Below are positions 1 to 64,000 of a stretch of 64,000 nucleotides of DNA, in pieces (the first letter of the stretch is position 1; each line of letters starts with the position of its first letter). The position numbers were made by a program, and so were the translations under genes. This DNA comes from a bacterium. GTDB taxonomy: Bacteria > Zhuqueibacterota > QNDG01 > JAFGCO01. The stretch is taken from assembly GCA_016932575.1 (NCBI GenBank), contig JAFGCO010000017.1:7693-71692 (forward strand), written 5' to 3'. The notes under the pieces are model-generated. The model did no database searches. It saw nothing but the letters and a program-made list of their open reading frames with translations, and was not told the DNA's origin.

Positions 1-138
1 CAGGCCGAGCTGGATCGGTTAAGGCGGATCGTGGATGACATTTTAGATAAAGCCAATGATGTGGGAATTGAAAATCTGTCAAAGGAGGAACAGGATTTAC
101 TGAAGAAAGCCAGTAAGATTTTAAAAAAAGAAGAATAA
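1..138 (+). CDS. C-terminal tail of a rhomboid-family membrane protein (partial)
   Basis: An open frame runs from the window edge to a TAA at 136-138. It encodes 45 residues ending DLLKKASKILKKEE. The pattern of an acidic helix, then a VGIENLSKEE stretch, then LLKKASK, resembles the soluble cytoplasmic tail at the end of many FCB-group rhomboid intramembrane serine proteases, a tail that follows the last membrane helix. The catalytic Ser/His domain lies outside the window, so this rests only on resemblance of the tail. The next gene starts 163 bp downstream and is probably transcribed separately. Confidence 0.5.
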   Translation, partial: QAELDRLRRIVDDILDKANDVGIENLSKEEQDLLKKASKILKKEE

Positions 139-301
139 GGCATATATGATCTGCATAGAATAGAATGTTGTTTTCAGATATGTGTATTTCATGACTTAAA
201 GATATTGTCATACGAAAAGGATGTACTTCTTTGATATTTTAATTAAAGCCGTATTTTGTCATAATAGTATGCATAACCCGATTTATCTGGATGATTGATT
301 C

Positions 302-1792
302 ATGAGATTTACAAAGCAGTTTCAATATCTATTGACCTGTGTGATTTTTTGCACCATGGGTTACGGTCAGTCCTCTCATTTTATTACTGTGAATGTGAAT
401 GGAAAAGTCTCATCGAATCTGCCTGTCCATTGGGAGGGGAGTGTCGCCTATGTTCCGGTTTCCAGTCTGGCGGATCAACTGGGTATGAGATATCATGAAA
501 ATACTGTCAAAAAGAAAGTCGTACTCACGCGGGGACAACATAACATTGTTTTGACCCATAGAAATCCATTTCTTCTGGTTGATAAAAAAGCCATGCAGAT
601 GCCATCGCCTCCATTGGTGTTCCATGACAAAATGCATATACCGCTTTTCTTCTTTATCTATGCTTCCCAGAATTTATTTGCTGAAAGACTTGAATTTGAT
701 CCGAACCAGTCAGTCTTATCTGTTTTACCGGGGACCTACACAATCATGGGTGTTCAGATTGAACCGAAAAACAACGGTGGATTGATTCATATCAAAACCG
801 CAAGGCAATTTAATTTATCAGACATCAGTCTTTCGATCAATAAGAATTGGCTGAATGTGTCGATTTTCGGGGGAAGCTGTGATTCATCACATATCGTCAC
901 TGAAAATCAGGCGGGAATATTTAAACAGGTTGTTCCCTACATTTTTGATCAATCCGTCCAGCTGTCCTTTTTATTGAATCAAAAAGTCGAACATAAAGAA
1001 GTTTATGTCAAACCGGATGAGATTACCATTTCTGTCCGAATTAAAAATTCTGTACCGGCCGCATTGAATAATGATCTTTCTCAGGATCGTAAACGATGGC
1101 TTATTGATATTATTGTCATTGATCCCGGACATGGAGGGCGCGATCCGGGTGCATTGGGATCGACAGTCAAGGAGAAGCAGGTGACTTTACAAATTGCCAG
1201 ACTTCTCAGAGACTATTTGGAAAAACAGCTCCCGAATGTAAAAATCATCATGACGCGAGAATCTGATCAGTTCATCGGGCTGAAAGACCGTACACAATTT
1301 GCAAACAGCCATCACGGAAAATTATTTGTCAGTATTCATGCCAACGCAAACCGAAGTTCCCGATGCCGAGGTTTTTCTACATATATTTTAGGGCAGGCAA
1401 GGAGTGAAGAGGCAATTAATGTGGCCCAGAAAGAGAATTCTGTTGTTGAGCTTGAGGAAAATCCGGAGGCGTATAAGGAATTTGAAGGTCCGGCATTTAT
1501 TTTAAACGCCATCGCCAGAAACCGCTATATGAAAGAAAGCGAGGATTTGGCCGGAATGGTAAACCGGGCCATGAAAGCCAAAACCAATATTCCGGATCAA
1601 GGTGTGCATCAGGCCGGATTCTGGGTGCTTGTCGGTGCGGCTATGCCGTCAATTTTAGTTGAAACAGCATTCATATCAAACCAGCATGAGGAACGTCTGT
1701 TGAAATCACGTTCTTTTCAGAGAAAAGTTGCCGAAGCCATCGGAGAAAGTATTACTCAATTCAAGGCTGTTTATGAAAAGGGGATCGGGTAA
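302..1792 (+). CDS. N-acetylmuramoyl-L-alanine amidase (Amidase_3) with N-terminal stalk domain
   Basis: A zinc amidase that cuts the bond between MurNAc and the L-Ala of the peptide stem in the periplasm. Residues 1-22 look like a signal peptide ending near GYGQS. Residues about 25-120 resemble a copper-amine-oxidase-N-like domain (VNVNGK, AYVPVSSLADQLG). The catalytic Amidase_3 domain covers about 268-490: DPGHGG at 274-279 (zinc His277), SIHANAN with His346, and Glu454 in VETAFIS. MTRESD and LKDRTQFAN are typical of the family. The 496-residue length suits a stalk plus amidase layout. The ribosome binding site is weak, but ATG 302 is the only start that keeps the signal peptide. A degenerate tandem repeat begins 10 bp after the stop. 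Likely role: cell-wall turnover or daughter-cell separation. Confidence 0.9.
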   Translation: MRFTKQFQYLLTCVIFCTMGYGQSSHFITVNVNGKVSSNLPVHWEGSVAYVPVSSLADQLGMRYHENTVKKKVVLTRGQHNIVLTHRNPFLLVDKKAMQMPSPPLVFHDKMHIPLFFFIYASQNLFAERLEFDPNQSVLSVLPGTYTIMGVQIEPKNNGGLIHIKTARQFNLSDISLSINKNWLNVSIFGGSCDSSHIVTENQAGIFKQVVPYIFDQSVQLSFLLNQKVEHKEVYVKPDEITISVRIKNSVPAALNNDLSQDRKRWLIDIIVIDPGHGGRDPGALGSTVKEKQVTLQIARLLRDYLEKQLPNVKIIMTRESDQFIGLKDRTQFANSHHGKLFVSIHANANRSSRCRGFSTYILGQARSEEAINVAQKENSVVELEENPEAYKEFEGPAFILNAIARNRYMKESEDLAGMVNRAMKAKTNIPDQGVHQAGFWVLVGAAMPSILVETAFISNQHEERLLKSRSFQRKVAEAIGESITQFKAVYEKGIG

Positions 1793-1795
1793 AAG

Positions 1796-2140
1796 GTCGT
1801 TGAGTCGCAGAGCCTTAGAGTCACAGGGTCATAGAGTCTTAGGGTCGTTGGTTGAGTGACGGAAACGGAGCATGGGAGAGACGGAGAAACGGAGAAAAAG
1901 AATCAAGAAACAAGAATCAAGAAAAAAAATGAGTAAATGAGTAAATGAGTTCCCTTCATTCCTGCCGCCGTGGGAATCCATTCTATTTGTGTATTTGGTG
2001 GGGAGAAGTGGTGGACTCATCTACCCATATACACATTTACCCATCTACTAATTCTTTGCGGTCTGCTGTCCGTAGTCTTTAAGATGAGTCTTAGAGTCAT
2101 AGAGTCATTGGGTCACAAGAATCAAGATTCAAGAAACAAG
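1796..2140 (+). repeat. Composite octamer repeat region A (3' of amidase gene)
   Basis: Degenerate 8-bp tandem units (consensus GAGTCRTA; the first GAGTC is at 1802) run to about 1856. They are followed by a purine-rich ACGGAGAA block, then 7-bp AAGAATC/AAGAAAC units at about 1900-1926, then a MITE-like core, and a second set of GAGTC octamers at about 2086-2122. The 8-bp period is not a multiple of three, so the region is not coding. Parts of the same mosaic recur at 39942, 41019, 45869, 56699, 60413 and 63028. Confidence 0.85.
1929..2048. mobile_element. MITE-like element, copy 1
   Basis: The left arm is about three GAGTAAAT units (1929-1950). The right arm at 2015-2048 reads as their inverse complement (ACTCATCTACCC, then CATTTACCCATCTAC). 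The core contains a 39-bp stretch (1965-2003) identical to 60692-60730. There is no coding capacity. The inverted arms around a conserved core fit a miniature inverted-repeat element or a hairpin-forming RNA element. No target-site duplication was recognised. Confidence 0.55.
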
Positions 2141-2213
2141 AAGCCGGCAACCAGTAACTCGCATATGCAGGTTTGACTGTTCAGTAAGACCATGATTTAA
2201 AAGGAATACGAAT

Positions 2214-3065
2214 GTGAGTGATTCACGGCCGATAGGTATATTTGATTCAGGGATTGGAGGACTGACGGTTGTGCATGAAGTGTTTCGGCAATTACCGGAT
2301 GAATCCGTTGTCTATTTTGGAGATACAGCCCGGGTGCCTTACGGAACCAAATCTGCTCAATCGGTTCAACGTTTCGCTATGCAGGATGCCATGTTTTTAT
2401 TAAAATATAATGTAAAAATGATTGTTGTCGCATGTCATACCGCTTCAGCTATAGCATTGAATTTATTGTGTGATCAATTGAGCCTGCCGGTTTTTGGCGT
2501 CACTGAGCCGGGGGGAAAAGCCGCATTGAAACAAACCCGAAATGGCAAGATTGGTGTTATTGGCACGCGTGGTACGATTCACAGCAAAGCGTATGACCGG
2601 TACATGAATGCCCTTCATCCCGATATTTTTTTAATGACGCAACCCTGCCCGTTATTTGTCCCCCTGGCTGAAGAAGGCTGGATGGATACAGATGTTACGG
2701 AGCGGATTGCTCAAATTTATCTGTCTTCCATGAAAAGGGCCGGTATCGACACGCTGATTCTGGGCTGCACCCATTATCCATTATTAAAGGGTGTGATTCA
2801 GCAGGTTATGGGTTCAGACGTGATTTTAATCGATTCGGCCGAAGAAACTGTCCGCTCTGTGAAACAGGTGTTACAAAAAAAACAAATGAACAATCCGGGG
2901 CAGCGAAAGCCGATTCATCGGTTTTTTGTCAGTGATATTCCCGATCAGTTTCAGGAGATCGGCGAGCGTTTTTTAGGTTGTACCCTGAGCCCGGTTGAGC
3001 AAGTCGATATGGAAGTTATTGAAATGCTTAAAATCTCTAAAATATCTTCAATGAAAATAGAATAA
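2214..3065 (+). CDS. murI: Glutamate racemase
   Basis: Converts L-glutamate to D-glutamate for peptidoglycan, without a cofactor, using two cysteines. The N-terminus has the hallmark IGIFDSGIGGLTV. The two catalytic thiols are Cys74 (VACHTASA) and Cys185 (LGCTHYPLL). The 283-residue length is normal. The start is GTG at 2214: the overlapping ATG at 2212 is followed at once by TGA, and an AAAAGGA ribosome binding site sits about 9 bp upstream of the GTG. The gene follows the amidase, so two cell-wall genes sit side by side, but repeat region A separates them and they may not be co-transcribed. Confidence 0.95.
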   Translation: MSDSRPIGIFDSGIGGLTVVHEVFRQLPDESVVYFGDTARVPYGTKSAQSVQRFAMQDAMFLLKYNVKMIVVACHTASAIALNLLCDQLSLPVFGVTEPGGKAALKQTRNGKIGVIGTRGTIHSKAYDRYMNALHPDIFLMTQPCPLFVPLAEEGWMDTDVTERIAQIYLSSMKRAGIDTLILGCTHYPLLKGVIQQVMGSDVILIDSAEETVRSVKQVLQKKQMNNPGQRKPIHRFFVSDIPDQFQEIGERFLGCTLSPVEQVDMEVIEMLKISKISSMKIE

Positions 3066-3525
3066 AGTGAATGCAGGATCATTTAAGCCTGATTCTGATG
3101 GATGAAAAAATATGGTAACATCAATAAAACATGTGAGAAAAACAACTCATGCTTTCGGAAAATAGGGGTTGCAAAATATCCATAAAAAATATATATTAAA
3201 AGTCTAAAAATCGAGTCTGCCAGATACGATTAGGACAGAGGACATATCGATCATTCCAAATTTGTATTTATATGATAGGCAGGCGGAGAAATAATTCCTC
3301 AAAATCACTGTGCAGAATGAGAGATAATATATAGGGAAGGGATTTTTATGATTCATCCGGGTGGATATATTGAATACTAAAAGATGGCATATTCATCCAA
3401 ATTTTATGGCGGAATGATTTCTGTGAGAGAATATTCATGTAAAATTAATTTTTCCATTATCAGTTTTTGTTAGTGGAGAATTTAAGACCGTCCATTTCTG
3501 ATTAAAAATGATTTATATGATTCAA
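3066..3525. other. AT-rich intergenic stretch, no gene seen
   Basis: About 500 bp between murI and secD without a convincing reading frame on either strand. It is AT-rich with scattered A/T runs. No repeat of the octamer family, tRNA or clear terminator was recognised. A possible secD promoter lies at its right end. Confidence 0.6.
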
Positions 3526-3554
3526 TTGTCTATTTAAATCGGGTAGTTTATATC
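3526..3554 (+). promoter_or_regulatory. Possible promoter of secDF
   Basis: TTGTCT (3526-3531) and TATATC (3549-3554) are 17 bp apart, each matching four of six consensus positions. The predicted start near 3561 leaves a short leader holding the AGGAG ribosome binding site (about 3569) before the ATG at 3580. Confidence 0.35.
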
Positions 3555-3579
3555 CATTAAAGATGTGTAGGAGAATTCA

Positions 3580-5490
3580 ATGAAAGGCAAAACTCTGTTT
3601 AAAACAATACTTGTGGCTTTTCTCGTGGGCTGGGCGCTCATTGCATTATGGCCGACTTATAAGTTACAGACATTGTCGCCAGAACAGCAGAAAGCGCTCG
3701 ATGCAAAAGGCGAATTAATGCCCCTCCTTGAAAAAGGTATTCGATTGGGTCTCGATCTTCAGGGTGGTATGTATTTAACGTATGAAATTGATCTTCCTGA
3801 ACTGTTTGCCCAGATCGCAGAAAATAAAGATCCTATTTTTGATGAAATCATGTCGAATGTGCGCGAGGCATTGAATATTCGAGCAGAAGATTTTTTAACA
3901 ATTCTTGCAGATGAATTTAAAACGCGGGACATCCCTTTGCATCGTTACTGGGGTAATCGGCGGGATTCGGATGCGAAAGTGAAAGATTTTCTAGAAGATC
4001 AGGCGAAAGATGCCATGGACCGTGCCATGCAAAAACTGCGCAACCGGATTGATCAGTTCGGTGTGGCTGAACCCAACATTCAAAAAGTTGGTGGCCGGCG
4101 CATTCTCATCGAACTTCCGGGCATTACTGATCAAGACCGTGCAAAAGAATTAATCGGTAAAACTGCCCTTCTGGAGTTCAGTTTGGTCAAGGATGCACGT
4201 GTCGTTATGGAGACGATTGAAAAAATCGATCAGGCTGTTGCCAGAAAGCGTAAGGGTGAATCAGTCGAAGATATGGAGCTGTTGCCGAAAGATTCCACTG
4301 AAGCAGTGGCTGAACAAAAAGAAAGCAAGGACAAAGCGGTGTCTGTCAGTGAATTATTCGGGGAGAAAGATGTGGAAATGGATATGAATACGACCGAACC
4401 TGACACGGCCTTGCTTGTGGATGAAGATTTATTTGAGGAAAATCCTTTTATTGCGCTGCTGCGCAATACGAAGGGCAGGGATATAGCCGTTCCTGTTGAG
4501 AATATCCGCGCAGTGAAACGGATTCTTGCACAAGAAGAGATCCATCGGTTCATTCCTTCGGATGCCGTGTTCCGATGGAGTGCGGAAACTTTCAGTATCG
4601 ATAATAAACAGTATCGTGAACTCTATCTGCTCAAGAAAGAGCCGGCCCTTCTGGGCAAACATGTGACCGATGCACGTGTTACCATTGGCAGCGGTGTCAC
4701 GAGTCAGGGAAAGCCTGTTGTAAATTTTGCATTGGATCCCCAGGGCCGGCGTGTATTCAGCAGAGTAACAGGTGCAAATCTGGATAAACGACTGGCCATT
4801 ATTCTGGACAGCATGGTCACTTCTGCGCCTGTTATCCAGAGTAAAATTCCGGACGGCCGCGGCCAGATTACCGGGATACCAAATATGGATGAAGCAAAAA
4901 TGACAGCCATCGTGCTTCGTGTAGGAGCGCTTCCAGCGCCTCTTCGTGTCATTGAAGAAAGAACAGTCGGTCCTTCTCTGGGTATGGATTCTGTGAACAG
5001 CGGTAAAATGGCTGCTCTTATTGGCTTTGGCATCGTCGTTGTATTTATGATTATTTACTATCGGATGGCGGGATTGATTGCCAATATGGCACTGTTGCTG
5101 AATATTATACTGCTTATGGCGATGCTGGCTCAATTCGGCTTTACACTGACCTTGCCCGGAATTGCAGGTATTGTTTTAACGATTGGTATGGCTGTGGACG
5201 CCAATGTGCTGGTATTTGAACGTATTCGGGAAGAGCTTAAAACCGGTAAAACAGTGCGTGCATCCATTGATTCAGGATACAGTCAGGCCTTTAAAACCAT
5301 TTTGGACGCAAACATCACGACATTGTTGACTGCTGTGGTACTCTACCAGTTTGGTTCGGGACCGATACGGGGATTTGCCGTGACATTAGCGATAGGTATT
5401 ATTGTCAGTATGTTTACAGCATTAGTGGTCACCCGGATGATTTTCGATGGAATGACTTCCAGAAGAGTTATGAAAAAATTAAGTATTTAA
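3580..5490 (+). CDS. secD: Protein translocase subunit SecD
   Basis: Inner-membrane partner of SecYEG that uses the proton gradient to pull preproteins out on the periplasmic side. TM1 is about residues 7-27. GLDLQGG (57-63) opens the periplasmic P1 domain. Five more membrane helices lie between about 470 and 625, with the family motif GMAVDANVLVFERIREE in the RND-type core. At 636 residues it is of the long type: an acidic low-complexity insert lies at about 210-285 (ESVEDMELLPKDS onward). This insert is probably periplasmic and of unknown function. ATG 3580 has AGGAG 7 bp upstream. secF follows after 25 bp, clearly in the same operon. Confidence 0.96.
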   Translation: MKGKTLFKTILVAFLVGWALIALWPTYKLQTLSPEQQKALDAKGELMPLLEKGIRLGLDLQGGMYLTYEIDLPELFAQIAENKDPIFDEIMSNVREALNIRAEDFLTILADEFKTRDIPLHRYWGNRRDSDAKVKDFLEDQAKDAMDRAMQKLRNRIDQFGVAEPNIQKVGGRRILIELPGITDQDRAKELIGKTALLEFSLVKDARVVMETIEKIDQAVARKRKGESVEDMELLPKDSTEAVAEQKESKDKAVSVSELFGEKDVEMDMNTTEPDTALLVDEDLFEENPFIALLRNTKGRDIAVPVENIRAVKRILAQEEIHRFIPSDAVFRWSAETFSIDNKQYRELYLLKKEPALLGKHVTDARVTIGSGVTSQGKPVVNFALDPQGRRVFSRVTGANLDKRLAIILDSMVTSAPVIQSKIPDGRGQITGIPNMDEAKMTAIVLRVGALPAPLRVIEERTVGPSLGMDSVNSGKMAALIGFGIVVVFMIIYYRMAGLIANMALLLNIILLMAMLAQFGFTLTLPGIAGIVLTIGMAVDANVLVFERIREELKTGKTVRASIDSGYSQAFKTILDANITTLLTAVVLYQFGSGPIRGFAVTLAIGIIVSMFTALVVTRMIFDGMTSRRVMKKLSI

Positions 5491-5515
5491 TATAACCTAT
5501 GGGAAAGGGATATCT

Positions 5516-6439
5516 ATGCAGTTTTTCAGAACCCCCAATATCAATTTTATACAAAAACGGCGGACGGCCTATGTTATCTCCGGTGTTTTGGTTCTATTTG
5601 GGATCGTATCCATTTTCAATTTGAATTTGGGTATTGATTTTAAAGGCGGAACGTCAATTGTTCTGCAATTTGAAGATAAAGTGACCGTTTCTGAATTGCG
5701 AAATGCTTTGGCTGTCGGGGATTTTGGCAATATTGAAATAAAACATTTCGGCAGCAGGAATGAAGTGTTGATTTATGTGGAACAGAAGAAAGATGTGAGC
5801 GCTCAGGAAATGGCTGTCAAGGTGGAAAGTGCAATACAGGAGGTGATGCCTGATAAAGAGTATCAGCGGATAAAGTATGATACGGTAGGACCAAAAATCG
5901 GGGAGGAGCTTCGCAAGTCAGCTGTATTAGCAATTCTATTTGCCCTGTTTCTGATTTTAATATATATTGGCTGGCGTTTTGAACTTGTTTTCGCAATTGG
6001 GGCTATCATTGCTTTATTCCATGACGTGCTGATCACGATCGGGATTTTCACAATGCTCAATTTTGAATTGTCTTTAAAAGAGATAGCTGCCTTTTTAACG
6101 ATTGTCGGTTACTCTTTGAATGACACGATTGTTGTATATGACAGAATCCGGGAAAATTTGAAAATATTGCGCAGTGAAGATTTAGGCGCCATTATTAACC
6201 GTTCGATCAATCAGTGTCTCAGCCGGACGGTTGTCACATCACTGACGACTTTTGTTGTTGTTGCTATATTGTTTATCATCGGGGGGGGTGTGATTCGCGG
6301 TTTTGCGTTTGCGATGATGGTGGGTGTTGTGGTGGGAACCTATTCATCCATATTTGTGGCCAGCCCTCTTGTATTGGAATGGCAGAGCCGGCATGGGGGC
6401 AAAGGCAAATTAAGGATGATTAAAAGAAAAAGAAAGTGA
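5516..6439 (+). CDS. secF: Protein translocase subunit SecF
   Basis: Second half of the SecDF complex. TM1 is about 18-38, followed by GIDFKGGTS (39-47), the SecF signature before the periplasmic domain. Five further helices lie between about 135 and 290, with VGYSLNDTIVVYDRIREN, the proton-path motif shared with SecD. At 307 residues it has normal length. It is co-transcribed with secD (25 bp gap, GGGAAAGG ribosome binding site). The tail is strongly basic (KGKLRMIKRKRK), fitting a cytoplasmic C-terminus. Confidence 0.96.
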   Translation: MQFFRTPNINFIQKRRTAYVISGVLVLFGIVSIFNLNLGIDFKGGTSIVLQFEDKVTVSELRNALAVGDFGNIEIKHFGSRNEVLIYVEQKKDVSAQEMAVKVESAIQEVMPDKEYQRIKYDTVGPKIGEELRKSAVLAILFALFLILIYIGWRFELVFAIGAIIALFHDVLITIGIFTMLNFELSLKEIAAFLTIVGYSLNDTIVVYDRIRENLKILRSEDLGAIINRSINQCLSRTVVTSLTTFVVVAILFIIGGGVIRGFAFAMMVGVVVGTYSSIFVASPLVLEWQSRHGGKGKLRMIKRKRK

Positions 6440-6501
6440 GTTTTGATATAACAGTGAATTTTAGTCCACCGGTATCATATTAAAATACCGGGGAGGGTGC
6501 T

Positions 6502-8116
<1,615 letters not shown>

Positions 8117-8140
8117 GGAAAGCCGGAATGCTTTCTTTGT
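8117..8140 (+). terminator. Weak intrinsic terminator after purA
   Basis: GAAAGC (8118-8123) pairs with GCTTTC (8130-8135) around a 6-nt loop and is followed by a T-rich TTTGTTTG tract. The stem is short, so only moderate support. Confidence 0.4.
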
Positions 8141-8321
8141 TTGTCCTTGTGATTCATTCAAGTTTTTAATAGATCTTATTAATAAAATAATTGATATAAA
8201 ACAAAATAATAAACCGAGATTATTCGTAAAATAAACGATTATATAATAAAATATGTTTATTTAAGGTATATTATTTGTAGTAGATTTAATTTTTAGAATT
8301 TATGCATAAAGGGAATTTTTC

Positions 8322-8350
8322 TTGACAATTTAATAAAGTTTCCCTATGTT
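8322..8350 (+). promoter_or_regulatory. Strong sigma-70-type promoter of the 8391-23669 gene set
   Basis: A perfect TTGACA (8322-8327) is separated by exactly 17 bp from TATGTT (8345-8350). The predicted start of transcription is near 8357, upstream of a GGAGG ribosome binding site (8378-8382) and the ATG at 8391. It follows the weak terminator after purA and precedes a run of nine closely spaced genes. Confidence 0.7.
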
Positions 8351-8390
8351 TTTAAAAATCAGTCATGTGTATCCTTTGGAGGCCTTTCAT

Positions 8391-11300
8391 ATGAAACAGG
8401 GAAGGTGGATTTCTTTTTTATGTGTTATGGTCGTTCTCTGGCCGTTTTTCAATAATATTCATGCACGTGAACGAAATTTTTATATACAAGCACGAAGATT
8501 GGATAATCCGAAAAGAACGATCTTGCCAGATCCGTATAAAGATACGTTGACTGTGTGCGAGATGCTTCCGATTGAAGTTTTTGTTGTCTTTGAGAATAAA
8601 GATGGTGAATCCTATGAATGCAGTCTGGTTTATGAAGATAATGTTGATCTTCCTTTATACTTTGGAGAATGGCAAGATATAAAAATAGTCTCAAATAAAA
8701 AAGAGCCTGTGGATACGCTTCGGAATATTCTTTATCTCCGGCCGAAGCAGCCGGGCTATCTCGAATTTGAAATTTCGGGACGCCTGACAGAGATATGGGG
8801 CAGTACACGATATAATAGTAAGTATTCTCTGACGTTTCAATTATTAATTAACGAAGCAGATTCCAGTATGGTGCCTGTTTTGATGCCGGATTCTGCAGAA
8901 GCCGCATTGGGATATGATTCGGGCAGTACCAAAACCATATCCTGGAAACCGGCCACAGGATATGCTGACGGATTTTCACAGGAAGCCTATGCCTTTTCAA
9001 CCAATGATCCGAGTACTCTCTTAGAATCGGCCCGTCGTCTTTATCGTTTGTCCGGTCTGGGCGTAAGAAAAACCACTTTTGAAAATCTTAAAGACGGTGT
9101 GGAGTATGGTTATTTTGCAAAAGTGGACTTTATAACAGATAATGGCCATGTTTCTGTTTATTCAGATCTATATAAGTGTACTCAGGACAATACACCACCT
9201 GCAATTGTAGCAGAACCGATTGTCGTTCCTGAACCGGATGGATACCGGTTATCATGGGACGCTGTTGCGGATACTGTAAGTGGTGTAGACAAATATGTGA
9301 TCTACCGGGCATCTGATACGGGTGCTGAAATGCCGGTTGATACTCTTCAATCCAACGGCGAGCCTTTTTATATATGGACCGATGAAGATGTTGATGCTAC
9401 CATCAAATATTATTATCGTGTGCGTGCAGTGGATCGCGTTGGAAACGTCGGTGAAGGTATTCGAACAAAGGCAGTCGATTCGAATGCAGAATTGCCAACA
9501 ACCCAGGAAAAATCTTATCCGGAAGAAGAGCTGAACGATGACAGAGAAGTCAAATATGTCGCCAGTTCAATGGATACGATTTCGCTTTTACATCCCATCA
9601 ATCTGGACAGTGTCCGGGTTATTTCAGTCCGCGATGACAAAGCCTTTTTTACGCATCCGTCTGACTTGGATATGCGTGTATTCGACAGTCAAATCATTAC
9701 TGCACCTTTTCCTCCCTTTTGGGTATTCGATTACGGGTATAAAGGGCAGATACAAACACAATCCGACGGAATGGTTGAAAAAGGCCGGGGCAGAATGATA
9801 GATTTGAATTTTGTGAATGGCCATACTTATTATCCAATTATTATTTATTACTATAGGCACAACAGAACCGTTATCGATTCACTGATGCCGCGTGTGATGG
9901 ATTGTTATCCTCCCGAAGATGTTCGTAATGTCAATGTACAATCTTTAATCACCGGTGAAGAAAGAAATTATACACAATGGAAAATGCAGCTTTCGTGGGA
10001 AAGACCGGAGCGGGATCAGGGAAGTCCTTTAACAGCATTTCATATTTATCGCCGTCTGGGTGATACAGCGGAATTTTTAAAAATCGCTGAACTGGACGAT
10101 AAAAAGATTTCATATATTGATGAAAGTCTGAAAACTCTGAGCAATCCAGCGAATCCGTTGGCGGCATATCGTGTTGTGGCAATTGACAGTGTCGGGCATC
10201 AGCGTGATGTAAACACGTGTGCATGGGAAGGATCAGACAGAGTTTTGAATGCACCAGAATTCAGTTTTATTATCAGGTCTTCTTTTGAAACACTGATTCG
10301 CGATACCCTGTATACACATGCCGATTCAGTGAATTTGGCATTTCAGAATTTTGACTGGTCTGCACCAAACCAGCTGATTGTATCAGTCAATGATCAAAGC
10401 CGTATCGTGCTGAATCCCAAAACGGGCTTGGTACCCATTGCATTGGATACGGCCGCTTTTACTTCGGTCATTCGACTTCGCGCAATATACAAGGGAGGAA
10501 GGTCGAGCCTTTGGTCTGAACCCATGATTGCAGTGCAGGATACGGTTCCGCCTTCTGTGCTCAATGCCCAAAATTACCCTGATTCATCATTTGGTTATAT
10601 CTACCTTCAATGGGATCGTACGTCAATGGCTGTGGACAGGTATGATATTTTCAGATCAGCGGATGGAAATAAATTTTCCAAAGTTGATACAGTGCCTGCC
10701 AGCAGGGATACACTCAATTGGACAGACCAGGATTTATTAGACGCCTATCATTATTATACATACAAAGTACAGCCTTATGCAAAAACAGGCCGCCAGGGAC
10801 CGTTTTCCAATGAAGACAGTGACTTTTGCAATCGTCCCCCTGTTATTTATAAGCATTCTGTGAAAGACCGTAACAATGGACAATTTGAAATTCAGATCAT
10901 ATGGAATAGGGGATGGCCTGTAGGTGTTTCCAACAGTTTTGTCACCGATGTATATATTTATAAAGACTATTTGAATCAGGCACTGTTGCCCGGAGTTGTT
11001 TCTACAGAACCGAGAGACACTTCGTATGTATTTTATGATGCGTTTTTACGGCATAATTATATTTTTCAGTTACAGGAAAAACTGGATGATGATTCACTGA
11101 ACCGATCCAGCGGCCTTTCCCTGCCATATACAGTTTCATTAAAAAAGATTGAAATGGAGGCTTTAACCCAGCCGCATAAAAAAATCTTTTTGGCCTGGGA
11201 TCATCAGGTAACAGATACTTTGGATGTTTCTGCTTTCCATCTGATTCGGTCTGAAGATAATCAAGTGGGGCTTGACACGCTTCTTTCTCCCGATCAGTAT

Positions 11301-12767
11301 ACATTTATGGATCAGGATATGTCTTTAAAGCATAATCATTTTTATACATATCGATTGGTGGCGCTCAATCAATATCATCAGGTATTGGCGGCCAATGATA
11401 CAACAGTATTGTGCGATTCGGGTCGCGTATATATTCCCACCATTGATACCATGCCGCTGTACTTTAATCAGCGAGTGATTCCGATTTGCTGGTATTGGGA
11501 GAAAAATGGAGCCGTCGACACGACAACAACCCGGGGTGCAAAAAATCTGATTTTACAGATCAGTACCAAATCCAATTTTCCCTTGAGCCCGGCAGGACAG
11601 ACCGTTACGTATGAATTTGCGGCCAACGCAAAGGAGCGATGCGGTAATTTTACTATTCCTGAAAATGCCGGTAATGTAAACACTCAGCTTTTTATCCGTA
11701 TGTATGCCCAGGATAAATGGGAAAATCCGGTCCCTTTAATTGAGTCAAATCGCCAGACCACAATGTATGATGCAGTCGAACCTCTGCCGGTTGATTCTTT
11801 TAAGGTTGCACAGGTCCGGTCTCTGGATATCGCAAAAGATACTGTGGTGGTTCAATTAACATGGGATGATTACAGTCTGCTGGATGACAATGATTTGATT
11901 TATAATGTGACTCAATATCGTATTCTTCGCAAAGCGGACGGTCAGGAGACCATTGCCGGAGAAAAGACTGCAGTATTTCAACAGATGTCTTATTCATTTT
12001 TAGATACCGTGCAGAATCGCCGCTATTCGTGGCGTCTGGTATCCGTTGATGCGGCAAATAATGAAACCACCAACGGTTGGATTCAAGCCCCGGTATACAT
12101 TGAGACACCGGATATATCAAGTTTAAATCCTTTAGGCTTTCGCTCCTGCAAGGTTCAGGGTTTATCAGATCATGTTCAGGAATACACTGTGGAAATTGCG
12201 ATGTTTGAAAATCATTTCAAACAGGCATATGAGTTGGATGATGAGCAGTTGGATTTTCTGCTTTGCCGCAGTCCCTGGCTTCCCGTTCGGCAGGATACAT
12301 TTTCCTGTACATCGGGGTGGGGTGAATACTTTAGTATGGATACGACCTATTTTCGTATCAAGGGCAGATATGGCGAGGATTGGGAAAGCGGATGGTCTGA
12401 TGTTAAAATATATGATCAGAGCATGGATAAAGAAGGGGGTGAAAGTGGTATCCTGTCAGAATCCGGAATACCCGATCAGTTTGTGATTTCACCGAATTAT
12501 CCCAATCCCTTTAATCTGGTTACTTCTATCCGATACGGATTGCCAGAAAGCGGTCATGTCATGATTCGTATTTTTAATTACAGAGGAGCGCTTGTGCGAA
12601 TTCTGACGGATGAAGATCAATCAGCCGGTTTTCATTGCTTAAACTGGAACGGAATCAGTCAAATTGGGACATTGGCTGCAAGTGGCGTCTATGTATGTGA
12701 AATACGGGTTGAAACCGAAACAGGAGTCCTGCATCGATCCCGGATGAAAATGATGTTATTGAAATAA
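8391..12767 (+). CDS. Giant secreted fibronectin type III protein with T9SS sorting domain
   Basis: A 1458-residue secreted protein of unknown role. It starts with a signal peptide (MKQGRWISFLCVMVVLWPFF, cleavage near IHA). At least six fibronectin-III-like units can be read from their strand patterns (WDAVADTVSGVDKYVIYRAS, LSWERPERDQG, LQWDRTSMAVDRYDIFRS, LAWDHQVTDTLDVSAFHLIRS, LTWDDYSLLDDND). The last ~85 residues form a type A T9SS sorting/FlgD-like domain: NYPNPFN, then TSIRYGLPESG, IRIFNYRGALVR, LNWNG and ASGVYVCEIRVE. ATG 8391 is chosen over the in-frame ATG 8346, which lies inside the -10 hexamer. It opens a nine-gene set with secretion and motor genes and may be a cargo or surface component of that system. 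Confidence 0.8.
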   Translation: MKQGRWISFLCVMVVLWPFFNNIHARERNFYIQARRLDNPKRTILPDPYKDTLTVCEMLPIEVFVVFENKDGESYECSLVYEDNVDLPLYFGEWQDIKIVSNKKEPVDTLRNILYLRPKQPGYLEFEISGRLTEIWGSTRYNSKYSLTFQLLINEADSSMVPVLMPDSAEAALGYDSGSTKTISWKPATGYADGFSQEAYAFSTNDPSTLLESARRLYRLSGLGVRKTTFENLKDGVEYGYFAKVDFITDNGHVSVYSDLYKCTQDNTPPAIVAEPIVVPEPDGYRLSWDAVADTVSGVDKYVIYRASDTGAEMPVDTLQSNGEPFYIWTDEDVDATIKYYYRVRAVDRVGNVGEGIRTKAVDSNAELPTTQEKSYPEEELNDDREVKYVASSMDTISLLHPINLDSVRVISVRDDKAFFTHPSDLDMRVFDSQIITAPFPPFWVFDYGYKGQIQTQSDGMVEKGRGRMIDLNFVNGHTYYPIIIYYYRHNRTVIDSLMPRVMDCYPPEDVRNVNVQSLITGEERNYTQWKMQLSWERPERDQGSPLTAFHIYRRLGDTAEFLKIAELDDKKISYIDESLKTLSNPANPLAAYRVVAIDSVGHQRDVNTCAWEGSDRVLNAPEFSFIIRSSFETLIRDTLYTHADSVNLAFQNFDWSAPNQLIVSVNDQSRIVLNPKTGLVPIALDTAAFTSVIRLRAIYKGGRSSLWSEPMIAVQDTVPPSVLNAQNYPDSSFGYIYLQWDRTSMAVDRYDIFRSADGNKFSKVDTVPASRDTLNWTDQDLLDAYHYYTYKVQPYAKTGRQGPFSNEDSDFCNRPPVIYKHSVKDRNNGQFEIQIIWNRGWPVGVSNSFVTDVYIYKDYLNQALLPGVVSTEPRDTSYVFYDAFLRHNYIFQLQEKLDDDSLNRSSGLSLPYTVSLKKIEMEALTQPHKKIFLAWDHQVTDTLDVSAFHLIRSEDNQVGLDTLLSPDQYTFMDQDMSLKHNHFYTYRLVALNQYHQVLAANDTTVLCDSGRVYIPTIDTMPLYFNQRVIPICWYWEKNGAVDTTTTRGAKNLILQISTKSNFPLSPAGQTVTYEFAANAKERCGNFTIPENAGNVNTQLFIRMYAQDKWENPVPLIESNRQTTMYDAVEPLPVDSFKVAQVRSLDIAKDTVVVQLTWDDYSLLDDNDLIYNVTQYRILRKADGQETIAGEKTAVFQQMSYSFLDTVQNRRYSWRLVSVDAANNETTNGWIQAPVYIETPDISSLNPLGFRSCKVQGLSDHVQEYTVEIAMFENHFKQAYELDDEQLDFLLCRSPWLPVRQDTFSCTSGWGEYFSMDTTYFRIKGRYGEDWESGWSDVKIYDQSMDKEGGESGILSESGIPDQFVISPNYPNPFNLVTSIRYGLPESGHVMIRIFNYRGALVRILTDEDQSAGFHCLNWNGISQIGTLAASGVYVCEIRVETETGVLHRSRMKMMLLK

Positions 12768-12853
12768 CATTTCTGATTCAATATCGGTCCATGAGAGAAA
12801 TATATACAGGAAATAATATATCATTTGTCAAGTTGCTTCAGGGAGAATTATTT

Positions 12854-13924
12854 ATGAAGAATCGGGCGATTTTTATCGGGTTGCTCTTTGTTGCAGTTCA
12901 TGTGTTTGGATTCTCACATCAAAACGACGCAAAGCTGGCCTGGCAAACGCCTGCTCATATCGAAGCTGTATTGATCGAGTTGATGCTGGAAGTCGACCCG
13001 GAACTCCCGGTTCCGGTGCTGGATCATGAAAAACCATTTACCCGGGGACTGAACAATACCGTCACCTGGATGGACAGCATGGATGCAGTTTACGAACAAT
13101 TGCTGGACATGCAAATGACAATTCAGTTTTGGGCTGTTGAAGCCCGCATTGCAGGTATAGATACGGTTTGGGGATTTGTTGACGGACCTGAACGTTCCGC
13201 GGCATTTTTAAATTTACCGGAAGGGATTGGCATAGAGTACAGGCTTCGTTACTACGCGATAGAAGCTTCAGGGACAATGCATATCAGTGACTGGTCCAGA
13301 GCGGAGATTTCCGTTCAGGATGCGTCCAGACCTGAAATATTAACCTTTGATATCCTTCAGTTACAAAATATTGGCGATAATCCTTGGGTGCTGGGACCAC
13401 AAATTGAGGTACATGTTCAGGCCATGGATACAGACGGGCAAATCATGCAAATTGCTATTCAGGAAATTGGTGATGAAGTGGATCGTGTTCTTTTTGATGA
13501 TCTGGATGCTCATCCCCGTACAGTTATTGATACAACTTTACAATACACTTTACTGACGGATCCGAATATGCCGCTGACAATCAAGGGCTGGGTTGTGGAT
13601 GTCGCAGAGTTTTATTCAGATACACTGGAAATGCAGTTTTTCTATATGGCTTCTGATCCGAAAGTTGTCTGCTTTCCAAATCCGTTTGTTCCATATCAGG
13701 ATCATTGTACGGTCATAAAAATTGAGAATGAAGAAGCGCAGGAAGCCAAAATATATGATCCCTTCGGTAATCTCATCAGAATACTGCACAAAAATTCACT
13801 TTCTGATATGGCATTTAAATGGGATGGAACGAATGAACAGGGACATCAGGTGGCAAGCGGAGGCTATTTTTGCATAATCAATGATGATCGGGATTTGTAT
13901 TGTAAAATCGCTGTAATCCGATAA
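12854..13924 (+). CDS. Secreted protein with T9SS sorting domain, function unknown
   Basis: 356 residues. The signal peptide is MKNRAIFIGLLFVAVHVFGFSH. The middle has beta-sandwich-like patterns (YRLRYYAIEASGTMHISDWS, fibronectin-III-like) but no recognisable enzyme motif. The C-terminus is again a type A sorting/FlgD-like domain: CFPNPFVPYQ, AKIYDPFGNLIRIL, FKWDGTNEQG, VASGGYFCII. ATG 12854 is chosen because GGGAG lies about 9 bp upstream and the signal peptide begins there; an upstream in-frame ATG at 12791 would add 21 residues before it. It lies 86 bp after the FN3 giant and is probably secreted by the same route. Confidence 0.7.
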   Translation: MKNRAIFIGLLFVAVHVFGFSHQNDAKLAWQTPAHIEAVLIELMLEVDPELPVPVLDHEKPFTRGLNNTVTWMDSMDAVYEQLLDMQMTIQFWAVEARIAGIDTVWGFVDGPERSAAFLNLPEGIGIEYRLRYYAIEASGTMHISDWSRAEISVQDASRPEILTFDILQLQNIGDNPWVLGPQIEVHVQAMDTDGQIMQIAIQEIGDEVDRVLFDDLDAHPRTVIDTTLQYTLLTDPNMPLTIKGWVVDVAEFYSDTLEMQFFYMASDPKVVCFPNPFVPYQDHCTVIKIENEEAQEAKIYDPFGNLIRILHKNSLSDMAFKWDGTNEQGHQVASGGYFCIINDDRDLYCKIAVIR

Positions 13925-13943
13925 AATCAATGCATGGTGAACA

Positions 13944-15971
13944 ATGAAAAAACGAATGATATATTCAGTGGTTATTGCCCTGCTTATTGCGGGCACACGT
14001 TCTTTATGCTCATCAGGAGATGCCGGTCAGCCTGGTGCATTTTTGCGATATGGTGTGGGAGCAAGGGCTATGGGGATGGGGCGTGCTTTTGTAGCTATTG
14101 CGGATGATGCCAGTGCTGTGTACTGGAATCCGTCCTGCATGCTGGAAGCTGAACGTGCTGAGCTGTCTTCGATGTATTCAAATTTGTATTATGACAGCAG
14201 GTATGCATATATTGGGCTGATTCTTCCCCGCTTACTCGAATCGGCAGAAAATCCTTGGCTGAGGTGGTTTTTTGGACCTGATGTCTCCTGGGGTGTGGGA
14301 TGGACAGGATTAAGCATGGTGGGTTTTGAGCAACGGACGCGATATAATGAATACCTGGGTCAGTTTGACATGGGTGAGAATGCCTGGATGTTGTCATGGG
14401 CAAAAGAAAGGGTGGGTCAATTCGGGATTCTCCGCGCAGGAATCACTTATAAAATAATCAATCAGCAATTTACAGGATTAAACAATCATGTCATGACTGT
14501 CGATGGCGCAGGTCCGGACTGGTCTAATGGATTGGATATCGGATTGACATTTCGACCCATTCATGCTCCTGTATTTCGTGTTGTTTCTCTAAAATATCTA
14601 TTGCCCCTTCAATTGGGTATGAGCATTCAAAATCTGGTTCAGCCTGGCTGGGATAAAGTTGAAGGAGCCAGTCATCATTTTCCGCGTGTATACCGGTATG
14701 GATTTAGTTATCGTTTTATTTTGCAGGACTGGATACCGGAGGCATGGAATTTCAGATACAAATTGGGGAATATGGCTGTTCTTTTTGCTTTCGACAGGGA
14801 ACATTATTCAGGTGCCGATGCGGGGACATATTTTGGTATGGAAGGTCAAATTCCGATTACTGCTCTGAATGTCTGGTTGCTGCCACGATTTGGTGTGAAC
14901 AATCAAACTGAAGGAAGATCCCTGGGATTCGGCTTTTCAATGCCATTTTCTTCAGCTGCTTTCAAATTGGATTACGTTCATACATCCCATCCCGTTTTGG
15001 AGGGGGATACACGTTTTTGTTTGTCTGTTCAATTTCGTCATCCTCAAAATGCCGGTCATTTCCAAAAGCGCGCTCATGATGCATCCCTGAGCAAAGAAAT
15101 GCTGCGTTACGATCATCTCGTGCTGTCAAAATATCCGAATGAGTATCTTGAAAATGCTGTAAATGATATCGCCGCGACCGCCGACCGTCCTTATGAAAAA
15201 CGTCTTTATGCCCTTGTGGGCGGCATGCGGCATGCCGAACTGCTGCTGGAAGATGCGAATCTTCTCCTGCGAAAAAGGGATATTGTCGGTGCCCGTCGAA
15301 AAGCCCTTGAATCATCACGAGCATATGCTCCTAATTTTCTTCAAACAGAGAATTATCTGACCGGTGATCAGATGATAGATTATGGAGAAGCGCTTATTAT
15401 CTCCGGTAAGATGCGGGATGCCGTCACTGTACTGGAAGAGATTGAAGAACCGACAATCCGTGCGAATTATCTTTTGGGCACCGGATATCAGGGGCTCAGC
15501 GACAGTCGTGCTATTGAGGCATTTAACAGCGCTGTCAATCAGGTGAAACCCGATCAGAATGATCTGGTTGCGCTGTCTTACTTGGGATGGGCTGAATCAC
15601 TGGTCAAAGATAAACAATATCAGCCTGCCATGATGGCACTTTCCAGTTTGTTAAATTATAATGCTATTGAATTAGGCGAAGATTATCCGCGTTTTCCAAT
15701 TTTCGAAGATCATTATATTCAGGATGACGCAATGTTCTTAATGGGAATTACTCAAATAATGGCAAAGAATTATCAGGACGGTGTGTCAACGCTTTATAAG
15801 ACGCTTCGATATTATCCGGTATTGACCTACGGAGAAACGTCCAATCAGCTTATTGATGAGTTAACCATTGCTCTGGAACGCAAGGATTTTGATCGTTTAG
15901 ATACACTGGCAAATGATATGCTTTTATCCTATTATTCACGGCATGATCCTTCAAACCGATTTTTTGAATAA
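13944..15971 (+). CDS. PorV/PorQ-family outer-membrane protein with C-terminal repeat domain
   Basis: 675 residues. After a signal peptide (to about residue 22) comes the PorV/PorQ (UPF0164) signature: GAFLRYGVGARAMGMGRAFVAIADDASAVYWNPS. Alternating hydrophobic strands to about residue 375 fit an outer-membrane beta-barrel. The remaining ~300 residues are helical and TPR-like (DYGEALIISGKMRDAVTVLEEIEEP, NYLLGTGYQGLSD, AMMALSSLL), an unusual addition because ordinary PorV ends after the barrel. In T9SS, PorV shuttles cargo from the translocon to the attachment machinery. Here it follows two sorting-domain cargos by 19 bp, which suggests a dedicated acceptor. A periplasmic location of the TPR part is inferred. 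Confidence 0.75.
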   Translation: MKKRMIYSVVIALLIAGTRSLCSSGDAGQPGAFLRYGVGARAMGMGRAFVAIADDASAVYWNPSCMLEAERAELSSMYSNLYYDSRYAYIGLILPRLLESAENPWLRWFFGPDVSWGVGWTGLSMVGFEQRTRYNEYLGQFDMGENAWMLSWAKERVGQFGILRAGITYKIINQQFTGLNNHVMTVDGAGPDWSNGLDIGLTFRPIHAPVFRVVSLKYLLPLQLGMSIQNLVQPGWDKVEGASHHFPRVYRYGFSYRFILQDWIPEAWNFRYKLGNMAVLFAFDREHYSGADAGTYFGMEGQIPITALNVWLLPRFGVNNQTEGRSLGFGFSMPFSSAAFKLDYVHTSHPVLEGDTRFCLSVQFRHPQNAGHFQKRAHDASLSKEMLRYDHLVLSKYPNEYLENAVNDIAATADRPYEKRLYALVGGMRHAELLLEDANLLLRKRDIVGARRKALESSRAYAPNFLQTENYLTGDQMIDYGEALIISGKMRDAVTVLEEIEEPTIRANYLLGTGYQGLSDSRAIEAFNSAVNQVKPDQNDLVALSYLGWAESLVKDKQYQPAMMALSSLLNYNAIELGEDYPRFPIFEDHYIQDDAMFLMGITQIMAKNYQDGVSTLYKTLRYYPVLTYGETSNQLIDELTIALERKDFDRLDTLANDMLLSYYSRHDPSNRFFE

Positions 15972-15982
15972 TACAGGATGTT

Positions 15983-17149
15983 ATGGTGAAGAGAGACTAT
16001 TCTCAAAATCATTCGTACTTTAGTTTAAAAACAGCTGATTTAAAACTGCTGCGGATTGCTTGCAACCGTCTGATATTTATAGGTAGCAGTTTTATATGGA
16101 TAATGTTTATTTTTACAGGATCTTTTGTGTCCATCCATGCGAGTGTTCAGTATGAGGACATAAAAAATTCTTCCATTGTACTAACTGCGCCCGGCAACCA
16201 TTACCAACTTAAATCAAACACCGTGGTGTTTCAATGGGAGATGAATCATATTTCAGATTCCATTCAATTTATTCCTGAATATTATGAAGTCATGTTCTGG
16301 TCAAAGCATCGTGATTTTAGTATGGTCAGAACTGTTTATCCCGGAGAAACGAATCGTGCGATGCTTCGCATCATGAATGCTTCCAGCCGTTTTAAAAGGC
16401 ATGGCCGATATTATTGGCAGGTTCATGCTGTTACCCAGAATGGACAGCGATTTAGGTCGGATGTTCGTGAGTTTATTATCCCTGTTCCCAAACAAATGCA
16501 ATCTATACTGCCGGCAATGTTTCCCTATGCAATCAAGTGGCAGCAGACCAAGCGACTGAATGAGGGTGATTTCAAACAGTTAGTTAATTCAGCGTACCCC
16601 AAAATCCATTTGCAAAGTCATTCTGATTTATGTCTTATTTTCCGCCAGCCATTTATTGGCAATTATAATTTGGATTTGGAAGAGCATTTTCTGTTTAATT
16701 CAAATGTCGGTCTCGGAGGCGGCCTGATGATTCGATGGCGGCTTTATGAAAATTTATATTTTGCGCTCCATCCGGCCGGACGTCTGGGAGTATGCTGGTA
16801 TGCAACAGGACTCGAACGTTTTTCAAGTCTGCGTTACGAAACATTTACGGGATGCGATTTTATTATCAATCCGAAAGGTTATGTTTCATCAAATATCCGT
16901 TGGGTTCCTGTTTATCGTTTCCACTATACACTTAAAGATGATGGATTTCGTGTTTTTGAGGGAAGAGGCTGGGAATGGGGAATTAAAATTGTGATTCCCA
17001 GAACCATCATGACACCTTTCAAAATGCTGGGCATTGAAATGGATTTTGAACGGATGCCCATTGAATATACGTACAGCAGAATTAAAGATGATTATACAGG
17101 TGTGACAATGCCCACCCAGGAAATTGGCATTAGTTTTTTATTTCAATGA
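15983..17149 (+). CDS. Envelope protein: beta-sandwich plus barrel-like region, function unknown
   Basis: 388 residues. An N-terminal hydrophobic stretch (about 30-52, IFIGSSFIWIMFIFTGSFVS) is a late signal sequence or anchor, unusually far from the start, so the true start might lie downstream. Residues 60-165 read as an FN3-like sandwich (VLTAPGNHYQLKSNTVVFQWE, YYWQVHAVTQNGQRFRSDVREF). The rest has alternating strands with aromatic ends (LYENLYFALHPAGRLGV, VYRFHYTLKDDGF) and ends in Phe-Gln, like an outer-membrane barrel. It starts 11 bp after the PorV-like gene in the same operon. Not recognised as a named family. Confidence 0.55.
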   Translation: MVKRDYSQNHSYFSLKTADLKLLRIACNRLIFIGSSFIWIMFIFTGSFVSIHASVQYEDIKNSSIVLTAPGNHYQLKSNTVVFQWEMNHISDSIQFIPEYYEVMFWSKHRDFSMVRTVYPGETNRAMLRIMNASSRFKRHGRYYWQVHAVTQNGQRFRSDVREFIIPVPKQMQSILPAMFPYAIKWQQTKRLNEGDFKQLVNSAYPKIHLQSHSDLCLIFRQPFIGNYNLDLEEHFLFNSNVGLGGGLMIRWRLYENLYFALHPAGRLGVCWYATGLERFSSLRYETFTGCDFIINPKGYVSSNIRWVPVYRFHYTLKDDGFRVFEGRGWEWGIKIVIPRTIMTPFKMLGIEMDFERMPIEYTYSRIKDDYTGVTMPTQEIGISFLFQ

Positions 17150-17170
17150 AATGGATAAGGAGATCATTTC

Positions 17171-18487
17171 ATGGTTTATCAAGCCAGATGGTTGAGTTTC
17201 GGATTCATTTTATTGGGCGCAGCATATGGATTGCTTATTGCCCAAGATCAGTATCAACCGCATATTACTGCTGTTGACCGCCAAATTGACAAGGATATAA
17301 TCGGTGTCCCGCAATCTTTTGATTGTCACATCACATGGGACGTGGTGGAGCATAAGGATGGACGATGGATACCTTCAAAAACCAAACATTTTAAGCATTT
17401 TCAGATTCAGTGTTTTGAAGAAGAAACGCTGTTTGATATGAAAGAAAAAACAGCGCAGGAATCCTATTCCTGTCAATTTGAAAAATTGAAACCGAGTGTT
17501 CAGTATCGATTTGCTGTTTTGGGTATTACAGGATCGCAGGACACTGTCCGTTCGGAAGTGGCAGAGGTGGTCACAGGTCATTTAAGCGCTACCGGCGCAG
17601 AGCCGAAAATTCAGTGGTATCATCGATTGCCGATCCTCAGTGGCCGGACACCATTGCAATTGGTCGGGCGGGAGAAATTTTATGACAGGGCAACAGAAGC
17701 CGGAAAAATCGCTTTTTGGTTAATCTGGTGGTTTTTTCTTGCAGGTATTCTGATTTGTACGCAATGCTGGCGTTATATGCGTATGTCTCAAATATTTCCA
17801 ATGGACCGAAGCTTAGGTATTGGACACGGATACGATGCGATTTACCAAAGGAATCGTTCGAAAGGATTTCAACGTATTCTGGATGAGTGGAAGCAAATCA
17901 TTGCTTTGGCAAATAAAAAGGTACGAGATCATCTGGCAGGAAGGGAAAGTCTGCAGTCTCTTGAAGTTGAGGGAGCCGGAGCCAAATTCTGGCAGGACTG
18001 CGGTGCAGATACAATGAATGATCTTATTAAACGAATTGATGAATACAAAGGCTATCCGACAACAAAAATATTTAGATCCGGTATGCAAAATCATGAAATC
18101 AATGGTTTTCACTGGATGAAGGTATCGGAAGAGGTAGATCGCGCCATTGAAAACAGGGCTTCGTCTGAATTGGATAAAATCCGTCGAAAAAGTTTCGTTG
18201 ACTGGCTTTGGAATCTGGGAACATTTGCCCCTATGATCGGACTTTTTGGCACGGCGACCGGTATTTCAAGTGCATTTGGAAATCTTGAACGTTTGTCTAC
18301 CGATACAGAGCAGATGCAGATGGTACAAGAGCTGGCAGGCGGTATTTATGAAGCACTTTGGACAACCATTGAAGGCCTGGCCGTCGGATTTTTACTTATG
18401 CTTATTTTTCATTATTATCAAAACAAACTCAATTGGATATATTCAAAATGGGAAGAAATTTTTGTTGATTTGACCGAAAGACTGTAA
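17171..18487 (+). CDS. ExbB/TolQ/MotA-family proton channel with N-terminal FN3-like periplasmic domain
   Basis: 438 residues. The order is: signal peptide (1-24), a periplasmic FN3-like domain (about 28-140, ending LKPSVQYRFAVLGITGSQD), TM1 at about 181-203, a long cytoplasmic part, TM2 (about 345-365, WNLGTFAPMIGLFGTATGISSAF) and TM3 (about 395-415, ALWTTIEGLAVGFLLML). The TM2-TM3 pattern with GLFGTATG and the TTIEGL segment is the ExbB/TolQ/GldL-like channel core. Such channels power TonB or T9SS complexes with the proton gradient. The N-terminal extracytoplasmic domain is not part of standard ExbB and might contact the FN3-rich cargo (inference). Two ExbD-like genes follow immediately. 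Confidence 0.85.
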   Translation: MVYQARWLSFGFILLGAAYGLLIAQDQYQPHITAVDRQIDKDIIGVPQSFDCHITWDVVEHKDGRWIPSKTKHFKHFQIQCFEEETLFDMKEKTAQESYSCQFEKLKPSVQYRFAVLGITGSQDTVRSEVAEVVTGHLSATGAEPKIQWYHRLPILSGRTPLQLVGREKFYDRATEAGKIAFWLIWWFFLAGILICTQCWRYMRMSQIFPMDRSLGIGHGYDAIYQRNRSKGFQRILDEWKQIIALANKKVRDHLAGRESLQSLEVEGAGAKFWQDCGADTMNDLIKRIDEYKGYPTTKIFRSGMQNHEINGFHWMKVSEEVDRAIENRASSELDKIRRKSFVDWLWNLGTFAPMIGLFGTATGISSAFGNLERLSTDTEQMQMVQELAGGIYEALWTTIEGLAVGFLLMLIFHYYQNKLNWIYSKWEEIFVDLTERL

Positions 18488-18501
18488 TTCAAGTATTTAA
18501 A

Positions 18502-19098
18502 ATGGCATTTAAAAGGATATATGAAAAAAAAGGGCTGAGTTTAACCAGTCTTATTGACATCATTTTTCTTCTGTTGATATTTTTTATGGCGACTCTTAAT
18601 ATGTCGTCGGTCGTTTCCGACCGGAATCAGGGCATTTATACGCAGAAGAAATTTGATTTGCCTGAGATTCGCAATCGAAAAACAGCACCGGTACAGGAAA
18701 TTTTGTACACACTGATGCTGCAGATCGAGCATGAAGATCCTCAGAATGTCAATAGTCCGCTGGTTGTTTATGCCTTATGGCCTTCCAGAGGCGACTCGAT
18801 GAATATTTCTCAAGCCAAATTACAGGCCATTGAAAAAAAGAGATATGCCTATTTTTTACCTGAATCAGAGCGCATATCGAATCCGAAGATACCTGATGTT
18901 TCACCTTATGTGTTCATTTCTGATGCGATTAATGGATACGCCGATCGATATTATCGATCGGCTGATCCTAAAAACCATATTGAAGTTCGCGCTATTCAGG
19001 AAACCAAATATCAAATTATCAATCATATTTTAAATACATGCGCATCGCTGGGGGATCGTATACAGCATATTTATATCCGGACCTTGTCAGGAGAATAA
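18502..19098 (+). CDS. ExbD/TolR-like protein 1
   Basis: 198 residues. A short basic cytoplasmic N-terminus precedes one membrane helix (about 14-36) containing LTSLIDIIFLLLIFFM; Asp19 is the conserved proton-carrying Asp of ExbD/TolR. The rest is periplasmic and longer than in ordinary ExbD, with no close match to the usual fold visible by eye. It lies 14 bp after the ExbB-like gene and 7 bp before a second ExbD paralogue, so the motor may use a mixed dimer. Confidence 0.8.
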   Translation: MAFKRIYEKKGLSLTSLIDIIFLLLIFFMATLNMSSVVSDRNQGIYTQKKFDLPEIRNRKTAPVQEILYTLMLQIEHEDPQNVNSPLVVYALWPSRGDSMNISQAKLQAIEKKRYAYFLPESERISNPKIPDVSPYVFISDAINGYADRYYRSADPKNHIEVRAIQETKYQIINHILNTCASLGDRIQHIYIRTLSGE

Positions 19099-19105
19099 AG
19101 CGGAT

Positions 19106-19687
19106 ATGCCTTTTAAAAAGAAAAGTTTTAAAAGAGACGCTGTTGAATTGGTTTCTCTTATCGATATGATTTTCATTTTGCTGGTTTTTTTTCTGGTCAC
19201 AAGTTTCGCCATTAAAATGCCGCTTCAAGAAAGATCGTTAATGGTACCCACGCCAGAGAATAAACCCGGTCGTGCACAGATTTTTATTCAGATTGTGAAT
19301 GAAAATGAAGTTTTTTGGCTGGATCAATCTGCCAACCGCGATGTCAAAGCCTGGGATCAGGAACTGTTTTATCTTTTGGGCGATCAGAAGAATCGTGAAA
19401 TTATCAGTCGGTTGGTTCGCAGGAATACGTTGTCCCCGGGCGCTTTACAACAGAAATTATCCAGATTTGTATCGAATGCTCAATTACATCGTAACCGAAC
19501 TTATTTTACAGTCGTTCGGTGCCCTGATAATATGCCGTATGTCATTGTTATGAAAATTCTGTCTTCATTATCCCAGGCAGATAATATTGAGTATGGTTGC
19601 CTCGGAGGGACATTGCAGGATTTGTTAAAATCCAAAGTGACAACTGGCACTTATCAAGGGAAAACAGTCCTGAAGCTGGATTTTTAA
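19106..19687 (+). CDS. ExbD/TolR-like protein 2
   Basis: 193 residues. It has the same layout as its neighbour: basic N-terminus, one membrane helix (about 15-36) with VSLIDMIFILLVFFLV and the conserved Asp20, then a periplasmic domain. The C-terminal part (RTYFTVVRCPDNMPYVIVMKILSSLSQADN) fits the ExbD periplasmic sandwich better than paralogue 1. Overall identity between the two is low, so the duplication is old or they have different roles. The following 100 bp contain a small imperfect palindrome (TCATCGTGATGA) before the TonB-like gene. Confidence 0.82.
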   Translation: MPFKKKSFKRDAVELVSLIDMIFILLVFFLVTSFAIKMPLQERSLMVPTPENKPGRAQIFIQIVNENEVFWLDQSANRDVKAWDQELFYLLGDQKNREIISRLVRRNTLSPGALQQKLSRFVSNAQLHRNRTYFTVVRCPDNMPYVIVMKILSSLSQADNIEYGCLGGTLQDLLKSKVTTGTYQGKTVLKLDF

Positions 19688-19787
19688 AATATTTTGACAC
19701 TAAAATAAAGAAATGAATCTCATCGTGATGATTTTCGTGTGACTTCAAATCTTTGTGGTCATTTAATCAGGAATTTTAAAAGATTCA

Positions 19788-20378
19788 ATGAAGCAGAAAA
19801 AACCAATTATTCGAAGACGATGGATCCTTTTCGGGTTGGCTGTTTATACGCTTCTCAGGGAAGGATTTTTTGCATATCAACATTACAGAATGAGTGATCT
19901 TCCAAAGGATTCGATATTGATCCCTCCGATGATTTCAGAAATTGAACCCCCAATGAGGCCCGGACTCAACGGTATCTGGATTATGGGGGCGCCTGTCAAG
20001 ACACTCTATTTTGAAGTCAATCCGTATCATGCTGGGTCGCGGTCTTTGCAATGGAATGAGCTGCCTCCCAATACGCGGGTTAAAATCAACTGCTATGTGG
20101 ATCCGTCAGGTAACTTGCTGATCGACTCTTATGAAATTGAGGGGCATCCGGCAGCGGGAAATCATATTATCGAGACACTTCGAACCTGGAAATATCGGAA
20201 TTTAAAGACAGGTGAAATTAATTTTGATTTCAAACTGCCTTCACGCAGAGAAAAGCTGACCATTTATACAAAACTCAGACGAAAGGCATCGATCCCGGAT
20301 AGTCTGGAAATTTTTGATGGCCGGCTTTATAACATTGATGGCATTGAGGATAATGAACTAAAAATCGAGAAAATGTAA
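19788..20378 (+). CDS. TonB-like energy transducer
   Basis: 196 residues. The N-terminus is basic (KQKKPIIRRR), with one weak membrane helix at about 11-30. A short Pro-containing linker (ILIPPMISEIEPPMRPG) follows, then a domain at about 85-150 reading VKINCYVDPSGNLLIDSYEIEG, AAGNHIIETLRTWKYRN and FDFKL. This matches the TonB C-terminal pattern of strand, helix with W-K/R-Y, strand. The linker is much shorter than in classical TonB. With ExbB and two ExbD genes directly upstream, it would link the motor to an outer-membrane partner. Assignment is by fold pattern and context. Confidence 0.65.
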   Translation: MKQKKPIIRRRWILFGLAVYTLLREGFFAYQHYRMSDLPKDSILIPPMISEIEPPMRPGLNGIWIMGAPVKTLYFEVNPYHAGSRSLQWNELPPNTRVKINCYVDPSGNLLIDSYEIEGHPAAGNHIIETLRTWKYRNLKTGEINFDFKLPSRREKLTIYTKLRRKASIPDSLEIFDGRLYNIDGIEDNELKIEKM

Positions 20379-20411
20379 ATGAATACTAAAAATATCGTAT
20401 TGGAGCTTTCC

Positions 20412-23400
20412 ATGAAGCTGATCAAAGGCATGCAGGGATTCCTTTCATTGATGATTTGTCTCATGTTAATCATCTCTGGGGTCTCTTTTGGACAGTTACC
20501 TGAAGAGAAAGTGGTTCTGTCGGAAGACTTGTCCGAGGCATTGTCATATTTTGATCGCAGTGAATATGAAACGGCCATTGTCCGTCTTATTGATCATGCG
20601 AAAAAATTTGCTGCTGAAAGCGGCATTGCCTATTATTTTGTTGCAGAGAGTCATTACAATCTGGCTTTAGCCGCAAAGATATCCAAAGAAGACAGAATAC
20701 AACATCTTGAATCGGTCATTATATATCTTAACTCCGCTGTGGAAAACGGATTGGAAGAGAGCTATCCGGAAAAATCAGATGAAGTCGTTTACAAACGAGC
20801 ATGGGCTAATTTTCGGTTGTCTGAACTGACTTGTCAACCTTTGGAAAAATTATCAATCGCATATAACAATTTCGATTTTATTGCAGGAGGCCTTGAAGAT
20901 CATAAAATGACGCCTGAAGGGGCATATATGTCTGCAGAAGTGCTCATTCAGAAATCCATGTTACGACGGATAGAACTGTATCGGTCTGTGAATGCCGGAG
21001 AAAGAATCTCCATTGCAAAAGATATTATACAGGATTTACGAATAGCTCAAAAACATCTTGAGGATGTTGTCAAGTCTTCTATTGCCTCTCAATATTTACA
21101 GGCCTGTGCGAAGTTTCAACTGCAAAATATCCAATTGATTCTGGCAAAAACCAACGCGAAGTTAAAGCCGGAGGTTTATCAGGAAGTTCGGGGAGGAGAA
21201 TCCGCTTCTAACGGCCGGGAAGCCGCCGTAAAATATCTGCAATCGCTTCAGTTTGAAACAGTCAATCAAAATCTTAGCCAGGCTATGGCCGTGCAATTTC
21301 ATCCTCTTATTCAATATTCGAAAACATATGCCACTATTTTCGAATATTTAATTACCGGTGAACAGGTGTTTGAAGTTAATATAGCTTTGGATTCCCTGCC
21401 AAGACCCCGATTCAGACAGGATTATCTTTTTTTTCAGGCCAATCGTGACCATAAAGCAGATATTCAGGAACAGCGATTTATTCAGCTTGCAAAAACAAGC
21501 GAGAGTTATTATTACGAAGTCTCGACTATTTATCCTGAAGCCCTGTACTGGCTTGGATGGGTTCAATACATCAGTGGTGAAAAAGACAGCAAGAACAGTT
21601 TTCAGTCCTATTTATCGGTCACAGGAAATGACGCCTGTGATCTTCGCGTAAATTTTCTCCGGGAAGATGCACAGATGCGTTTATTTTACCTCACTTTTGA
21701 TCATAACGCGACAAATCCAGGCCAATTAAAGTCTTTGAAACAGGCACTGAGTGGTTTTAATCCAACAGTACCTTCTATTAAGAAGGAAAGAAATCTGTTA
21801 TTGTCTCTGACCCGTGTTGGATTGGGAGAACAGGCCGGCTCAATATTCAGCAATGTGGATGAAGTGGTGGAATTGATACGATATATGCTGCCAAAGGCGG
21901 CTTTGGTTTATGGTCAGGAGCGTGCTCAGTACTTAAAATACCTCGATTCGCTTCTGAAAATCACACAGTATCAAAAATCGGATCAAACAAAATTTTTTCA
22001 GGGTATTGTTGCATTTCTTCGTGCAGAGATACAACCGGAAGACCAGCAGGTTCTTAAATTTTACAAACAAGCCGCTGATATCATGGAGACACTTGAAAAG
22101 GGGAATAATAAATATCAGCATGAAGCCAGGTATATTATTGCCAGAGCGTATTTTGATGCAGCAAAGCATGAAAGTGATAAGAATGAAAAGGAAAAGTTGT
22201 ATCGAAAAGCCAAAGAAATTTTTGTTGAACTGATTCAGAGACAGAAGAGTTTGCGGTCACTTTTTTATTTAGCCGAGATTTTTATCCACGAGAATAACCA
22301 TTTGGCTGCTGCTGAGTGTTATCAGTCGGTTATCAATACAACGTGCCGGATAGACGGTGGTGAATTCTGGTGTGCCAGTGCGCGTGCCGGTTTAAGAAAT
22401 TCCCGAAATCGGGGAGATCTTGGTGAAATCCGGGATATACCAATTGATAACGTTGAATTTCCCGAGAATTTAAACAAAGTGGATAATGAAGAAATTACTT
22501 TGGAACAATTTGGTTACCAGAAGTATGTGATGAAAAAACTTTGGGCTGAATCGATTGACCGACTGATTCAATTTGGATTACCGAACCGCATGCTGTATCC
22601 AGCAGAGAATCGAATCAGCGATTCGAGATTTGCCCAGAGAGATTTTGGCCAGCAAACGGCTGGCTTGAGCGAACAGATTATTGGTTTAAAATCAGGGCTG
22701 GTGTTGAATGTCGTACTTCCGCAGGATTTACTGGCAAGTGAACAGGGCGTCCTTGTTTTTTATAATGGCAAGCTGCTTCCGAAAGAGCGGGATGGTTACC
22801 GGGTAGAAGACATTCCGCTTAATGAAAAAGCACTTTTGGAAATTAGAAATGATCGATGCTATGTCTATAGAAAAAAATTCCGTTTTACACAACCCAGGCA
22901 GATGCATTTGATTATTCCTTTGATTCAAAAATTCCGATTCAGAAGAATCAATCATATTCCGGATATTGAAAAACATACGATTCATTTCCCCGGCCGGCTG
23001 GATAAAAATACGCTTTTCGTAACCGGACATCAAATTTCTGAATCTTCAGAGTTGTATTATCATTTTAATGAGAAGCTTAATTTACGAGATCTGACTATCG
23101 CCGGAGACCGGATTTTAGCAGTTAAAGACAGTGCAACATACCTCCTGCAATATCATCTCGATGGTTCCATTCCTGATGACGCTAGAGATCGAACATTACC
23201 TCTTTATTTTCCGGCTTCCAATTACGCCTTGAAATCTCCGGAAGGCGTCGCTGTGGATTCATCAGGTCATATCTATATTACGGATGTTGATCAAAATCAA
23301 CTGTTCATTTTCGATTCGAACGGCCGATTCCGGTCTGTGATTGGAAATATAGCCACAGTACAAAATGACACAATTCCTAAGGTTTCCTTTTTTAGACCAA

Positions 23401-23669
23401 AGCGTGTTGCACTTGCGGAAGATTATGAGGGTGTGAATATAGGTGATACAAGGGTTTATCGTCCAGTTTTACTTTTTGTAACGGATCGAACAGGCATTCA
23501 TGTTACCAATCAGGACGGAGATGTACTGGAACATATACCCAATACAGAGGATCAGAAAGGCATTTTTTACGATTTAATCGTTCAGGGTTATGGAAAATCC
23601 TGTCAATTGTTTGTCTGGAATCGTCAAGCAGGGCATGTTGAGTGGTTTAAGGCAGAACCGGTGAAATAA
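20412..23669 (+). CDS. Large periplasmic TPR protein with C-terminal NHL-type beta-propeller
   Basis: 1085 residues. The signal peptide (MKLIKGMQGFLSLMICLMLIISGVSFGQ) supports ATG 20412, which has GGAG about 6 bp upstream, over ATG 20379 that directly abuts the previous stop. Residues 40-650 are helical with TPR-like repeats (ALSYFDRSEYETAIVRLIDHAKKF; KEKLYRKAKEIFVELIQRQKSL; LAAAECYQSVINTT). Residues 870-1080 show NHL/six-bladed-propeller blades (LKSPEGVAVDSSGHIYITD, NQLFIFDSNGRF). It ends the operon that began at 8391. A scaffold role in the envelope is likely, but no enzyme motif is visible. Confidence 0.65.
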   Translation: MKLIKGMQGFLSLMICLMLIISGVSFGQLPEEKVVLSEDLSEALSYFDRSEYETAIVRLIDHAKKFAAESGIAYYFVAESHYNLALAAKISKEDRIQHLESVIIYLNSAVENGLEESYPEKSDEVVYKRAWANFRLSELTCQPLEKLSIAYNNFDFIAGGLEDHKMTPEGAYMSAEVLIQKSMLRRIELYRSVNAGERISIAKDIIQDLRIAQKHLEDVVKSSIASQYLQACAKFQLQNIQLILAKTNAKLKPEVYQEVRGGESASNGREAAVKYLQSLQFETVNQNLSQAMAVQFHPLIQYSKTYATIFEYLITGEQVFEVNIALDSLPRPRFRQDYLFFQANRDHKADIQEQRFIQLAKTSESYYYEVSTIYPEALYWLGWVQYISGEKDSKNSFQSYLSVTGNDACDLRVNFLREDAQMRLFYLTFDHNATNPGQLKSLKQALSGFNPTVPSIKKERNLLLSLTRVGLGEQAGSIFSNVDEVVELIRYMLPKAALVYGQERAQYLKYLDSLLKITQYQKSDQTKFFQGIVAFLRAEIQPEDQQVLKFYKQAADIMETLEKGNNKYQHEARYIIARAYFDAAKHESDKNEKEKLYRKAKEIFVELIQRQKSLRSLFYLAEIFIHENNHLAAAECYQSVINTTCRIDGGEFWCASARAGLRNSRNRGDLGEIRDIPIDNVEFPENLNKVDNEEITLEQFGYQKYVMKKLWAESIDRLIQFGLPNRMLYPAENRISDSRFAQRDFGQQTAGLSEQIIGLKSGLVLNVVLPQDLLASEQGVLVFYNGKLLPKERDGYRVEDIPLNEKALLEIRNDRCYVYRKKFRFTQPRQMHLIIPLIQKFRFRRINHIPDIEKHTIHFPGRLDKNTLFVTGHQISESSELYYHFNEKLNLRDLTIAGDRILAVKDSATYLLQYHLDGSIPDDARDRTLPLYFPASNYALKSPEGVAVDSSGHIYITDVDQNQLFIFDSNGRFRSVIGNIATVQNDTIPKVSFFRPKRVALAEDYEGVNIGDTRVYRPVLLFVTDRTGIHVTNQDGDVLEHIPNTEDQKGIFYDLIVQGYGKSCQLFVWNRQAGHVEWFKAEPVK

Positions 23670-24003
23670 GTAGGTTTTGATATTTGAACATCTGTTTTCT
23701 GTAATTCAGATTAAATGGATATGCTCTATGAGTAATTTTTATCCGTAGTATGCCTTGAATGAGATTAGAGACTGTATTCCCTTTTTTTAAAAAATATTTG
23801 TAATTGCAATCTTTTTTGCTGCTCACTGATAAGTAAATGAAGATCAAACTCTCTATGATATCAATACATTATCATCTATTTAAAATAAGCTTTGATTTGG
23901 TACAATATTAACTCAATAAATATTTCCTGCCGATCGGTCGATTGATTCAGTTTGACTGCTAAAAATCATTTTTATTCAAATATATGATTGTTATTAAATA
24001 TTT
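23670..24003. other. AT-rich intergenic stretch, no gene seen
   Basis: 334 bp between the large TPR gene and the lipid-kinase gene. AT-rich with no credible frame, tRNA or octamer repeat. No good terminator hairpin was found after the TPR gene, although transcription of the operon should end here. Confidence 0.6.
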
Positions 24004-24891
24004 ATGAATACAAACTCTGTAATAAATACGAGGGTTTTTGTCAATCCGGACTCAAAACCCCGCAGAATTCGTCAATATCTGAAACAGGCCCTGTCCATGC
24101 TGAGGTCCGCTGGATTTCAGTTGTCAGTCTATTTCACTCAGGGGGCAGGAGAAATTATGATCAAAGCCAGACAGGCTGCACTGGAAGGATATGACGCAAT
24201 CATTATTGCGGGCGGAGATGGAACTTTAAATGAAGGCATTAATGGTATTCTGCCCAATCAGGTGACTGTTGGTATTCTCCCATTTGGAGGAAGCAATGTC
24301 CTCGCGCGAGAATTGAAAATCCCTTTAAATCCCCTGGAAGCTGCACAGGTGATTTGCCAGAGACATAAAAAACGGATTGATCTTGGATTGATTCATGGCA
24401 GGTATTTTTCAATGATGGCCAGCTGCGGTTATGATGCATACGCAATCAGTCGTACAAGCCGAAGAATAAAGAAAATAATTCATCGATATGCTTATGTGTG
24501 GGCAGGCATTAAAGATTTTCTCGGATATCAGCCTTCTGAAATTCATGTCAATCTGGATGATGGTAAAGTCATGGATACCGGCACTTTTGTCGTCCTTGGC
24601 AATACACATTTCTATGGTGGATTTCATCAAATAACACCATTTGCTGAGGTCGACGACGGATTCCTGGATGTGTGTGTTTATAAGGGAACAACACAGATTG
24701 GATTAATTCAGTTTGCGTTGAATATGCTTTCGAAGAAACATTTAAACATGCGGGATGTGAGATACTATCGTGTAAAAAAGGCAATACTTTATTCTGAAAA
24801 ACCGACACTGGTTCAGGTAGACGGAGATATCTTTGGAAACCTGCCGATGACAGCAGAGGTTGCGCCAAAAATTCTGGAAATATATTATTGA
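24004..24891 (+). CDS. Diacylglycerol/sphingosine kinase-family lipid kinase (DagK/YegS-like)
   Basis: Phosphorylates a lipid alcohol such as diacylglycerol. The 295 residues show the nucleotide loop IIIAGGDGTLNEGINGI (GGDGTLNEG at 70-78) and the family motif ILPFGGSNVLARELKIP, where most members have GTAND. The C-terminal half is the beta-sandwich lid (GTFVVLGNTHFYGGFHQITPFAEVDDGFLDVCVY, VQVDGDIFG). There is no signal peptide, so it is cytosolic or on the inner membrane surface. No ribosome binding site is evident upstream of ATG 24004. Confidence 0.88.
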   Translation: MNTNSVINTRVFVNPDSKPRRIRQYLKQALSMLRSAGFQLSVYFTQGAGEIMIKARQAALEGYDAIIIAGGDGTLNEGINGILPNQVTVGILPFGGSNVLARELKIPLNPLEAAQVICQRHKKRIDLGLIHGRYFSMMASCGYDAYAISRTSRRIKKIIHRYAYVWAGIKDFLGYQPSEIHVNLDDGKVMDTGTFVVLGNTHFYGGFHQITPFAEVDDGFLDVCVYKGTTQIGLIQFALNMLSKKHLNMRDVRYYRVKKAILYSEKPTLVQVDGDIFGNLPMTAEVAPKILEIYY

Positions 24892-24990
24892 TCGGTTTTA
24901 AAGGAAGTATCAAAAAAACTGAATGATCCTTATTGAATGGACAGTATTTTACAAGCTGATAATTTTATCAATACCAATATGGATATTTAA

Positions 24991-25022
24991 AAATACTTGA
25001 TTTACTGAAATACTTGATTTAC
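24991..25022. repeat. Pair of 15-bp direct repeats upstream of the TGS GTPase gene
   Basis: AAATACTTGATTTAC occurs at 24991-25005 and again at 25008-25022, separated by 2 bp, about 50 bp before ATG 25072. It could be a regulator binding site or a slippage product. Confidence 0.5.
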
Positions 25023-25071
25023 ATTTTGTTGAATTGATTGACATTATTATACTGACCAACAGACCAATATT

Positions 25072-26061
25072 ATGCCTGCCAATTTGCCTCCTGATTATTA
25101 TGCTGCAGAACGTAGATTCCGGGCTGCAACAGATATTCAGGAAAAAATAGAGATCCTTAGAGACATGCTGGCCATTATGCCAAAACACAAGGGCACTGAT
25201 CATTTACAGGGAGACCTGAAGCGCAAAATCGCTAAACTCAATTCAGAAGCGCAAAAGAAAAAGGGAGCCAATCGTCAATCTGCATTTGATCATATCCCTG
25301 TTGAAGGGGCCGGACAGGCCGTATTGGTTGGATTGCCAAATTCGGGTAAATCTTCAATTATCAACTACCTGACCCACGCTCATACAGATGTTGCAGATTT
25401 TCCATTTTCAACGTACAAACCTGTTTGCGGAATGATGCCGTTTCAGGATATTCAAGTCCAGTTGGTTGATTTACCTCCCATCGCAGAAAATATAACGGAA
25501 TCCTGGGTATATAATATTATTCGGCTGGCAGATGTTATTATTTTGACCATTGATCTTTCCGATGATAAAATAATAGAACAAATTTTAAGATTAAAGCAAG
25601 GTTTGTCAGATCATCATATTCAAATTGTTATCCGGGGTGAAAGACGGCCTCAGGGACCGGTTGCGAGAAAAACAACTCTGCTGCTGGGAACCAAATCAGA
25701 TTCACCAGGCGCTTTGAAAAATTGGAATCGATGTATTGAAAATCTTCCCGGCTCAATCGCCCATACAAAAATTTCTTTCAATCCGAATGACGGTTTGGAT
25801 AAATTCAGACAGATATTGTTTCGGTGTCTGCATATCGTTCGTGTTTATACAAAAACACCGGGTAAAGAGGCGGACATGGAAAGGCCTTATATTCTAGTAA
25901 AAAACGCTAATGTCTGGGATGCTGCCTCTGTTATTCATAAAGAGCTGGCCGATCATATGATCTATGCACGTATTTGGGGATCTGAGAAGTATGATGGTCA
26001 GCGTGTAAACCGGGATCATATTCTTGAAGACGGTGATATTCTTGAAATTCATACGAAATAA
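25072..26061 (+). CDS. DRG/Obg-like GTPase with TGS domain
   Basis: 329 residues. A helical N-terminus (1-75; basic and Gln-rich near the end) precedes a G domain: G1 GLPNSGKS (87-94), a G2 region with FPFSTYKP, G3 as DLPP instead of DxxG, and G4 TKSD. The C-terminus (about 265-329) is a TGS domain: ILVKNANVWDAASVIHKELADHM, then ILEDGDILEIHTK. This matches the DRG type of the Obg/HflX clade, thought to act with ribosomes or tRNA. The following MEMO gene starts 9 bp later, so they are co-transcribed. Confidence 0.85.
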   Translation: MPANLPPDYYAAERRFRAATDIQEKIEILRDMLAIMPKHKGTDHLQGDLKRKIAKLNSEAQKKKGANRQSAFDHIPVEGAGQAVLVGLPNSGKSSIINYLTHAHTDVADFPFSTYKPVCGMMPFQDIQVQLVDLPPIAENITESWVYNIIRLADVIILTIDLSDDKIIEQILRLKQGLSDHHIQIVIRGERRPQGPVARKTTLLLGTKSDSPGALKNWNRCIENLPGSIAHTKISFNPNDGLDKFRQILFRCLHIVRVYTKTPGKEADMERPYILVKNANVWDAASVIHKELADHMIYARIWGSEKYDGQRVNRDHILEDGDILEIHTK

Positions 26062-26070
26062 GGAGCGTTT

Positions 26071-26892
26071 ATGAGTGAGGAGATCAGACCTTCAATTTTA
26101 GCCGGGACCTGGTATCCGAAGAATCCGGATAAACTGAAGCATATGATTCAGAAATATTTGGATCATGTGGAGATACCATCGATCAAAAGCCGCATATTCG
26201 GACTTATTACTCCGCATGCCGGTTATATCTATTCCGGTCAAACCGCTGCTTATGGCTATAAACAATTGCTTCATCGTGAGATTGATGTTGTAGCCATCTT
26301 TTGTCCTATGCACCACTATGGACCCGGCAACTATGTTGTCAACGGAGATATTGCTTATGAAACGCCATTGGGGGATGTGCCGGTAAACCGGAATTTGCTG
26401 AATCGATTGAAAAAATATGTGGAGATTGAAGAGATGTTTTTTGATCAGGAACATGCTATTGAAATTCAGCTGCCATTTCTTCAATCGGTACTAAAGAATT
26501 TCAGTATTTTACCTATTATGGTTGGACATAATCATGTCAATGATGTTGAGGATATGGTATCGGGATTGGTAGAAATCTTACACGATCAAAGTGCTTTACT
26601 CGTTGCCAGTTCTGATATGCATCATATGAATGATTATGATGCTGTCAAGTTAAATGATACCATGGTCGTTGATGCATTAAAAACATATGATCTCACGAAT
26701 ATCAGGGATGTATTGTCTTCTTCAGGATGCAGTGTATGCGGAAGGGTTCCGATTTCTGTTGTGCTGGAAACTGCAAAACGTCTCGGTGCGATGAATATTC
26801 AGGTTTTAAGTCAGACGAATTCTGCGGACGTTATTGGGAGTTATATTCCTGGACAGTACACGGTAGGGTATTTGTCTGCGGCTGTTTACTGA
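26071..26892 (+). CDS. amrB: AmmeMemoRadiSam system protein B (MEMO1 family)
   Basis: 273 residues of the MEMO family: RPSILAGTWYPKNPDKL at the start, GLITPHAGYIYSGQTAAYGYK, EHAIEIQLPFLQSVL, SSDMHHMNDYDAV and CGRVPISVVLETAKRLG are all typical. The family often occurs with an AMMECR1 protein and a radical SAM enzyme; neither lies next to it here. The reaction is not settled; conserved His residues suggest a metal-dependent enzyme. An AAGGAG ribosome binding site stands 7 bp before ATG 26071. Confidence 0.9.
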   Translation: MSEEIRPSILAGTWYPKNPDKLKHMIQKYLDHVEIPSIKSRIFGLITPHAGYIYSGQTAAYGYKQLLHREIDVVAIFCPMHHYGPGNYVVNGDIAYETPLGDVPVNRNLLNRLKKYVEIEEMFFDQEHAIEIQLPFLQSVLKNFSILPIMVGHNHVNDVEDMVSGLVEILHDQSALLVASSDMHHMNDYDAVKLNDTMVVDALKTYDLTNIRDVLSSSGCSVCGRVPISVVLETAKRLGAMNIQVLSQTNSADVIGSYIPGQYTVGYLSAAVY

Positions 26893-26901
26893 AAAATTCA
26901 C

Positions 26902-26941
26902 TTGATTATATAACGGAACATCATTATATTAAAAATAATAT
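26902..26941 (+). promoter_or_regulatory. Promoter with overlapping PerR-like operator
   Basis: TTGATT (26902-26907), a 17-bp spacer and TATATT (26925-26930) form a good sigma-70 promoter. Overlapping the -10 is the inverted repeat ATATTA-AAAA-TAATAT (26926-26941), AT-rich like known PerR boxes, and the Fur/PerR-type gene starts at 26978. Autoregulation is inferred. Confidence 0.5.
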
Positions 26942-26977
26942 TAGTTATTATTATTGTTTTTATAATGATTTCTAAGA

Positions 26978-27379
26978 ATGGATTTGAAAATCACCAAATA
27001 CAGCCGGCAGCGAGATATAATCCTTCGTATTTTACGTTCAACGAAATGTCATCCAACCGCCGACTGGATTTATGAAAAAGTAAAAAAAGAAATCCCGAAC
27101 ATCAGTCTGGGAACTGTGTATCGCAATCTGAATTTTCTGGCAGATAAAGGGAAGATCAGGCGATTTAGTTTTGGCGGTACGACAGCACAATTTGACGGGG
27201 ATTTGCGTGACCATTATCATATACGTTGTGATTGGTGTAAACGTATCGAAGATGTCCCGCATATATCAACTCGTATTTCTTGTCAGGAAATTGAGAGTTT
27301 GACAGGATACCGTATTCACTCGCTGAATTTGTTTTTTTCAGGTATTTGTCCGGAATGTCAGAGAAAGGGAGAACAATAG
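26978..27379 (+). CDS. Fur-family regulator, PerR-like
   Basis: 133-residue repressor. The winged helix is about 8-85 (CHPTADWIYEKVKKEIPNISLGTVYRNLNFL; His25 corresponds to a PerR ligand). Next come QFDGDLRDHYHIRC with an Asp at the PerR Asp85-like position, and two CxxC pairs (CDWC and CPEC) for the structural zinc. KRIEDV has Asp where Fur usually has Glu, which favours PerR (peroxide sensing through a histidine-bound metal) over Fur. It heads a run of peroxide- and oxygen-defence genes and has an AT-rich palindrome in its own promoter. The rubrerythrin start is 2 bp after its stop. Confidence 0.85.
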   Translation: MDLKITKYSRQRDIILRILRSTKCHPTADWIYEKVKKEIPNISLGTVYRNLNFLADKGKIRRFSFGGTTAQFDGDLRDHYHIRCDWCKRIEDVPHISTRISCQEIESLTGYRIHSLNLFFSGICPECQRKGEQ

Positions 27380-27381
27380 AT

Positions 27382-27885
27382 ATGAAAAAAATGACTGAAG
27401 AATTTTTAAGGGTATCCTATGCCGGAGAAAGTCAGGCGCACATGAAATACTTGATATTTGCAGCCAGGGCGGAACAGGAAGGTAAACTTAACCTGGCGAG
27501 GTTATTTAAAGCCATCGCCTATGCAGAGCAGGTCCATGCAACCAATCATTTCAAAGCGCTGGGTGATCTTGGTGATTCGATCGAGAATCTGGAATCGGCG
27601 ATTGACGGAGAGAACTTTGAAGTTGAAGAAATGTATCCCGCGTATGATGTTGTAGCCAAACTGCAGGGTGAAAAAGCAGCAATACGATCGATTCATTATG
27701 CTATTGAAGCAGAAAAGATACACGCAGCGATGTATTCTGAGGCCAGACAGGCAGCAAAGGAAGGTCGTGATGTGGATTATGATAATATATATATCTGTCC
27801 TGTCTGCGGATACACTGTTGAAGGCAGGGCACCGGATACCTGTCCGGTTTGTAATGCGGTAAAGGATAAGTTTGTTCAGTTTTAA
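27382..27885 (+). CDS. Rubrerythrin
   Basis: 167 residues: a ferritin-like diiron domain (EEFLRVSYAGESQAHMKYLIFA, EQVHATNHFKAL, EGENFEVEEMYPAYDVVAK, EAEKIHAAMYSEA) and a C-terminal rubredoxin-like FeS4 knuckle with Cys139, Cys142, Cys154 and Cys157. It reduces hydrogen peroxide to water with electrons from rubredoxin. ATG 27382 is preferred because AAAGGGAG lies just upstream; an earlier in-frame ATG at 27346 would overlap the regulator gene by 34 bp. It is co-transcribed with the regulator and followed by its likely electron donor rubredoxin. Confidence 0.95.
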   Translation: MKKMTEEFLRVSYAGESQAHMKYLIFAARAEQEGKLNLARLFKAIAYAEQVHATNHFKALGDLGDSIENLESAIDGENFEVEEMYPAYDVVAKLQGEKAAIRSIHYAIEAEKIHAAMYSEARQAAKEGRDVDYDNIYICPVCGYTVEGRAPDTCPVCNAVKDKFVQF

Positions 27886-27931
27886 TCAAACATTGAGGTC
27901 GGAATAAAATTAAAAATTCAAGGAGGTTGTT

Positions 27932-28090
27932 ATGGAAAAGTATGTCTGTGTTGTATGCGGTTATGTTTATGATCCGGAGAAAGGGGATCCGGATAATGGA
28001 GTGGATCCGGGAACAGCCTTTAAAGATATTCCTGATGATTGGGTATGCCCGGAATGTGGTGCGGGTAAAGAAGAATTCGAACTGGAATAA
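27932..28090 (+). CDS. Rubredoxin
   Basis: A complete 52-residue rubredoxin: two Cys pairs, CVVCG (Cys6, Cys9) and CPECG (Cys39, Cys42), hold one iron. [21 protein letters not shown] and PDDWVCP are family hallmarks. An AAGGAGG ribosome binding site is 6 bp before ATG 27932. Small cytosolic electron carrier, most likely donor to the rubrerythrin 46 bp upstream and to the superoxide reductase further on. Confidence 0.96.
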
Positions 28091-28178
28091 TCATTGGCTG
28101 TAACTCTTTATATCAATGATCAGTTTAATGATCTGAACATTATCAATAACTTAAATGATATTCAAGGAGAATGAATTG

Positions 28179-28691
28179 ATGTTAGGTAATAAAATGGCAG
28201 TTGCTCTGAATGCGCAGATAAATAAAGAAATGTATTCGGCCTATTTATACATGGCAATGTCCGCTTATTCTGAAGAAAGGGGGCTGTCAGGTTTCGCTAA
28301 CTGGTTTATGGTTCAGTACAAAGAAGAAATGACGCATGCCATGAAAATCTATCATTATCTCCAGGAGCAGGGAGCAAAGATAAATTTAAAGGCGATTGAG
28401 GAACCACCATCTGATTTTCAGTCACCCCTGGAGATGTTTAAAAAAACCCTCGTGCATGAACAGTTTGTTACCAAGAGTATTAATGAACTGGTCGATCTGG
28501 CTATTTCAGAGAATGACCATGCAACCCAGATTTTTCTGCAATGGTTTGTTACGGAACAGGTGGAAGAAGAAGCGAATGATCAAGAGATTATCGGAAAACT
28601 TGAAATGATCGGTGACAATCCCGGAGCGCTTTTTATGATGGACAGGGAACTTGGATCTCGCACTTTTACCGATGAAACCCAGGAAGAATAG
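28179..28691 (+). CDS. ftnA: Ferritin
   Basis: 170-residue non-heme ferritin, iron storage and ferroxidase shell. Four-helix pattern: LNAQINKEMYSAYLYMAMSAY with its ferroxidase Glu, WFMVQYKEEMTHAMKIYHYLQEQGA (Glu-Glu-xx-His), VTKSINELVDLAISENDHATQIFLQWFVTEQVEEE. ATG 28179 is chosen because AAGGAG ends about 11 bp before it; the in-frame ATG 28155 lies upstream of that site. Part of the peroxide-defence cluster, where it would remove free iron that feeds Fenton chemistry. Confidence 0.95.
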   Translation: MLGNKMAVALNAQINKEMYSAYLYMAMSAYSEERGLSGFANWFMVQYKEEMTHAMKIYHYLQEQGAKINLKAIEEPPSDFQSPLEMFKKTLVHEQFVTKSINELVDLAISENDHATQIFLQWFVTEQVEEEANDQEIIGKLEMIGDNPGALFMMDRELGSRTFTDETQEE

Positions 28692-28696
28692 GGTGG

Positions 28697-29170
28697 ATGT
28701 TAATGAATGTACTGACAATTGGCCAATCGGCCCCCGATTTCTGTTTGCCGGATACAGAAGAGAAACAAATCTGTCTGAAGAATTTTCAAGGCAAATGGGT
28801 GGTTCTTTATTTTTATCCCAAGGATAATACATCCGGTTGTACTCTGGAGGCCATTCATTTTACTGAATCTTTAGCTCAATTTAAAGAACACAATGCAGTT
28901 GTCCTGGGTATCAGTCCTGATTCAGTGAAGAGTCACTGTAATTTTCGGGATAAACATGATTTGAAAGTGACGCTTCTCAGTGATTCTGATCATACGGTAC
29001 TCGAGGCATATGGCGTTTGGTCAGTAAAGAAAATGTATGGCAAAGAATACTATGGCGTAATGCGCAGTACATTCCTTATCGATCCTCAGGGACAAATTGT
29101 TGAAATATGGAAAAAAGTGAAAGTGCCGGGGCACATAGAGACAATTCTTGAGAAATTACGGTCATTATAA
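28697..29170 (+). CDS. bcp: Peroxiredoxin, BCP/PrxQ type
   Basis: 157 residues. YFYPKDNTSGCTLEAIHF contains the peroxidatic Cys48 in the usual TxxC context, and PDFCLPDT and RSTFLIDPQGQI are typical. The resolving Cys five residues after the peroxidatic one in E. coli BCP is Ile53 here, so this is a 1-Cys type or uses another Cys such as Cys16 or Cys26. It reduces peroxides with thiol donors. It starts 5 bp after ferritin and is the last gene before a good terminator. Confidence 0.93.
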   Translation: MLMNVLTIGQSAPDFCLPDTEEKQICLKNFQGKWVVLYFYPKDNTSGCTLEAIHFTESLAQFKEHNAVVLGISPDSVKSHCNFRDKHDLKVTLLSDSDHTVLEAYGVWSVKKMYGKEYYGVMRSTFLIDPQGQIVEIWKKVKVPGHIETILEKLRSL

Positions 29171-29203
29171 TCATCAGAACGTTGTATTCCCGATTGATTC
29201 ATG

Positions 29204-29247
29204 ATTGCCCTGCAGATAACGATCGACAGGGCAATCCATTCTTTTTT
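29204..29247 (+). terminator. Intrinsic terminator after bcp
   Basis: ATTGCCCTG (29204-29212) pairs with CAGGGCAAT (29227-29235) around a 14-nt loop. A short linker and then TTTTTT (29242-29247) follow. It closes the perR-rbr-rd-ftn-bcp unit. Confidence 0.75.
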
Positions 29248-29419
29248 GTCGTTTTTTCAATTCATTAAAAACCCATGATATCCTTTAATAAAGGCTTATT
29301 TATTCTGTTTTTTATTGACTCACTGAATTCGCATGCTTATATTGAAAAGTACAATATTAAAATAAGAATGATTATATTTCGTGTTTTCATTTTTGATATA
29401 CAAAATGTAAGGTTTTTCA

Positions 29420-29818
29420 ATGTCTGTGGAGTATCATGTCCTGCTGATTGAAGACAATCCGGCAGATGCGCGTTTATTAGAACTCACTTTAAATGAGGTT
29501 GCCAAAAATCATTCTTCAGATATAGTATTTAAATCACGATGGGTGAATTTATTGGAAACCGCGATTCAATATATCCGACAAAATAAATTTCACATCATTT
29601 TTCTTGATTTATCACTTCCGGACAGTGATGGCCTTGACAGCATCGATGGTCTCCTTGCAGAGGCAGGGAGGATTCCTGTTATTGTTTTGAGTGGATCGAT
29701 GGATACATCCCTCTATGATGACGTTCTGGATCACGGGGCCCAGGGATATATATTGAAAAATGAACTTAATCCCGATCGGTTGTATTTATTATTAAAATCA
29801 ACTATCATCGGGTTTTAA
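29420..29818 (+). CDS. Single-domain response regulator
   Basis: 132 residues, receiver domain only: acidic pair Glu11-Asp12 (LIEDNP), phosphoacceptor Asp63 in IIFLDLSLPDSDG, switch Ser in VLSGS, and Lys113. It resembles the Rcp1/CheY-like group (LIEDNPADARLLELTL) that often receives phosphate from bacteriophytochrome or hybrid kinases. No output domain and no kinase gene nearby, so the partner is unknown. It stands alone between a terminator and the PFOR gene. Confidence 0.9.
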   Translation: MSVEYHVLLIEDNPADARLLELTLNEVAKNHSSDIVFKSRWVNLLETAIQYIRQNKFHIIFLDLSLPDSDGLDSIDGLLAEAGRIPVIVLSGSMDTSLYDDVLDHGAQGYILKNELNPDRLYLLLKSTIIGF

Positions 29819-29961
29819 ATCGTATAGTTGCGATTTTGAAGAGGGGATTGACGATATCTTGTAAAGTTTTAAGAATATGCTTTTTATTTCGTTAAAAATT
29901 TATGTTAAATATTGAAAAATATTTTATTTAATATATTATTCAACAAATAAGGAGAATTTTA

Positions 29962-32900
29962 ATGTCGCGACCTTTTGTTACCATCGATGGAAATGAAGCC
30001 GCTGCGTATACGGCGTTTCGTACCAATGAAGTTATTGCTATTTATCCTATTACACCCAGTTCACCCATGGGTGAACATGCCGATGCATGGGCCGTTCAGG
30101 ATTTAAAAAATGTCTGGGGGACCGTTCCTCAGGTAACAGAAATGCAGGCGGAAGGCGGTGCCGCCGGTGCTGTTCATGGTGCGCTTCAGGGAGGCGCATT
30201 AACCACGACTTTCACTGCATCTCAGGGACTGCTGCTTATGATTCCGAATATGTTTAAAATTGCTGGAGAATTAACCTCAACTGTTTTTCATGTATCAGCT
30301 CGTTCAGTGGCCACGCACGCACTCTCAATTTTTTGTGATCACAGTGATGTCATGGCGGCCCGTTCCACGGGGTTTGCCATTTTAGCCAGTAATTCCATTC
30401 AGGAAGTTATGGATTTTGCTCTAATTGCCCAGGCAGCTACGCTTGAAGCAAGAGTGCCATTTATACACTTTTTTGATGGATTCAGAACTTCACATGAAGT
30501 ATCCAAAGTCGAGCAGTTATCTGAAGATGATATGCGGGCTATGATTGATAATGAATTGATTCGTGCGCATCGTCAGCGGTCACTTTCTCCCGACCGCCCG
30601 GTAATTCGGGGTACGGCTCAAAATCCCGATGTATTTTTTCAGGCAAGGGAAACAGTAAATCCTTATTATGTTGCATGCCCGGATATTGTGCAGAAAGCCA
30701 TGGATAAATTCAGTAAAATAGTGGGCCGCCATTATCATTTATTTGATTATACCGGTGCTCCGGAGGCAGAAAAGGTGATTATACTCATGGGATCAGGTGC
30801 GGATACCGTTCAGGAAACCGTGGCCTATCTTCAGGCTAAGGGAGAGAAAGTAGGCGTGCTGAAAGTTCATCTTTACCGCCCATTTTCAGTAAAGCATTTT
30901 ATCGATTCACTTCCTGAGTCAGTCAAACATATTGCCGTTCTGGATCGTACCAAGGAGCCTGGTTCTATGGGAGAACCTTTGTATCAGGATGTGATAACAG
31001 CGCTGGTTGAAGCCAAAATGCAGGGCCTGTTTAAATTTAAAATTGATCCAACTGTAACCGGCGGTCGATACGGTTTGTCATCCAAGGAATTTACACCGGC
31101 TATGGTGAAAGGTGTTTTTGATTCGATGAATCAAACCAAATTAAAAAATCATTTTACGATTGGTATCAATGATGATGTGACCAAAACCAGTCTGGAATAC
31201 AATCCGGAATTTGTTGTTGAACCGGAAGGACGTACACGGGCGGTTTTCTTTGGGCTGGGCTCTGACGGTACGGTGAGCGCCAATAAAAATTCAATCAAGA
31301 TTATCGGTGAAGAGACCAAAAACTATGCTCAGGGATATTTTGTTTATGATTCCAAAAAGGCAGGTTCTCTGACAGTCTCACATTTACGTTTTGGTCCCGA
31401 ACCGATTCAGTCGCCTTATCTTATTTCCAAGGCCAATTTTGTTGCCTGCCATCAGTTTTCATTTCTTGAAAAATATGAGATGCTTAAACTGGCAGAAGAA
31501 GGAGCGACTTTTCTTTTGAACAGTATTTTCAGTGCTGAAACTGTCTGGGATCATCTTCCCAGAAAAGTGCAGCAACAGATCATTGACAAGAAACTAAAAT
31601 TTTTTGTGATTGACGCGTACAAACTGGCCGATGAAGTGGGACTGGGTGTTCGCATCAATACGATTATGCAGACCTGTTTCTTTGCCATCAGCAATGTATT
31701 GCCCAAAGCACAGGCCATTGATCTCATCAAGAAGTTTACCGAAAAGGCTTACGGTAAGCGTGGTGAATCAATCATTAAAATGAATTTCAAAGCCATCGAC
31801 GAAGCTCTGAATCATCTGATTGAGGTTCAGGTGCCGAAACAGGCGTCCAGCAATATTAAGATGCGCAAAGCCGTACCTGACGAAGCACCTGAATATATTC
31901 GAAATGTGACCGGTGAAATTGTGGCCGGACGGGGAGATGATTTGCCCGTAAGCGCTTTTGCTCCGGACGGCAGTTTTCCAACAGCTACCACCCAGTGGGA
32001 AAAGCGGAATGTTGCACTGCAAGTGCCTGTATGGGATCCGGAAGTCTGCATTCAATGCGGAAAATGTGTTTTTGTCTGTCCGCATGCAGTCATCCGTTCC
32101 AAAGTATACGATTCCGAATCTTTAAAAAACGCTCCGGACACATTTAAATCCACAGATGCAAAGTGGAAACAATATGCCGGGAAAAAATATACAATTCAGA
32201 TTTCTGCTGAAGATTGCACGGGCTGTGGTGTTTGTGTGTCCAATTGTCCGGCCAGGAGCAAGGACGAACCGGATAAAAAGGCCATCAATATGAACGATCT
32301 CGATCCGATCCGTGAGCGGGAACGGCAGAACTGGAAATTTTTTCAGACGCTGCCGTATGTGGACCGCAAAGAATTGAAATTGAATCTGGTAAAAGATATT
32401 CAATTGCTGCAGCCATTATTCGAATTCAGCGGCGCATGTGCAGGATGTGGTGAAACTGCTTATATTAAATTAATGACACAGTTATTCGGTGATCGGGCGC
32501 TGATTGCAAACGCCACCGGATGTTCATCCATTTACGGAGGCAATTTACCGACCACACCTTACGCACAGAATCCGTCGGGACGGGGCCCCTCCTGGTCAAA
32601 CTCGCTTTTTGAAGACAATGCAGAATTTGGGATGGGTATGCGTTTGGCTCTTGATAAACAGCTTGAGTATTCCAAGGAACTCGTGAAGAAATTGTCCAAA
32701 GATATCGGGAAGGATTTGGTCAATGATATTCTCAATGCAGATCAAACCACGGATGACGGTATTGAAGATCAAAGAACGCGAATTAAAACCATGAAGAAAA
32801 AACTTCAGGCTCTCAAGGGCAATGATGCCAGGGAGCTGATCAGTCTTGCCGATGTCCTGGTGAAAAAGAGTGTTTGGATTATTGGAGGCGACGGATGGGC

Positions 32901-33522
32901 TTATGATATAGGCTATGGAGGTTTGGATCATGTGATTGCTTCCGGGCGCAATGTTAATATTCTGGTACTGGATACGGAAGTGTATTCAAATACGGGCGGT
33001 CAGGCATCAAAGGCCACACCGCGCGGTGCAACTGCAAAATTTGCAATGGGAGGCAAACCCGTACCGAAGAAGGACCTGGCAATGATGGCCATCACGTATG
33101 GCAATGTGTATGTCGCCCGGGTTGCATTGGGTGCCAGTGACGTGCAGACTGTGAAAGCATTTCGTGAGGCTGAAGCATATAATGGTCCTTCCTTAATTCT
33201 GGCGTATTGCCATTGTATTGCCCATGGATATGATTTGATCAAAGGATTGGAACAACAAAAACTGGCGGTAAAAAGCGGATATTGGCCGCTGGTTCGTTAC
33301 AATCCGGATCTGCTTAAGGAGGGCAAGAATCCTCTGACCCTTGATTCAAAAGCTCCGGAGATTCCTCTGAAAGATTACGTATACAATGAAACACGCTATA
33401 GTATGCTTACAAAAACAAGACCGGAGGCCGCAGAGAAATTACTAAAGGAAGCACAGAAAGATGTTTATCAGCGATGGAAAGCTTATGCGCATTTGGCTGA
33501 GATGCCTGTTGATCAAGAATAA
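29962..33522 (+). CDS. nifJ: Pyruvate:ferredoxin (flavodoxin) oxidoreductase
   Basis: A 1186-residue single-chain PFOR: pyruvate + CoA + oxidised ferredoxin to acetyl-CoA + CO2 + reduced ferredoxin. Domain order: N-terminal pyrimidine-binding/transketolase-like (TIDGNEAAAYTAFRTNEVIAIYPITPSSPMGEHAD), domain II, gamma domain (about 415-630), two [4Fe-4S] motifs (Cys696/699/702/706 and Cys752/755/758/762), the third cluster in GACAGCGE (Cys826, Cys829) with Cys854, and TPP-binding GGDGWAYDIGYGG at about 975. All key motifs are intact. AAGGAG stands 7 bp before the ATG. Cytosolic; the main entry of pyruvate into anaerobic energy metabolism. It has its own terminator, and oxygen-defence genes flank it. 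Confidence 0.97.
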   Translation: MSRPFVTIDGNEAAAYTAFRTNEVIAIYPITPSSPMGEHADAWAVQDLKNVWGTVPQVTEMQAEGGAAGAVHGALQGGALTTTFTASQGLLLMIPNMFKIAGELTSTVFHVSARSVATHALSIFCDHSDVMAARSTGFAILASNSIQEVMDFALIAQAATLEARVPFIHFFDGFRTSHEVSKVEQLSEDDMRAMIDNELIRAHRQRSLSPDRPVIRGTAQNPDVFFQARETVNPYYVACPDIVQKAMDKFSKIVGRHYHLFDYTGAPEAEKVIILMGSGADTVQETVAYLQAKGEKVGVLKVHLYRPFSVKHFIDSLPESVKHIAVLDRTKEPGSMGEPLYQDVITALVEAKMQGLFKFKIDPTVTGGRYGLSSKEFTPAMVKGVFDSMNQTKLKNHFTIGINDDVTKTSLEYNPEFVVEPEGRTRAVFFGLGSDGTVSANKNSIKIIGEETKNYAQGYFVYDSKKAGSLTVSHLRFGPEPIQSPYLISKANFVACHQFSFLEKYEMLKLAEEGATFLLNSIFSAETVWDHLPRKVQQQIIDKKLKFFVIDAYKLADEVGLGVRINTIMQTCFFAISNVLPKAQAIDLIKKFTEKAYGKRGESIIKMNFKAIDEALNHLIEVQVPKQASSNIKMRKAVPDEAPEYIRNVTGEIVAGRGDDLPVSAFAPDGSFPTATTQWEKRNVALQVPVWDPEVCIQCGKCVFVCPHAVIRSKVYDSESLKNAPDTFKSTDAKWKQYAGKKYTIQISAEDCTGCGVCVSNCPARSKDEPDKKAINMNDLDPIRERERQNWKFFQTLPYVDRKELKLNLVKDIQLLQPLFEFSGACAGCGETAYIKLMTQLFGDRALIANATGCSSIYGGNLPTTPYAQNPSGRGPSWSNSLFEDNAEFGMGMRLALDKQLEYSKELVKKLSKDIGKDLVNDILNADQTTDDGIEDQRTRIKTMKKKLQALKGNDARELISLADVLVKKSVWIIGGDGWAYDIGYGGLDHVIASGRNVNILVLDTEVYSNTGGQASKATPRGATAKFAMGGKPVPKKDLAMMAITYGNVYVARVALGASDVQTVKAFREAEAYNGPSLILAYCHCIAHGYDLIKGLEQQKLAVKSGYWPLVRYNPDLLKEGKNPLTLDSKAPEIPLKDYVYNETRYSMLTKTRPEAAEKLLKEAQKDVYQRWKAYAHLAEMPVDQE

Positions 33523-33560
33523 TCTGGAGACGATGTTTTATTTATAAATTTTTGCGAATC

Positions 33561-33606
33561 AGGGTGTCAAAAGCAAGTATGCTTTTTTTGACACCCTGCT
33601 GTTTTT
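33561..33606 (+). terminator. Intrinsic terminator after nifJ
   Basis: AGGGTGTCAAAAGCA (33561-33575) pairs with the stretch from TGC at 33580 to ACCCT at 33596, with one side holding extra T residues. A GCTGTTTTT tail follows. Long stem, well supported. Confidence 0.8.
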
Positions 33607-33653
33607 ATCCTGAAATTGATGAATAATTCTGCTTTCAGACAGGAGTAACTTCG

Positions 33654-34643
33654 ATGATGCTTCAAACCCGTTATTTAGGATTAAATCTGAATAATCCGCT
33701 TGTGATTGCTTCTTTACCCCTGGCAAAAGATATCTCAAGCATTCGGCATATGGAGGATGCTGGCGCCGCTGCTGTTGTTTTACATTCTCTATTCGAAGAG
33801 CAGATTCTTATTGAAGAAAAACAACTTAACGAGAATCTTTTACGAGGTACGGAAAGTTTCGCAGAAGCCCTCAGTTATTTTCCTGATATTTCCAGCTTTC
33901 AATTGGGCCCGACCGCGTATTTGGAACATATCAAAGAAGTGAAAAGAGCTGTGGAAATTCCCGTCATTGCGAGCTTAAATGGGATATCAACCGGCGGATG
34001 GATTGAATATGCCAAAAAAATTGAAGCTGCCGGTGCGGATGCACTGGAGTTGAATATCTATTTTATTCCTACAAATCCTGCCGTTATGGGAGACCAGGTT
34101 GAACAGTTGTATACTGTTCTGGTAAAAGACGTGACGAGCAGTATTAAAATTCCTGTGGCAGTAAAATTAAGTCCTTTTTTCAGTGCGGCCGCCAATATGC
34201 TGAAACGTATTGATCAGGCAGGTGCGAAGGGTTTGGTTCTCTTTAACCGATTCTATCAACCCGATTTTGATCTGGATAATCTTAATGTTGTGCCCAATCT
34301 TCATTTAAGTCATTCTGGGGAATTGACACTGCGATTGCGATGGGCTGCCATTTTATACGGTCAGTTGGATTGTGATTTGGCCATAACAGGAGGGATTCAT
34401 ACTGCTGAAGATGTAATTAAATCGATCATGGCGGGTGCCAATGCAACAATGATGGCTTCGGCAATATTAAAACATGGTATTTCCCATATTCAATCTGTAT
34501 TGTCAGATATGAAAGAATGGATGAAAAAGAGAGATTACAATTCCATTGAGGACATACGAGGGCTGCTCAGCATGAAAAATATTGCCGAACCCACTGCCTA
34601 TGTCCGAAGCAATTATATGAAAGTGCTGGGATCATATTTATAA
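33654..34643 (+). CDS. Dihydroorotate dehydrogenase-like flavoprotein
   Basis: 329 residues of the DHOD-like TIM barrel: TRYLGLNLNNPLVIASLPLAKD at the N-terminus (FMN-side strand), IPVIASLNGISTGGWIEYAKKIEAAGADALELNIYF, VAVKLSPFFS, and LAITGGIHTAEDVIKSIMAGANATMMASAIL (phosphate-binding end). This subgroup commonly sits next to PFOR in anaerobes and is annotated only as DHOD-like. No pyrimidine genes are nearby, so a role in pyrimidine synthesis is unproven. AGGAG lies about 9 bp before ATG 33654; ATG 33657 is also possible. Confidence 0.85.
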   Translation: MMLQTRYLGLNLNNPLVIASLPLAKDISSIRHMEDAGAAAVVLHSLFEEQILIEEKQLNENLLRGTESFAEALSYFPDISSFQLGPTAYLEHIKEVKRAVEIPVIASLNGISTGGWIEYAKKIEAAGADALELNIYFIPTNPAVMGDQVEQLYTVLVKDVTSSIKIPVAVKLSPFFSAAANMLKRIDQAGAKGLVLFNRFYQPDFDLDNLNVVPNLHLSHSGELTLRLRWAAILYGQLDCDLAITGGIHTAEDVIKSIMAGANATMMASAILKHGISHIQSVLSDMKEWMKKRDYNSIEDIRGLLSMKNIAEPTAYVRSNYMKVLGSYL

Positions 34644-34706
34644 AATGTCTTTGAGATCATTCAGAATTTCAATAAGTTAACAGATTTAATCAAAATGGAG
34701 GTCAAA

Positions 34707-35102
34707 ATGGGTAAACTGGGTCAACATATAAGAGAAGCCGACTGGAAAAGCGAAAAGCATGTTCCGGTGATTGAATGTCCGGATCAGGTAAAAGCCGGAG
34801 AAATTTTTGAAGTCAAAGCCTCATTGGGGAAAGAAATTGCGCATCCCAATACGACTGAACACCATATCTGCTGGATTTCGTTATATTTTCATGCAGAAAA
34901 TGAGAAATTTAATTATCATGTCGGGCAATTTGAATTTAATGCGCATGGTGAATCTGACGAAGGTGCAAATGCGGGTCCTGTATATACGCATCATTCGGTC
35001 ACAGCCAGTTTAAAAGTGGCAAAATCGGGAACCCTTCATGCGCTGGCATTTTGTAATATTCATGGCCTTTGGGAATCATCCAGGGAAATCATGGTCGTAT
35101 AA
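34707..35102 (+). CDS. Superoxide reductase (neelaredoxin, class II)
   Basis: 131 residues with only the SOR domain and no N-terminal desulforedoxin part. The active-site iron ligands are His18 (in EKHVP, with the conserved Glu16), His46, His52, Cys116 and His119 (CNIHG). It reduces superoxide to peroxide without making oxygen, with electrons from rubredoxin. ATG 34707 is chosen because the upstream in-frame ATG 34695 is part of the ATGGAGG that serves as ribosome binding site. Neighbours are two ferritin-like genes and, further upstream, rubredoxin and rubrerythrin. Confidence 0.95.
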   Translation: MGKLGQHIREADWKSEKHVPVIECPDQVKAGEIFEVKASLGKEIAHPNTTEHHICWISLYFHAENEKFNYHVGQFEFNAHGESDEGANAGPVYTHHSVTASLKVAKSGTLHALAFCNIHGLWESSREIMVV

Positions 35103-35216
35103 TCAGGGTATTTTCCAACAATTTTAATATTGAAAAAATTGTCGGAGAATGTTATATACAATGACCGGCGATTCATGAATTCTAATTGTAGCAAACATTT
35201 TTATTCAGGAAAAATC

Positions 35217-35669
35217 ATGAAATTAAAAACAGTGCAGGAAATTATTGATTATGCCATTGACCGTGAAAAAGAGGCTGTATCCTTCTATACCACATGCAGC
35301 GAAAGAACCAACCGCGATGAAATGCAGGATGCTTTCATAGAGATGGCCGCTGAAGAAGCAAAACATATAGATTTGTTAAAAAATATGGATGCAGCGGTTT
35401 TACACGAAACAGCCGTTGAGCGTTTAAATGATCCCAAAATGGAATCGTATATTGTTGAAAAATCTTTTCATCCGGATATGTCGTATCAGGATCTGCTTCA
35501 GCTCGCCATACACAGGGAAGCCGCGAGTGTCCGGTTGTATAAAACGCTTGTTGAGCAGACGGATGATGCTGCGGTCAGGAGTATTTTATTAAAGCTGGTG
35601 ACTGAAGAGTTGAAACATAAAGAACGACTGGAAGAGTTTTACAATACAGGCGTGCTTCAGGAGAACTAA
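35217..35669 (+). CDS. Ferritin-like diiron protein (rubrerythrin-type helical domain) 1
   Basis: 150 residues. The four-helix layout carries paired carboxylate motifs: IDYAIDREKEAVSFY, MAAEEAKHIDLL, LAIHREAASVRLYKTLVEQ and VTEELKHKERLEEF, i.e. Glu and Glu-xx-His on alternate helices as in rubrerythrin. The rubredoxin tail is absent. ATG 35217 is preferred (AGGA 8 bp upstream, first helix starts there); an in-frame ATG at 35130 would add 29 residues with no motif. Probably scavenges peroxide or binds iron. Next to superoxide reductase. Confidence 0.8.
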   Translation: MKLKTVQEIIDYAIDREKEAVSFYTTCSERTNRDEMQDAFIEMAAEEAKHIDLLKNMDAAVLHETAVERLNDPKMESYIVEKSFHPDMSYQDLLQLAIHREAASVRLYKTLVEQTDDAAVRSILLKLVTEELKHKERLEEFYNTGVLQEN

Positions 35670-35720
35670 ATTTTTTTCACTCGTACCGTATAAAATAAAG
35701 ATAAGGAGGAAAGAAAAATC

Positions 35721-36221
35721 ATGAAAGCTGCAATGCTTAGTACGGAGAAAGCGTTATCCATCGCGATTCAATCAGAGTATGCGGCTGAAGATGCGTACAA
35801 ATTATTAATGAAAAAAGTAAAAAATTTTATATTGAAAGATAAACTGAAATTTTTGTCTTCTGAAGAGAAGAAACATCAGAAAATATTATTGACGTTGTTT
35901 CAAAAAATGTTTCCGGGAGAGGAACCGTCAAAAAATGAAAAATTATTAATGCCGCGGTTGACATTGGCCCTGGAAGAAAATGCGTCGGTCCCTGATTTGC
36001 TGGAAATGGCAATAGAAACAGAAAAAGTATCCGAAGAATTTTATGACGATCTTTCACAAGAGGTGGAAGACCGAACTGCTCAGGAAATTTTACAGTATTT
36101 GGCCAGTATGGAACATGGGCATTATTTTCTTTTGAAAGGTGAATATGATTTATGCATGAGAGATGAGGAATATTATAACCGGGATGAATTCTCTGTGGAT
36201 ATGGTCCATGTAGGCCCGTAG
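35721..36221 (+). CDS. Ferritin-like diiron protein 2
   Basis: 166 residues with four helices: LSIAIQSEYAAEDAYKLL, LKFLSSEEKKHQKILL, LLEMAIETEKVSEEFYDDL and LQYLASMEHGHYFLLKGEYDL supply Glu/Glu-xx-His sets. The C-terminal tail (YYNRDEFSVDMVHVGP) resembles that of rubrerythrin-related ferritin-like proteins. AAGGAGG precedes ATG 35721. It is only distantly similar to the gene 51 bp upstream and may be a second member of the same oxygen-defence unit. Confidence 0.78.
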   Translation: MKAAMLSTEKALSIAIQSEYAAEDAYKLLMKKVKNFILKDKLKFLSSEEKKHQKILLTLFQKMFPGEEPSKNEKLLMPRLTLALEENASVPDLLEMAIETEKVSEEFYDDLSQEVEDRTAQEILQYLASMEHGHYFLLKGEYDLCMRDEEYYNRDEFSVDMVHVGP

Positions 36222-36378
36222 GATGTATTTCAATATTCTGGTTCACCCTATCTCGATCGACGGATGACTTTTCGGAGACTCAATCATCGGAAGAACAGCC
36301 AAAAGGATTAAAATCGGTATTCTGTGCAATCGTTGTATATTTATATTGACTGTCCATGCAGCAGGAAATACAGATCAA

Positions 36379-36801
36379 ATGAAAAAATTCGATTTTTTAC
36401 TGGGTTCATGGATACTTGAATATCGTGTACCGGAAAGCAGTTACAGTGAGGCCATGACAGGAACGGGGCGGGGCGTTTTTAAACACACTCTGGAAAATCA
36501 ATATGTGATGTTTGACTATGAATGCGAAGTGGGAGGGCAAAAGGGGCAGGCTCATGGGATATTTGGATGGGATCAAAAGCGACAAATTTATCGCTACTGG
36601 TGGTTTGAAAGTTCCGGAGCTTTTGATACGGCCAGTTGCCAGTTCCTGAATAATGATACATTGTATATGAACTGGCATGGCAGTGTATTGAGACAAACAT
36701 TCAGAAAAACCGGTGATGACGAAGTGATGCTTCATATGGAACAACCGAATGCTGATGGCTGTTACGATTTGATACTTGAGGTTCTGTTCAGGAGGGAATG
36801 A
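36379..36801 (+). CDS. DUF1579-like protein
   Basis: 140 residues. MKKFDFLLGSWILEYRVPESSY near the start, then GRGVFKH, GIFGWDQKRQIYRYWWFESSG and FRKTGDD fit the DUF1579 type of small lipocalin-like beta-barrels that begin with FLLGxW. No catalytic residue is assigned in the family. ATG 36379 is chosen for its match to the family start; an in-frame TTG at 36346 is possible. Weak ribosome binding site. No clear link to its neighbours. Confidence 0.6.
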   Translation: MKKFDFLLGSWILEYRVPESSYSEAMTGTGRGVFKHTLENQYVMFDYECEVGGQKGQAHGIFGWDQKRQIYRYWWFESSGAFDTASCQFLNNDTLYMNWHGSVLRQTFRKTGDDEVMLHMEQPNADGCYDLILEVLFRRE

Positions 36802-36876
36802 TAATGATGAATCGTCGTTTGTCTTTCAGTAAAAAAGCCGACATCCTCACTCCATCATTTTTATGAGGAGGAGATC

Positions 36877-37203
36877 ATGAAATCTGCCATGCTGATTCGG
36901 TTTGTCCGTTCTTTTCATCGCTTGAGCGGAATATTACTGATTGTTCTTGTGGGTATTAAAATGTGGACCGGCTTTGCGATGGTCGGCACCATTCAATGGA
37001 TACCCCGTTCTCAAGCCTATTTGATTCATTTCGCTGTCTGGATTGATATTCCGTTGCTGTTCCTGTTTATTGGTCATGCCGTTTATGGCCTGTTTAATAT
37101 CATTAAGACAAAAATAGAAAATCGGGTCTGGCTATTTTGGTGGATGACCTGTATTGGATTGTTAATTTTTATTGCATCTGTGATGAGTATTTTATTTATT
37201 TAG
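36877..37203 (+). CDS. Small three-helix membrane protein, cytochrome-b-like
   Basis: 108 residues with three membrane helices at about 16-36, 48-70 and 84-107. His residues near helix ends (FHRLSG, His14; IHFAVW; GHAVYG) are placed as in small heme-b membrane anchors, but there is no family motif I can name. GAGGAG precedes ATG 36877. Function unknown; a heme-binding electron carrier is a guess. Confidence 0.5.
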   Translation: MKSAMLIRFVRSFHRLSGILLIVLVGIKMWTGFAMVGTIQWIPRSQAYLIHFAVWIDIPLLFLFIGHAVYGLFNIIKTKIENRVWLFWWMTCIGLLIFIASVMSILFI

Positions 37204-37276
37204 ACCGGAACCTGCCTTCAATAATCCCGTTTAATTTTGATGGCATAATGCGGTATATACTGAAAAGGATCCTGCG

Positions 37277-38440
37277 ATGATGCAAGATCGAATTTATATG
37301 GATAATTCGGCTACGTCCCAGCCCGATCCGCAGGTGGTTAAGGCAATGCTGCCCTATTTTATTGAACAGTATGCAGTGGCTTCTTCTCAATTCAGTCATA
37401 CGCCTGGTATTCAGGCACGAGAGGGATTGGATCAGGCCAGAGAAATTATCACAAAGAAATTGAATGCGGAACAGGAATCCGTAATATTTACTTCCGGAGG
37501 TACGGAATCCAACAACCTGGCTTTAAAAGGGACAGCCTGGGCGCATCAGGGCAAAAAAAACCATCTGGTCATTTCCAAAATCGTTCATAATTCCGTGTTG
37601 CACAGTGCGCAATGGCTTGAAAAACAAGGTTTTGATATCACTTATATAGATGTGGACGAACAAGGATTTATTGATCCCGATCATATCAGGGAAGCGATTA
37701 CAAATCAAACGATTTTAGTCAGTGTTCAGCATGCCAATCATGAAGTGGGTACAATTCAGCCAGTACAGGAGATCGCCCGGATTTGTCAGGATGCGGACAC
37801 TCTTTTTCACATCGATGCGTGCCGCAGTTTCACAATGCTCGATCTGAATCTTCAGACATTACCTGCAGATCTTGTCTCCATCACCGGGCATCTGATCCAT
37901 GGGCCGAAAGGCGTGGGTGCTCTTTATATTCGACCAGGTACCAAAATACAAAAATGGCAGCATGGCGGATATCACGAATTTGATAAACGTGCGGGTACAG
38001 AGAATGTGGCGGGGATTGTTGGATTCGGGAAATCAGTAGAACTGGCTCAGCAAAAACATGTCGACTATATTCGTGGATTGCAGAAACAACTGATGGATGG
38101 CTTAATACAGGAAATTAAGGGGACAGTCATCAATGGTCCGCTGGATCCGGATAAACGTCACCCGGGAAATGTCAATGTGTCTTTTAGCCGGGTTGAAGGA
38201 GAATCGGTCGTTCTTCATCTGGACATGAAAGGAATATCCGTTATAACCGGATCTGCCTGTTTTTCACGGTCCCTGGAACCCAGTTACGTTATGATGGCCA
38301 TGGGTTTCAGTCATGAGCGGGCCCATGGATCGATTCGATTTACATTGAGCCGGTTCAATCAGGAATCGGAGATCGGGCGTGTCATTCGAAGCTGCAACGA
38401 CGTTGTTGAATCGTTAAGAAAAATCAGCCCGTTGCAATAA
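37277..38440 (+). CDS. NifS/IscS-family cysteine desulfurase-like protein lacking the PLP lysine
   Basis: 387 residues, full length and colinear with E. coli IscS. Conserved: YMDNSATSQPDPQVV, FTSGGTESNNLALKG, His104 (HNSVLH), an Asn at the IscS Asn155 position (HANHEVG), Asp180 (HIDA), His205, RAGTENVAGIVG and the persulfide Cys328 in GSACFSRSLEPS. Two cofactor residues are changed: the Schiff-base lysine (SGHK in IscS, Lys206) is Leu206 in ITGHLIHGPKG, codon CTG at 37892, and Gln183 is Arg183. The usual PLP chemistry should therefore be impaired, while a sulfur-carrying Cys remains. The frame is otherwise intact, so this is not a decayed gene. It is followed by IscU-like, TusA-like and DsrE-like genes, which points to sulfur transfer. 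Confidence 0.88.
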   Translation: MMQDRIYMDNSATSQPDPQVVKAMLPYFIEQYAVASSQFSHTPGIQAREGLDQAREIITKKLNAEQESVIFTSGGTESNNLALKGTAWAHQGKKNHLVISKIVHNSVLHSAQWLEKQGFDITYIDVDEQGFIDPDHIREAITNQTILVSVQHANHEVGTIQPVQEIARICQDADTLFHIDACRSFTMLDLNLQTLPADLVSITGHLIHGPKGVGALYIRPGTKIQKWQHGGYHEFDKRAGTENVAGIVGFGKSVELAQQKHVDYIRGLQKQLMDGLIQEIKGTVINGPLDPDKRHPGNVNVSFSRVEGESVVLHLDMKGISVITGSACFSRSLEPSYVMMAMGFSHERAHGSIRFTLSRFNQESEIGRVIRSCNDVVESLRKISPLQ

Positions 38441-38578
38441 ATACCTGTTGGATTATATTTTTGAGTCATGGTCATTAAAATAATCTTGTTTTTCATTGGG
38501 GCAGTGAGATACTGATTTATGCAACGCATGGTCCTTGCTTAATTTGATTGAATATTAAAATAAAGGAGTCTGGAATTT

Positions 38579-39217
38579 ATGGCGATTCCGTATACGCAAA
38601 AAGTTCTCAACCATTTTATGCATCCCCATAATGTCGGTAAAATAAAGAATGCTGATGCTCAGGCTACAGAAGGCAGCCCGGCCTGCGGCGATATGGTGAA
38701 AGTGTATTTAAAAGTGGATTCAGACACGAAAGTGATTACGGATATAAAATTTGAATCCTATGGCTGCGCTTCCAATATTGCCACCGGATCTATTATCACG
38801 GATCTGGCGAAAAACAAGTCCATTGAAGAAGCCAAAGCGATCAGCTGGAAAACAGCAAACGACGAACTGGGCGGGCTGCCGCCGGTAAAGGTCCATTGTG
38901 CGGTTTTAGCAGTTGATGCGCTAAGAACAGCGATCGAGAATTATGAGCATCAGCATGGATTATTGAAACACAAAATACCCACCTCGGAAGAAATTGTGAT
39001 GAAACGGCTGTCAAGGGTCATTAATCCCCTGGCCGGCCTGGATGTTGTCAAAACCAAGCTGGTGCAAAAGTGTAATATACAGAATGGATGTGCAACGATT
39101 TATCTTGAATTGCCCGAAGATCATCAGTTTGCCGGCAATATAAAAAATGAAATTATTGAGAGGATCGAGCCGCTTTGGGATATTCATAAAGTCATTGTAA
39201 TTTTCAGGGGAGATTAG
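38579..39217 (+). CDS. IscU-type Fe-S scaffold fused to a MIP18/DUF59-like domain
   Basis: 212 residues. Residues 1-125 are an IscU/NifU-N scaffold with the three cluster cysteines Cys36 (PACGD, with Asp38), Cys63 (YGCAS) and Cys107 (VHCAVLA), plus His106. Residues 135-212 (EEIVMKRLSRVINPLAGLDVVKTKLV, CATIYLELPEDHQF, IKNEIIERIEPLWDIHKVIVIF) follow the MIP18/DUF59 pattern found in SufT and in ApbC N-termini. Fusion of scaffold and DUF59 in one chain is unusual. It would build a cluster and hand it on. AAGGAG precedes ATG 38579. The TusA-like gene starts 1 bp after the stop. Confidence 0.82.
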   Translation: MAIPYTQKVLNHFMHPHNVGKIKNADAQATEGSPACGDMVKVYLKVDSDTKVITDIKFESYGCASNIATGSIITDLAKNKSIEEAKAISWKTANDELGGLPPVKVHCAVLAVDALRTAIENYEHQHGLLKHKIPTSEEIVMKRLSRVINPLAGLDVVKTKLVQKCNIQNGCATIYLELPEDHQFAGNIKNEIIERIEPLWDIHKVIVIFRGD

Positions 39218-39218
39218 A

Positions 39219-39443
39219 ATGGATCCGGATATCATTGTTGATGTGATTGGAGAAACCTGTCCTGTTCCATTGGTGGAAATGCGGAAGGCTGTGTTAAAAG
39301 CGGAAAAAGGCAAAGTGATTGAAGTCAAAGGCACGCATCCGGCCTCAAAGCAGGAAATCCCCATGGCTGTGGATTCATTGGGACTGAAGTTGTTGAAAAC
39401 CGAGGAGTCAGATGGAATCTGGCACATCTATATACGACGTTGA
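39219..39443 (+). CDS. TusA-family sulfur carrier
   Basis: 74 residues. The signature VIGETCPVPLVEMRKAV contains CPxP with the persulfide Cys14. Length and the single alpha/beta fold are normal. TusA proteins accept sulfur from cysteine desulfurases or rhodaneses and pass it to DsrE-type proteins or to biosynthesis of thiolated tRNA and cofactors. It is translationally close to the IscU-like gene (1 bp gap) and followed by a hairpin-rich spacer and a DsrE-like gene. Confidence 0.9.
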   Translation: MDPDIIVDVIGETCPVPLVEMRKAVLKAEKGKVIEVKGTHPASKQEIPMAVDSLGLKLLKTEESDGIWHIYIRR

Positions 39444-39517
39444 GACTGTTGAAAAACCATTCTAAACATTATTTTTAACCTCAGGGAGGTTAAATTTACA
39501 ACTTTTTCGACAGTCTC
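39442..39517. repeat. 76-bp double inverted repeat between the tusA-like and dsrE-like genes
   Basis: The outer arms GAGACTGTTGAAAAA (39442-39456) and TTTTTCGACAGTCTC (39503-39517) match at 14 of 15 positions, and the mismatch becomes a G-U pair in RNA. Inside lies a second perfect repeat, TTTAACCTC-AGG-GAGGTTAAA (39474-39494). It could be a MITE, an RNA control element or an attenuator. The dsrE-like start is 15 bp beyond the right arm, with its own AGGTG ribosome binding site. Confidence 0.7.
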
Positions 39518-39531
39518 GTCAGGTGAATTTC

Positions 39532-39945
39532 ATGAAGATGACCATTGTTGTTCATAGCGGTGATTTAGATAAGGTCATGAGCGCTTTAATTCTTGGAAAT
39601 GGAATATTGGCCATGGGTGGTGACGTAACACTCTATTTTACATTCTGGGGATTGCAGCGTCTGGTTCGTGGCAGGTTTTCGAAGGCGCCGTTGTCAAAGA
39701 TGCATTTTATGGGCCTTGGCAAGTGGATGATGGTTCAGAGAATGAAAAAGAACCGGGTGGCCGAACCCGAGCGTTTAATGGAAGATTTCAAAGCGCTTGG
39801 CGGCAGGGTGATTGCCTGTGAAATGACCATGGAATTGATGGGACTTTCAAAAGATCAGATGAACGATCAGTGGATCGATCATTATGGTGCAGTAGGGTCG
39901 TACGTGAAGGAAACAGAAAACGCGGATAATACTTTGTTTATTTGA
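39532..39945 (+). CDS. DsrE/DrsE_2-like sulfur-relay protein
   Basis: 137 residues: MKMTIVVHSGDLDKVMSALILGNGILAMGGDVTLYFTFWGLQ is the typical start of the DsrE2/peroxiredoxin-like group. VIACEMTMELMGL carries the candidate persulfide Cys96. Charged residues around 55-75 (KMHFMGLGKWMMVQRMKK) suggest membrane or protein contact. It would receive sulfur from the TusA-like protein. ATG 39532 has AGGTG 8 bp upstream; an in-frame GTG at 39523 is less likely. The TGA stop (39943-39945) overlaps the first GAGTC of repeat region B. Confidence 0.82.
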   Translation: MKMTIVVHSGDLDKVMSALILGNGILAMGGDVTLYFTFWGLQRLVRGRFSKAPLSKMHFMGLGKWMMVQRMKKNRVAEPERLMEDFKALGGRVIACEMTMELMGLSKDQMNDQWIDHYGAVGSYVKETENADNTLFI

Positions 39946-40080
39946 GTCTTAAGGTCGTTGAGTCGTAGAGTCATAGGGTCGTTGTTAGAGAAGCTGAAAC
40001 GGAGCGTGGGCGAGACGGAGAAACGGAGAGAAAAAAAAGAAACAAGAATCAAGAAATAAGAATCAAGAAACAAAATAAAA
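39944..40080 (+). repeat. Composite octamer repeat region B (3' of dsrE-like gene)
   Basis: GAGTC-type octamers (39944-39985) start inside the stop codon of the preceding gene. They are followed by the GAAACGGAGC/GAGACGGAGAAACGGAG block (to about 40030) and AAGAATC/AAGAAAC heptamers to about 40070. The order of modules is the same as in region A, but the MITE-like core is missing. Confidence 0.85.
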
Positions 40081-40160
40081 AAACAATGCTTAAGTCACAA
40101 AGTTCAAATCTCAGACAAGACAAAATGATGCATATTCACAATATCAAGGGAGGATTGTTT

Positions 40161-41018
40161 ATGAATCAGAAAATTATTATGCTGATTTTCATTGTAATCA
40201 AGATGTCAGCGTTTACCCAGGATACAATTCAGGGATCGTATCACTATACCTACGGAGATAATGAAAGCCTGGTTGAAGCACGGAAAACCTGTAAGGATCT
40301 GGCAATCCGTGATGCGATCGAATCTTATTATATTTTTGTCGAATCCTCAACTGAGGTTGAAAATGCCACGTTGAAAGAGGATATTATCAACACAATTTCT
40401 GCCGGCTATATGAAAAATCTGACTGTCATCGATCAGACAGAAGAAGGGCGTACAATTTCTACAACGGTTGAAGCCGAGGTTGATCCTGAGCAAGTTCAAT
40501 CTCTGGTACAAAAAATGGTGAATGCTTCTATGAAAACCGACCAGGCCGATAGCAATAAAACAGCTTCTTTATCTTCAGATCAGGTGGAAACTCTGGAATC
40601 CCTGCTTGCAAGGTATGAAAAATGGATGACAAAAACTGAAACCGACTGGAACGAGAAAAATTACGATAGTGCATACAGCAGAATTCAGAAAGTACAGAAA
40701 CAACTGGAAGCACATGAACAAAAAGGAGCGACCTCTTTTCAAAAATCCCTGTATCTGTGTATTCACAAACGGACGGTGCTCTTGAAGCATCTGCTTAGAC
40801 TGGAACAGGCCGAGCAGAATGCAAAAAGAAAAATAATTGTGCGGTCGCAGAACAGACAGGTTGCTCAGGATGCCATTCAATTGCGAGACGCAATTAATGA
40901 TTTAAAATCGGTTCCGGTTTCAACTCAGGAGCAGAAAAACTTGCGTGATATCTGGGTTAAACGAAGCCGGACGGCCCTGGAGCGGGCGAAAAATAAAATT
41001 AAGGGCTCAAGGGGATAA
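40161..41018 (+). CDS. Periplasmic protein with LPP20/FlgT-N-like domain
   Basis: 285 residues. The signal peptide is MNQKIIMLIFIVIKMSAFTQ. Residues 25-130 (GDNESLVEARKTCKDLAIRDAIESYYIFVESSTEVEN ... ISTTVEAEVDPEQV) show the helix-strand pattern shared by LPP20-like and FlgT N-terminal domains, seen again in two genes downstream. The rest is a charged coiled-coil-like helix (YEKWMTKTETDWNEKNYDSAYSRIQKVQKQLEAHEQ). GGGAGG is 10 bp before ATG 40161. Likely an envelope protein acting with the genes to 47015; exact function unknown. Confidence 0.65.
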   Translation: MNQKIIMLIFIVIKMSAFTQDTIQGSYHYTYGDNESLVEARKTCKDLAIRDAIESYYIFVESSTEVENATLKEDIINTISAGYMKNLTVIDQTEEGRTISTTVEAEVDPEQVQSLVQKMVNASMKTDQADSNKTASLSSDQVETLESLLARYEKWMTKTETDWNEKNYDSAYSRIQKVQKQLEAHEQKGATSFQKSLYLCIHKRTVLLKHLLRLEQAEQNAKRKIIVRSQNRQVAQDAIQLRDAINDLKSVPVSTQEQKNLRDIWVKRSRTALERAKNKIKGSRG

Positions 41019-41058
41019 AGAATCAAGAAACAAGAAACAGGAATTAAGACATAAAAAA
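41019..41058 (+). repeat. Heptamer repeat block C (AAGAATC/AAGAAAC)
   Basis: Starts with the stop codon of the preceding gene and consists of AAGAATC, AAGAAAC and AAGAAACAGG-like units. It leads directly into a MITE-like element. Confidence 0.7.
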
Positions 41059-41168
41059 ATGAGTAAACGAGTTCCCTTTATTTCCGCCACTGTGGATATT
41101 TATACTGTTTGTGTATTTTATTGGAGTAGGGGGTGATAAAAAATTTCAAATTTACTCATCTACCCATT
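41059..41168. mobile_element. MITE-like element, copy 2 (degenerate)
   Basis: Left arm ATGAGTAAACGAGT (41059-41072), then a core that starts TTCCCTT and keeps the order of copies 1 and 3 with many changes (CCGCCACTGTGG, GTTTGTGTATTTT). The right arm is TTTACTCATCTACCCA (41151-41166). Clearly related but decayed. It ends shortly before the signal-peptide gene at 41225. Confidence 0.5.
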
Positions 41169-41224
41169 CTGGCATGCCAAAGGATTTTATTGATAGCAAT
41201 ATTTTATTTATGAGGAGCAGAATC

Positions 41225-42130
41225 ATGAAGAATTGGGTCCGGATATTGCGTTTTGCAGTATTTTTATCATTCATTGTCCATTTTTTGTTGCCGGCTAAGG
41301 CAGATTTCTCCCTGCTGCTGCCATCGGAATCTGTTCTGACAGGATGGGAGACGCGGGAAGCACCGGATGTGTACAATCCCCCCACATTATATGAATATAT
41401 CAATGGTGAAGCGGAATTGTATCATCGATACGGATTTGTCAGGCTGGTTACTCAGACCTATTATCGGTCAGATTCAGAAGATTCATCCATCACAGTCAAT
41501 CTTTATGATATGGGATCACCTGAGAACGCTTTTGGTATCTATGCCAGTTATCGATATCCGGATTATCAGTATGAAAATTTAGGCGCTGAAGCCATTGTTT
41601 CAGAATACAACATCAAATTTTATCAGGGACAGGCATTTGTAGATATCAGTGCCTGGGACAGCGGTCCCGTATATTCAAAGGGAATGCATTTGATGGCAAC
41701 CGAGATTTCAAAGAAAATTCAGGGTGAAAAAACCGCTCCGGAAATAACAACCTTGCTGCCCCGAAAGCACAGGATTGTAAAAACATTAAAATATCATCCC
41801 AAAGAAATGCTCAACCAGTCCTTTCTGGGAGCGGGTATTGAAGCCGACTATGAAATGAATCAGGACCGGGGCACCGGATTTATTGTTTTTTGTGAATCCG
41901 ACAGTGCTGCTGATGCGTCCGTATCAAGACTTAAGACATTTTATCAAAATATGGGAGATTCGCTTGTACCGGATGAACAGTCAGAAGTTTTGGTTATATT
42001 TAAAAACGACCGTGATGAATACCTGATCTTTTGTCCGAGAAAATCATATATTCTGGGCTCCAGAGGATTTAAGCGTATAAAAACCGGTCAAATTTTAATT
42101 CAAGAGACCGGCAAGAGTATGGCAAATTGA
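41225..42130 (+). CDS. Secreted DUF6599-like protein, function unknown
   Basis: 301 residues. A signal peptide (MKNWVRILRFAVFLSFIVHFLLPAKA) is followed by a domain with PPTLYEYINGEAELYHRYGFVRLVTQTYYR and DMGSPENAFGIYASYR, the pattern I associate with DUF6599. GAGGAG about 8 bp upstream supports ATG 41225; an in-frame ATG at 41111 would put 38 residues from the repeat region in front of the signal peptide. No catalytic motif recognised. It sits inside the LPP20/FlgT/CsgG-like gene group. Confidence 0.6.
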   Translation: MKNWVRILRFAVFLSFIVHFLLPAKADFSLLLPSESVLTGWETREAPDVYNPPTLYEYINGEAELYHRYGFVRLVTQTYYRSDSEDSSITVNLYDMGSPENAFGIYASYRYPDYQYENLGAEAIVSEYNIKFYQGQAFVDISAWDSGPVYSKGMHLMATEISKKIQGEKTAPEITTLLPRKHRIVKTLKYHPKEMLNQSFLGAGIEADYEMNQDRGTGFIVFCESDSAADASVSRLKTFYQNMGDSLVPDEQSEVLVIFKNDRDEYLIFCPRKSYILGSRGFKRIKTGQILIQETGKSMAN

Positions 42131-42331
42131 TGAAAATTAAACTTGACAATAGAATTTGTCCTAAATAAATTGATCAGTGAACAAAAATCATTGAAATCCG
42201 TAAACAAAAAAGTGTTTGACTTTGTCATTAAAATGAATATTTTTATGATAACATAACCTGTCAGGAACTGATTGAATAAGAGTTATCAATAATATTGGCA
42301 AAAAACAAATATTAAGGTCATAAAATATAAA

Positions 42332-42404
42332 GCGAATGTAGCTCAGATGGTAGAGCGCCAGCTTCCCAAGCTGGATGTCGCGGGTTCGAATCCCGTCATT
42401 CGCT
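42332..42404 (+). tRNA. tRNA-Gly (anticodon CCC)
   Basis: Cloverleaf: acceptor GCGAATG/CATTCGC, D-stem GCTC/GAGC, anticodon stem CCAGC/GCTGG with loop TTCCCAA (anticodon CCC, reading GGG), and a T arm with TTCGAAT. The 3' CCA is not encoded. Confidence 0.95.
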
Positions 42405-42450
42405 CATTTTTATGAAGCGACCTCTTGAACAAATAAAGGAGGAAAACACC

Positions 42451-43368
42451 ATGTTATCTGTGAAAAGAGGCATCTTTGTATTGTTGATCATTGCATTGCC
42501 GATGGCCCTGCTGGGGCAGGGATATGTCCAATCTGTCGGGGCCGCCGGAAGTGTGGATTGGACCAACCAGATGATCCGGGCAACCGGTATTGGAGCAGCC
42601 AATCCCAACCTGCCATTAGCAGCGCAACGTTCAGGCGCTATCCGCGCTGCCAAGCTGGATGCCTACCGCAACCTGCTTGAAATTGTCAAGGGTGTAAATC
42701 TGACCTCAGAAACGACTGTTGAAAATGCCATGCTGCTCAGCGATGTTATCCAGACAAGGGTCGATGGCGTTTTAAGAGGCGCCAGAATGGTCGGAGAACC
42801 CAAGTATATGTCCACCGGTGATGTTGAAGTGGAGGTGGAAGCGCCTTTGACGGGCATTATTGCCGATGCGGTTCTTCCCCAGGCATTTGGTGGCGGAACC
42901 CTCATGACAGGGGGTGTAAAACTCTGCCCGACCTGCGGACAGCCCTGGCCAGCCGGAAAACCGGTTCCCGGTGGTGTCACTTTAATTCAAAGTGCTGAAC
43001 CGCCTTCTGCCGCCGGTACTTCTACAGGTGTGGTTACCGGTTTAATTGTGGATGCATCGGGTCTGGGATTGCGTCCGGCCATGGCGCCTAAAGTGCTGGA
43101 TGAATCAATGAATGAGATTTACGGATCCAAATTTGTCAGCCGGGAATATGCTGTCGATATTGGCATGGTGGGATATGACAAAAATGTGGAAAAAGCTGCC
43201 AAAAATGAGCGGGTGGCTGATACACCGCTTGTCGTGAAAGCCGTTAAAGCGACAGGGCCAAACAAGACAGATGTGGTGGTGAGTGCAGCTGATGCCACCA
43301 AAATTCATAATGCCGCGGCCAATATGAATTTCTTGCAGCATTGCAAGGTGATGTTTATATTGGATTAA
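42451..43368 (+). CDS. LPP20-family envelope protein
   Basis: 305 residues. Signal peptide to about LLGQG. Residues 28-135 form the LPP20 domain (WTNQMIRATGIGAANPNLPLAAQRSGAIRAAKLDAYRNLLEIVKGV ... GDVEVEVEAPLTG), known from FlgP and related lipoproteins; here no lipobox Cys is present. A small CPTCGQPWP knuckle follows (about 155-165), then a domain with GLIVDASGLGLRPAMAPKVLDESMNEIYG and VSREYAVDIGMVGYDKN, typical of long LPP20 proteins in this group. AAGGAGG precedes ATG 42451. It is the second gene of an envelope set ending in a CsgG-like gene. Confidence 0.8.
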   Translation: MLSVKRGIFVLLIIALPMALLGQGYVQSVGAAGSVDWTNQMIRATGIGAANPNLPLAAQRSGAIRAAKLDAYRNLLEIVKGVNLTSETTVENAMLLSDVIQTRVDGVLRGARMVGEPKYMSTGDVEVEVEAPLTGIIADAVLPQAFGGGTLMTGGVKLCPTCGQPWPAGKPVPGGVTLIQSAEPPSAAGTSTGVVTGLIVDASGLGLRPAMAPKVLDESMNEIYGSKFVSREYAVDIGMVGYDKNVEKAAKNERVADTPLVVKAVKATGPNKTDVVVSAADATKIHNAAANMNFLQHCKVMFILD

Positions 43369-43522
43369 AATTAATTTTAGAGAGTGCCCCTGTTGCAGTC
43401 TTAAAAGACAGTTCAACAAGTGGCAAGGGCATCAGAAATTCTGAATGACGGAATGATGTTTGTACCTTCATAGTGATTCGTTCGGATATTTTCTGAACCT
43501 ATTTATAAACAGGAGGTGTCCC

Positions 43523-44677
43523 ATGCGGAACCGAATGAGCATGATCGCAGGACTCATTGCGATGCTGGCCCTGTTGTATGTTGCCTGCGGGCCAAAACCG
43601 ATTCAAAAAGAGTCCATTTTAGATACGCCGGAAAACCATTACCAACAGGGAAACCGTGAATTACAGGCCGGCAATCTTCAGAGCGCATTAAACGAATTTG
43701 AACGTGCCAAAGCACTGGATCCTGATTATCCGGGCGCTTATGTGGGCATGGGTATGGTCGATTTGCAGAAGAAAAATTTCAAATCAGCTTTGGAGTGGAT
43801 CAATAAAGGCCTTGGCAAAGATAAAAAATTTGTGGACGGGCATATTGCCAAAGGTGTGGTGTATATGAAGCAACGGGAAGGTGATGACTGGTTAAAAAGG
43901 TCTGTTAAATGTTTTGACGAGGCTTTAGAGATCAAACCTGATTCTGAAAAAGCACTTTACTTCAAAGGCGTTGCATACAAAAACGCCTATCAGTTTGCGG
44001 AAGCGGCAAAAGAATTTAGAAAAGTGATAGAAATTAAAGGCGATTTTTCTCAACAGGCCAATGATGAATGGGAGCTGATGCAGAAAATCCAGCGTGCAGC
44101 GCCGGGCACAAAGATTGGAATGGAAATCGCACTGATTCCCAAAATCGACCGTGCGGATCTGGCCGTCCTGTTTATCCAGGAATTAAAACTGCCAGAGTTA
44201 CTGAAGAAAAAAGTCAAGAAAACCTATGACACTTCATTTCGTCCGCCGGATGATCCTTCCGCTGTACCCCAGGCCGAGGCAGCTGAAACAGCAGTTGCAA
44301 CGGATATTTCGGGTCATTGGGCCGAAAACTGGATTAAAAATATTCTTGATTACGGTGTGATGGAATTATTCCCGGACAATACCTTCCATCCGGATGAATT
44401 GATAACCCGCGCCGGATATGCCATGTTTATTCAGAATATACTCATTTCAGTCACCGGAGACGAGTCACTGGCATCGAAATATTTCGGCACCGAATCTCCA
44501 TTTCCGGATGTCAACAGCAATCATTACGCTTTTAATGCGATTTCGCTCTGCGTCAGCCGCGGTATCATGAAAGCGGACACAATGGACGGCGCCTTTCATA
44601 TGCAGGATCCTGTTTCAGGAGCAGATGCACTGCTGATCATTCGTGAGCTGCAGAATGCCCTGCGTATGACGTTTTAA
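43523..44677 (+). CDS. TPR lipoprotein with C-terminal SLH-like domain
   Basis: 384 residues. The lipobox ends LLYVAC with Cys22, so it is probably a lipoprotein. Residues 35-185 hold about three TPR units (NHYQQGNRELQAGNLQSALNEFERAKALDPDY; AYVGMGMVDLQKKNFKSALEWINKGL; KALYFKGVAYKNAYQFAEAAKEFRKVI). Residues 260-375 resemble S-layer homology motifs (ISGHWAENWIKNILDYGVMELFPDNTFHPDELITRAGYAMF; FPDVNSNHYAFNAISLCVSRGIM). It would tie a periplasmic or outer-membrane scaffold to the cell wall. AGGAGGTG stands 7 bp before ATG 43523. The FlgT-like gene follows after 15 bp. Confidence 0.8.
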   Translation: MRNRMSMIAGLIAMLALLYVACGPKPIQKESILDTPENHYQQGNRELQAGNLQSALNEFERAKALDPDYPGAYVGMGMVDLQKKNFKSALEWINKGLGKDKKFVDGHIAKGVVYMKQREGDDWLKRSVKCFDEALEIKPDSEKALYFKGVAYKNAYQFAEAAKEFRKVIEIKGDFSQQANDEWELMQKIQRAAPGTKIGMEIALIPKIDRADLAVLFIQELKLPELLKKKVKKTYDTSFRPPDDPSAVPQAEAAETAVATDISGHWAENWIKNILDYGVMELFPDNTFHPDELITRAGYAMFIQNILISVTGDESLASKYFGTESPFPDVNSNHYAFNAISLCVSRGIMKADTMDGAFHMQDPVSGADALLIIRELQNALRMTF

Positions 44678-44692
44678 GGCGGGGAGGTCAAC

Positions 44693-45868
44693 GTGATCAA
44701 GCAAGCTGCAAATATTTGCCTAATATTTTGTCTGTTCATGTCCGGCTTGATTTCAGCTCAGACAGATTCTGACATGGCAAAAGAAGTGACTGCGACGGGG
44801 ATGGGTTCCATCATCAATGATGATGTGGCTCATGCCCGTGATGATGCCATTGAAGATGCCCTGCGCAAAGGTCTGGAGCAGGTCATGGGCTTAATGGTAT
44901 CTGCTGAAACCCTGGTTGAGAATTACCAGCTCATTGAAGACAATATTTTCAGCAAAACTCAGGGGTATGTCCAGAATTACGAAGTGATTCAGGAGGGCAG
45001 GCGCAGTGAATCACTCTACGAAGTGACTGTAAAAGCCGTTGTTAAACTGTCTGATCTGAAAAGTGATCTTGATGCCATTCAAACACTGATCCGCCGAAAA
45101 AATACGCCAAGAATGATGGTGCTGATCGAAGAAACAAATATCGGCGAAACCCCCGGCATGCATCTTGTCACGACGGATTTGAATACTGCAGAGACAGCCA
45201 TCATGGACCAGTTTATGTCCAAAGGCTTTCGATTTGTCGATCAGCAGACGGTTAAGGCAAATCTGGACAGGGCAGCAGCTGCTGCTATCCTGAAAGGAAA
45301 TATAGCCAAAGCTGCTGCACTGGGCAAGTCTCACGGCGCTGAAGTTGTTGTTACCGGGAAGGCAGTGGCCAAAGCCACAGAAACAGAAGCATTCGGTACA
45401 AAGATTCGTTCTCAGCAGGCAACGGTTACTGCACGTGCCATACGTACCGATACTGGTGATATTATCGCCACGGGATCTGCCCAGGGGGCATTTCCGCATA
45501 TTGATGATATGACCGGAGGTGCCAAAGCCATTCAAAAAGCCTGTGCTCAACTGTCCGATGATTTAATGCAGAAGATTCTGGACAGATGGCAATCGGATGT
45601 CAATGTGGGCGCGACAATGACCCTGAAAGTGCAGGGTATTACCGGGTATTCCCAGTTAAAAAAGTTTGAAGCCTCTTTGAAATATTATGTCCGGGGGCTG
45701 ACCACTGTTACACGGCGGGAATATTCCGGTCAATATGCCACTTTTGAGGTCGAAATGAAAGGCAATTCCGATGATTTGGCAGAACGTCTGGATGGTCAGA
45801 ATATCGATGGCATTCAGGTGCGTGTCATTGCAATGTCCCAAAACAGTGTGACTGTCGAACTGAAATAA
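44693..45868 (+). CDS. FlgT-like envelope protein
   Basis: 391 residues. Signal peptide to about ISAQT. Residues 25-115 are a FlgT N-terminal-like domain (VTATGMGSIINDDVAHARDDAIEDALRKGLEQVMG ... YEVTVKAVVKLSDL). The middle (about 140-290) resembles the FlgT middle/CsgG-like fold (ETAIMDQFMSKGFRFVDQQTVKANLDRA; SHGAEVVVTGKAVAKA; ARAIRTDTGDIIATGSAQ). In Vibrio, FlgT, FlgO and FlgP stabilise the flagellum, but no flagellar gene is here. GTG 44693 is the start, with GGGGAGG upstream. Heptamer repeats follow the stop at once. Confidence 0.78.
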   Translation: MIKQAANICLIFCLFMSGLISAQTDSDMAKEVTATGMGSIINDDVAHARDDAIEDALRKGLEQVMGLMVSAETLVENYQLIEDNIFSKTQGYVQNYEVIQEGRRSESLYEVTVKAVVKLSDLKSDLDAIQTLIRRKNTPRMMVLIEETNIGETPGMHLVTTDLNTAETAIMDQFMSKGFRFVDQQTVKANLDRAAAAAILKGNIAKAAALGKSHGAEVVVTGKAVAKATETEAFGTKIRSQQATVTARAIRTDTGDIIATGSAQGAFPHIDDMTGGAKAIQKACAQLSDDLMQKILDRWQSDVNVGATMTLKVQGITGYSQLKKFEASLKYYVRGLTTVTRREYSGQYATFEVEMKGNSDDLAERLDGQNIDGIQVRVIAMSQNSVTVELK

Positions 45869-45920
45869 GAGACAAAAAACAAGAAACAAGAAATAAGAAT
45901 CAAGAAACAAGAAGCAAAAT
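45869..45920 (+). repeat. Heptamer repeat block D (AAGAATC/AAGAAAC)
   Basis: Begins directly after the stop codon of the FlgT-like gene and runs through ACAAGAAAC, AAGAAATA and AGAATCAAG-type units. The following stretch to 46115 is AT-rich and holds a long imperfect inverted repeat (AGAATAAACAGAAAG near 45985 against CTTTTTATTCTGTGTCTTTCTG near 46026). Confidence 0.7.
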
Positions 45921-46115
45921 TAAAATTGACAATTGGGATTTTTGGGCTTTTGTTTTAAAGAGATGAATCAGAGCTCCAGAGAGAAGAATAAACAGAAAGA
46001 AAAGCGCCGGTCAATATCATTTTTCTTTTTATTCTGTGTCTTTCTGTGGTTCTTTTTCAAGTGTTAAATTATTTTTGCAGTTATCAATAAATGATGAATA
46101 AAGGAGTTTTTTATA

Positions 46116-47015
46116 ATGCAGTTAAAAGGATGCGTTCGTGTTATTTTCACAGCTTTTATCATTTTCATTCTGCCATTGGTCGCCCAAATGAAAAAACGGG
46201 TGGCAGTATTCACATTTGAAGATAAAACGGACAGGAGCTATCACTGGTGGGATGGGCGTCAGCCGGGTGACGGTATGGCGGATATGCTGACCACGGCACT
46301 GGTAAAATCAAACAAGTACGTCGTTATGGAACGCCAGGAAATGAGCCGGTTGCTTCAGGAACAGCAGCTGGGTCAGAGCGGAATCGTTACGGAACAGAGC
46401 GCCGCTCAAATAGGAAAAATGCTGGGTGTGGAACTGGCCGTTGTCGGATCGGTTACAGAATTCGGGCACACGAAAAAAGATATGGGTATCAATGTCAAAG
46501 GATTCGGTTTTGGTACAAAGAGCCAGAAAGCCACGGTCGCTGTGGATGTACGTCTGATCAATACAAGCAGCGGAGAAATTATTGCCGCAGAAAGTGTGCG
46601 TAAGGAGAAATCATCGAGCGGTATTCGTTTGGATACACCGGATGGCCGTTTTAACAACGCCAATCAGTTTGATAATTCTCTTGTAGGAAAAGCCACACGT
46701 TCAGCCATCAATAAAATTGTGGAATTAATTGACCAGCATTCTGCATCCATGCCGTGGGAAGGCAAGATACTCAAAGTATCCGGCAATACTGTGTTCATTA
46801 AACCCGGCGTGGATGGTGGTGTTCAGGTCGGTGATTCATTTGTGATTTATTCTGTTGGAGAAGAACTGGTGGATCCGGATACCGGGCTTTCATTGGGCAG
46901 CGAAGAACAAAAAGTTGGGAAAATCGAGATCACCCAGGTGCTGGATAAATACTCTAAAGCGAAGGTATCCATGGGAGGAGGATTTTCTGTGGGGGATATG
47001 GTCCGGCTTCAATGA
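46116..47015 (+). CDS. CsgG-like protein
   Basis: 299 residues. The signal sequence is MQLKGCVRVIFTAFIIFILPLVAQ; there is no lipobox, whereas classical CsgG is a lipoprotein. The CsgG domain follows: KKRVAVFTFEDKTD, GMADMLTTALVKSNKYVVMERQEMSRLLQEQQ, AAQIGKMLGVELAVVGSVTEF, VAVDVRLINTSSGEII. A C-terminal beta domain (KILKVSGNTVFIKPGVDGGVQVGDSFVIY, EITQVLDKYSKAKVSMG) is added after the usual end. CsgG proteins form outer-membrane pores or scaffolds. AAGGAG precedes ATG 46116. It completes the LPP20/SLH/FlgT-like set. Confidence 0.82.
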   Translation: MQLKGCVRVIFTAFIIFILPLVAQMKKRVAVFTFEDKTDRSYHWWDGRQPGDGMADMLTTALVKSNKYVVMERQEMSRLLQEQQLGQSGIVTEQSAAQIGKMLGVELAVVGSVTEFGHTKKDMGINVKGFGFGTKSQKATVAVDVRLINTSSGEIIAAESVRKEKSSSGIRLDTPDGRFNNANQFDNSLVGKATRSAINKIVELIDQHSASMPWEGKILKVSGNTVFIKPGVDGGVQVGDSFVIYSVGEELVDPDTGLSLGSEEQKVGKIEITQVLDKYSKAKVSMGGGFSVGDMVRLQ

Positions 47016-47179
47016 TATTCTCGGTTGATGAATGGCTGGTGGGCTTTGATGAAATGGCACTTTGAATCGAGGCACTGCAGAAACCAATGCTTTTCAAATT
47101 TTATCGATGATTATCAGGACAGCCATTACTGCGGAATTCGATTGCGTTTAAAATCAATAACTGACCATCAGGTGCTATA

Positions 47180-47216
47180 AAAATCCCCGGCTTCTTAAAG
47201 ATACCGGGGATTTTCT
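47180..47216 (+). terminator. Intrinsic terminator after the CsgG-like gene
   Basis: AAAATCCCCGG (47180-47190) pairs perfectly with CCGGGGATTTT (47204-47214) around a 13-nt loop; the T-run is part of the stem end. Works in both directions by symmetry. Confidence 0.75.
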
Positions 47217-47309
47217 ATCCGTGTATAAAATTGACTATTATACACTGTTCAAATAAGAAGAGGACATTCGCAGGAAAATGAATGAGATTTTTTAGCTGAG
47301 ATTACCGGA

Positions 47310-48521
47310 ATGAATGATACAATAAAACAATCCTCATTTTTCGTTGGCATTGTTGTGTTTACACTGCTGGCCGCCTATATTTATACAGTGCATCAGATTA
47401 TTTCGCCTATTCTTGTGAGTATAATTCTGCTTTTTGTATTGGGCGGATTGAAAGAGAATCCCTTTGCCAGGCGTATCAGTATCGCTGTATGGGGATTGCT
47501 GGTGATATGGATGTTTATTAAAGCCCAGATTATTTTTTTCCCATTTATTGTCTCTTATATATTGGCGTATCTGCTGGATCCGATTGCCGATTTTTTAGAA
47601 AAAAAGAAAATACCCCGTTTTATTGCTTCTTTGATTTTGGTAATTCTGGTCTTTGGGATAATTGTCACATTCGGTGTGCTTATTATTCCTCAGCTTGTAG
47701 AGGAAATTCAAAACTTGATCAACAGCCTTCCTCAAGTTGTTGAATCCATTCAAACCAAAATTGTTGAGAATTTACCAAAAGTGCTTCAATTTCTTCGCAT
47801 TGAAGAAACAGAATTCAAGCAGAATTGGACCAGTACAGCCCCCAATGGACTGCAGCAAATCTTTAATAATTTGCTCAAAGGCCTGCTTGGCATTACTTCT
47901 TTCCTGGGGCAGATATTGAATCTTATTATTATCCCGGTGATCACGTTTTATATTCTCAAGGATTTTAATAAGATTCGCCAGTGGTTCCTGGATCTTTTCT
48001 CCAGGCAGCACAAACCGCGTGTTTCTTATTATCTGTGGCGGGTGAATCGTATCGTAGGCAGTTATCTGAGGGCACAGGTGCTTGTCTGCATTTTTGTCGG
48101 TATATTGACCGGATTTGGATTGGCATTAGCAGGAATTCAGTTTGCCATTCTTCTTGGCGTTCTGACCGGTCTGCTGAATTTCATTCCTTATATCGGTCTG
48201 TATGTCAGCCTGGCTTTATCATGTTTTGTGGCTTTTCTGAATCCAAATCCCCTGTTGTCCATTTTTTATGTGGCACTTATCTTTGCTTTTGTTCAGGGAC
48301 TTGAAGGTGCGATTATTCAGCCGAAGATTGTAGGCGACCGTGTGGGATTGCATCCGGTTGCCGTTATGTTCAGCGTATTATTTTTTGCCAGATTTTTTGG
48401 ATTTTGGGGGCTGCTGATCGGCGTACCCACAGCTGCTGTGGTTATGTTTTTTATCAATGAATGGAAACGAAGACAGGCACTGAGCGAACTGTTTGAAGAG
48501 AGGACGCTGCAGCAGCAATGA
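47310..48521 (+). CDS. AI-2E family transporter (PerM/UPF0118-like permease)
   Basis: 403-residue membrane protein with about eight helices. Family signs: FIVSYILAYLLDPIADFLEKKKIPRFIASLILV, a soluble amphipathic segment (LVEEIQNLINSLPQVVESIQTKI), IPVITFYILKDFNKIRQWFLDLF, LAGIQFAILLGVLTGLLNFIPYIGLYVS and AIIQPKIVGDRVGLHPVAVMFSVL. The family exports small molecules or ions; the substrate cannot be told from sequence. The gene overlaps the next by 4 bp (ATGA). Confidence 0.9.
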   Translation: MNDTIKQSSFFVGIVVFTLLAAYIYTVHQIISPILVSIILLFVLGGLKENPFARRISIAVWGLLVIWMFIKAQIIFFPFIVSYILAYLLDPIADFLEKKKIPRFIASLILVILVFGIIVTFGVLIIPQLVEEIQNLINSLPQVVESIQTKIVENLPKVLQFLRIEETEFKQNWTSTAPNGLQQIFNNLLKGLLGITSFLGQILNLIIIPVITFYILKDFNKIRQWFLDLFSRQHKPRVSYYLWRVNRIVGSYLRAQVLVCIFVGILTGFGLALAGIQFAILLGVLTGLLNFIPYIGLYVSLALSCFVAFLNPNPLLSIFYVALIFAFVQGLEGAIIQPKIVGDRVGLHPVAVMFSVLFFARFFGFWGLLIGVPTAAVVMFFINEWKRRQALSELFEERTLQQQ

Positions 48522-49828
48522 AATTTGATATCACCGGAAGAATACACTCCCCTTTTTTAATGATTGAAAGTATCGAACCGGGCAGCCTGGCTGACCGGGA
48601 AGGATTAAAGCCCGGAAGTGTTGTTGAATCCATCAACGGGCATCCAATTCGGGATGTGATCGACCTCCGGTTTTACGAAGTTGAACCGGAACTGGATGTC
48701 ATTATCCGATTGAATCAGCAAAAAAAACAACTACACATACAAAATCATGAAATGGCTTCTCTGGGGATTATTCCTTCTCCAATTGAATTCAGATGCTGTG
48801 CAAATCACTGTCAGTTTTGTTTTATTGATCAAAATCCAAAGAATATGCGGCACAGCCTTTATTTGAAAGACGAGGATTACCGTCTTTCGTTTATGCATGG
48901 TAATTATGTGACTCTCACAAATACCGTTCAGCCAGATCTAAACCGCATTGTTGAGCAGCGGTTGTCACCCCTCTATATATCCGTTCATGCTGTCGATTCT
49001 GTTATCCGAAAACAGCTTCTGGGCCTTCGCAAAGATGACGGACTGATGAAAAAATTACAGTTTTTAGCAGATCATGATATTGAGATGCATGGACAGGTCG
49101 TCTTGTGTCCCGGGATCAATGACAGCGGTGTGCTTGATCATACAATTCAGAGTCTGGTTTCGTTTTATCCTCATATGCAATCTCTGGCCATTGTGCCTGT
49201 GGGATTAACGAAACACCGTCAAAATTTACCAAAGCTGCAGCCTGTGACATCCCAAAAAGCGAAGAAGGTTGTTCAACAGGTGAGCCTCTATCAAGAGGAA
49301 TTTAATGAGTTGTACGGGCAGAGCTTTGTTTATCTGGCAGATGAATTTTATCTATTATGTAACCATCCCATTCCGTTGGATTCGCATTATGGTGAATATT
49401 GGCAGATCGAAAACGGGGTGGGAATGACACGTTGGTTTATTCAGCAATTTAACCTGGATTCCGAAAAATTTCCTTCATCTGTCCGGGAAACCAAAAAAAA
49501 CGTGATTGTGACGGGTATGCTGGCTGCACCTGTTCTGCAAAGCAAAATTCTCCCCGTACTTCGGAAGATCAGGGGGCTGAACGTTGCTCTGCTTGCTGTT
49601 GAAAATAAATTCTATGGATCTTCTGTCACCGTTTCAGGTTTGATTACCGGGCAGGATATTTTAAATGCCATTAAAAATCAAATCCGGGGACATTTTCATG
49701 TATTGATTCCTGAAAATTGTGTGAATCATGAAGGGTTTTTTCTGGATAATATGACTCCTGAAATGCTGGCAGAAGAATTGAATAATCCGGTAACTGTGAT
49801 ATCAGGATTTGGTGAACAATGGAATTGA
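48518..49828 (+). CDS. DUF512 protein: PDZ-like domain plus radical SAM-like core
   Basis: 436 residues. An N-terminal PDZ-like segment (MIESIEPGSLADREGLKPGSVVESINGHPIRD) is followed by a radical SAM-type cysteine set CX3CX2C (Cys94, Cys98, Cys101 in CCANHCQFCFID), then TLTNTVQPDLNRIVEQRLSPLYISVHAVDSVIRKQLLG and CPGINDSGVLDHTI, both family hallmarks. The C-terminal DUF512 part includes SGLITGQDILNAI. The biochemical role of this family is unknown. It is commonly next to the GTPase Der, as here. It overlaps both neighbours (4 bp and 10 bp), so the three are translated together. Confidence 0.9.
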   Translation: MKFDITGRIHSPFLMIESIEPGSLADREGLKPGSVVESINGHPIRDVIDLRFYEVEPELDVIIRLNQQKKQLHIQNHEMASLGIIPSPIEFRCCANHCQFCFIDQNPKNMRHSLYLKDEDYRLSFMHGNYVTLTNTVQPDLNRIVEQRLSPLYISVHAVDSVIRKQLLGLRKDDGLMKKLQFLADHDIEMHGQVVLCPGINDSGVLDHTIQSLVSFYPHMQSLAIVPVGLTKHRQNLPKLQPVTSQKAKKVVQQVSLYQEEFNELYGQSFVYLADEFYLLCNHPIPLDSHYGEYWQIENGVGMTRWFIQQFNLDSEKFPSSVRETKKNVIVTGMLAAPVLQSKILPVLRKIRGLNVALLAVENKFYGSSVTVSGLITGQDILNAIKNQIRGHFHVLIPENCVNHEGFFLDNMTPEMLAEELNNPVTVISGFGEQWN

Positions 49829-51138
49829 ATGCAATGCCGGTTGTGGCGATTGTGGGGCGTCCCAATGTGGGAAAATCCACGCTGTTTAACCGATTGATCC
49901 AGCGACGTGAAGCCATAGTGGATGATCGGCCGGGGATTACGCGGGATAGAAAGATCTGTGAAGCGGAATGGGAAGGGCATCGGTTTTTTATCATGGATAC
50001 GGGAGGATACCTTCCAAAAGCGAAAAATGTGATCGAGGCAGGCGTCACACATCAGGTGCGTCTCGCAATTGATACATCCGATTTGATTTTATTTATCGTT
50101 GATGCGACAAGCGGTATTACCGATATAGATGGAGATGTTGCTGAGCTGCTTCGAAAAAGCGGCAAAACAAGCCTTCTGGTCGTAAACAAAGTCGATAACC
50201 AAAAACGCGAAATGGATATTCATGAATTTCAGCGTTTGGGATTGGGAGACCCGATTCCCGTTTCAGCGTCTCTGGGACGGCGCACCGGAGATCTTTTATC
50301 CATCATTCTTTCCCGTTTGCCTGTGAAAAATATCGCATGTGAGGCAGAAACGGTTACGAAACTCGCCATTGTTGGACGCCCGAATGCCGGTAAATCCACT
50401 TTTATCAATGTCATGCTGGGTGAGGAACGTATGCTGGTGACCGAGGTGCCGGGGACGACCCGCGATTCCGTAGATGTACAGATCGAGATAAATCATCAGA
50501 AATACTTGCTGGTTGATACTGCAGGATTGCGTCGGAGAAGCCGTGTGAAAGAAAATGTGGAGTACTACAGTACATTACGGACGCAGCGTGTGGTCAGCTC
50601 CTGTGATATTGTCTGCGTGTTTATCGATGCAAAAGAAACCATTGCTCAGCAGGATATGCGCGTTATTCGTGAGGCAACCAACGCCAGGAAAGGCGTGGTG
50701 ATTGTGATCAATAAATGGGATCTGATGAAAGGCGATCAGGATAAAATAAAAGAATGGCAGGACGTTCTGGATATTAAGCTTCAGGGGATTCAGTATATAC
50801 CCGTCCTTCGTATTTCCTGTAAAACCGGTTTTAAAGTCAAGCAGGTGATGGAGGTGGCTGCGCAGGTTGCCAGGGAACGAGAGATGCGCATTGCCGCGCC
50901 CTTATTCAATCAAATGATCGAGAAAATCAATCGACAGGTTCAGCATCCCACGGTTCAGGGAAAACGGATTCGGATTCTTTATGGTGCGCAGGTCGGGGAC
51001 AATCCGCCTGTATTTGCATTTTTCTGCAATCATCCGCATCTTATCAAGGCTTCGTACAAGCGCTATCTTGAAAATCAGATCCGGGAACATTTTGGGTTTT
51101 ACGGCGTGCCTCTAACAATGACATTTAAAAAGAAATAA
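49819..51138 (+). CDS. der: GTPase Der (EngA), ribosome assembly
   Basis: 439 residues with two tandem G domains and a KH-like C-terminus: first G1 GRPNVGKS, DTGG, NKVD; second G1 GRPNAGKS, DTAG, NKWD. The C-terminus has HPTVQGKRIRILYGAQVGDNPPVFAFFCNHPHLIKASYKRYLENQIREHFGFYGVPLTMTFKKK, the KH-like fold. Der is needed for 50S subunit maturation. Start 49819 overlaps the DUF512 stop by 10 bp; ATG 49834 is also possible and matches the usual N-terminus. Confidence 0.96.
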   Translation: MELNAMPVVAIVGRPNVGKSTLFNRLIQRREAIVDDRPGITRDRKICEAEWEGHRFFIMDTGGYLPKAKNVIEAGVTHQVRLAIDTSDLILFIVDATSGITDIDGDVAELLRKSGKTSLLVVNKVDNQKREMDIHEFQRLGLGDPIPVSASLGRRTGDLLSIILSRLPVKNIACEAETVTKLAIVGRPNAGKSTFINVMLGEERMLVTEVPGTTRDSVDVQIEINHQKYLLVDTAGLRRRSRVKENVEYYSTLRTQRVVSSCDIVCVFIDAKETIAQQDMRVIREATNARKGVVIVINKWDLMKGDQDKIKEWQDVLDIKLQGIQYIPVLRISCKTGFKVKQVMEVAAQVAREREMRIAAPLFNQMIEKINRQVQHPTVQGKRIRILYGAQVGDNPPVFAFFCNHPHLIKASYKRYLENQIREHFGFYGVPLTMTFKKK

Positions 51139-51148
51139 GTTCTGTTCG

Positions 51149-53161
51149 ATGAAAAAATCCATTATCGTTATATTTTTTATGTATCAGTTTGTTCTGGGAC
51201 GGGCCATTCAGCAAATTCAGACTGATGCCAATACAGGGCGGATTACTGAATCACAAGCCCTGTTTTATGAAGCCCTGCTGATTCATGATCCGTCACAGCT
51301 TCCGTCGAGGTATCAGGAAGTAACCAGGGAGCCTGTAAAATGCGGATTTGGCATCAGTTCCCGGTTGCAGCAATCCTGGAATCTGCTGTCAGACGAGCAG
51401 CAGTCCGTTCTTGAACCTTATCTGGTGCGTCCGGTCTTTCCATACAGCATTGTATCACCTTCCGGATTGTTCCGGTTGCATTACACAACTCAGGGTGCCG
51501 ATTCTGTTTCGATTGATGATGCAGATGCCAATGGCATTCCTGATTTTGTGGAGGAAGCGGGAAAGGCGTTCGATTTTGCTCATGAAGTGATTGTCAATAA
51601 AATGGGCTTTCAACAGCCGCCTCTGGACGATGCGAACGGTCCTGAATGGGATGTGTTTTTTAAGGATATTAATAGTTATGGTTATACAGAATCATTGACG
51701 TACCAGCCGTATATTGTCATGGATAATGATTTTAGTGATGTGTACACAAAAGGATTGGATGGCATGCGGGTGACCAGTGCACATGAGTTTTTTCATCTGG
51801 TTCAATTGGGCTATCAATACAGGGATTCAGATGTATTTTTAATGGAAGCATCCGCTGTCTGGATGGAAGATGTGGTTTACGATCATATCAATGATTATCT
51901 GCAGTACCTTCATGATTTCTTCAGCCAGGAAAATGTGCCGATAACACGCAGAAATTATCTGCATGAATACGGGCTTTGTATCTGGTTTCATTTTTTAAGT
52001 AAACGATATGGTCAGGATATTGTCAGACAGATTTGGGATCAAATCATTCACAATGCCGCATTACAGGCCTGTGACATGGCATTCAATATCTATGGTATGC
52101 ATCTGAATGACGAGATTGCAGAATTTTATGGATGGAATCTAATGACGGGTGACCGGGCAGACACACTTGACTTTTATCCTGAAGGGCATATGTATCCTGA
52201 ACAAACGATTACTGAAAAATTTGAACTGTCAGAAAGCCGGGTATTCCGCCGGTCAGTTCAGAAAACCGGTGCACGTTATTTTAAAGCTTCACTGGACGAC
52301 CAGACAACAATTATCTGGGCGATGGTGAATGCAGACTGGGCATTCTCTAAACCCGTGGGAGACGGGCTGCTTCAGATACAGCTGAATGAGGCCGATCTTT
52401 ATTTTAATCAAATCACAGATTCTGTTTATTCTGTGCTTATTTCTGATCAGGGATTTGGCTGGCGTTACATCGCAATGGTTCAGAAGCCAGACAATATAAT
52501 CGTCATGAATGTCTATCCTGAATTCAGCGAACTGCAATTGGGCACAGTATCAGGTACTGTGTGGATCTGTCAGGATTCAGCTGATACATTGATGAAGAGC
52601 AGCGGTTTGTCAGGCATTACCATCGAATGTATCGCTGCCGGAGAAGACTCTCTGTTCGGTACGGAAGACGATAAAAAGATTCCCGGGCAACAGACAGGTT
52701 CGGAGGGAAAATACAATTTCTTTGCACTTCCGGACGGCAGCTACCAGATTAAATTAGATGAATCCAGTGTGCCGTATCCCTATGTGACTGTTGATGGTGA
52801 GTTGTTAAAAATGATTCATATTGAAAACGGCGAAGATATTACTGAACTGGATTTCGGATTCTGGTCAGTGCAGGAAGAGGCATTGCCTGCCTGTATTCCA
52901 AATCCGTATGTCTTAAATGAATGGCCGGATATGAAAATTCCATTTTCATTGGAATCGCCAGATCTGGTGAAACTGACAGTATTTTCGAGCCAGGGGTTTA
53001 TGATATACAGTGATGAAAAGTATTTTGATACAGCGGGAACAGCCTATTTTCGCTGGGACGGACAGGTGAATGCGGAGTTCATGCCCAGCGGAATTTATTT
53101 GTATGTGATTGTATGTCGCGGAAAGGCCATCCGTCGGGAAAAAATAGCGATTATTCGGTAA
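51149..53161 (+). CDS. Secreted MXAN_6640-like metalloprotease with T9SS sorting domain
   Basis: 670 residues. Signal peptide MKKSIIVIFFMYQFVLGRA. The catalytic part contains HEFFH at 212-216 (HExxH zinc motif), preceded by MDNDFSDVYTKGLDGMRVTSA, the pattern of MXAN_6640-type putative proteases. A Cna-B/SdrD-like beta domain is visible at about 455-570 (GTVWICQDSADTLMKSSGLSGITIEC, GKYNFFALPDGSYQIKLDE). The last ~85 residues are a type A sorting domain (CIPNPYVLNE, LTVFSSQGFMIY, FRWDGQVNAEFMPSGIYLYVIV). Third sorting-domain protein in the window. It follows der after only 10 bp, an odd pairing of housekeeping and secreted genes. Confidence 0.8.
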   Translation: MKKSIIVIFFMYQFVLGRAIQQIQTDANTGRITESQALFYEALLIHDPSQLPSRYQEVTREPVKCGFGISSRLQQSWNLLSDEQQSVLEPYLVRPVFPYSIVSPSGLFRLHYTTQGADSVSIDDADANGIPDFVEEAGKAFDFAHEVIVNKMGFQQPPLDDANGPEWDVFFKDINSYGYTESLTYQPYIVMDNDFSDVYTKGLDGMRVTSAHEFFHLVQLGYQYRDSDVFLMEASAVWMEDVVYDHINDYLQYLHDFFSQENVPITRRNYLHEYGLCIWFHFLSKRYGQDIVRQIWDQIIHNAALQACDMAFNIYGMHLNDEIAEFYGWNLMTGDRADTLDFYPEGHMYPEQTITEKFELSESRVFRRSVQKTGARYFKASLDDQTTIIWAMVNADWAFSKPVGDGLLQIQLNEADLYFNQITDSVYSVLISDQGFGWRYIAMVQKPDNIIVMNVYPEFSELQLGTVSGTVWICQDSADTLMKSSGLSGITIECIAAGEDSLFGTEDDKKIPGQQTGSEGKYNFFALPDGSYQIKLDESSVPYPYVTVDGELLKMIHIENGEDITELDFGFWSVQEEALPACIPNPYVLNEWPDMKIPFSLESPDLVKLTVFSSQGFMIYSDEKYFDTAGTAYFRWDGQVNAEFMPSGIYLYVIVCRGKAIRREKIAIIR

Positions 53162-53171
53162 TGATTTTTTC

Positions 53172-53200
53172 TTGATTTTAAGTGCAGAATTTCTTATAAT
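53172..53200 (+). promoter_or_regulatory. Promoter of tRNA-Ala
   Basis: TTGATT (53172-53177), a 17-bp spacer and a perfect TATAAT (53195-53200). The tRNA starts 15 bp further on. Confidence 0.8.
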
Positions 53201-53214
53201 GGAATCACTGTTTT

Positions 53215-53290
53215 GGGGCCGTAGCTCAGCTGGGAGAGCGTATGACTGGCAGTCATAAGGTCGTGGGTTCGATCCCCATCGGCTCCACCA
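53215..53290 (+). tRNA. tRNA-Ala (anticodon GGC)
   Basis: Cloverleaf with acceptor GGGGCCG/CGGCTCC (one G-U), D arm GCTC/GAGC, anticodon stem TATGA/TCATA with loop CTGGCAG (anticodon GGC), T arm with TTCGATC and encoded CCA (53288-53290). Own promoter upstream and terminator downstream. Confidence 0.96.
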
Positions 53291-53299
53291 AAAACAACA

Positions 53300-53355
53300 G
53301 CCTGTGATTTATAGACTTATGTCAATATCCTATAAGTGTCACAGGCATTTTTTTT
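53300..53355 (+). terminator. Intrinsic terminator of tRNA-Ala
   Basis: GCCTGTGA (53300-53307) pairs with TCACAGGC (53339-53346); ATTTTTTTT follows. The 31-nt loop contains a short inner pairing (TTATAG against CTATAA). Confidence 0.7.
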
Positions 53356-53471
53356 CAAGATCAAACTGAATTGTGACTTTAGTAACTCATACTTAAAATA
53401 ATATCACCAATAGTAATACCAGAATAAATAATACCTTATTGAATATTTTAAATATGGGAGGAAAATAAATT

Positions 53472-54083
53472 ATGGAAAAAAATAATCCTGATTGGAAAGA
53501 GTTTTGCCTGAAATGTAAATATTTTGATAATAATATGGGGGTATGCTCAAAACTTCATACGAACATCGCTTCAAATCCCAAATCTTTCAATAAAAAATGT
53601 GCCGGTAAATTATATGAGCCGGATGATGACAAGATCGCTGTGATAAAAAATAATGAAAGAGAAATCGCGGAAAAAGAGCTGGAAAGGAAAAAACAGGAAC
53701 TTGAGAAGCAAAAAGAAAAATTAGATAAATTGCTTGAAAAAGAAAGAGAAAAAGAAAAACAAATAAATGTGCTATATAATAATATTGACAAAGATGAAGT
53801 TAAAGAAAAATACAAATTTCATACATTGCTTGGATATGGTAAATTAATTTCAGGGTTTGGTTGGTTAATAATAATCATATTCTCCATTGTTCTGCTTGTT
53901 GGATTATCATTGTTGGCAAAAAATCGCGGAGAAGCAGCCGGATATGCAATAGTGACTGTTTTATCATTATTGGGAATCATATCAGGACTGCCTATGGTTG
54001 TATTTGGACAGTTGATTTCTTGTTTTGTATCGATTGAAAAAAATACAAGGGTGACGAATGAATTATTAAAAAAATCCGATTAA
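53472..54083 (+). CDS. Unknown protein: Cys-rich N-terminus, coiled coil, two membrane helices
   Basis: 203 residues. The N-terminus has CLKCKYF, GVCSKLH and KKCAG, four Cys that could bind a metal. Residues 58-108 are a highly charged coiled coil rich in Lys and Glu (NNEREIAEKELERKKQELEK). Two hydrophobic helices lie at about 128-152 and 160-184. GGGAGG precedes ATG 53472. The gene is lower in GC than its neighbours and lies directly behind a tRNA gene, the usual entry point for acquired DNA, but no integrase or att repeat is visible. Not recognised as a family. Confidence 0.6.
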   Translation: MEKNNPDWKEFCLKCKYFDNNMGVCSKLHTNIASNPKSFNKKCAGKLYEPDDDKIAVIKNNEREIAEKELERKKQELEKQKEKLDKLLEKEREKEKQINVLYNNIDKDEVKEKYKFHTLLGYGKLISGFGWLIIIIFSIVLLVGLSLLAKNRGEAAGYAIVTVLSLLGIISGLPMVVFGQLISCFVSIEKNTRVTNELLKKSD

Positions 54084-54269
54084 TTTTTTTAATATTTATG
54101 CGCCTGTTGTTTGTCGTGTTGTTTGTGATTTTCTTTGATCTTCGTTAATAAAATATTTTTCTTGTAAATTTCCTGTATATTTGTTATATATCTTTCCATA
54201 ACCACTCCCGAAAGATATTTTCATGGCGGTATTGAAAAATATTCAGATAAAAATATAAGGAAAAGGTGC

Positions 54270-54431
54270 ATGCAGACCGAAATCCTTATCGGCATTGGTG
54301 TGATATTTTCCGGATTGGGTTTTTTGCTTTATTTAACACTTCGTGGCCGATGGATTATCAACCAGATCACCAGCCAGAAACATGATAAAACAACGCGCGT
54401 GATTTTAAGGAAGCTTCAGAATGGCCGATAA
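54270..54431 (+). CDS. Small single-helix membrane protein upstream of the APC permease
   Basis: 53 residues: a hydrophobic helix at about 5-24 (ILIGIGVIFSGLGFLLYLTL), then a basic cytoplasmic tail (RGRWIINQITSQKHDKTTRVILRKLQ). AAGGAAAAGG lies just upstream of ATG 54270. Its stop overlaps the permease start by 11 bp, so the two are translationally coupled. A small accessory subunit of the permease is plausible but unproven. Confidence 0.6.
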   Translation: MQTEILIGIGVIFSGLGFLLYLTLRGRWIINQITSQKHDKTTRVILRKLQNGR

Positions 54432-56682
54432 GCATCTTGTCACATCGGAACTTTCCAGAGAGTTGACGCTGTTTGAAATTACCATGATGGGACTGGGCAT
54501 GATGATCGGTGCCGGGGTTTTTCTGGGAATCGGAAATGCAATCGGCATCGCAGGACCGGGGGGCGTGATTCTTACCTTTGTTTTAAACGGGGTCATCGCC
54601 ATCATGACCGCATGTTCCTATGCAGAGCTCAGTTCGGCAGTACCCTATGCTGGCGGTGCCTATAATTATACCCGCATCGGTTTTGGACGCGGAGCGAGTT
54701 ATCTGGCGGGATGGATGGAGTGGTACGCCTCAAGCGTTGCCGGCAGCCTTTATGCCGTGACATTTTCGATTTATTTAATCCGATACCTGCAACTGATTGG
54801 ATGTCTGGAGTGGCTGCCTGTCTCATTAGCAATCGCAGAAAAGGGTCTGGCCGTAATCATTGCCCTGTCTTTTCTTTACATCAATTATCGCGGTGCCTCT
54901 GAAACAGGAAAAGTAGGGGCCTTTTTTACTTTTGGGCAAACCCTGTTTCTTGTCATTATTGGTATTATCGGATTTATTGTGGTCATCAGGGATCCTTCGA
55001 GGTTGCAGAACTTTAAGCCCTTTTTGCCAAACGGATGGTCGAAGCTTTTAATCACCATGGGATTTACCTATGTGGCCTTCGAAGGATTTGAAGTCATCGC
55101 ACAGACAGGCGATGAAGCCATACAGCCGCGCCGGAATTTACCCAAAGCCATGATCTATTCGGTATGCATTGTTACATTTACCTATGCTGCCGTCTCATTT
55201 GCAGCCATGGTAGCTGTTAAAGCCGGTTCATCCGGTGTGGACGCCCCGCCCTGGCAATGGATCGGGCAGTTTCATGAACGTGGATTCGGAGAAGCCATTG
55301 CACGATTGCTGCCAATGGGAAATTTGCTGCTTACGCTTGCCATTATTTTTGCGTCCACCTCTGCATTAAACGCAACGATTTATTCCGCTACACGTGTGAT
55401 GTATGCGATGGGCCGGGATCAAATGTTACCTTCATTTTTTTCTCGTATTTCCAAAAAACAAAAAACTCCATGGGTTGCACTTATCGCTACAGGTGCTCTT
55501 GTGATCATTGTTGCAACGGTTTTACCCACCTTGGATGTGGCGTCCAGTGCCAGTATGATGTTTTTACTGCTGTTTTTTCTTGTGAATCTATGCGTGGTTC
55601 GTGTCAGATATCATATGCAGGATGAACTGACCTATGGCTTTCTTATGCCGTTTTTTCCATATCTGCCGGTCATTGCGATTGTCTGTCAGATTATTCTTGC
55701 TGTATGGCTCATTCATATGAGTTTTGTTGCCTGGATCATTGCCCCGGCATGGATCATCTGCGGAACCATCATTTATCTTTTATACTCGAGAACGCATACA
55801 AAAACAACCGTTGAAGAAGTCCAAATCATCGAAGAGGAAGAAGTCGTTCCTGATAAACCTTCTTATCGTATCATGGCTGCTGTGGCAAATCCAGAAAATG
55901 CATTGGGTATTTTACAAATTACGCGTAAGCTGAGTCAGGCAAAAATGGCACATTTGGAACTGATACATATGGTTCCGGTTCCGGATCAAATGCCGCTGGC
56001 TGATGCAGATCAATATATATGGGAAGGCAAAGAGGCAATTATTGAGGTTCTGCTTTACATGAAGAGCGTTCCTGTCGGTACGACCATCCGGTACTGCAGG
56101 AATATTGCCAGGGGTATTGTAAGTGCCATACGTGAAAAAAAGATTAATCTGCTTATTATGGGCTGGCATGGCAATCACCATTCCTATATATTTCGCCTGG
56201 GCAGTACGGTTGATCCAGTGATTGAGCGGGCTCCCTGCCACGTGATTATTGTTAAAAACGCCTGCAAAAAACAGTATAATAAAATTCTTGTTCCGGTGTC
56301 AGGCGGTCCCAACAGCGGTTTTGCCTTAGAAATGGCTTCTTTCCTTATTCAGAAAGAGGGGGGGAAGATTACACTGTTTACTGTAACTACAGAGAAACAT
56401 GAATTTTCGATAAAAGAATTTGTTCATGAACATCAGAAGCGACTGAACATTGCCGATAAAATTATTGAGATCAGGCAGATGAATGAAACCAATGTGGCCC
56501 GATGTATTCTTCAGGAATCGGGTGCCCATGATCTGGTAGTGATTGGATATACACAGCAGCCGTTGATTCAGCAGGTCACCCATCCGACCATTCCCGATAT
56601 TGTCGCGCGTGAGTGTCAGACGCCTTTGATTATCGCCAAAGGTACGGAACGGTTTGAATCATGGTTCAGGCGGTGGATTTAG
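54421..56682 (+). CDS. APC-superfamily amino acid permease fused to universal stress protein domains
   Basis: 753 residues. About twelve membrane helices (15-455) with the APC signature LGMMIGAGVFLGIGNAIGIAGPGG in helix 1 and SAVPYAGGAYNYTRIGFG. A short acidic linker (VEEVQIIEEEEVVPDKP) is followed by two USP-type alpha/beta units (about 480-610 and 618-745: RIMAAVANPENALGILQITRKL; NKILVPVSGGPNSGFALEMASFLIQ; HDLVVIGYTQQ). Such fusions are thought to control transport through nucleotide binding. The substrate is unknown. Octamer repeats follow 17 bp after the stop. Confidence 0.9.
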   Translation: MADKHLVTSELSRELTLFEITMMGLGMMIGAGVFLGIGNAIGIAGPGGVILTFVLNGVIAIMTACSYAELSSAVPYAGGAYNYTRIGFGRGASYLAGWMEWYASSVAGSLYAVTFSIYLIRYLQLIGCLEWLPVSLAIAEKGLAVIIALSFLYINYRGASETGKVGAFFTFGQTLFLVIIGIIGFIVVIRDPSRLQNFKPFLPNGWSKLLITMGFTYVAFEGFEVIAQTGDEAIQPRRNLPKAMIYSVCIVTFTYAAVSFAAMVAVKAGSSGVDAPPWQWIGQFHERGFGEAIARLLPMGNLLLTLAIIFASTSALNATIYSATRVMYAMGRDQMLPSFFSRISKKQKTPWVALIATGALVIIVATVLPTLDVASSASMMFLLLFFLVNLCVVRVRYHMQDELTYGFLMPFFPYLPVIAIVCQIILAVWLIHMSFVAWIIAPAWIICGTIIYLLYSRTHTKTTVEEVQIIEEEEVVPDKPSYRIMAAVANPENALGILQITRKLSQAKMAHLELIHMVPVPDQMPLADADQYIWEGKEAIIEVLLYMKSVPVGTTIRYCRNIARGIVSAIREKKINLLIMGWHGNHHSYIFRLGSTVDPVIERAPCHVIIVKNACKKQYNKILVPVSGGPNSGFALEMASFLIQKEGGKITLFTVTTEKHEFSIKEFVHEHQKRLNIADKIIEIRQMNETNVARCILQESGAHDLVVIGYTQQPLIQQVTHPTIPDIVARECQTPLIIAKGTERFESWFRRWI

Positions 56683-56698
56683 AAACGGGTATCTGATG

Positions 56699-56785
56699 TG
56701 TCATAGTGTCGTAGCGTCTTTGAGTCGTGATGCCATAGAGTCTTAGAGTCATTGAGTCATTGGGTTTTAGAGTCGTGAAGTAGAA
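56699..56785 (+). repeat. Octamer repeat region E (3' of the APC permease gene)
   Basis: GTGTCATA, GTGTCGTA, GCGTCTTT, GAGTCGTG, then GAGTCTTA, GAGTCATT, GAGTCATT-type units, all with an 8-bp step. Same orientation as the upstream gene. Confidence 0.8.
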
Positions 56786-56803
56786 GAGTAGAAAATCTCC
56801 CTT

Positions 56804-56864
56804 CCTCAGCATAGCTGAGGATCCCCCTTCAAAGGGGGACTATCTTATCTCCCCTTGAGGGGAG
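56804..56864. repeat. Three consecutive perfect hairpins (REP-like)
   Basis: CCTCAGC-ATA-GCTGAGG (56804-56820), CCCCCTT-CA-AAGGGGG (56823-56838) and CTCCCCT-TG-AGGGGAG (56849-56864). The three stems differ in sequence. Could stop transcription in both directions or protect mRNA ends. Confidence 0.7.
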
Positions 56865-56934
56865 ACTCTCGATGTCAGCCGGGGAAGAGGGGTGTAAATT
56901 TAGCAGGGTAAGGAGTGCGCGCATAAACTCATTC

Positions 56935-56960
56935 ACTCATTTACCCATCTGCCCATATAC
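56935..56960. repeat. Lone right arm of the MITE-like element
   Basis: ACTCATTCACTCATTTACCC followed by ATCTGCCCATATAC corresponds to the right arms at 2015-2048 and 60758-60775, without a core or left arm. Probably a decayed copy. Confidence 0.55.
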
Positions 56961-57007
56961 GCTTTAATCTTATAAAACTTTGTGCCTTGTACGGTTTTCT
57001 TTAAATG

Positions 57008-57035
57008 AAAAGCCCCTCATTCGAGGGGCTTTTTT
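57008..57035. terminator. Bidirectional terminator between the APC permease and hsp20 genes
   Basis: AAAAGCCCCTC-ATTC-GAGGGGCTTTTTT. The A and T tails make it work on both strands, fitting the convergent genes. Confidence 0.85.
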
Positions 57036-57056
57036 AGCAGGTCTGTATGAGGAAGG

Positions 57057-57482
57057 TTAACTGATAGCAATTTGTTTGGGCTGTGCTTTTTCAGTTTTCG
57101 GAATTTCGATTTTCAGGACACCATTTTTGTAATCGGCTTTAATCGCTTCGGCATTCACTTCTTTGGGCAGACGGAAAGAGCGTTCAAACTTTCCATACAC
57201 CCGTTCAGTACGGTGATAGTTTTTGTTTTTGGTTTCTTTTTCCTGTTTACGTTCACCGCTCAATTTCAGATATCCGTCTTCCAAAGCAATATGAATATCA
57301 TTCTTTGACAATCCGGGAATTTCAGCGATGAGTTCATAATTATTTTCAGATTCCGCAATGTCCACTGTCGGCTGCCATACTGAATCGCTGTTTTCAAAAT
57401 CAAATCCCCAGTGGTTAAAGAAACGGTCGATTTCTTCAGGTAAAGAAACCAGCTGTCGGTTTGGATTCAATCGTACTAACAT
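57057..57482 (-). CDS. Small heat-shock protein Hsp20
   Basis: 141 residues on the minus strand. The alpha-crystallin domain covers about 38-132: WQPTVDIAESENNYELIAEIPGLSKNDIHIALEDGYLKLSGER, then FERSFRLPKEVNAEAIKADYKNGVLKIEIPK (GVL and IPK are family hallmarks). It holds unfolding proteins as an ATP-independent chaperone. The start is the ATG complementary to 57480-57482, with AAGGAGG 7 bp upstream; a longer frame to 57551 has no such site. The only minus-strand gene supported in the window. Confidence 0.94.
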   Translation of the reverse strand: MLVRLNPNRQLVSLPEEIDRFFNHWGFDFENSDSVWQPTVDIAESENNYELIAEIPGLSKNDIHIALEDGYLKLSGERKQEKETKNKNYHRTERVYGKFERSFRLPKEVNAEAIKADYKNGVLKIEIPKTEKAQPKQIAIS

Positions 57483-57523
57483 TTTATGTTCCTCCTTTTC
57501 ATTTTTGTTTTTTACATTTTCAA

Positions 57524-57551
57524 TTAATACAGATAGCAACCGCTGTGCCAA
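57524..57551 (-). promoter_or_regulatory. Possible promoter of hsp20
   Basis: On the minus strand, TTGGCA (complement of 57546-57551), a 16-bp spacer and TATTAA (complement of 57524-57529). Confidence 0.4.
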
Positions 57552-57622
57552 ATTGAAATAATAGCAAACAAGATCAATAAAAATAAAAAGATAGAATGAG
57601 TTATGAATGAATTTGATAAAAG

Positions 57623-57673
57623 TGCCAAAATGGCATATTTAAAATATATATAAGTCATAATGGCAAATTGCCA
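57623..57673. repeat. Two complementary palindromes upstream of hsp20
   Basis: TGCCA-AAA-TGGCA (57623-57635) and TGGCAA-A-TTGCCA (57661-57673). Their half-sites are the inverse of each other, 38 bp centre to centre. They lie about 70-120 bp beyond the possible hsp20 -35 and could bind a regulator. They do not match CIRCE. Confidence 0.5.
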
Positions 57674-58275
57674 GTCGAAAAGACCCGATCAAACTGATGG
57701 GACCAATGAAAAAGGGCTGAATTTTTCAGTAAAAATCCATCATGAGAGTAAAAATCATGGCAAAAGCGGGGCAAAATATATTTTCCTTGACTTTATGCCC
57801 CTAACTCAGTAAATTTAAAAAAATTACGTCTTGGGGGTTATTACATTATTATCTGTTGTATTCTTGCCTTGCTTATAAATATCATCAGTGAAATACCTGC
57901 AAAAATACCATCATGGTTAAAGCATATGAGGCTCTCATTGACTGTCTCGATGAGCATATTTTAAAAATATGGGGTACAGGAAGATATTTGCTTACAGGAC
58001 TTTGGCAAATTTTGAATTTGAATTTTTTACTGGAGGTAATTTTTTACAATAAACAAGTTCATTTTAGCAATCAGATAATGTTGGGATAGGGTATTGTAAA
58101 ATAAATTGGGTAAAAAGGTGACCTTTTAAAACGGCAATCATCGTCGGTAACAATATTTTATCATTTTATTATAATTGACCAGAGTTCGGTTACTGATTTG
58201 AATGAATATAATAAACCATAATTTATGTATCGATGATAAACAAGCCGCTAGTTGAGCAATAAACATTTACAAGGC
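57674..58275. other. AT-rich intergenic region between divergent hsp20 and capsule genes
   Basis: About 600 bp without a convincing gene. A 58-codon frame starts at ATG 57913 but lacks a ribosome binding site and family resemblance. No octamer repeats. Confidence 0.55.
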
Positions 58276-58312
58276 TTGCTTTTTAACAATGAATTTGATA
58301 ACTTTAAAGTTA
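58276..58312 (+). promoter_or_regulatory. Possible promoter and palindrome upstream of the wza-like gene
   Basis: TTGCTT (58276-58281), a 17-bp spacer and a weak -10 TAACTT that is half of the perfect 14-bp palindrome TAACTTTAAAGTTA (58299-58312). A repressor site over the -10 is possible. Confidence 0.35.
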
Positions 58313-58352
58313 TAAAAAATTGAATTTTTAATGCCCATTGAGGATGAAAGGC

Positions 58353-59273
58353 ATGAATAAACAAAAACTGTTTTTTATTTTGCTGAGTCTTCTGATTTGC
58401 ACTGCCCAGTCCACCCGGGCTCAGTCACGAAAGATTTCCAAGGGAGATATTTTAGAGATCATTGTGTACAACCGGGCCGAACTTTCGAAAACTGTGATTG
58501 TGCAGGAGAATGGTAATGTCGATTATCCATTTGTTTCAAACATTCCCATTGATGCGCTGACTCTGGATGAATTTCGCGATCTGCTGGTGACCCAGGTGGC
58601 AAAATACACAGGAGAAGCACCGATCATTACTGTGAGATCTTCAGGCCGTCTGAGTATTCAATTGGTGGTGTTGGGACAGGTCCGTCAGCCCGGGGAAATA
58701 CTGGTGCCCAAAAATGCCACACTGCAGGGAGCTCTGACCATGGCCGGGGGTCCCACATCGCAAGCAGAGCTCAATCGGGTAAAAATCATCCGCGGAAAAG
58801 AGCATCCAAAAGATACTTTATATGTGGACTTATATGATTTTTCATTAAAAGGAGATCCGGGTCTTTTGCCGCCGCTCCAGGAGGGAGACGTTATCTTTGT
58901 TCCGGGACTGCCCGGTATCAGTGATGTCAAGGTGATTGGTGAAGTCAAATCCCCGGGCAATTTAACCGTGCCCCCCGGAACCAGCCTGCTCGATGTGTTA
59001 TATCTTGCCGGCGGCCCCACCACGCATGCTGATTTGAATGATATCCGGCTCTATGACGCCAAAAAGAAAAAGGATCAGCGGGTTTATTTGAATAAACTCA
59101 TTAAAGAAAGCCGTTTCGATGAGATTCCGACTGTGTCTCCCGGGAATGTGATTGTCATTGAAACAAAGCACCTGCTTTGGAAAGATGTCATAGAAGGGCT
59201 TCGGCTTGTGACATCCGTGGCGGTGCCCATTGTGATGATACTTTATTATTCAGGTGTGATTGATCGTCGCTGA
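58353..59273 (+). CDS. Polysaccharide export protein, Wza-like (Poly_export + SLBB)
   Basis: 306 residues. Signal peptide MNKQKLFFILLSLLICTAQSTRA without a lipobox. A Poly_export domain (ISKGDILEIIVYNRAELSKTVIVQENGNVDYPF ... LTLDEFRDLLVTQVAKY) is followed by two SLBB units (VVLGQVRQPGEILVPKNATLQGALTMAGGP; VIGEVKSPGNLTVPPGTSLLDVLYLAGGP). A membrane helix at the very C-terminus (VTSVAVPIVMILYYSGVI) fits the outer-membrane or inner-membrane anchor of short homologues. It carries polysaccharide across the periplasm together with the kinase at 60870. ATG 58353 is chosen for the signal peptide and the GAGGATGAAAGG upstream. Confidence 0.9.
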   Translation: MNKQKLFFILLSLLICTAQSTRAQSRKISKGDILEIIVYNRAELSKTVIVQENGNVDYPFVSNIPIDALTLDEFRDLLVTQVAKYTGEAPIITVRSSGRLSIQLVVLGQVRQPGEILVPKNATLQGALTMAGGPTSQAELNRVKIIRGKEHPKDTLYVDLYDFSLKGDPGLLPPLQEGDVIFVPGLPGISDVKVIGEVKSPGNLTVPPGTSLLDVLYLAGGPTTHADLNDIRLYDAKKKKDQRVYLNKLIKESRFDEIPTVSPGNVIVIETKHLLWKDVIEGLRLVTSVAVPIVMILYYSGVIDRR

Positions 59274-59282
59274 GAATTCTGA

Positions 59283-60395
59283 ATGAATTTTATGGATAAT
59301 CAAAGTCAGGATATGCCAGCCATCATTGCCATTGGAAGTGGTAAAGGCGGTGTGGGAAAATCTGTGATTGCCGCTTCCATGGGAGTTGGATTCGCTATGC
59401 TGAAAAGAAAAACAGTGGTTGTTGATGCAGATTTCGGAGGATCGAATCTGCATCAGATCATTGGTATTCCCAAGCCGGCATATACCTACCGTGATTTTCA
59501 ATCGGGTCAGGTCAACACCCTGAATGATATTATTGTTGACCATCATCAGTTTGACAATCTGGGATTAATTTTCGGAGCAGCCGGCTCATACGGTATGGCA
59601 AATGAAAAGTATTTCAATCGTCAGAAATTTATCAAGCAGCTTAAAAATATTCACGCAGAATTTGTTGTGGTTGATCTGGGTGCCGGATCCAGTTTTCAGG
59701 TGCTCGATCTTTTTTCTGCGGCGGATTTGGGAATTGTTGTGATGAATCCCGAACCCCTGAGTCTTTCTGAAAGCTTTAATTTTGTCAAACAGGTGGTGAT
59801 TCGGAATTTAAGCAATACAATAAGAAAATTTACCGAGGTTCAGACATATGTTCAGGATCACGCCAAAACAGAAACATTTCGTTCGAATACCCGTGTATTT
59901 GATTTATTGGGTCAGATCGCCGAGAAACATCAGGATGTTGCAGATCAGATGAAGACATGCCTCGATATGCTGCAGATCGGTCTTATTTTAAACCGTGTAA
60001 CCGCAGATGAGCAGGCGGTTGAAGTTGAAGCGTTTCAAAAAGCCCTTCGGGAATTATTATCCGTGGATACGGAATTTCTGGGCATCATTCATGATAATAA
60101 AATCGTGCCGGATGCGGTTCTGGACGGCATCCCCTTTATTGCCAAGGATTCCAAAGCCGTCCCTTCGAGAGATCTGGCAAATCTGATCATCATGAAAGTG
60201 CTGCATCGAAAACATTTTCACGCCTTTTGGGATAAAATGTCCTTGAAAAAACGTATCGGCGAAGAAGATTTTCAAAGAAAGAAAGTTATTTGCTCGGTAA
60301 ATTGCATGTACTGGGATGAATGCAAATACCGTCAGGGCGGTTATCCCTGCAAGCTGCAGTATATGGCGGAGATGGGGTTTCAGGGGGAGGAGTGA
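59283..60395 (+). CDS. MinD/FlhG-like P-loop ATPase with a C-terminal cysteine cluster
   Basis: 370 residues. Deviant Walker A GSGKGGVGKS (18-27, signature Lys21 and Lys26), VVVDADFGGSNLH and VVVDLGAGSSFQVLD are typical of MinD/FlhG proteins that bind membranes and place structures. The C-terminal tail has four Cys (337, 341, 347, 356; VICSVNCMYWDECKYRQGGYPC), possibly a metal or Fe-S site, which normal MinD lacks. It starts 9 bp after the wza-like gene and lies upstream of the tyrosine kinase, so it probably positions or controls the polysaccharide machine. No flagellar genes are nearby. Confidence 0.8.
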   Translation: MNFMDNQSQDMPAIIAIGSGKGGVGKSVIAASMGVGFAMLKRKTVVVDADFGGSNLHQIIGIPKPAYTYRDFQSGQVNTLNDIIVDHHQFDNLGLIFGAAGSYGMANEKYFNRQKFIKQLKNIHAEFVVVDLGAGSSFQVLDLFSAADLGIVVMNPEPLSLSESFNFVKQVVIRNLSNTIRKFTEVQTYVQDHAKTETFRSNTRVFDLLGQIAEKHQDVADQMKTCLDMLQIGLILNRVTADEQAVEVEAFQKALRELLSVDTEFLGIIHDNKIVPDAVLDGIPFIAKDSKAVPSRDLANLIIMKVLHRKHFHAFWDKMSLKKRIGEEDFQRKKVICSVNCMYWDECKYRQGGYPCKLQYMAEMGFQGEE

Positions 60396-60412
60396 GGGTG
60401 TGGGCAGTATGT

Positions 60413-60603
60413 TGGAGTCTATTGGGTTTGTAGAGTCGTAGAGTCTTTGTGTCATAGAGTCGTAGGGTCACAGGAAACAAGAATCAAGAAATAAGAGGCA
60501 AGAAGAAAAATGATGGTAATAGGGTAATTGGGTAATATGGTAATAAAATTTCGAATGCGTTGTTGAATGAGTCGTAGAGTCATAAGAAACAAGAAATAAG
60601 ACA
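60413..60603 (+). repeat. Composite octamer repeat region F (3' of the MinD-like gene)
   Basis: GAGTC octamers (about 60425-60470), AAGAATC heptamers, then GGTAATAT-type octamers with a tail (60500-60572) that is nearly identical to 63103-63172 in region G, then another pair of GAGTC units and heptamers leading into a MITE-like element. Confidence 0.85.
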
Positions 60604-60775
60604 GTAGATGAGTAAATGAGTAAATGAGTAAATGAGTAAATGAGTAAATGAGTAAATGAGTAAATGAGTAAATGAGTTCCCTTTATCCCTACCGCCGTGG
60701 GAATCCATTCTATTTGTGTATTTGGTGGGGTTAAGGGGCGGCCTCGTCAACCCATCAACTCATTTACCCATCTAC
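60604..60775. mobile_element. MITE-like element, copy 3 (best preserved)
   Basis: 172 bp bounded by GTAGATGAGTAAATGAGT (60604-60621) and its inverse complement ACTCATTTACCCATCTAC (60758-60775), 17 of 18 positions matching. The left side is expanded to eight GAGTAAAT units. The core holds the 39-bp block (60692-60730) identical to 1965-2003. No coding frame. Confidence 0.65.
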
Positions 60776-60869
60776 AATTCAATTTTTTGACATAAAATAA
60801 ATTTTAAGCGCTTTGCGGTTTTCTCTGGAATAAATCGCTGATGGCTGAATCTATAAACATTGAGAGATT

Positions 60870-63029
60870 ATGAAAAAAGAACTGACACTACAGGATTATG
60901 TCCGTCTGATCATTCGGCGGCGATGGATTTTAATTGCTTCAACGGTTGGTGTCATGCTGGCCACCGGATTTTATATGCTGTTTTCACCGCCGGTTTACGA
61001 ATCTGCGTCTGTATTTATGCTGGAAACCCAGAATCTCAGTTTTACTGAAAAAGGCATGATGCTTGCCGAACAGGTTCGCCCGCTGGGATATTATCAGGCG
61101 GTGATGAGAAGCCGGCTGTATGGAAACCGCGTGATGGAAGCGTTTTTTCAGGATACCGTATCGGGGATTCCGGATGATTACAGTAAAAAGGAATTTTCAA
61201 ATACTTTCAATCAGGATATTTCTTTATCCACTTCAGAATATACAGACTTTATCGTTCTAAAGGCCCGGGCCACCAATCCCCATATCGCTTATCATATGGC
61301 TGTGATTGCCACGCAGGAATTAAAAAATCGATGCCGGGAAATAGACAGGGAAGAGTTGCAAAATGCAGTGAATTTCATTGATGAGCAAACTGAAATTTCA
61401 AAAAGAAAGCTGGAAGAAGCAGAATCCGCCCTGCAGGAATTCAGAAAAAATACAAAAATCACAATGGTTGACCAGGAAGGCGGATTGCTGAATGAACTGC
61501 TCGAGATGGAAAAAAAACTGACTGAAATACAAACGCAGCGGCAATTGGTGGATGCCAATATCGCTTCGTACCGTAAGCGTCTGAAGGATGTGCAATCTCT
61601 TGATAAGGATGCCGCGCTGGATGATAAGTCTCTCCGGGGTGAGAAATTCCGTAAAGAAATCCAGGATCTTGAAATTAAAAAGCAGGATATTATTCAGCAA
61701 TATGGAATCAATCATCCGGAAATCACATCGATTGACAATCAGATCGAAAGAAAAAAGAGAGACTATATCAATGAAATTATGCGCCAGACGATTCCTGAAA
61801 GCGCAGCGATGAGCGATGCAGAGGTATCAGAATTAAAAAGCCTTCAGGAGCGGTTAATCAGTGATGAAATTAATCTTTATACGTTAAAGAATCAGGAACA
61901 GTACTATCAGCGTCTGATCGGTAATTTCAAAGAAAAGCATCCGAAAATTATGGATCAAAGTATTGAACAGCTTCGACTGATCAGGGCCCAGAAAGTGGCT
62001 GAAGAACTGTATACGTACCTGTTGCAGCGCGGTGAAGAAAGTAAAATCAAAGCGGCCACGGGAACAGGGGGCATCCGCATTGTGGATGATCCGATTTTCC
62101 CGCAGCATCCGGTTCCTCAGAACCTGTTTCGAAATATTATCATGGGATTGGTTTTGGGATTGGGTCTGGGATTCGGGCTGGCATTAATCAAGGAATATAC
62201 GGACAATGCCATCTATTCAAAATCAGATATCACGCAGGAATTTGATTTGACTGTGGTCGGTGAAATTCCCGCCTACGGCGGATTAAAACCCAGAGGGCTG
62301 CCTTTAATTAATAAAGCCAGGAAAAATCCAAGGGACAAGCATTTAAAGGAAGGTCCGCTGATTACCCAAATGGCGCTGAAAAGCGGAACAGCCGAAGCAT
62401 TCCGTTCTCTGCGGTCCAATCTGCAGTTTGCGAATGTGGATCAGAATATCAAATCCATTGTCATTTCAAGTTCAAATGCGGAAGAGGGAAAAAGTCTGAC
62501 TTCCGCCAATCTGGCCATCGCGTATGCGCTTCTAGGAGAAGATGTCATGCTGGTGGATGCCGACCTTCGGAAACCCAGGCTTCACAAATTGTTACAATGC
62601 CAGAAATCACCGGGGCTCACCGAGTGCCTGATCGAGGGACTGCCTGCGGAAAAAGTAATACAAAAAACCGGTATCGATCATCTCTATGTGGTCTGTTCAG
62701 GAAAAACCCCGCCGAATCCCTCTGAAATTTTGTCGTCCAGGCGCATGGAACAGTTTGTTCATGAGATTGAGGGTAAAGGCAGACTGGTGATTTTTGATTC
62801 TGCACCGCTGCTTCCGGTAACAGACACCCTGGTGCTGGCCGGAAGGACCGATGGAATCATACTGATTGTCCAGCATGGGAAAACCAGCCGGTTTGATGTG
62901 GAACATGTTCTGGAAATGCTGACCAACGCGAAAGTCCATGTGGCCGGAGCCGTACTGAACCAGATTCCGGTTACACGGGGATACGGGTATTACTATTATT
63001 ACGGAAAGAGTTATCGGGGATATTATTAG
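60870..63029 (+). CDS. Polysaccharide co-polymerase / tyrosine autokinase, Wzc-like
   Basis: 719 residues. TM1 is about 20-40, then a Wzz domain and a long coiled-coil periplasmic part (165-400, with GNVR-like ILDD/LPQRGEES region). TM2 is about 425-445 (NIIMGLVLGLGLGFGLALIKEY). The cytoplasmic BY-kinase has Walker A' SSNAEEGKS (Lys541), VMLVDADLRKPRLHKLL and LVIFDSAPLLPVTDTLVLAG. The last 20 residues hold nine Tyr (GYGYYYYYGKSYRGYY), the autophosphorylated cluster. It controls chain length and export with the wza-like protein. The TAG stop (63027-63029) overlaps the first GAGTC of region G. Confidence 0.93.
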   Translation: MKKELTLQDYVRLIIRRRWILIASTVGVMLATGFYMLFSPPVYESASVFMLETQNLSFTEKGMMLAEQVRPLGYYQAVMRSRLYGNRVMEAFFQDTVSGIPDDYSKKEFSNTFNQDISLSTSEYTDFIVLKARATNPHIAYHMAVIATQELKNRCREIDREELQNAVNFIDEQTEISKRKLEEAESALQEFRKNTKITMVDQEGGLLNELLEMEKKLTEIQTQRQLVDANIASYRKRLKDVQSLDKDAALDDKSLRGEKFRKEIQDLEIKKQDIIQQYGINHPEITSIDNQIERKKRDYINEIMRQTIPESAAMSDAEVSELKSLQERLISDEINLYTLKNQEQYYQRLIGNFKEKHPKIMDQSIEQLRLIRAQKVAEELYTYLLQRGEESKIKAATGTGGIRIVDDPIFPQHPVPQNLFRNIIMGLVLGLGLGFGLALIKEYTDNAIYSKSDITQEFDLTVVGEIPAYGGLKPRGLPLINKARKNPRDKHLKEGPLITQMALKSGTAEAFRSLRSNLQFANVDQNIKSIVISSSNAEEGKSLTSANLAIAYALLGEDVMLVDADLRKPRLHKLLQCQKSPGLTECLIEGLPAEKVIQKTGIDHLYVVCSGKTPPNPSEILSSRRMEQFVHEIEGKGRLVIFDSAPLLPVTDTLVLAGRTDGIILIVQHGKTSRFDVEHVLEMLTNAKVHVAGAVLNQIPVTRGYGYYYYYGKSYRGYY

Positions 63030-63425
63030 AGTCGTTGAGTCGTAGAGTCATAGAGTCGTTGAGTCAAAAGAATAAAGACGCAAGAATCAATAAACAAGAA
63101 TAAAGAAGAAAAATGATGGTAATATGGTAATTGGGTAATATGGTAATAAAATGTTGAATGCGTTGTTGAATGAGTTATAGAGTCCTTGGGTCATTGTGTC
63201 GTTGGTTGAGAGACAGAGACGGAGAAGGGGAGAACGGGAGCAAGGGAGAAAGATGATTTTTCGATTGTGATGATGGTTTTGCTGGGATGGAACAGGGGAA
63301 GTGGTGAGGGAAAAATTGCTTTTAAAATGTAGCCGTGGAGGTTCCGGAGTGGGACTGAGATGGCGGAGCTGTGTTTGACTGGTCATAGAGTCTTAGGGTC
63401 ATAGTGTCAATATGTCAGTAATTTT
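63029..63425 (+). repeat. Composite octamer repeat region G (3' of the wzc-like gene)
   Basis: GAGTCGTT, GAGTCGTA, GAGTCATA, GAGTCGTT and GAGTCAAA in an exact 8-bp step from 63029. Then heptamers, the GGTAATAT block (63103-63172, matching 60500-60572), GAGTC/GGGTC/GTGTC units, an ACGGAGAA-type purine block (to about 63250) and a last GAGTC group at 63380-63420. Confidence 0.85.
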
Positions 63426-63456
63426 AAGAAGTCAGCAGGCATCAAATAGATAAACA

Positions 63457-63834
63457 ATGAAAATAGAACGATTTGAAGAATTAGAATGTTGGCAACAGGC
63501 AAGGGCATTGGTAAAGATGGTTTATCAAGTAATTCATGAGAGTTCAACGTTATCTGCAGATTATCGTTTCGCAGGACAGTTATCATCAGCTGCCGTATCA
63601 GTCATGTCCAATGTCGCTGAAGGATTTTCTAAAGAAACAGATAAAGAATTTTTACGCGGTTTATGGATAGCAAAAGGATCAGCTGCTGAAGTTCAAAGCC
63701 TGTCTTATGCAGCAATCGATCTGGAATATATTTCGGATATAACACAGCAAACGATTTATAAACAAGCTGAGAATGTATGCAAATTAATATCCGGAATGAT
63801 AAGATATCTTCAAAAGTCGAATACAAGTAAATGA
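63457..63834 (+). CDS. Four-helix-bundle protein (S23/IVP family, Avd-like)
   Basis: 125 residues: FEELECWQQARALVKMVYQVI, FAGQLSSAAVSVMSNVAEGFSKETDKEFLRGLWIAKGSAAEVQSLSYAAIDLEYI and QAENVCKLISGMIRYLQK are the hallmarks of the four-helix-bundle family first found in 23S rRNA intervening sequences. Relatives include Avd, the accessory protein of diversity-generating retroelements, but no reverse transcriptase is in the window. The family forms pentamers and binds nucleic acid. The gene is bracketed by octamer repeats: direct orientation on its left, inverted on its right. No strong ribosome binding site is visible before ATG 63457. Confidence 0.88.
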   Translation: MKIERFEELECWQQARALVKMVYQVIHESSTLSADYRFAGQLSSAAVSVMSNVAEGFSKETDKEFLRGLWIAKGSAAEVQSLSYAAIDLEYISDITQQTIYKQAENVCKLISGMIRYLQKSNTSK

Positions 63835-63877
63835 AATGCATATATAGCATAAATTCAAGGTTTTTGCCCAGTTCCTT

Positions 63878-64000
63878 CAACGACCCTATGACCCTATGAC
63901 CCTATGACCCAAAGACTCAAAGACTCAAAGACACAATGACTCTATGACTCAAGGACTCAAAGACACAATGACTCTATGACTCAAGGACTCAAAGACACAA
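63878..64000 (-). repeat. Octamer repeat region H, opposite orientation
   Basis: About fifteen 8-bp units (CCTATGAC, TCAAAGAC, ACAATGAC, TCTATGAC, TCAAGGAC) run to the window end. They are the complement of the GAGTC family. From about 63930 four units form a 32-bp higher-order repeat occurring at least twice. The array continues beyond the window. Confidence 0.88.

Follow-up and report, generated by a model that had tools for sequence, protein, structure and literature searches.

Results

The window (the whole stretch of 64,000 nucleotides that was analysed) carries on its forward strand a cassette of sulfur-related genes in the order NifS-like protein, IscU fused to DUF59, TusA and DsrE2, so that the first-pass annotation was right to place the gene of interest at its head. 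This first gene (37277–38440) is an uninterrupted reading frame of 387 amino acids coding for a protein of the NifS/IscS fold that lacks the PLP lysine, as judged from its sequence, family matches and structure alignment. It is followed by the fusion (38579–39217; Pfam NifU_N 1.8e-41, FeS_assembly_P 1.9e-6), in which the IscU cysteines, the aspartate of the CGD motif (Asp39) and the HC motif are all retained. Then come a TusA-like sulfur carrier with its CPxP cysteine (39219–39443) and a DsrE2-like sulfur carrier, recognized by family matches, with the conserved cysteine of ACEMTME (39532–39945). A superoxide reductase and two rubrerythrin-like genes lie upstream on the same strand (34695–36221), and several relatives within the order likewise have such genes ahead of the cassette.

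Between TusA and DsrE2 there is an inverted repeat of ca. 76 bp on the forward strand (39442–39517; arms GAGACTGTTGAAAAA ... TTTTTCGACAGTCTC, inner palindrome TTTAACCTC/GAGGTTAAA), mobile-element-like and outside the mechanism proposed below. At the same junction the relatives L003 and L010 show a 12-bp gap or an overlap instead, and the repeat resembles a small palindromic insertion. A second copy was not found within the window. Beyond the 3' end of DsrE2, positions 39946–40085 are occupied by low-complexity repeats (GTCGTTGAGTCGTAGAGTC..., GAGACGGAGAAACGGAGAG).

The genome to which the window belongs (4.41 Mb, 94.5% complete) is the sole representative of its family. A normal IscS elsewhere in this genome, a point raised in the first-pass annotation, does exist: L002, with the ordinary SAHK motif and 42% identity to the NifS-like protein. 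A second IscU and one SufB/D core match are present as well.

The NifS-like protein matches the aminotransferase class V fold of Pfam (PF00266, E 4e-75), and its score against the NCBIfam NifS model TIGR03402 (448.6 bits) is below the cut-off of 530.75, which the paralogue L002 clears (538.2 bits). Its alignment to solved IscS structures is colinear and poor in gaps, as had been claimed, with His104, Asp180, His205 and Cys328 retained. Leu206 (codon CTG, 37892–37894, at least two changes away from a lysine codon) falls on the Schiff-base lysine, and Arg183 (CGC, 37823–37825) on the PLP-contact position Gln183, all exactly as first read. We also found changes that had gone unmentioned, namely N155H, E103V and A204G. 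Of the features expected in a cysteine desulfurase, the PLP Schiff-base lysine and the PLP contacts Gln183 and Asn155 are therefore missing (Leu206, Arg183 and His155 here), and the persulfide or cluster-ligand cysteine on the mobile loop, Cys328 (TGT, 38258–38260), is in place within the sequence TGSACFSRS. Among the residues that contact TusA, E49, D52 and R55 are kept and W45 is Ile. The ORF is confirmed as a genuine NifS/IscS-fold protein without the PLP lysine.

In the AlphaFold model of the protein (pLDDT 89.3, pTM 0.89) the fold is intact. The model superposes on the IscS of Escherichia coli, human NFS1 and the IscS of Archaeoglobus fulgidus with Z of 50–54 and rmsd of 1.1–1.5 A (for E. 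coli IscS 1p3w, Z 53 and 1.2 A over 368 residues; for A. fulgidus IscS 4hvk, Z 51 and 1.3 A), and only loop 228–239 and the Cys loop 327–331 were predicted with low confidence.

A named genome collection scanned with the single sequence yielded five loci. Of 12 genomes searched from the order of the window, 8 carry the protein, and it was absent from the other searched genomes of the phylum (82 genomes in all), while further members were found in other lineages. The 18 distinct sequences form a monophyletic clade, to the exclusion of both canonical NifS/IscS and A. fulgidus IscS, with support of 100/100 in a 34-row tree, and the same clade is recovered with 97/86 in a 68-row tree. In every one of the 18 loci the IscU::DUF59 fusion, with its IscU catalytic residues intact, comes directly after the NifS-like gene. 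The carriers are less constant: at least 10 of the 18 loci have TusA beside the pair and 7 have DsrE2, and both are missing at L004, L005, L012 and L075–L077. The nearest homologue outside the clade (L063, in L068) has a neighbouring IscU that is unfused. In L125 (3838–7514) and L126 (4145–7820) there are tandem NifS-IscU pairs, in which a canonical-type pair and a separate DUF59-like gene (judged by eye) stand beside the fused pair; this arrangement, with one DUF59 separate and one fused, suggests a route by which the fused cassette could have originated.

When the 18 members were compared with 46 canonical homologues, the contrast at the PLP site was clear. H104, D180, Q183 and H205 are invariant in all 46 canonical proteins and K206 in 45 of them. 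Among the clade members, 17 of 18 have lost Q183 and all 18 have lost N155. Lys206 has given way to Leu in the window protein, to Arg in L009 (codon CGC) and to Thr in L074 and L091, which come from two species of another lineage. Four members have Asp, Pro or Asn where H104 would be, four carry D180N and five carry H205D. Of the 18, 10 are without at least one of H104, D180, H205 and K206; the remaining 8 retain all four. C328, A327, G325 and R354 are conserved in every member. The PLP contacts of IscS are well established for the E. coli enzyme, and in active enzymes R354 is the residue that holds the carboxylate of the substrate. Restricting the count to columns with at least 95% invariance among the canonical proteins, and taking four or more changed clade members as a loss, all six PLP-contact columns were lost versus 9 of 51 other columns (Fisher p 1.4e-4).

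A single grouping of the lysine-less clade members was rejected (AU p 6e-5). Judging from these sequences and trees, Lys206 was lost at least three times within the clade (to Leu, Arg and Thr) and H104 three times. The expectation that homologues with a GHL motif would share the operon proved literally untrue, as Leu206 is private to the window lineage and most of the nearest homologues sharing this operon carry AHK. Since other bacterial groups contain relatives in which different catalytic residues are gone, the branch seems to have been repeatedly converted from an enzyme to a structural or sulfur-relay partner. However, the members that keep K206, H104, D180 and H205 may be active desulfurases, so that a partner-only role need not hold for the whole clade.

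Two further replacements of the PLP lysine were seen outside the clade. L063 (1501–2658; G088:C239) is a canonical-type NifS in which Arg replaces the PLP lysine and Leu replaces R354, possibly another independent loss; the draft genome G088, from the same small phylum as G082–G086, yielded no other class V aminotransferase. L105 (1459–2619; G001:C2:12864–13970) is an EF2568-type desulfurase-family protein with Cys at the PLP-lysine position (FTGHCLMGPTG), and a TAA was flagged inside this match by the first search.

The genomes G083 and G085 are of special interest. The class V aminotransferases found in them are a NifS-like protein of the clade with D180N and H205D and one other protein, SerC-like by inspection; IscU::DUF59 is the only NifU_N protein found, and the SufB/D core was not found in these drafts (96% complete, a value taken from G572 and G708, judged identical by their shared contig number and coordinates). 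The pair is thus the only NifS/IscU/Suf-type system detected there, and G082 and G086 give the same picture. Presumably the cassette is the working Fe-S scaffold in these organisms in spite of the changed PLP site, although residual catalysis is possible there as K206 is retained.

Discussion

We believe that the NifS-like protein of the window is probably a non-desulfurase partner of IscU::DUF59, in which Cys328 acts as a ligand or relay and the sulfur comes from elsewhere. That it would be a persulfide carrier or a scaffold had already been suggested in the first-pass annotation, and on our analysis this stays the leading reading. Desulfurase activity would be gone, by analogy with the E. 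coli IscS mutants K206A, H104Q and Q183E, all with zero activity (PMC9978102). The protein would persist as a dimeric subunit of NifS fold in a putative complex with the fused scaffold, having kept its docking surface as well as the mobile loop by which Cys328 could reach the IscU site. There, Cys328 might either give an extra cysteine ligand to the nascent [2Fe-2S] cluster, as in the lysine-less IscS-IscU of A. fulgidus, or hand on sulfane sulfur. The source of sulfur could be sulfide, or a persulfide relay via TusA and DsrE2 that would be loaded by the separate normal IscS of the genome. Sulfide or elemental sulfur does feed clusters in some anaerobes devoid of desulfurase (PMC12442378), and homologues of DsrE and TusA exchange sulfur groups (PMC4175335). 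One detail speaks against a partner role: R354 is kept in all 18 clade members and is Leu in A. fulgidus IscS.

Cys328 might instead serve as a persulfide relay and not as a cluster ligand, taking up sulfur from TusA/DsrE2, or else from the separate normal IscS, and passing it to IscU::DUF59. The frequent company of TusA and DsrE2 described above is what one would expect in that case, and so is the docking of E. coli TusA on IscS beside the Cys328 loop (PMC2854127), given that the window protein retains the contacts E49, D52 and R55. However, with both carriers missing at several loci of the clade, the relay cannot be its constant function, and we regard this as a possible but less probable role. 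It is unlikely, on the other hand, that the protein is still catalytic, holding PLP non-covalently or through another lysine and carrying out slow desulfuration or acting on another substrate. It is true that E. coli IscS K206A retains some binding of PLP and gives adducts with cysteine (PMC9978102), and that H104, D180, H205 and R354 are all retained in the window protein. But that same mutant is inactive, as are H104Q and Q183E, and the clade has also parted with Q183 and N155 almost throughout. Lys211 of the GPKG motif, which had been put forward as the replacement lysine, must be rejected: it is the ordinary lysine of IscS, present in 45 of the 46 canonical homologues and thus no substitute, and it is Arg in the relatives with Thr206.

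We also considered that the gene is just decaying in this lineage, its function lost because a normal IscS is present, and that it is a future pseudogene. The intact IscS, the other IscU and the SufB/D match in the genome would allow it, the pocket has a cluster of private changes, E103V, A204G and Q155H, and an insertion-like inverted repeat has come to sit between TusA and DsrE2. And yet the frame is open, the Cys loop and the C-terminal surface are fully conserved and IscU::DUF59, TusA and DsrE2 are intact. Similar losses recur in other lineages, in some of which only this scaffold pair was detected. The non-synonymous divergence of the window gene from its relatives (dN 0.24–0.36) falls within the range among those relatives themselves (0.21–0.36), although saturation of dS precludes a formal dN/dS. 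Its branch in the 68-row tree is no longer than those of its lysine-bearing sisters, and its 11 private changes at sites otherwise invariant in the order equal those of the lysine-bearing L014. With such ordinary dN and branch length a plain pseudogene is disfavoured and we consider decay quite unlikely, in line with the original preference for a changed function, which the conserved pair, the invariant Cys loop and the recurrent PLP-site losses with the cassette kept also favour. An assembly or base-calling error at the lysine codon, conceivable in that a single draft assembly represents the family, is extremely improbable: CTG is two or more changes away from AAA/AAG within an intact flanking frame, Q183R and N155H go along with Leu206, and the relatives show independent replacements by Arg and Thr.

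Extending the partner reading to the clade, we put forward more tentatively, giving it somewhat less than an even chance, that NifS-like protein and IscU::DUF59, often with TusA and DsrE2, form an Fe-S module in which NifS was repeatedly made a non-catalytic ligand or relay, with assembly running on sulfide or carrier sulfur rather than on cysteine, and that this module is the sole detectable Fe-S scaffold system in at least one bacterial phylum-level group. In the open-licence literature lysine-less IscS proteins were previously known from a few archaea and could pass as an oddity. That varied PLP residues are lost repeatedly within a bacterial clade while Cys328 and the scaffold stay fixed suggests that a non-enzymatic role of IscS is selectable in itself. 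With these natural variants one can test whether the part of IscS in [2Fe-2S] assembly goes beyond supplying sulfur. They are also a warning, as annotation by family name would miscount such proteins as cysteine desulfurases.

Several known systems share part of these features. E. coli IscS and bacterial NifS have the same fold, Cys328 loop and IscU partner, but possess the Schiff-base lysine, Gln183 and Asn155 that are gone here. DUF59 acts in Fe-S maturation also in SufT, and in the Nfu-SufT protein of Oligotropha it is fused to another Fe-S module (PMC4982691), the only fusion that our search of the open-licence literature for IscU-DUF59 turned up; unlike Nfu-SufT, the DUF59 of the cassette is joined to the IscU scaffold and tracks the NifS-like clade. 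The minimal MIS system (MisS/MisU; Garcia et al., via PMC12442378) is likewise a complete two-gene system of IscS-like and IscU-like proteins, going by its description, but in the accessible part of that source MisS is a homologue of the cysteine desulfurase IscS and a DUF59 fusion goes unmentioned.

The closest parallels are archaeal. IscS1 of Methanosarcina acetivorans, compared by its description, also lacks the catalytic lysine and has an adjacent IscU gene, although M. acetivorans has an active IscS2 too (PMC7585200). A. fulgidus IscS2 (PDB 4eb5, 4eb7, 4hvk) is of the same fold, has Asp in place of the PLP lysine and keeps the loop Cys; it is the best PDB match of the window protein by sequence, with 43% identity in the structural alignment. 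According to PMC7585200, it is inactive as a desulfurase and forms (IscS-IscU)2, in which its cysteine coordinates the [2Fe-2S] cluster of IscU (Marinoni 2012; Yamanaka 2013; Pagnier 2014). The window protein, with lysine absent, loop Cys present and an IscU gene adjacent, agrees with this type. However, A. fulgidus IscS falls outside the clade and has an ordinary N155 together with H205N and R354L. A shared ancestry of the lysine loss was rejected, both by the tree, in which the clade excludes A. fulgidus IscS with 100/100, and by the AU test, where a lysine-less grouping including A. fulgidus IscS fared even worse (p 2e-28) than one of clade members. Most likely, then, the NifS-like protein resembles the published lysine-less IscS of A. 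fulgidus through independent losses.
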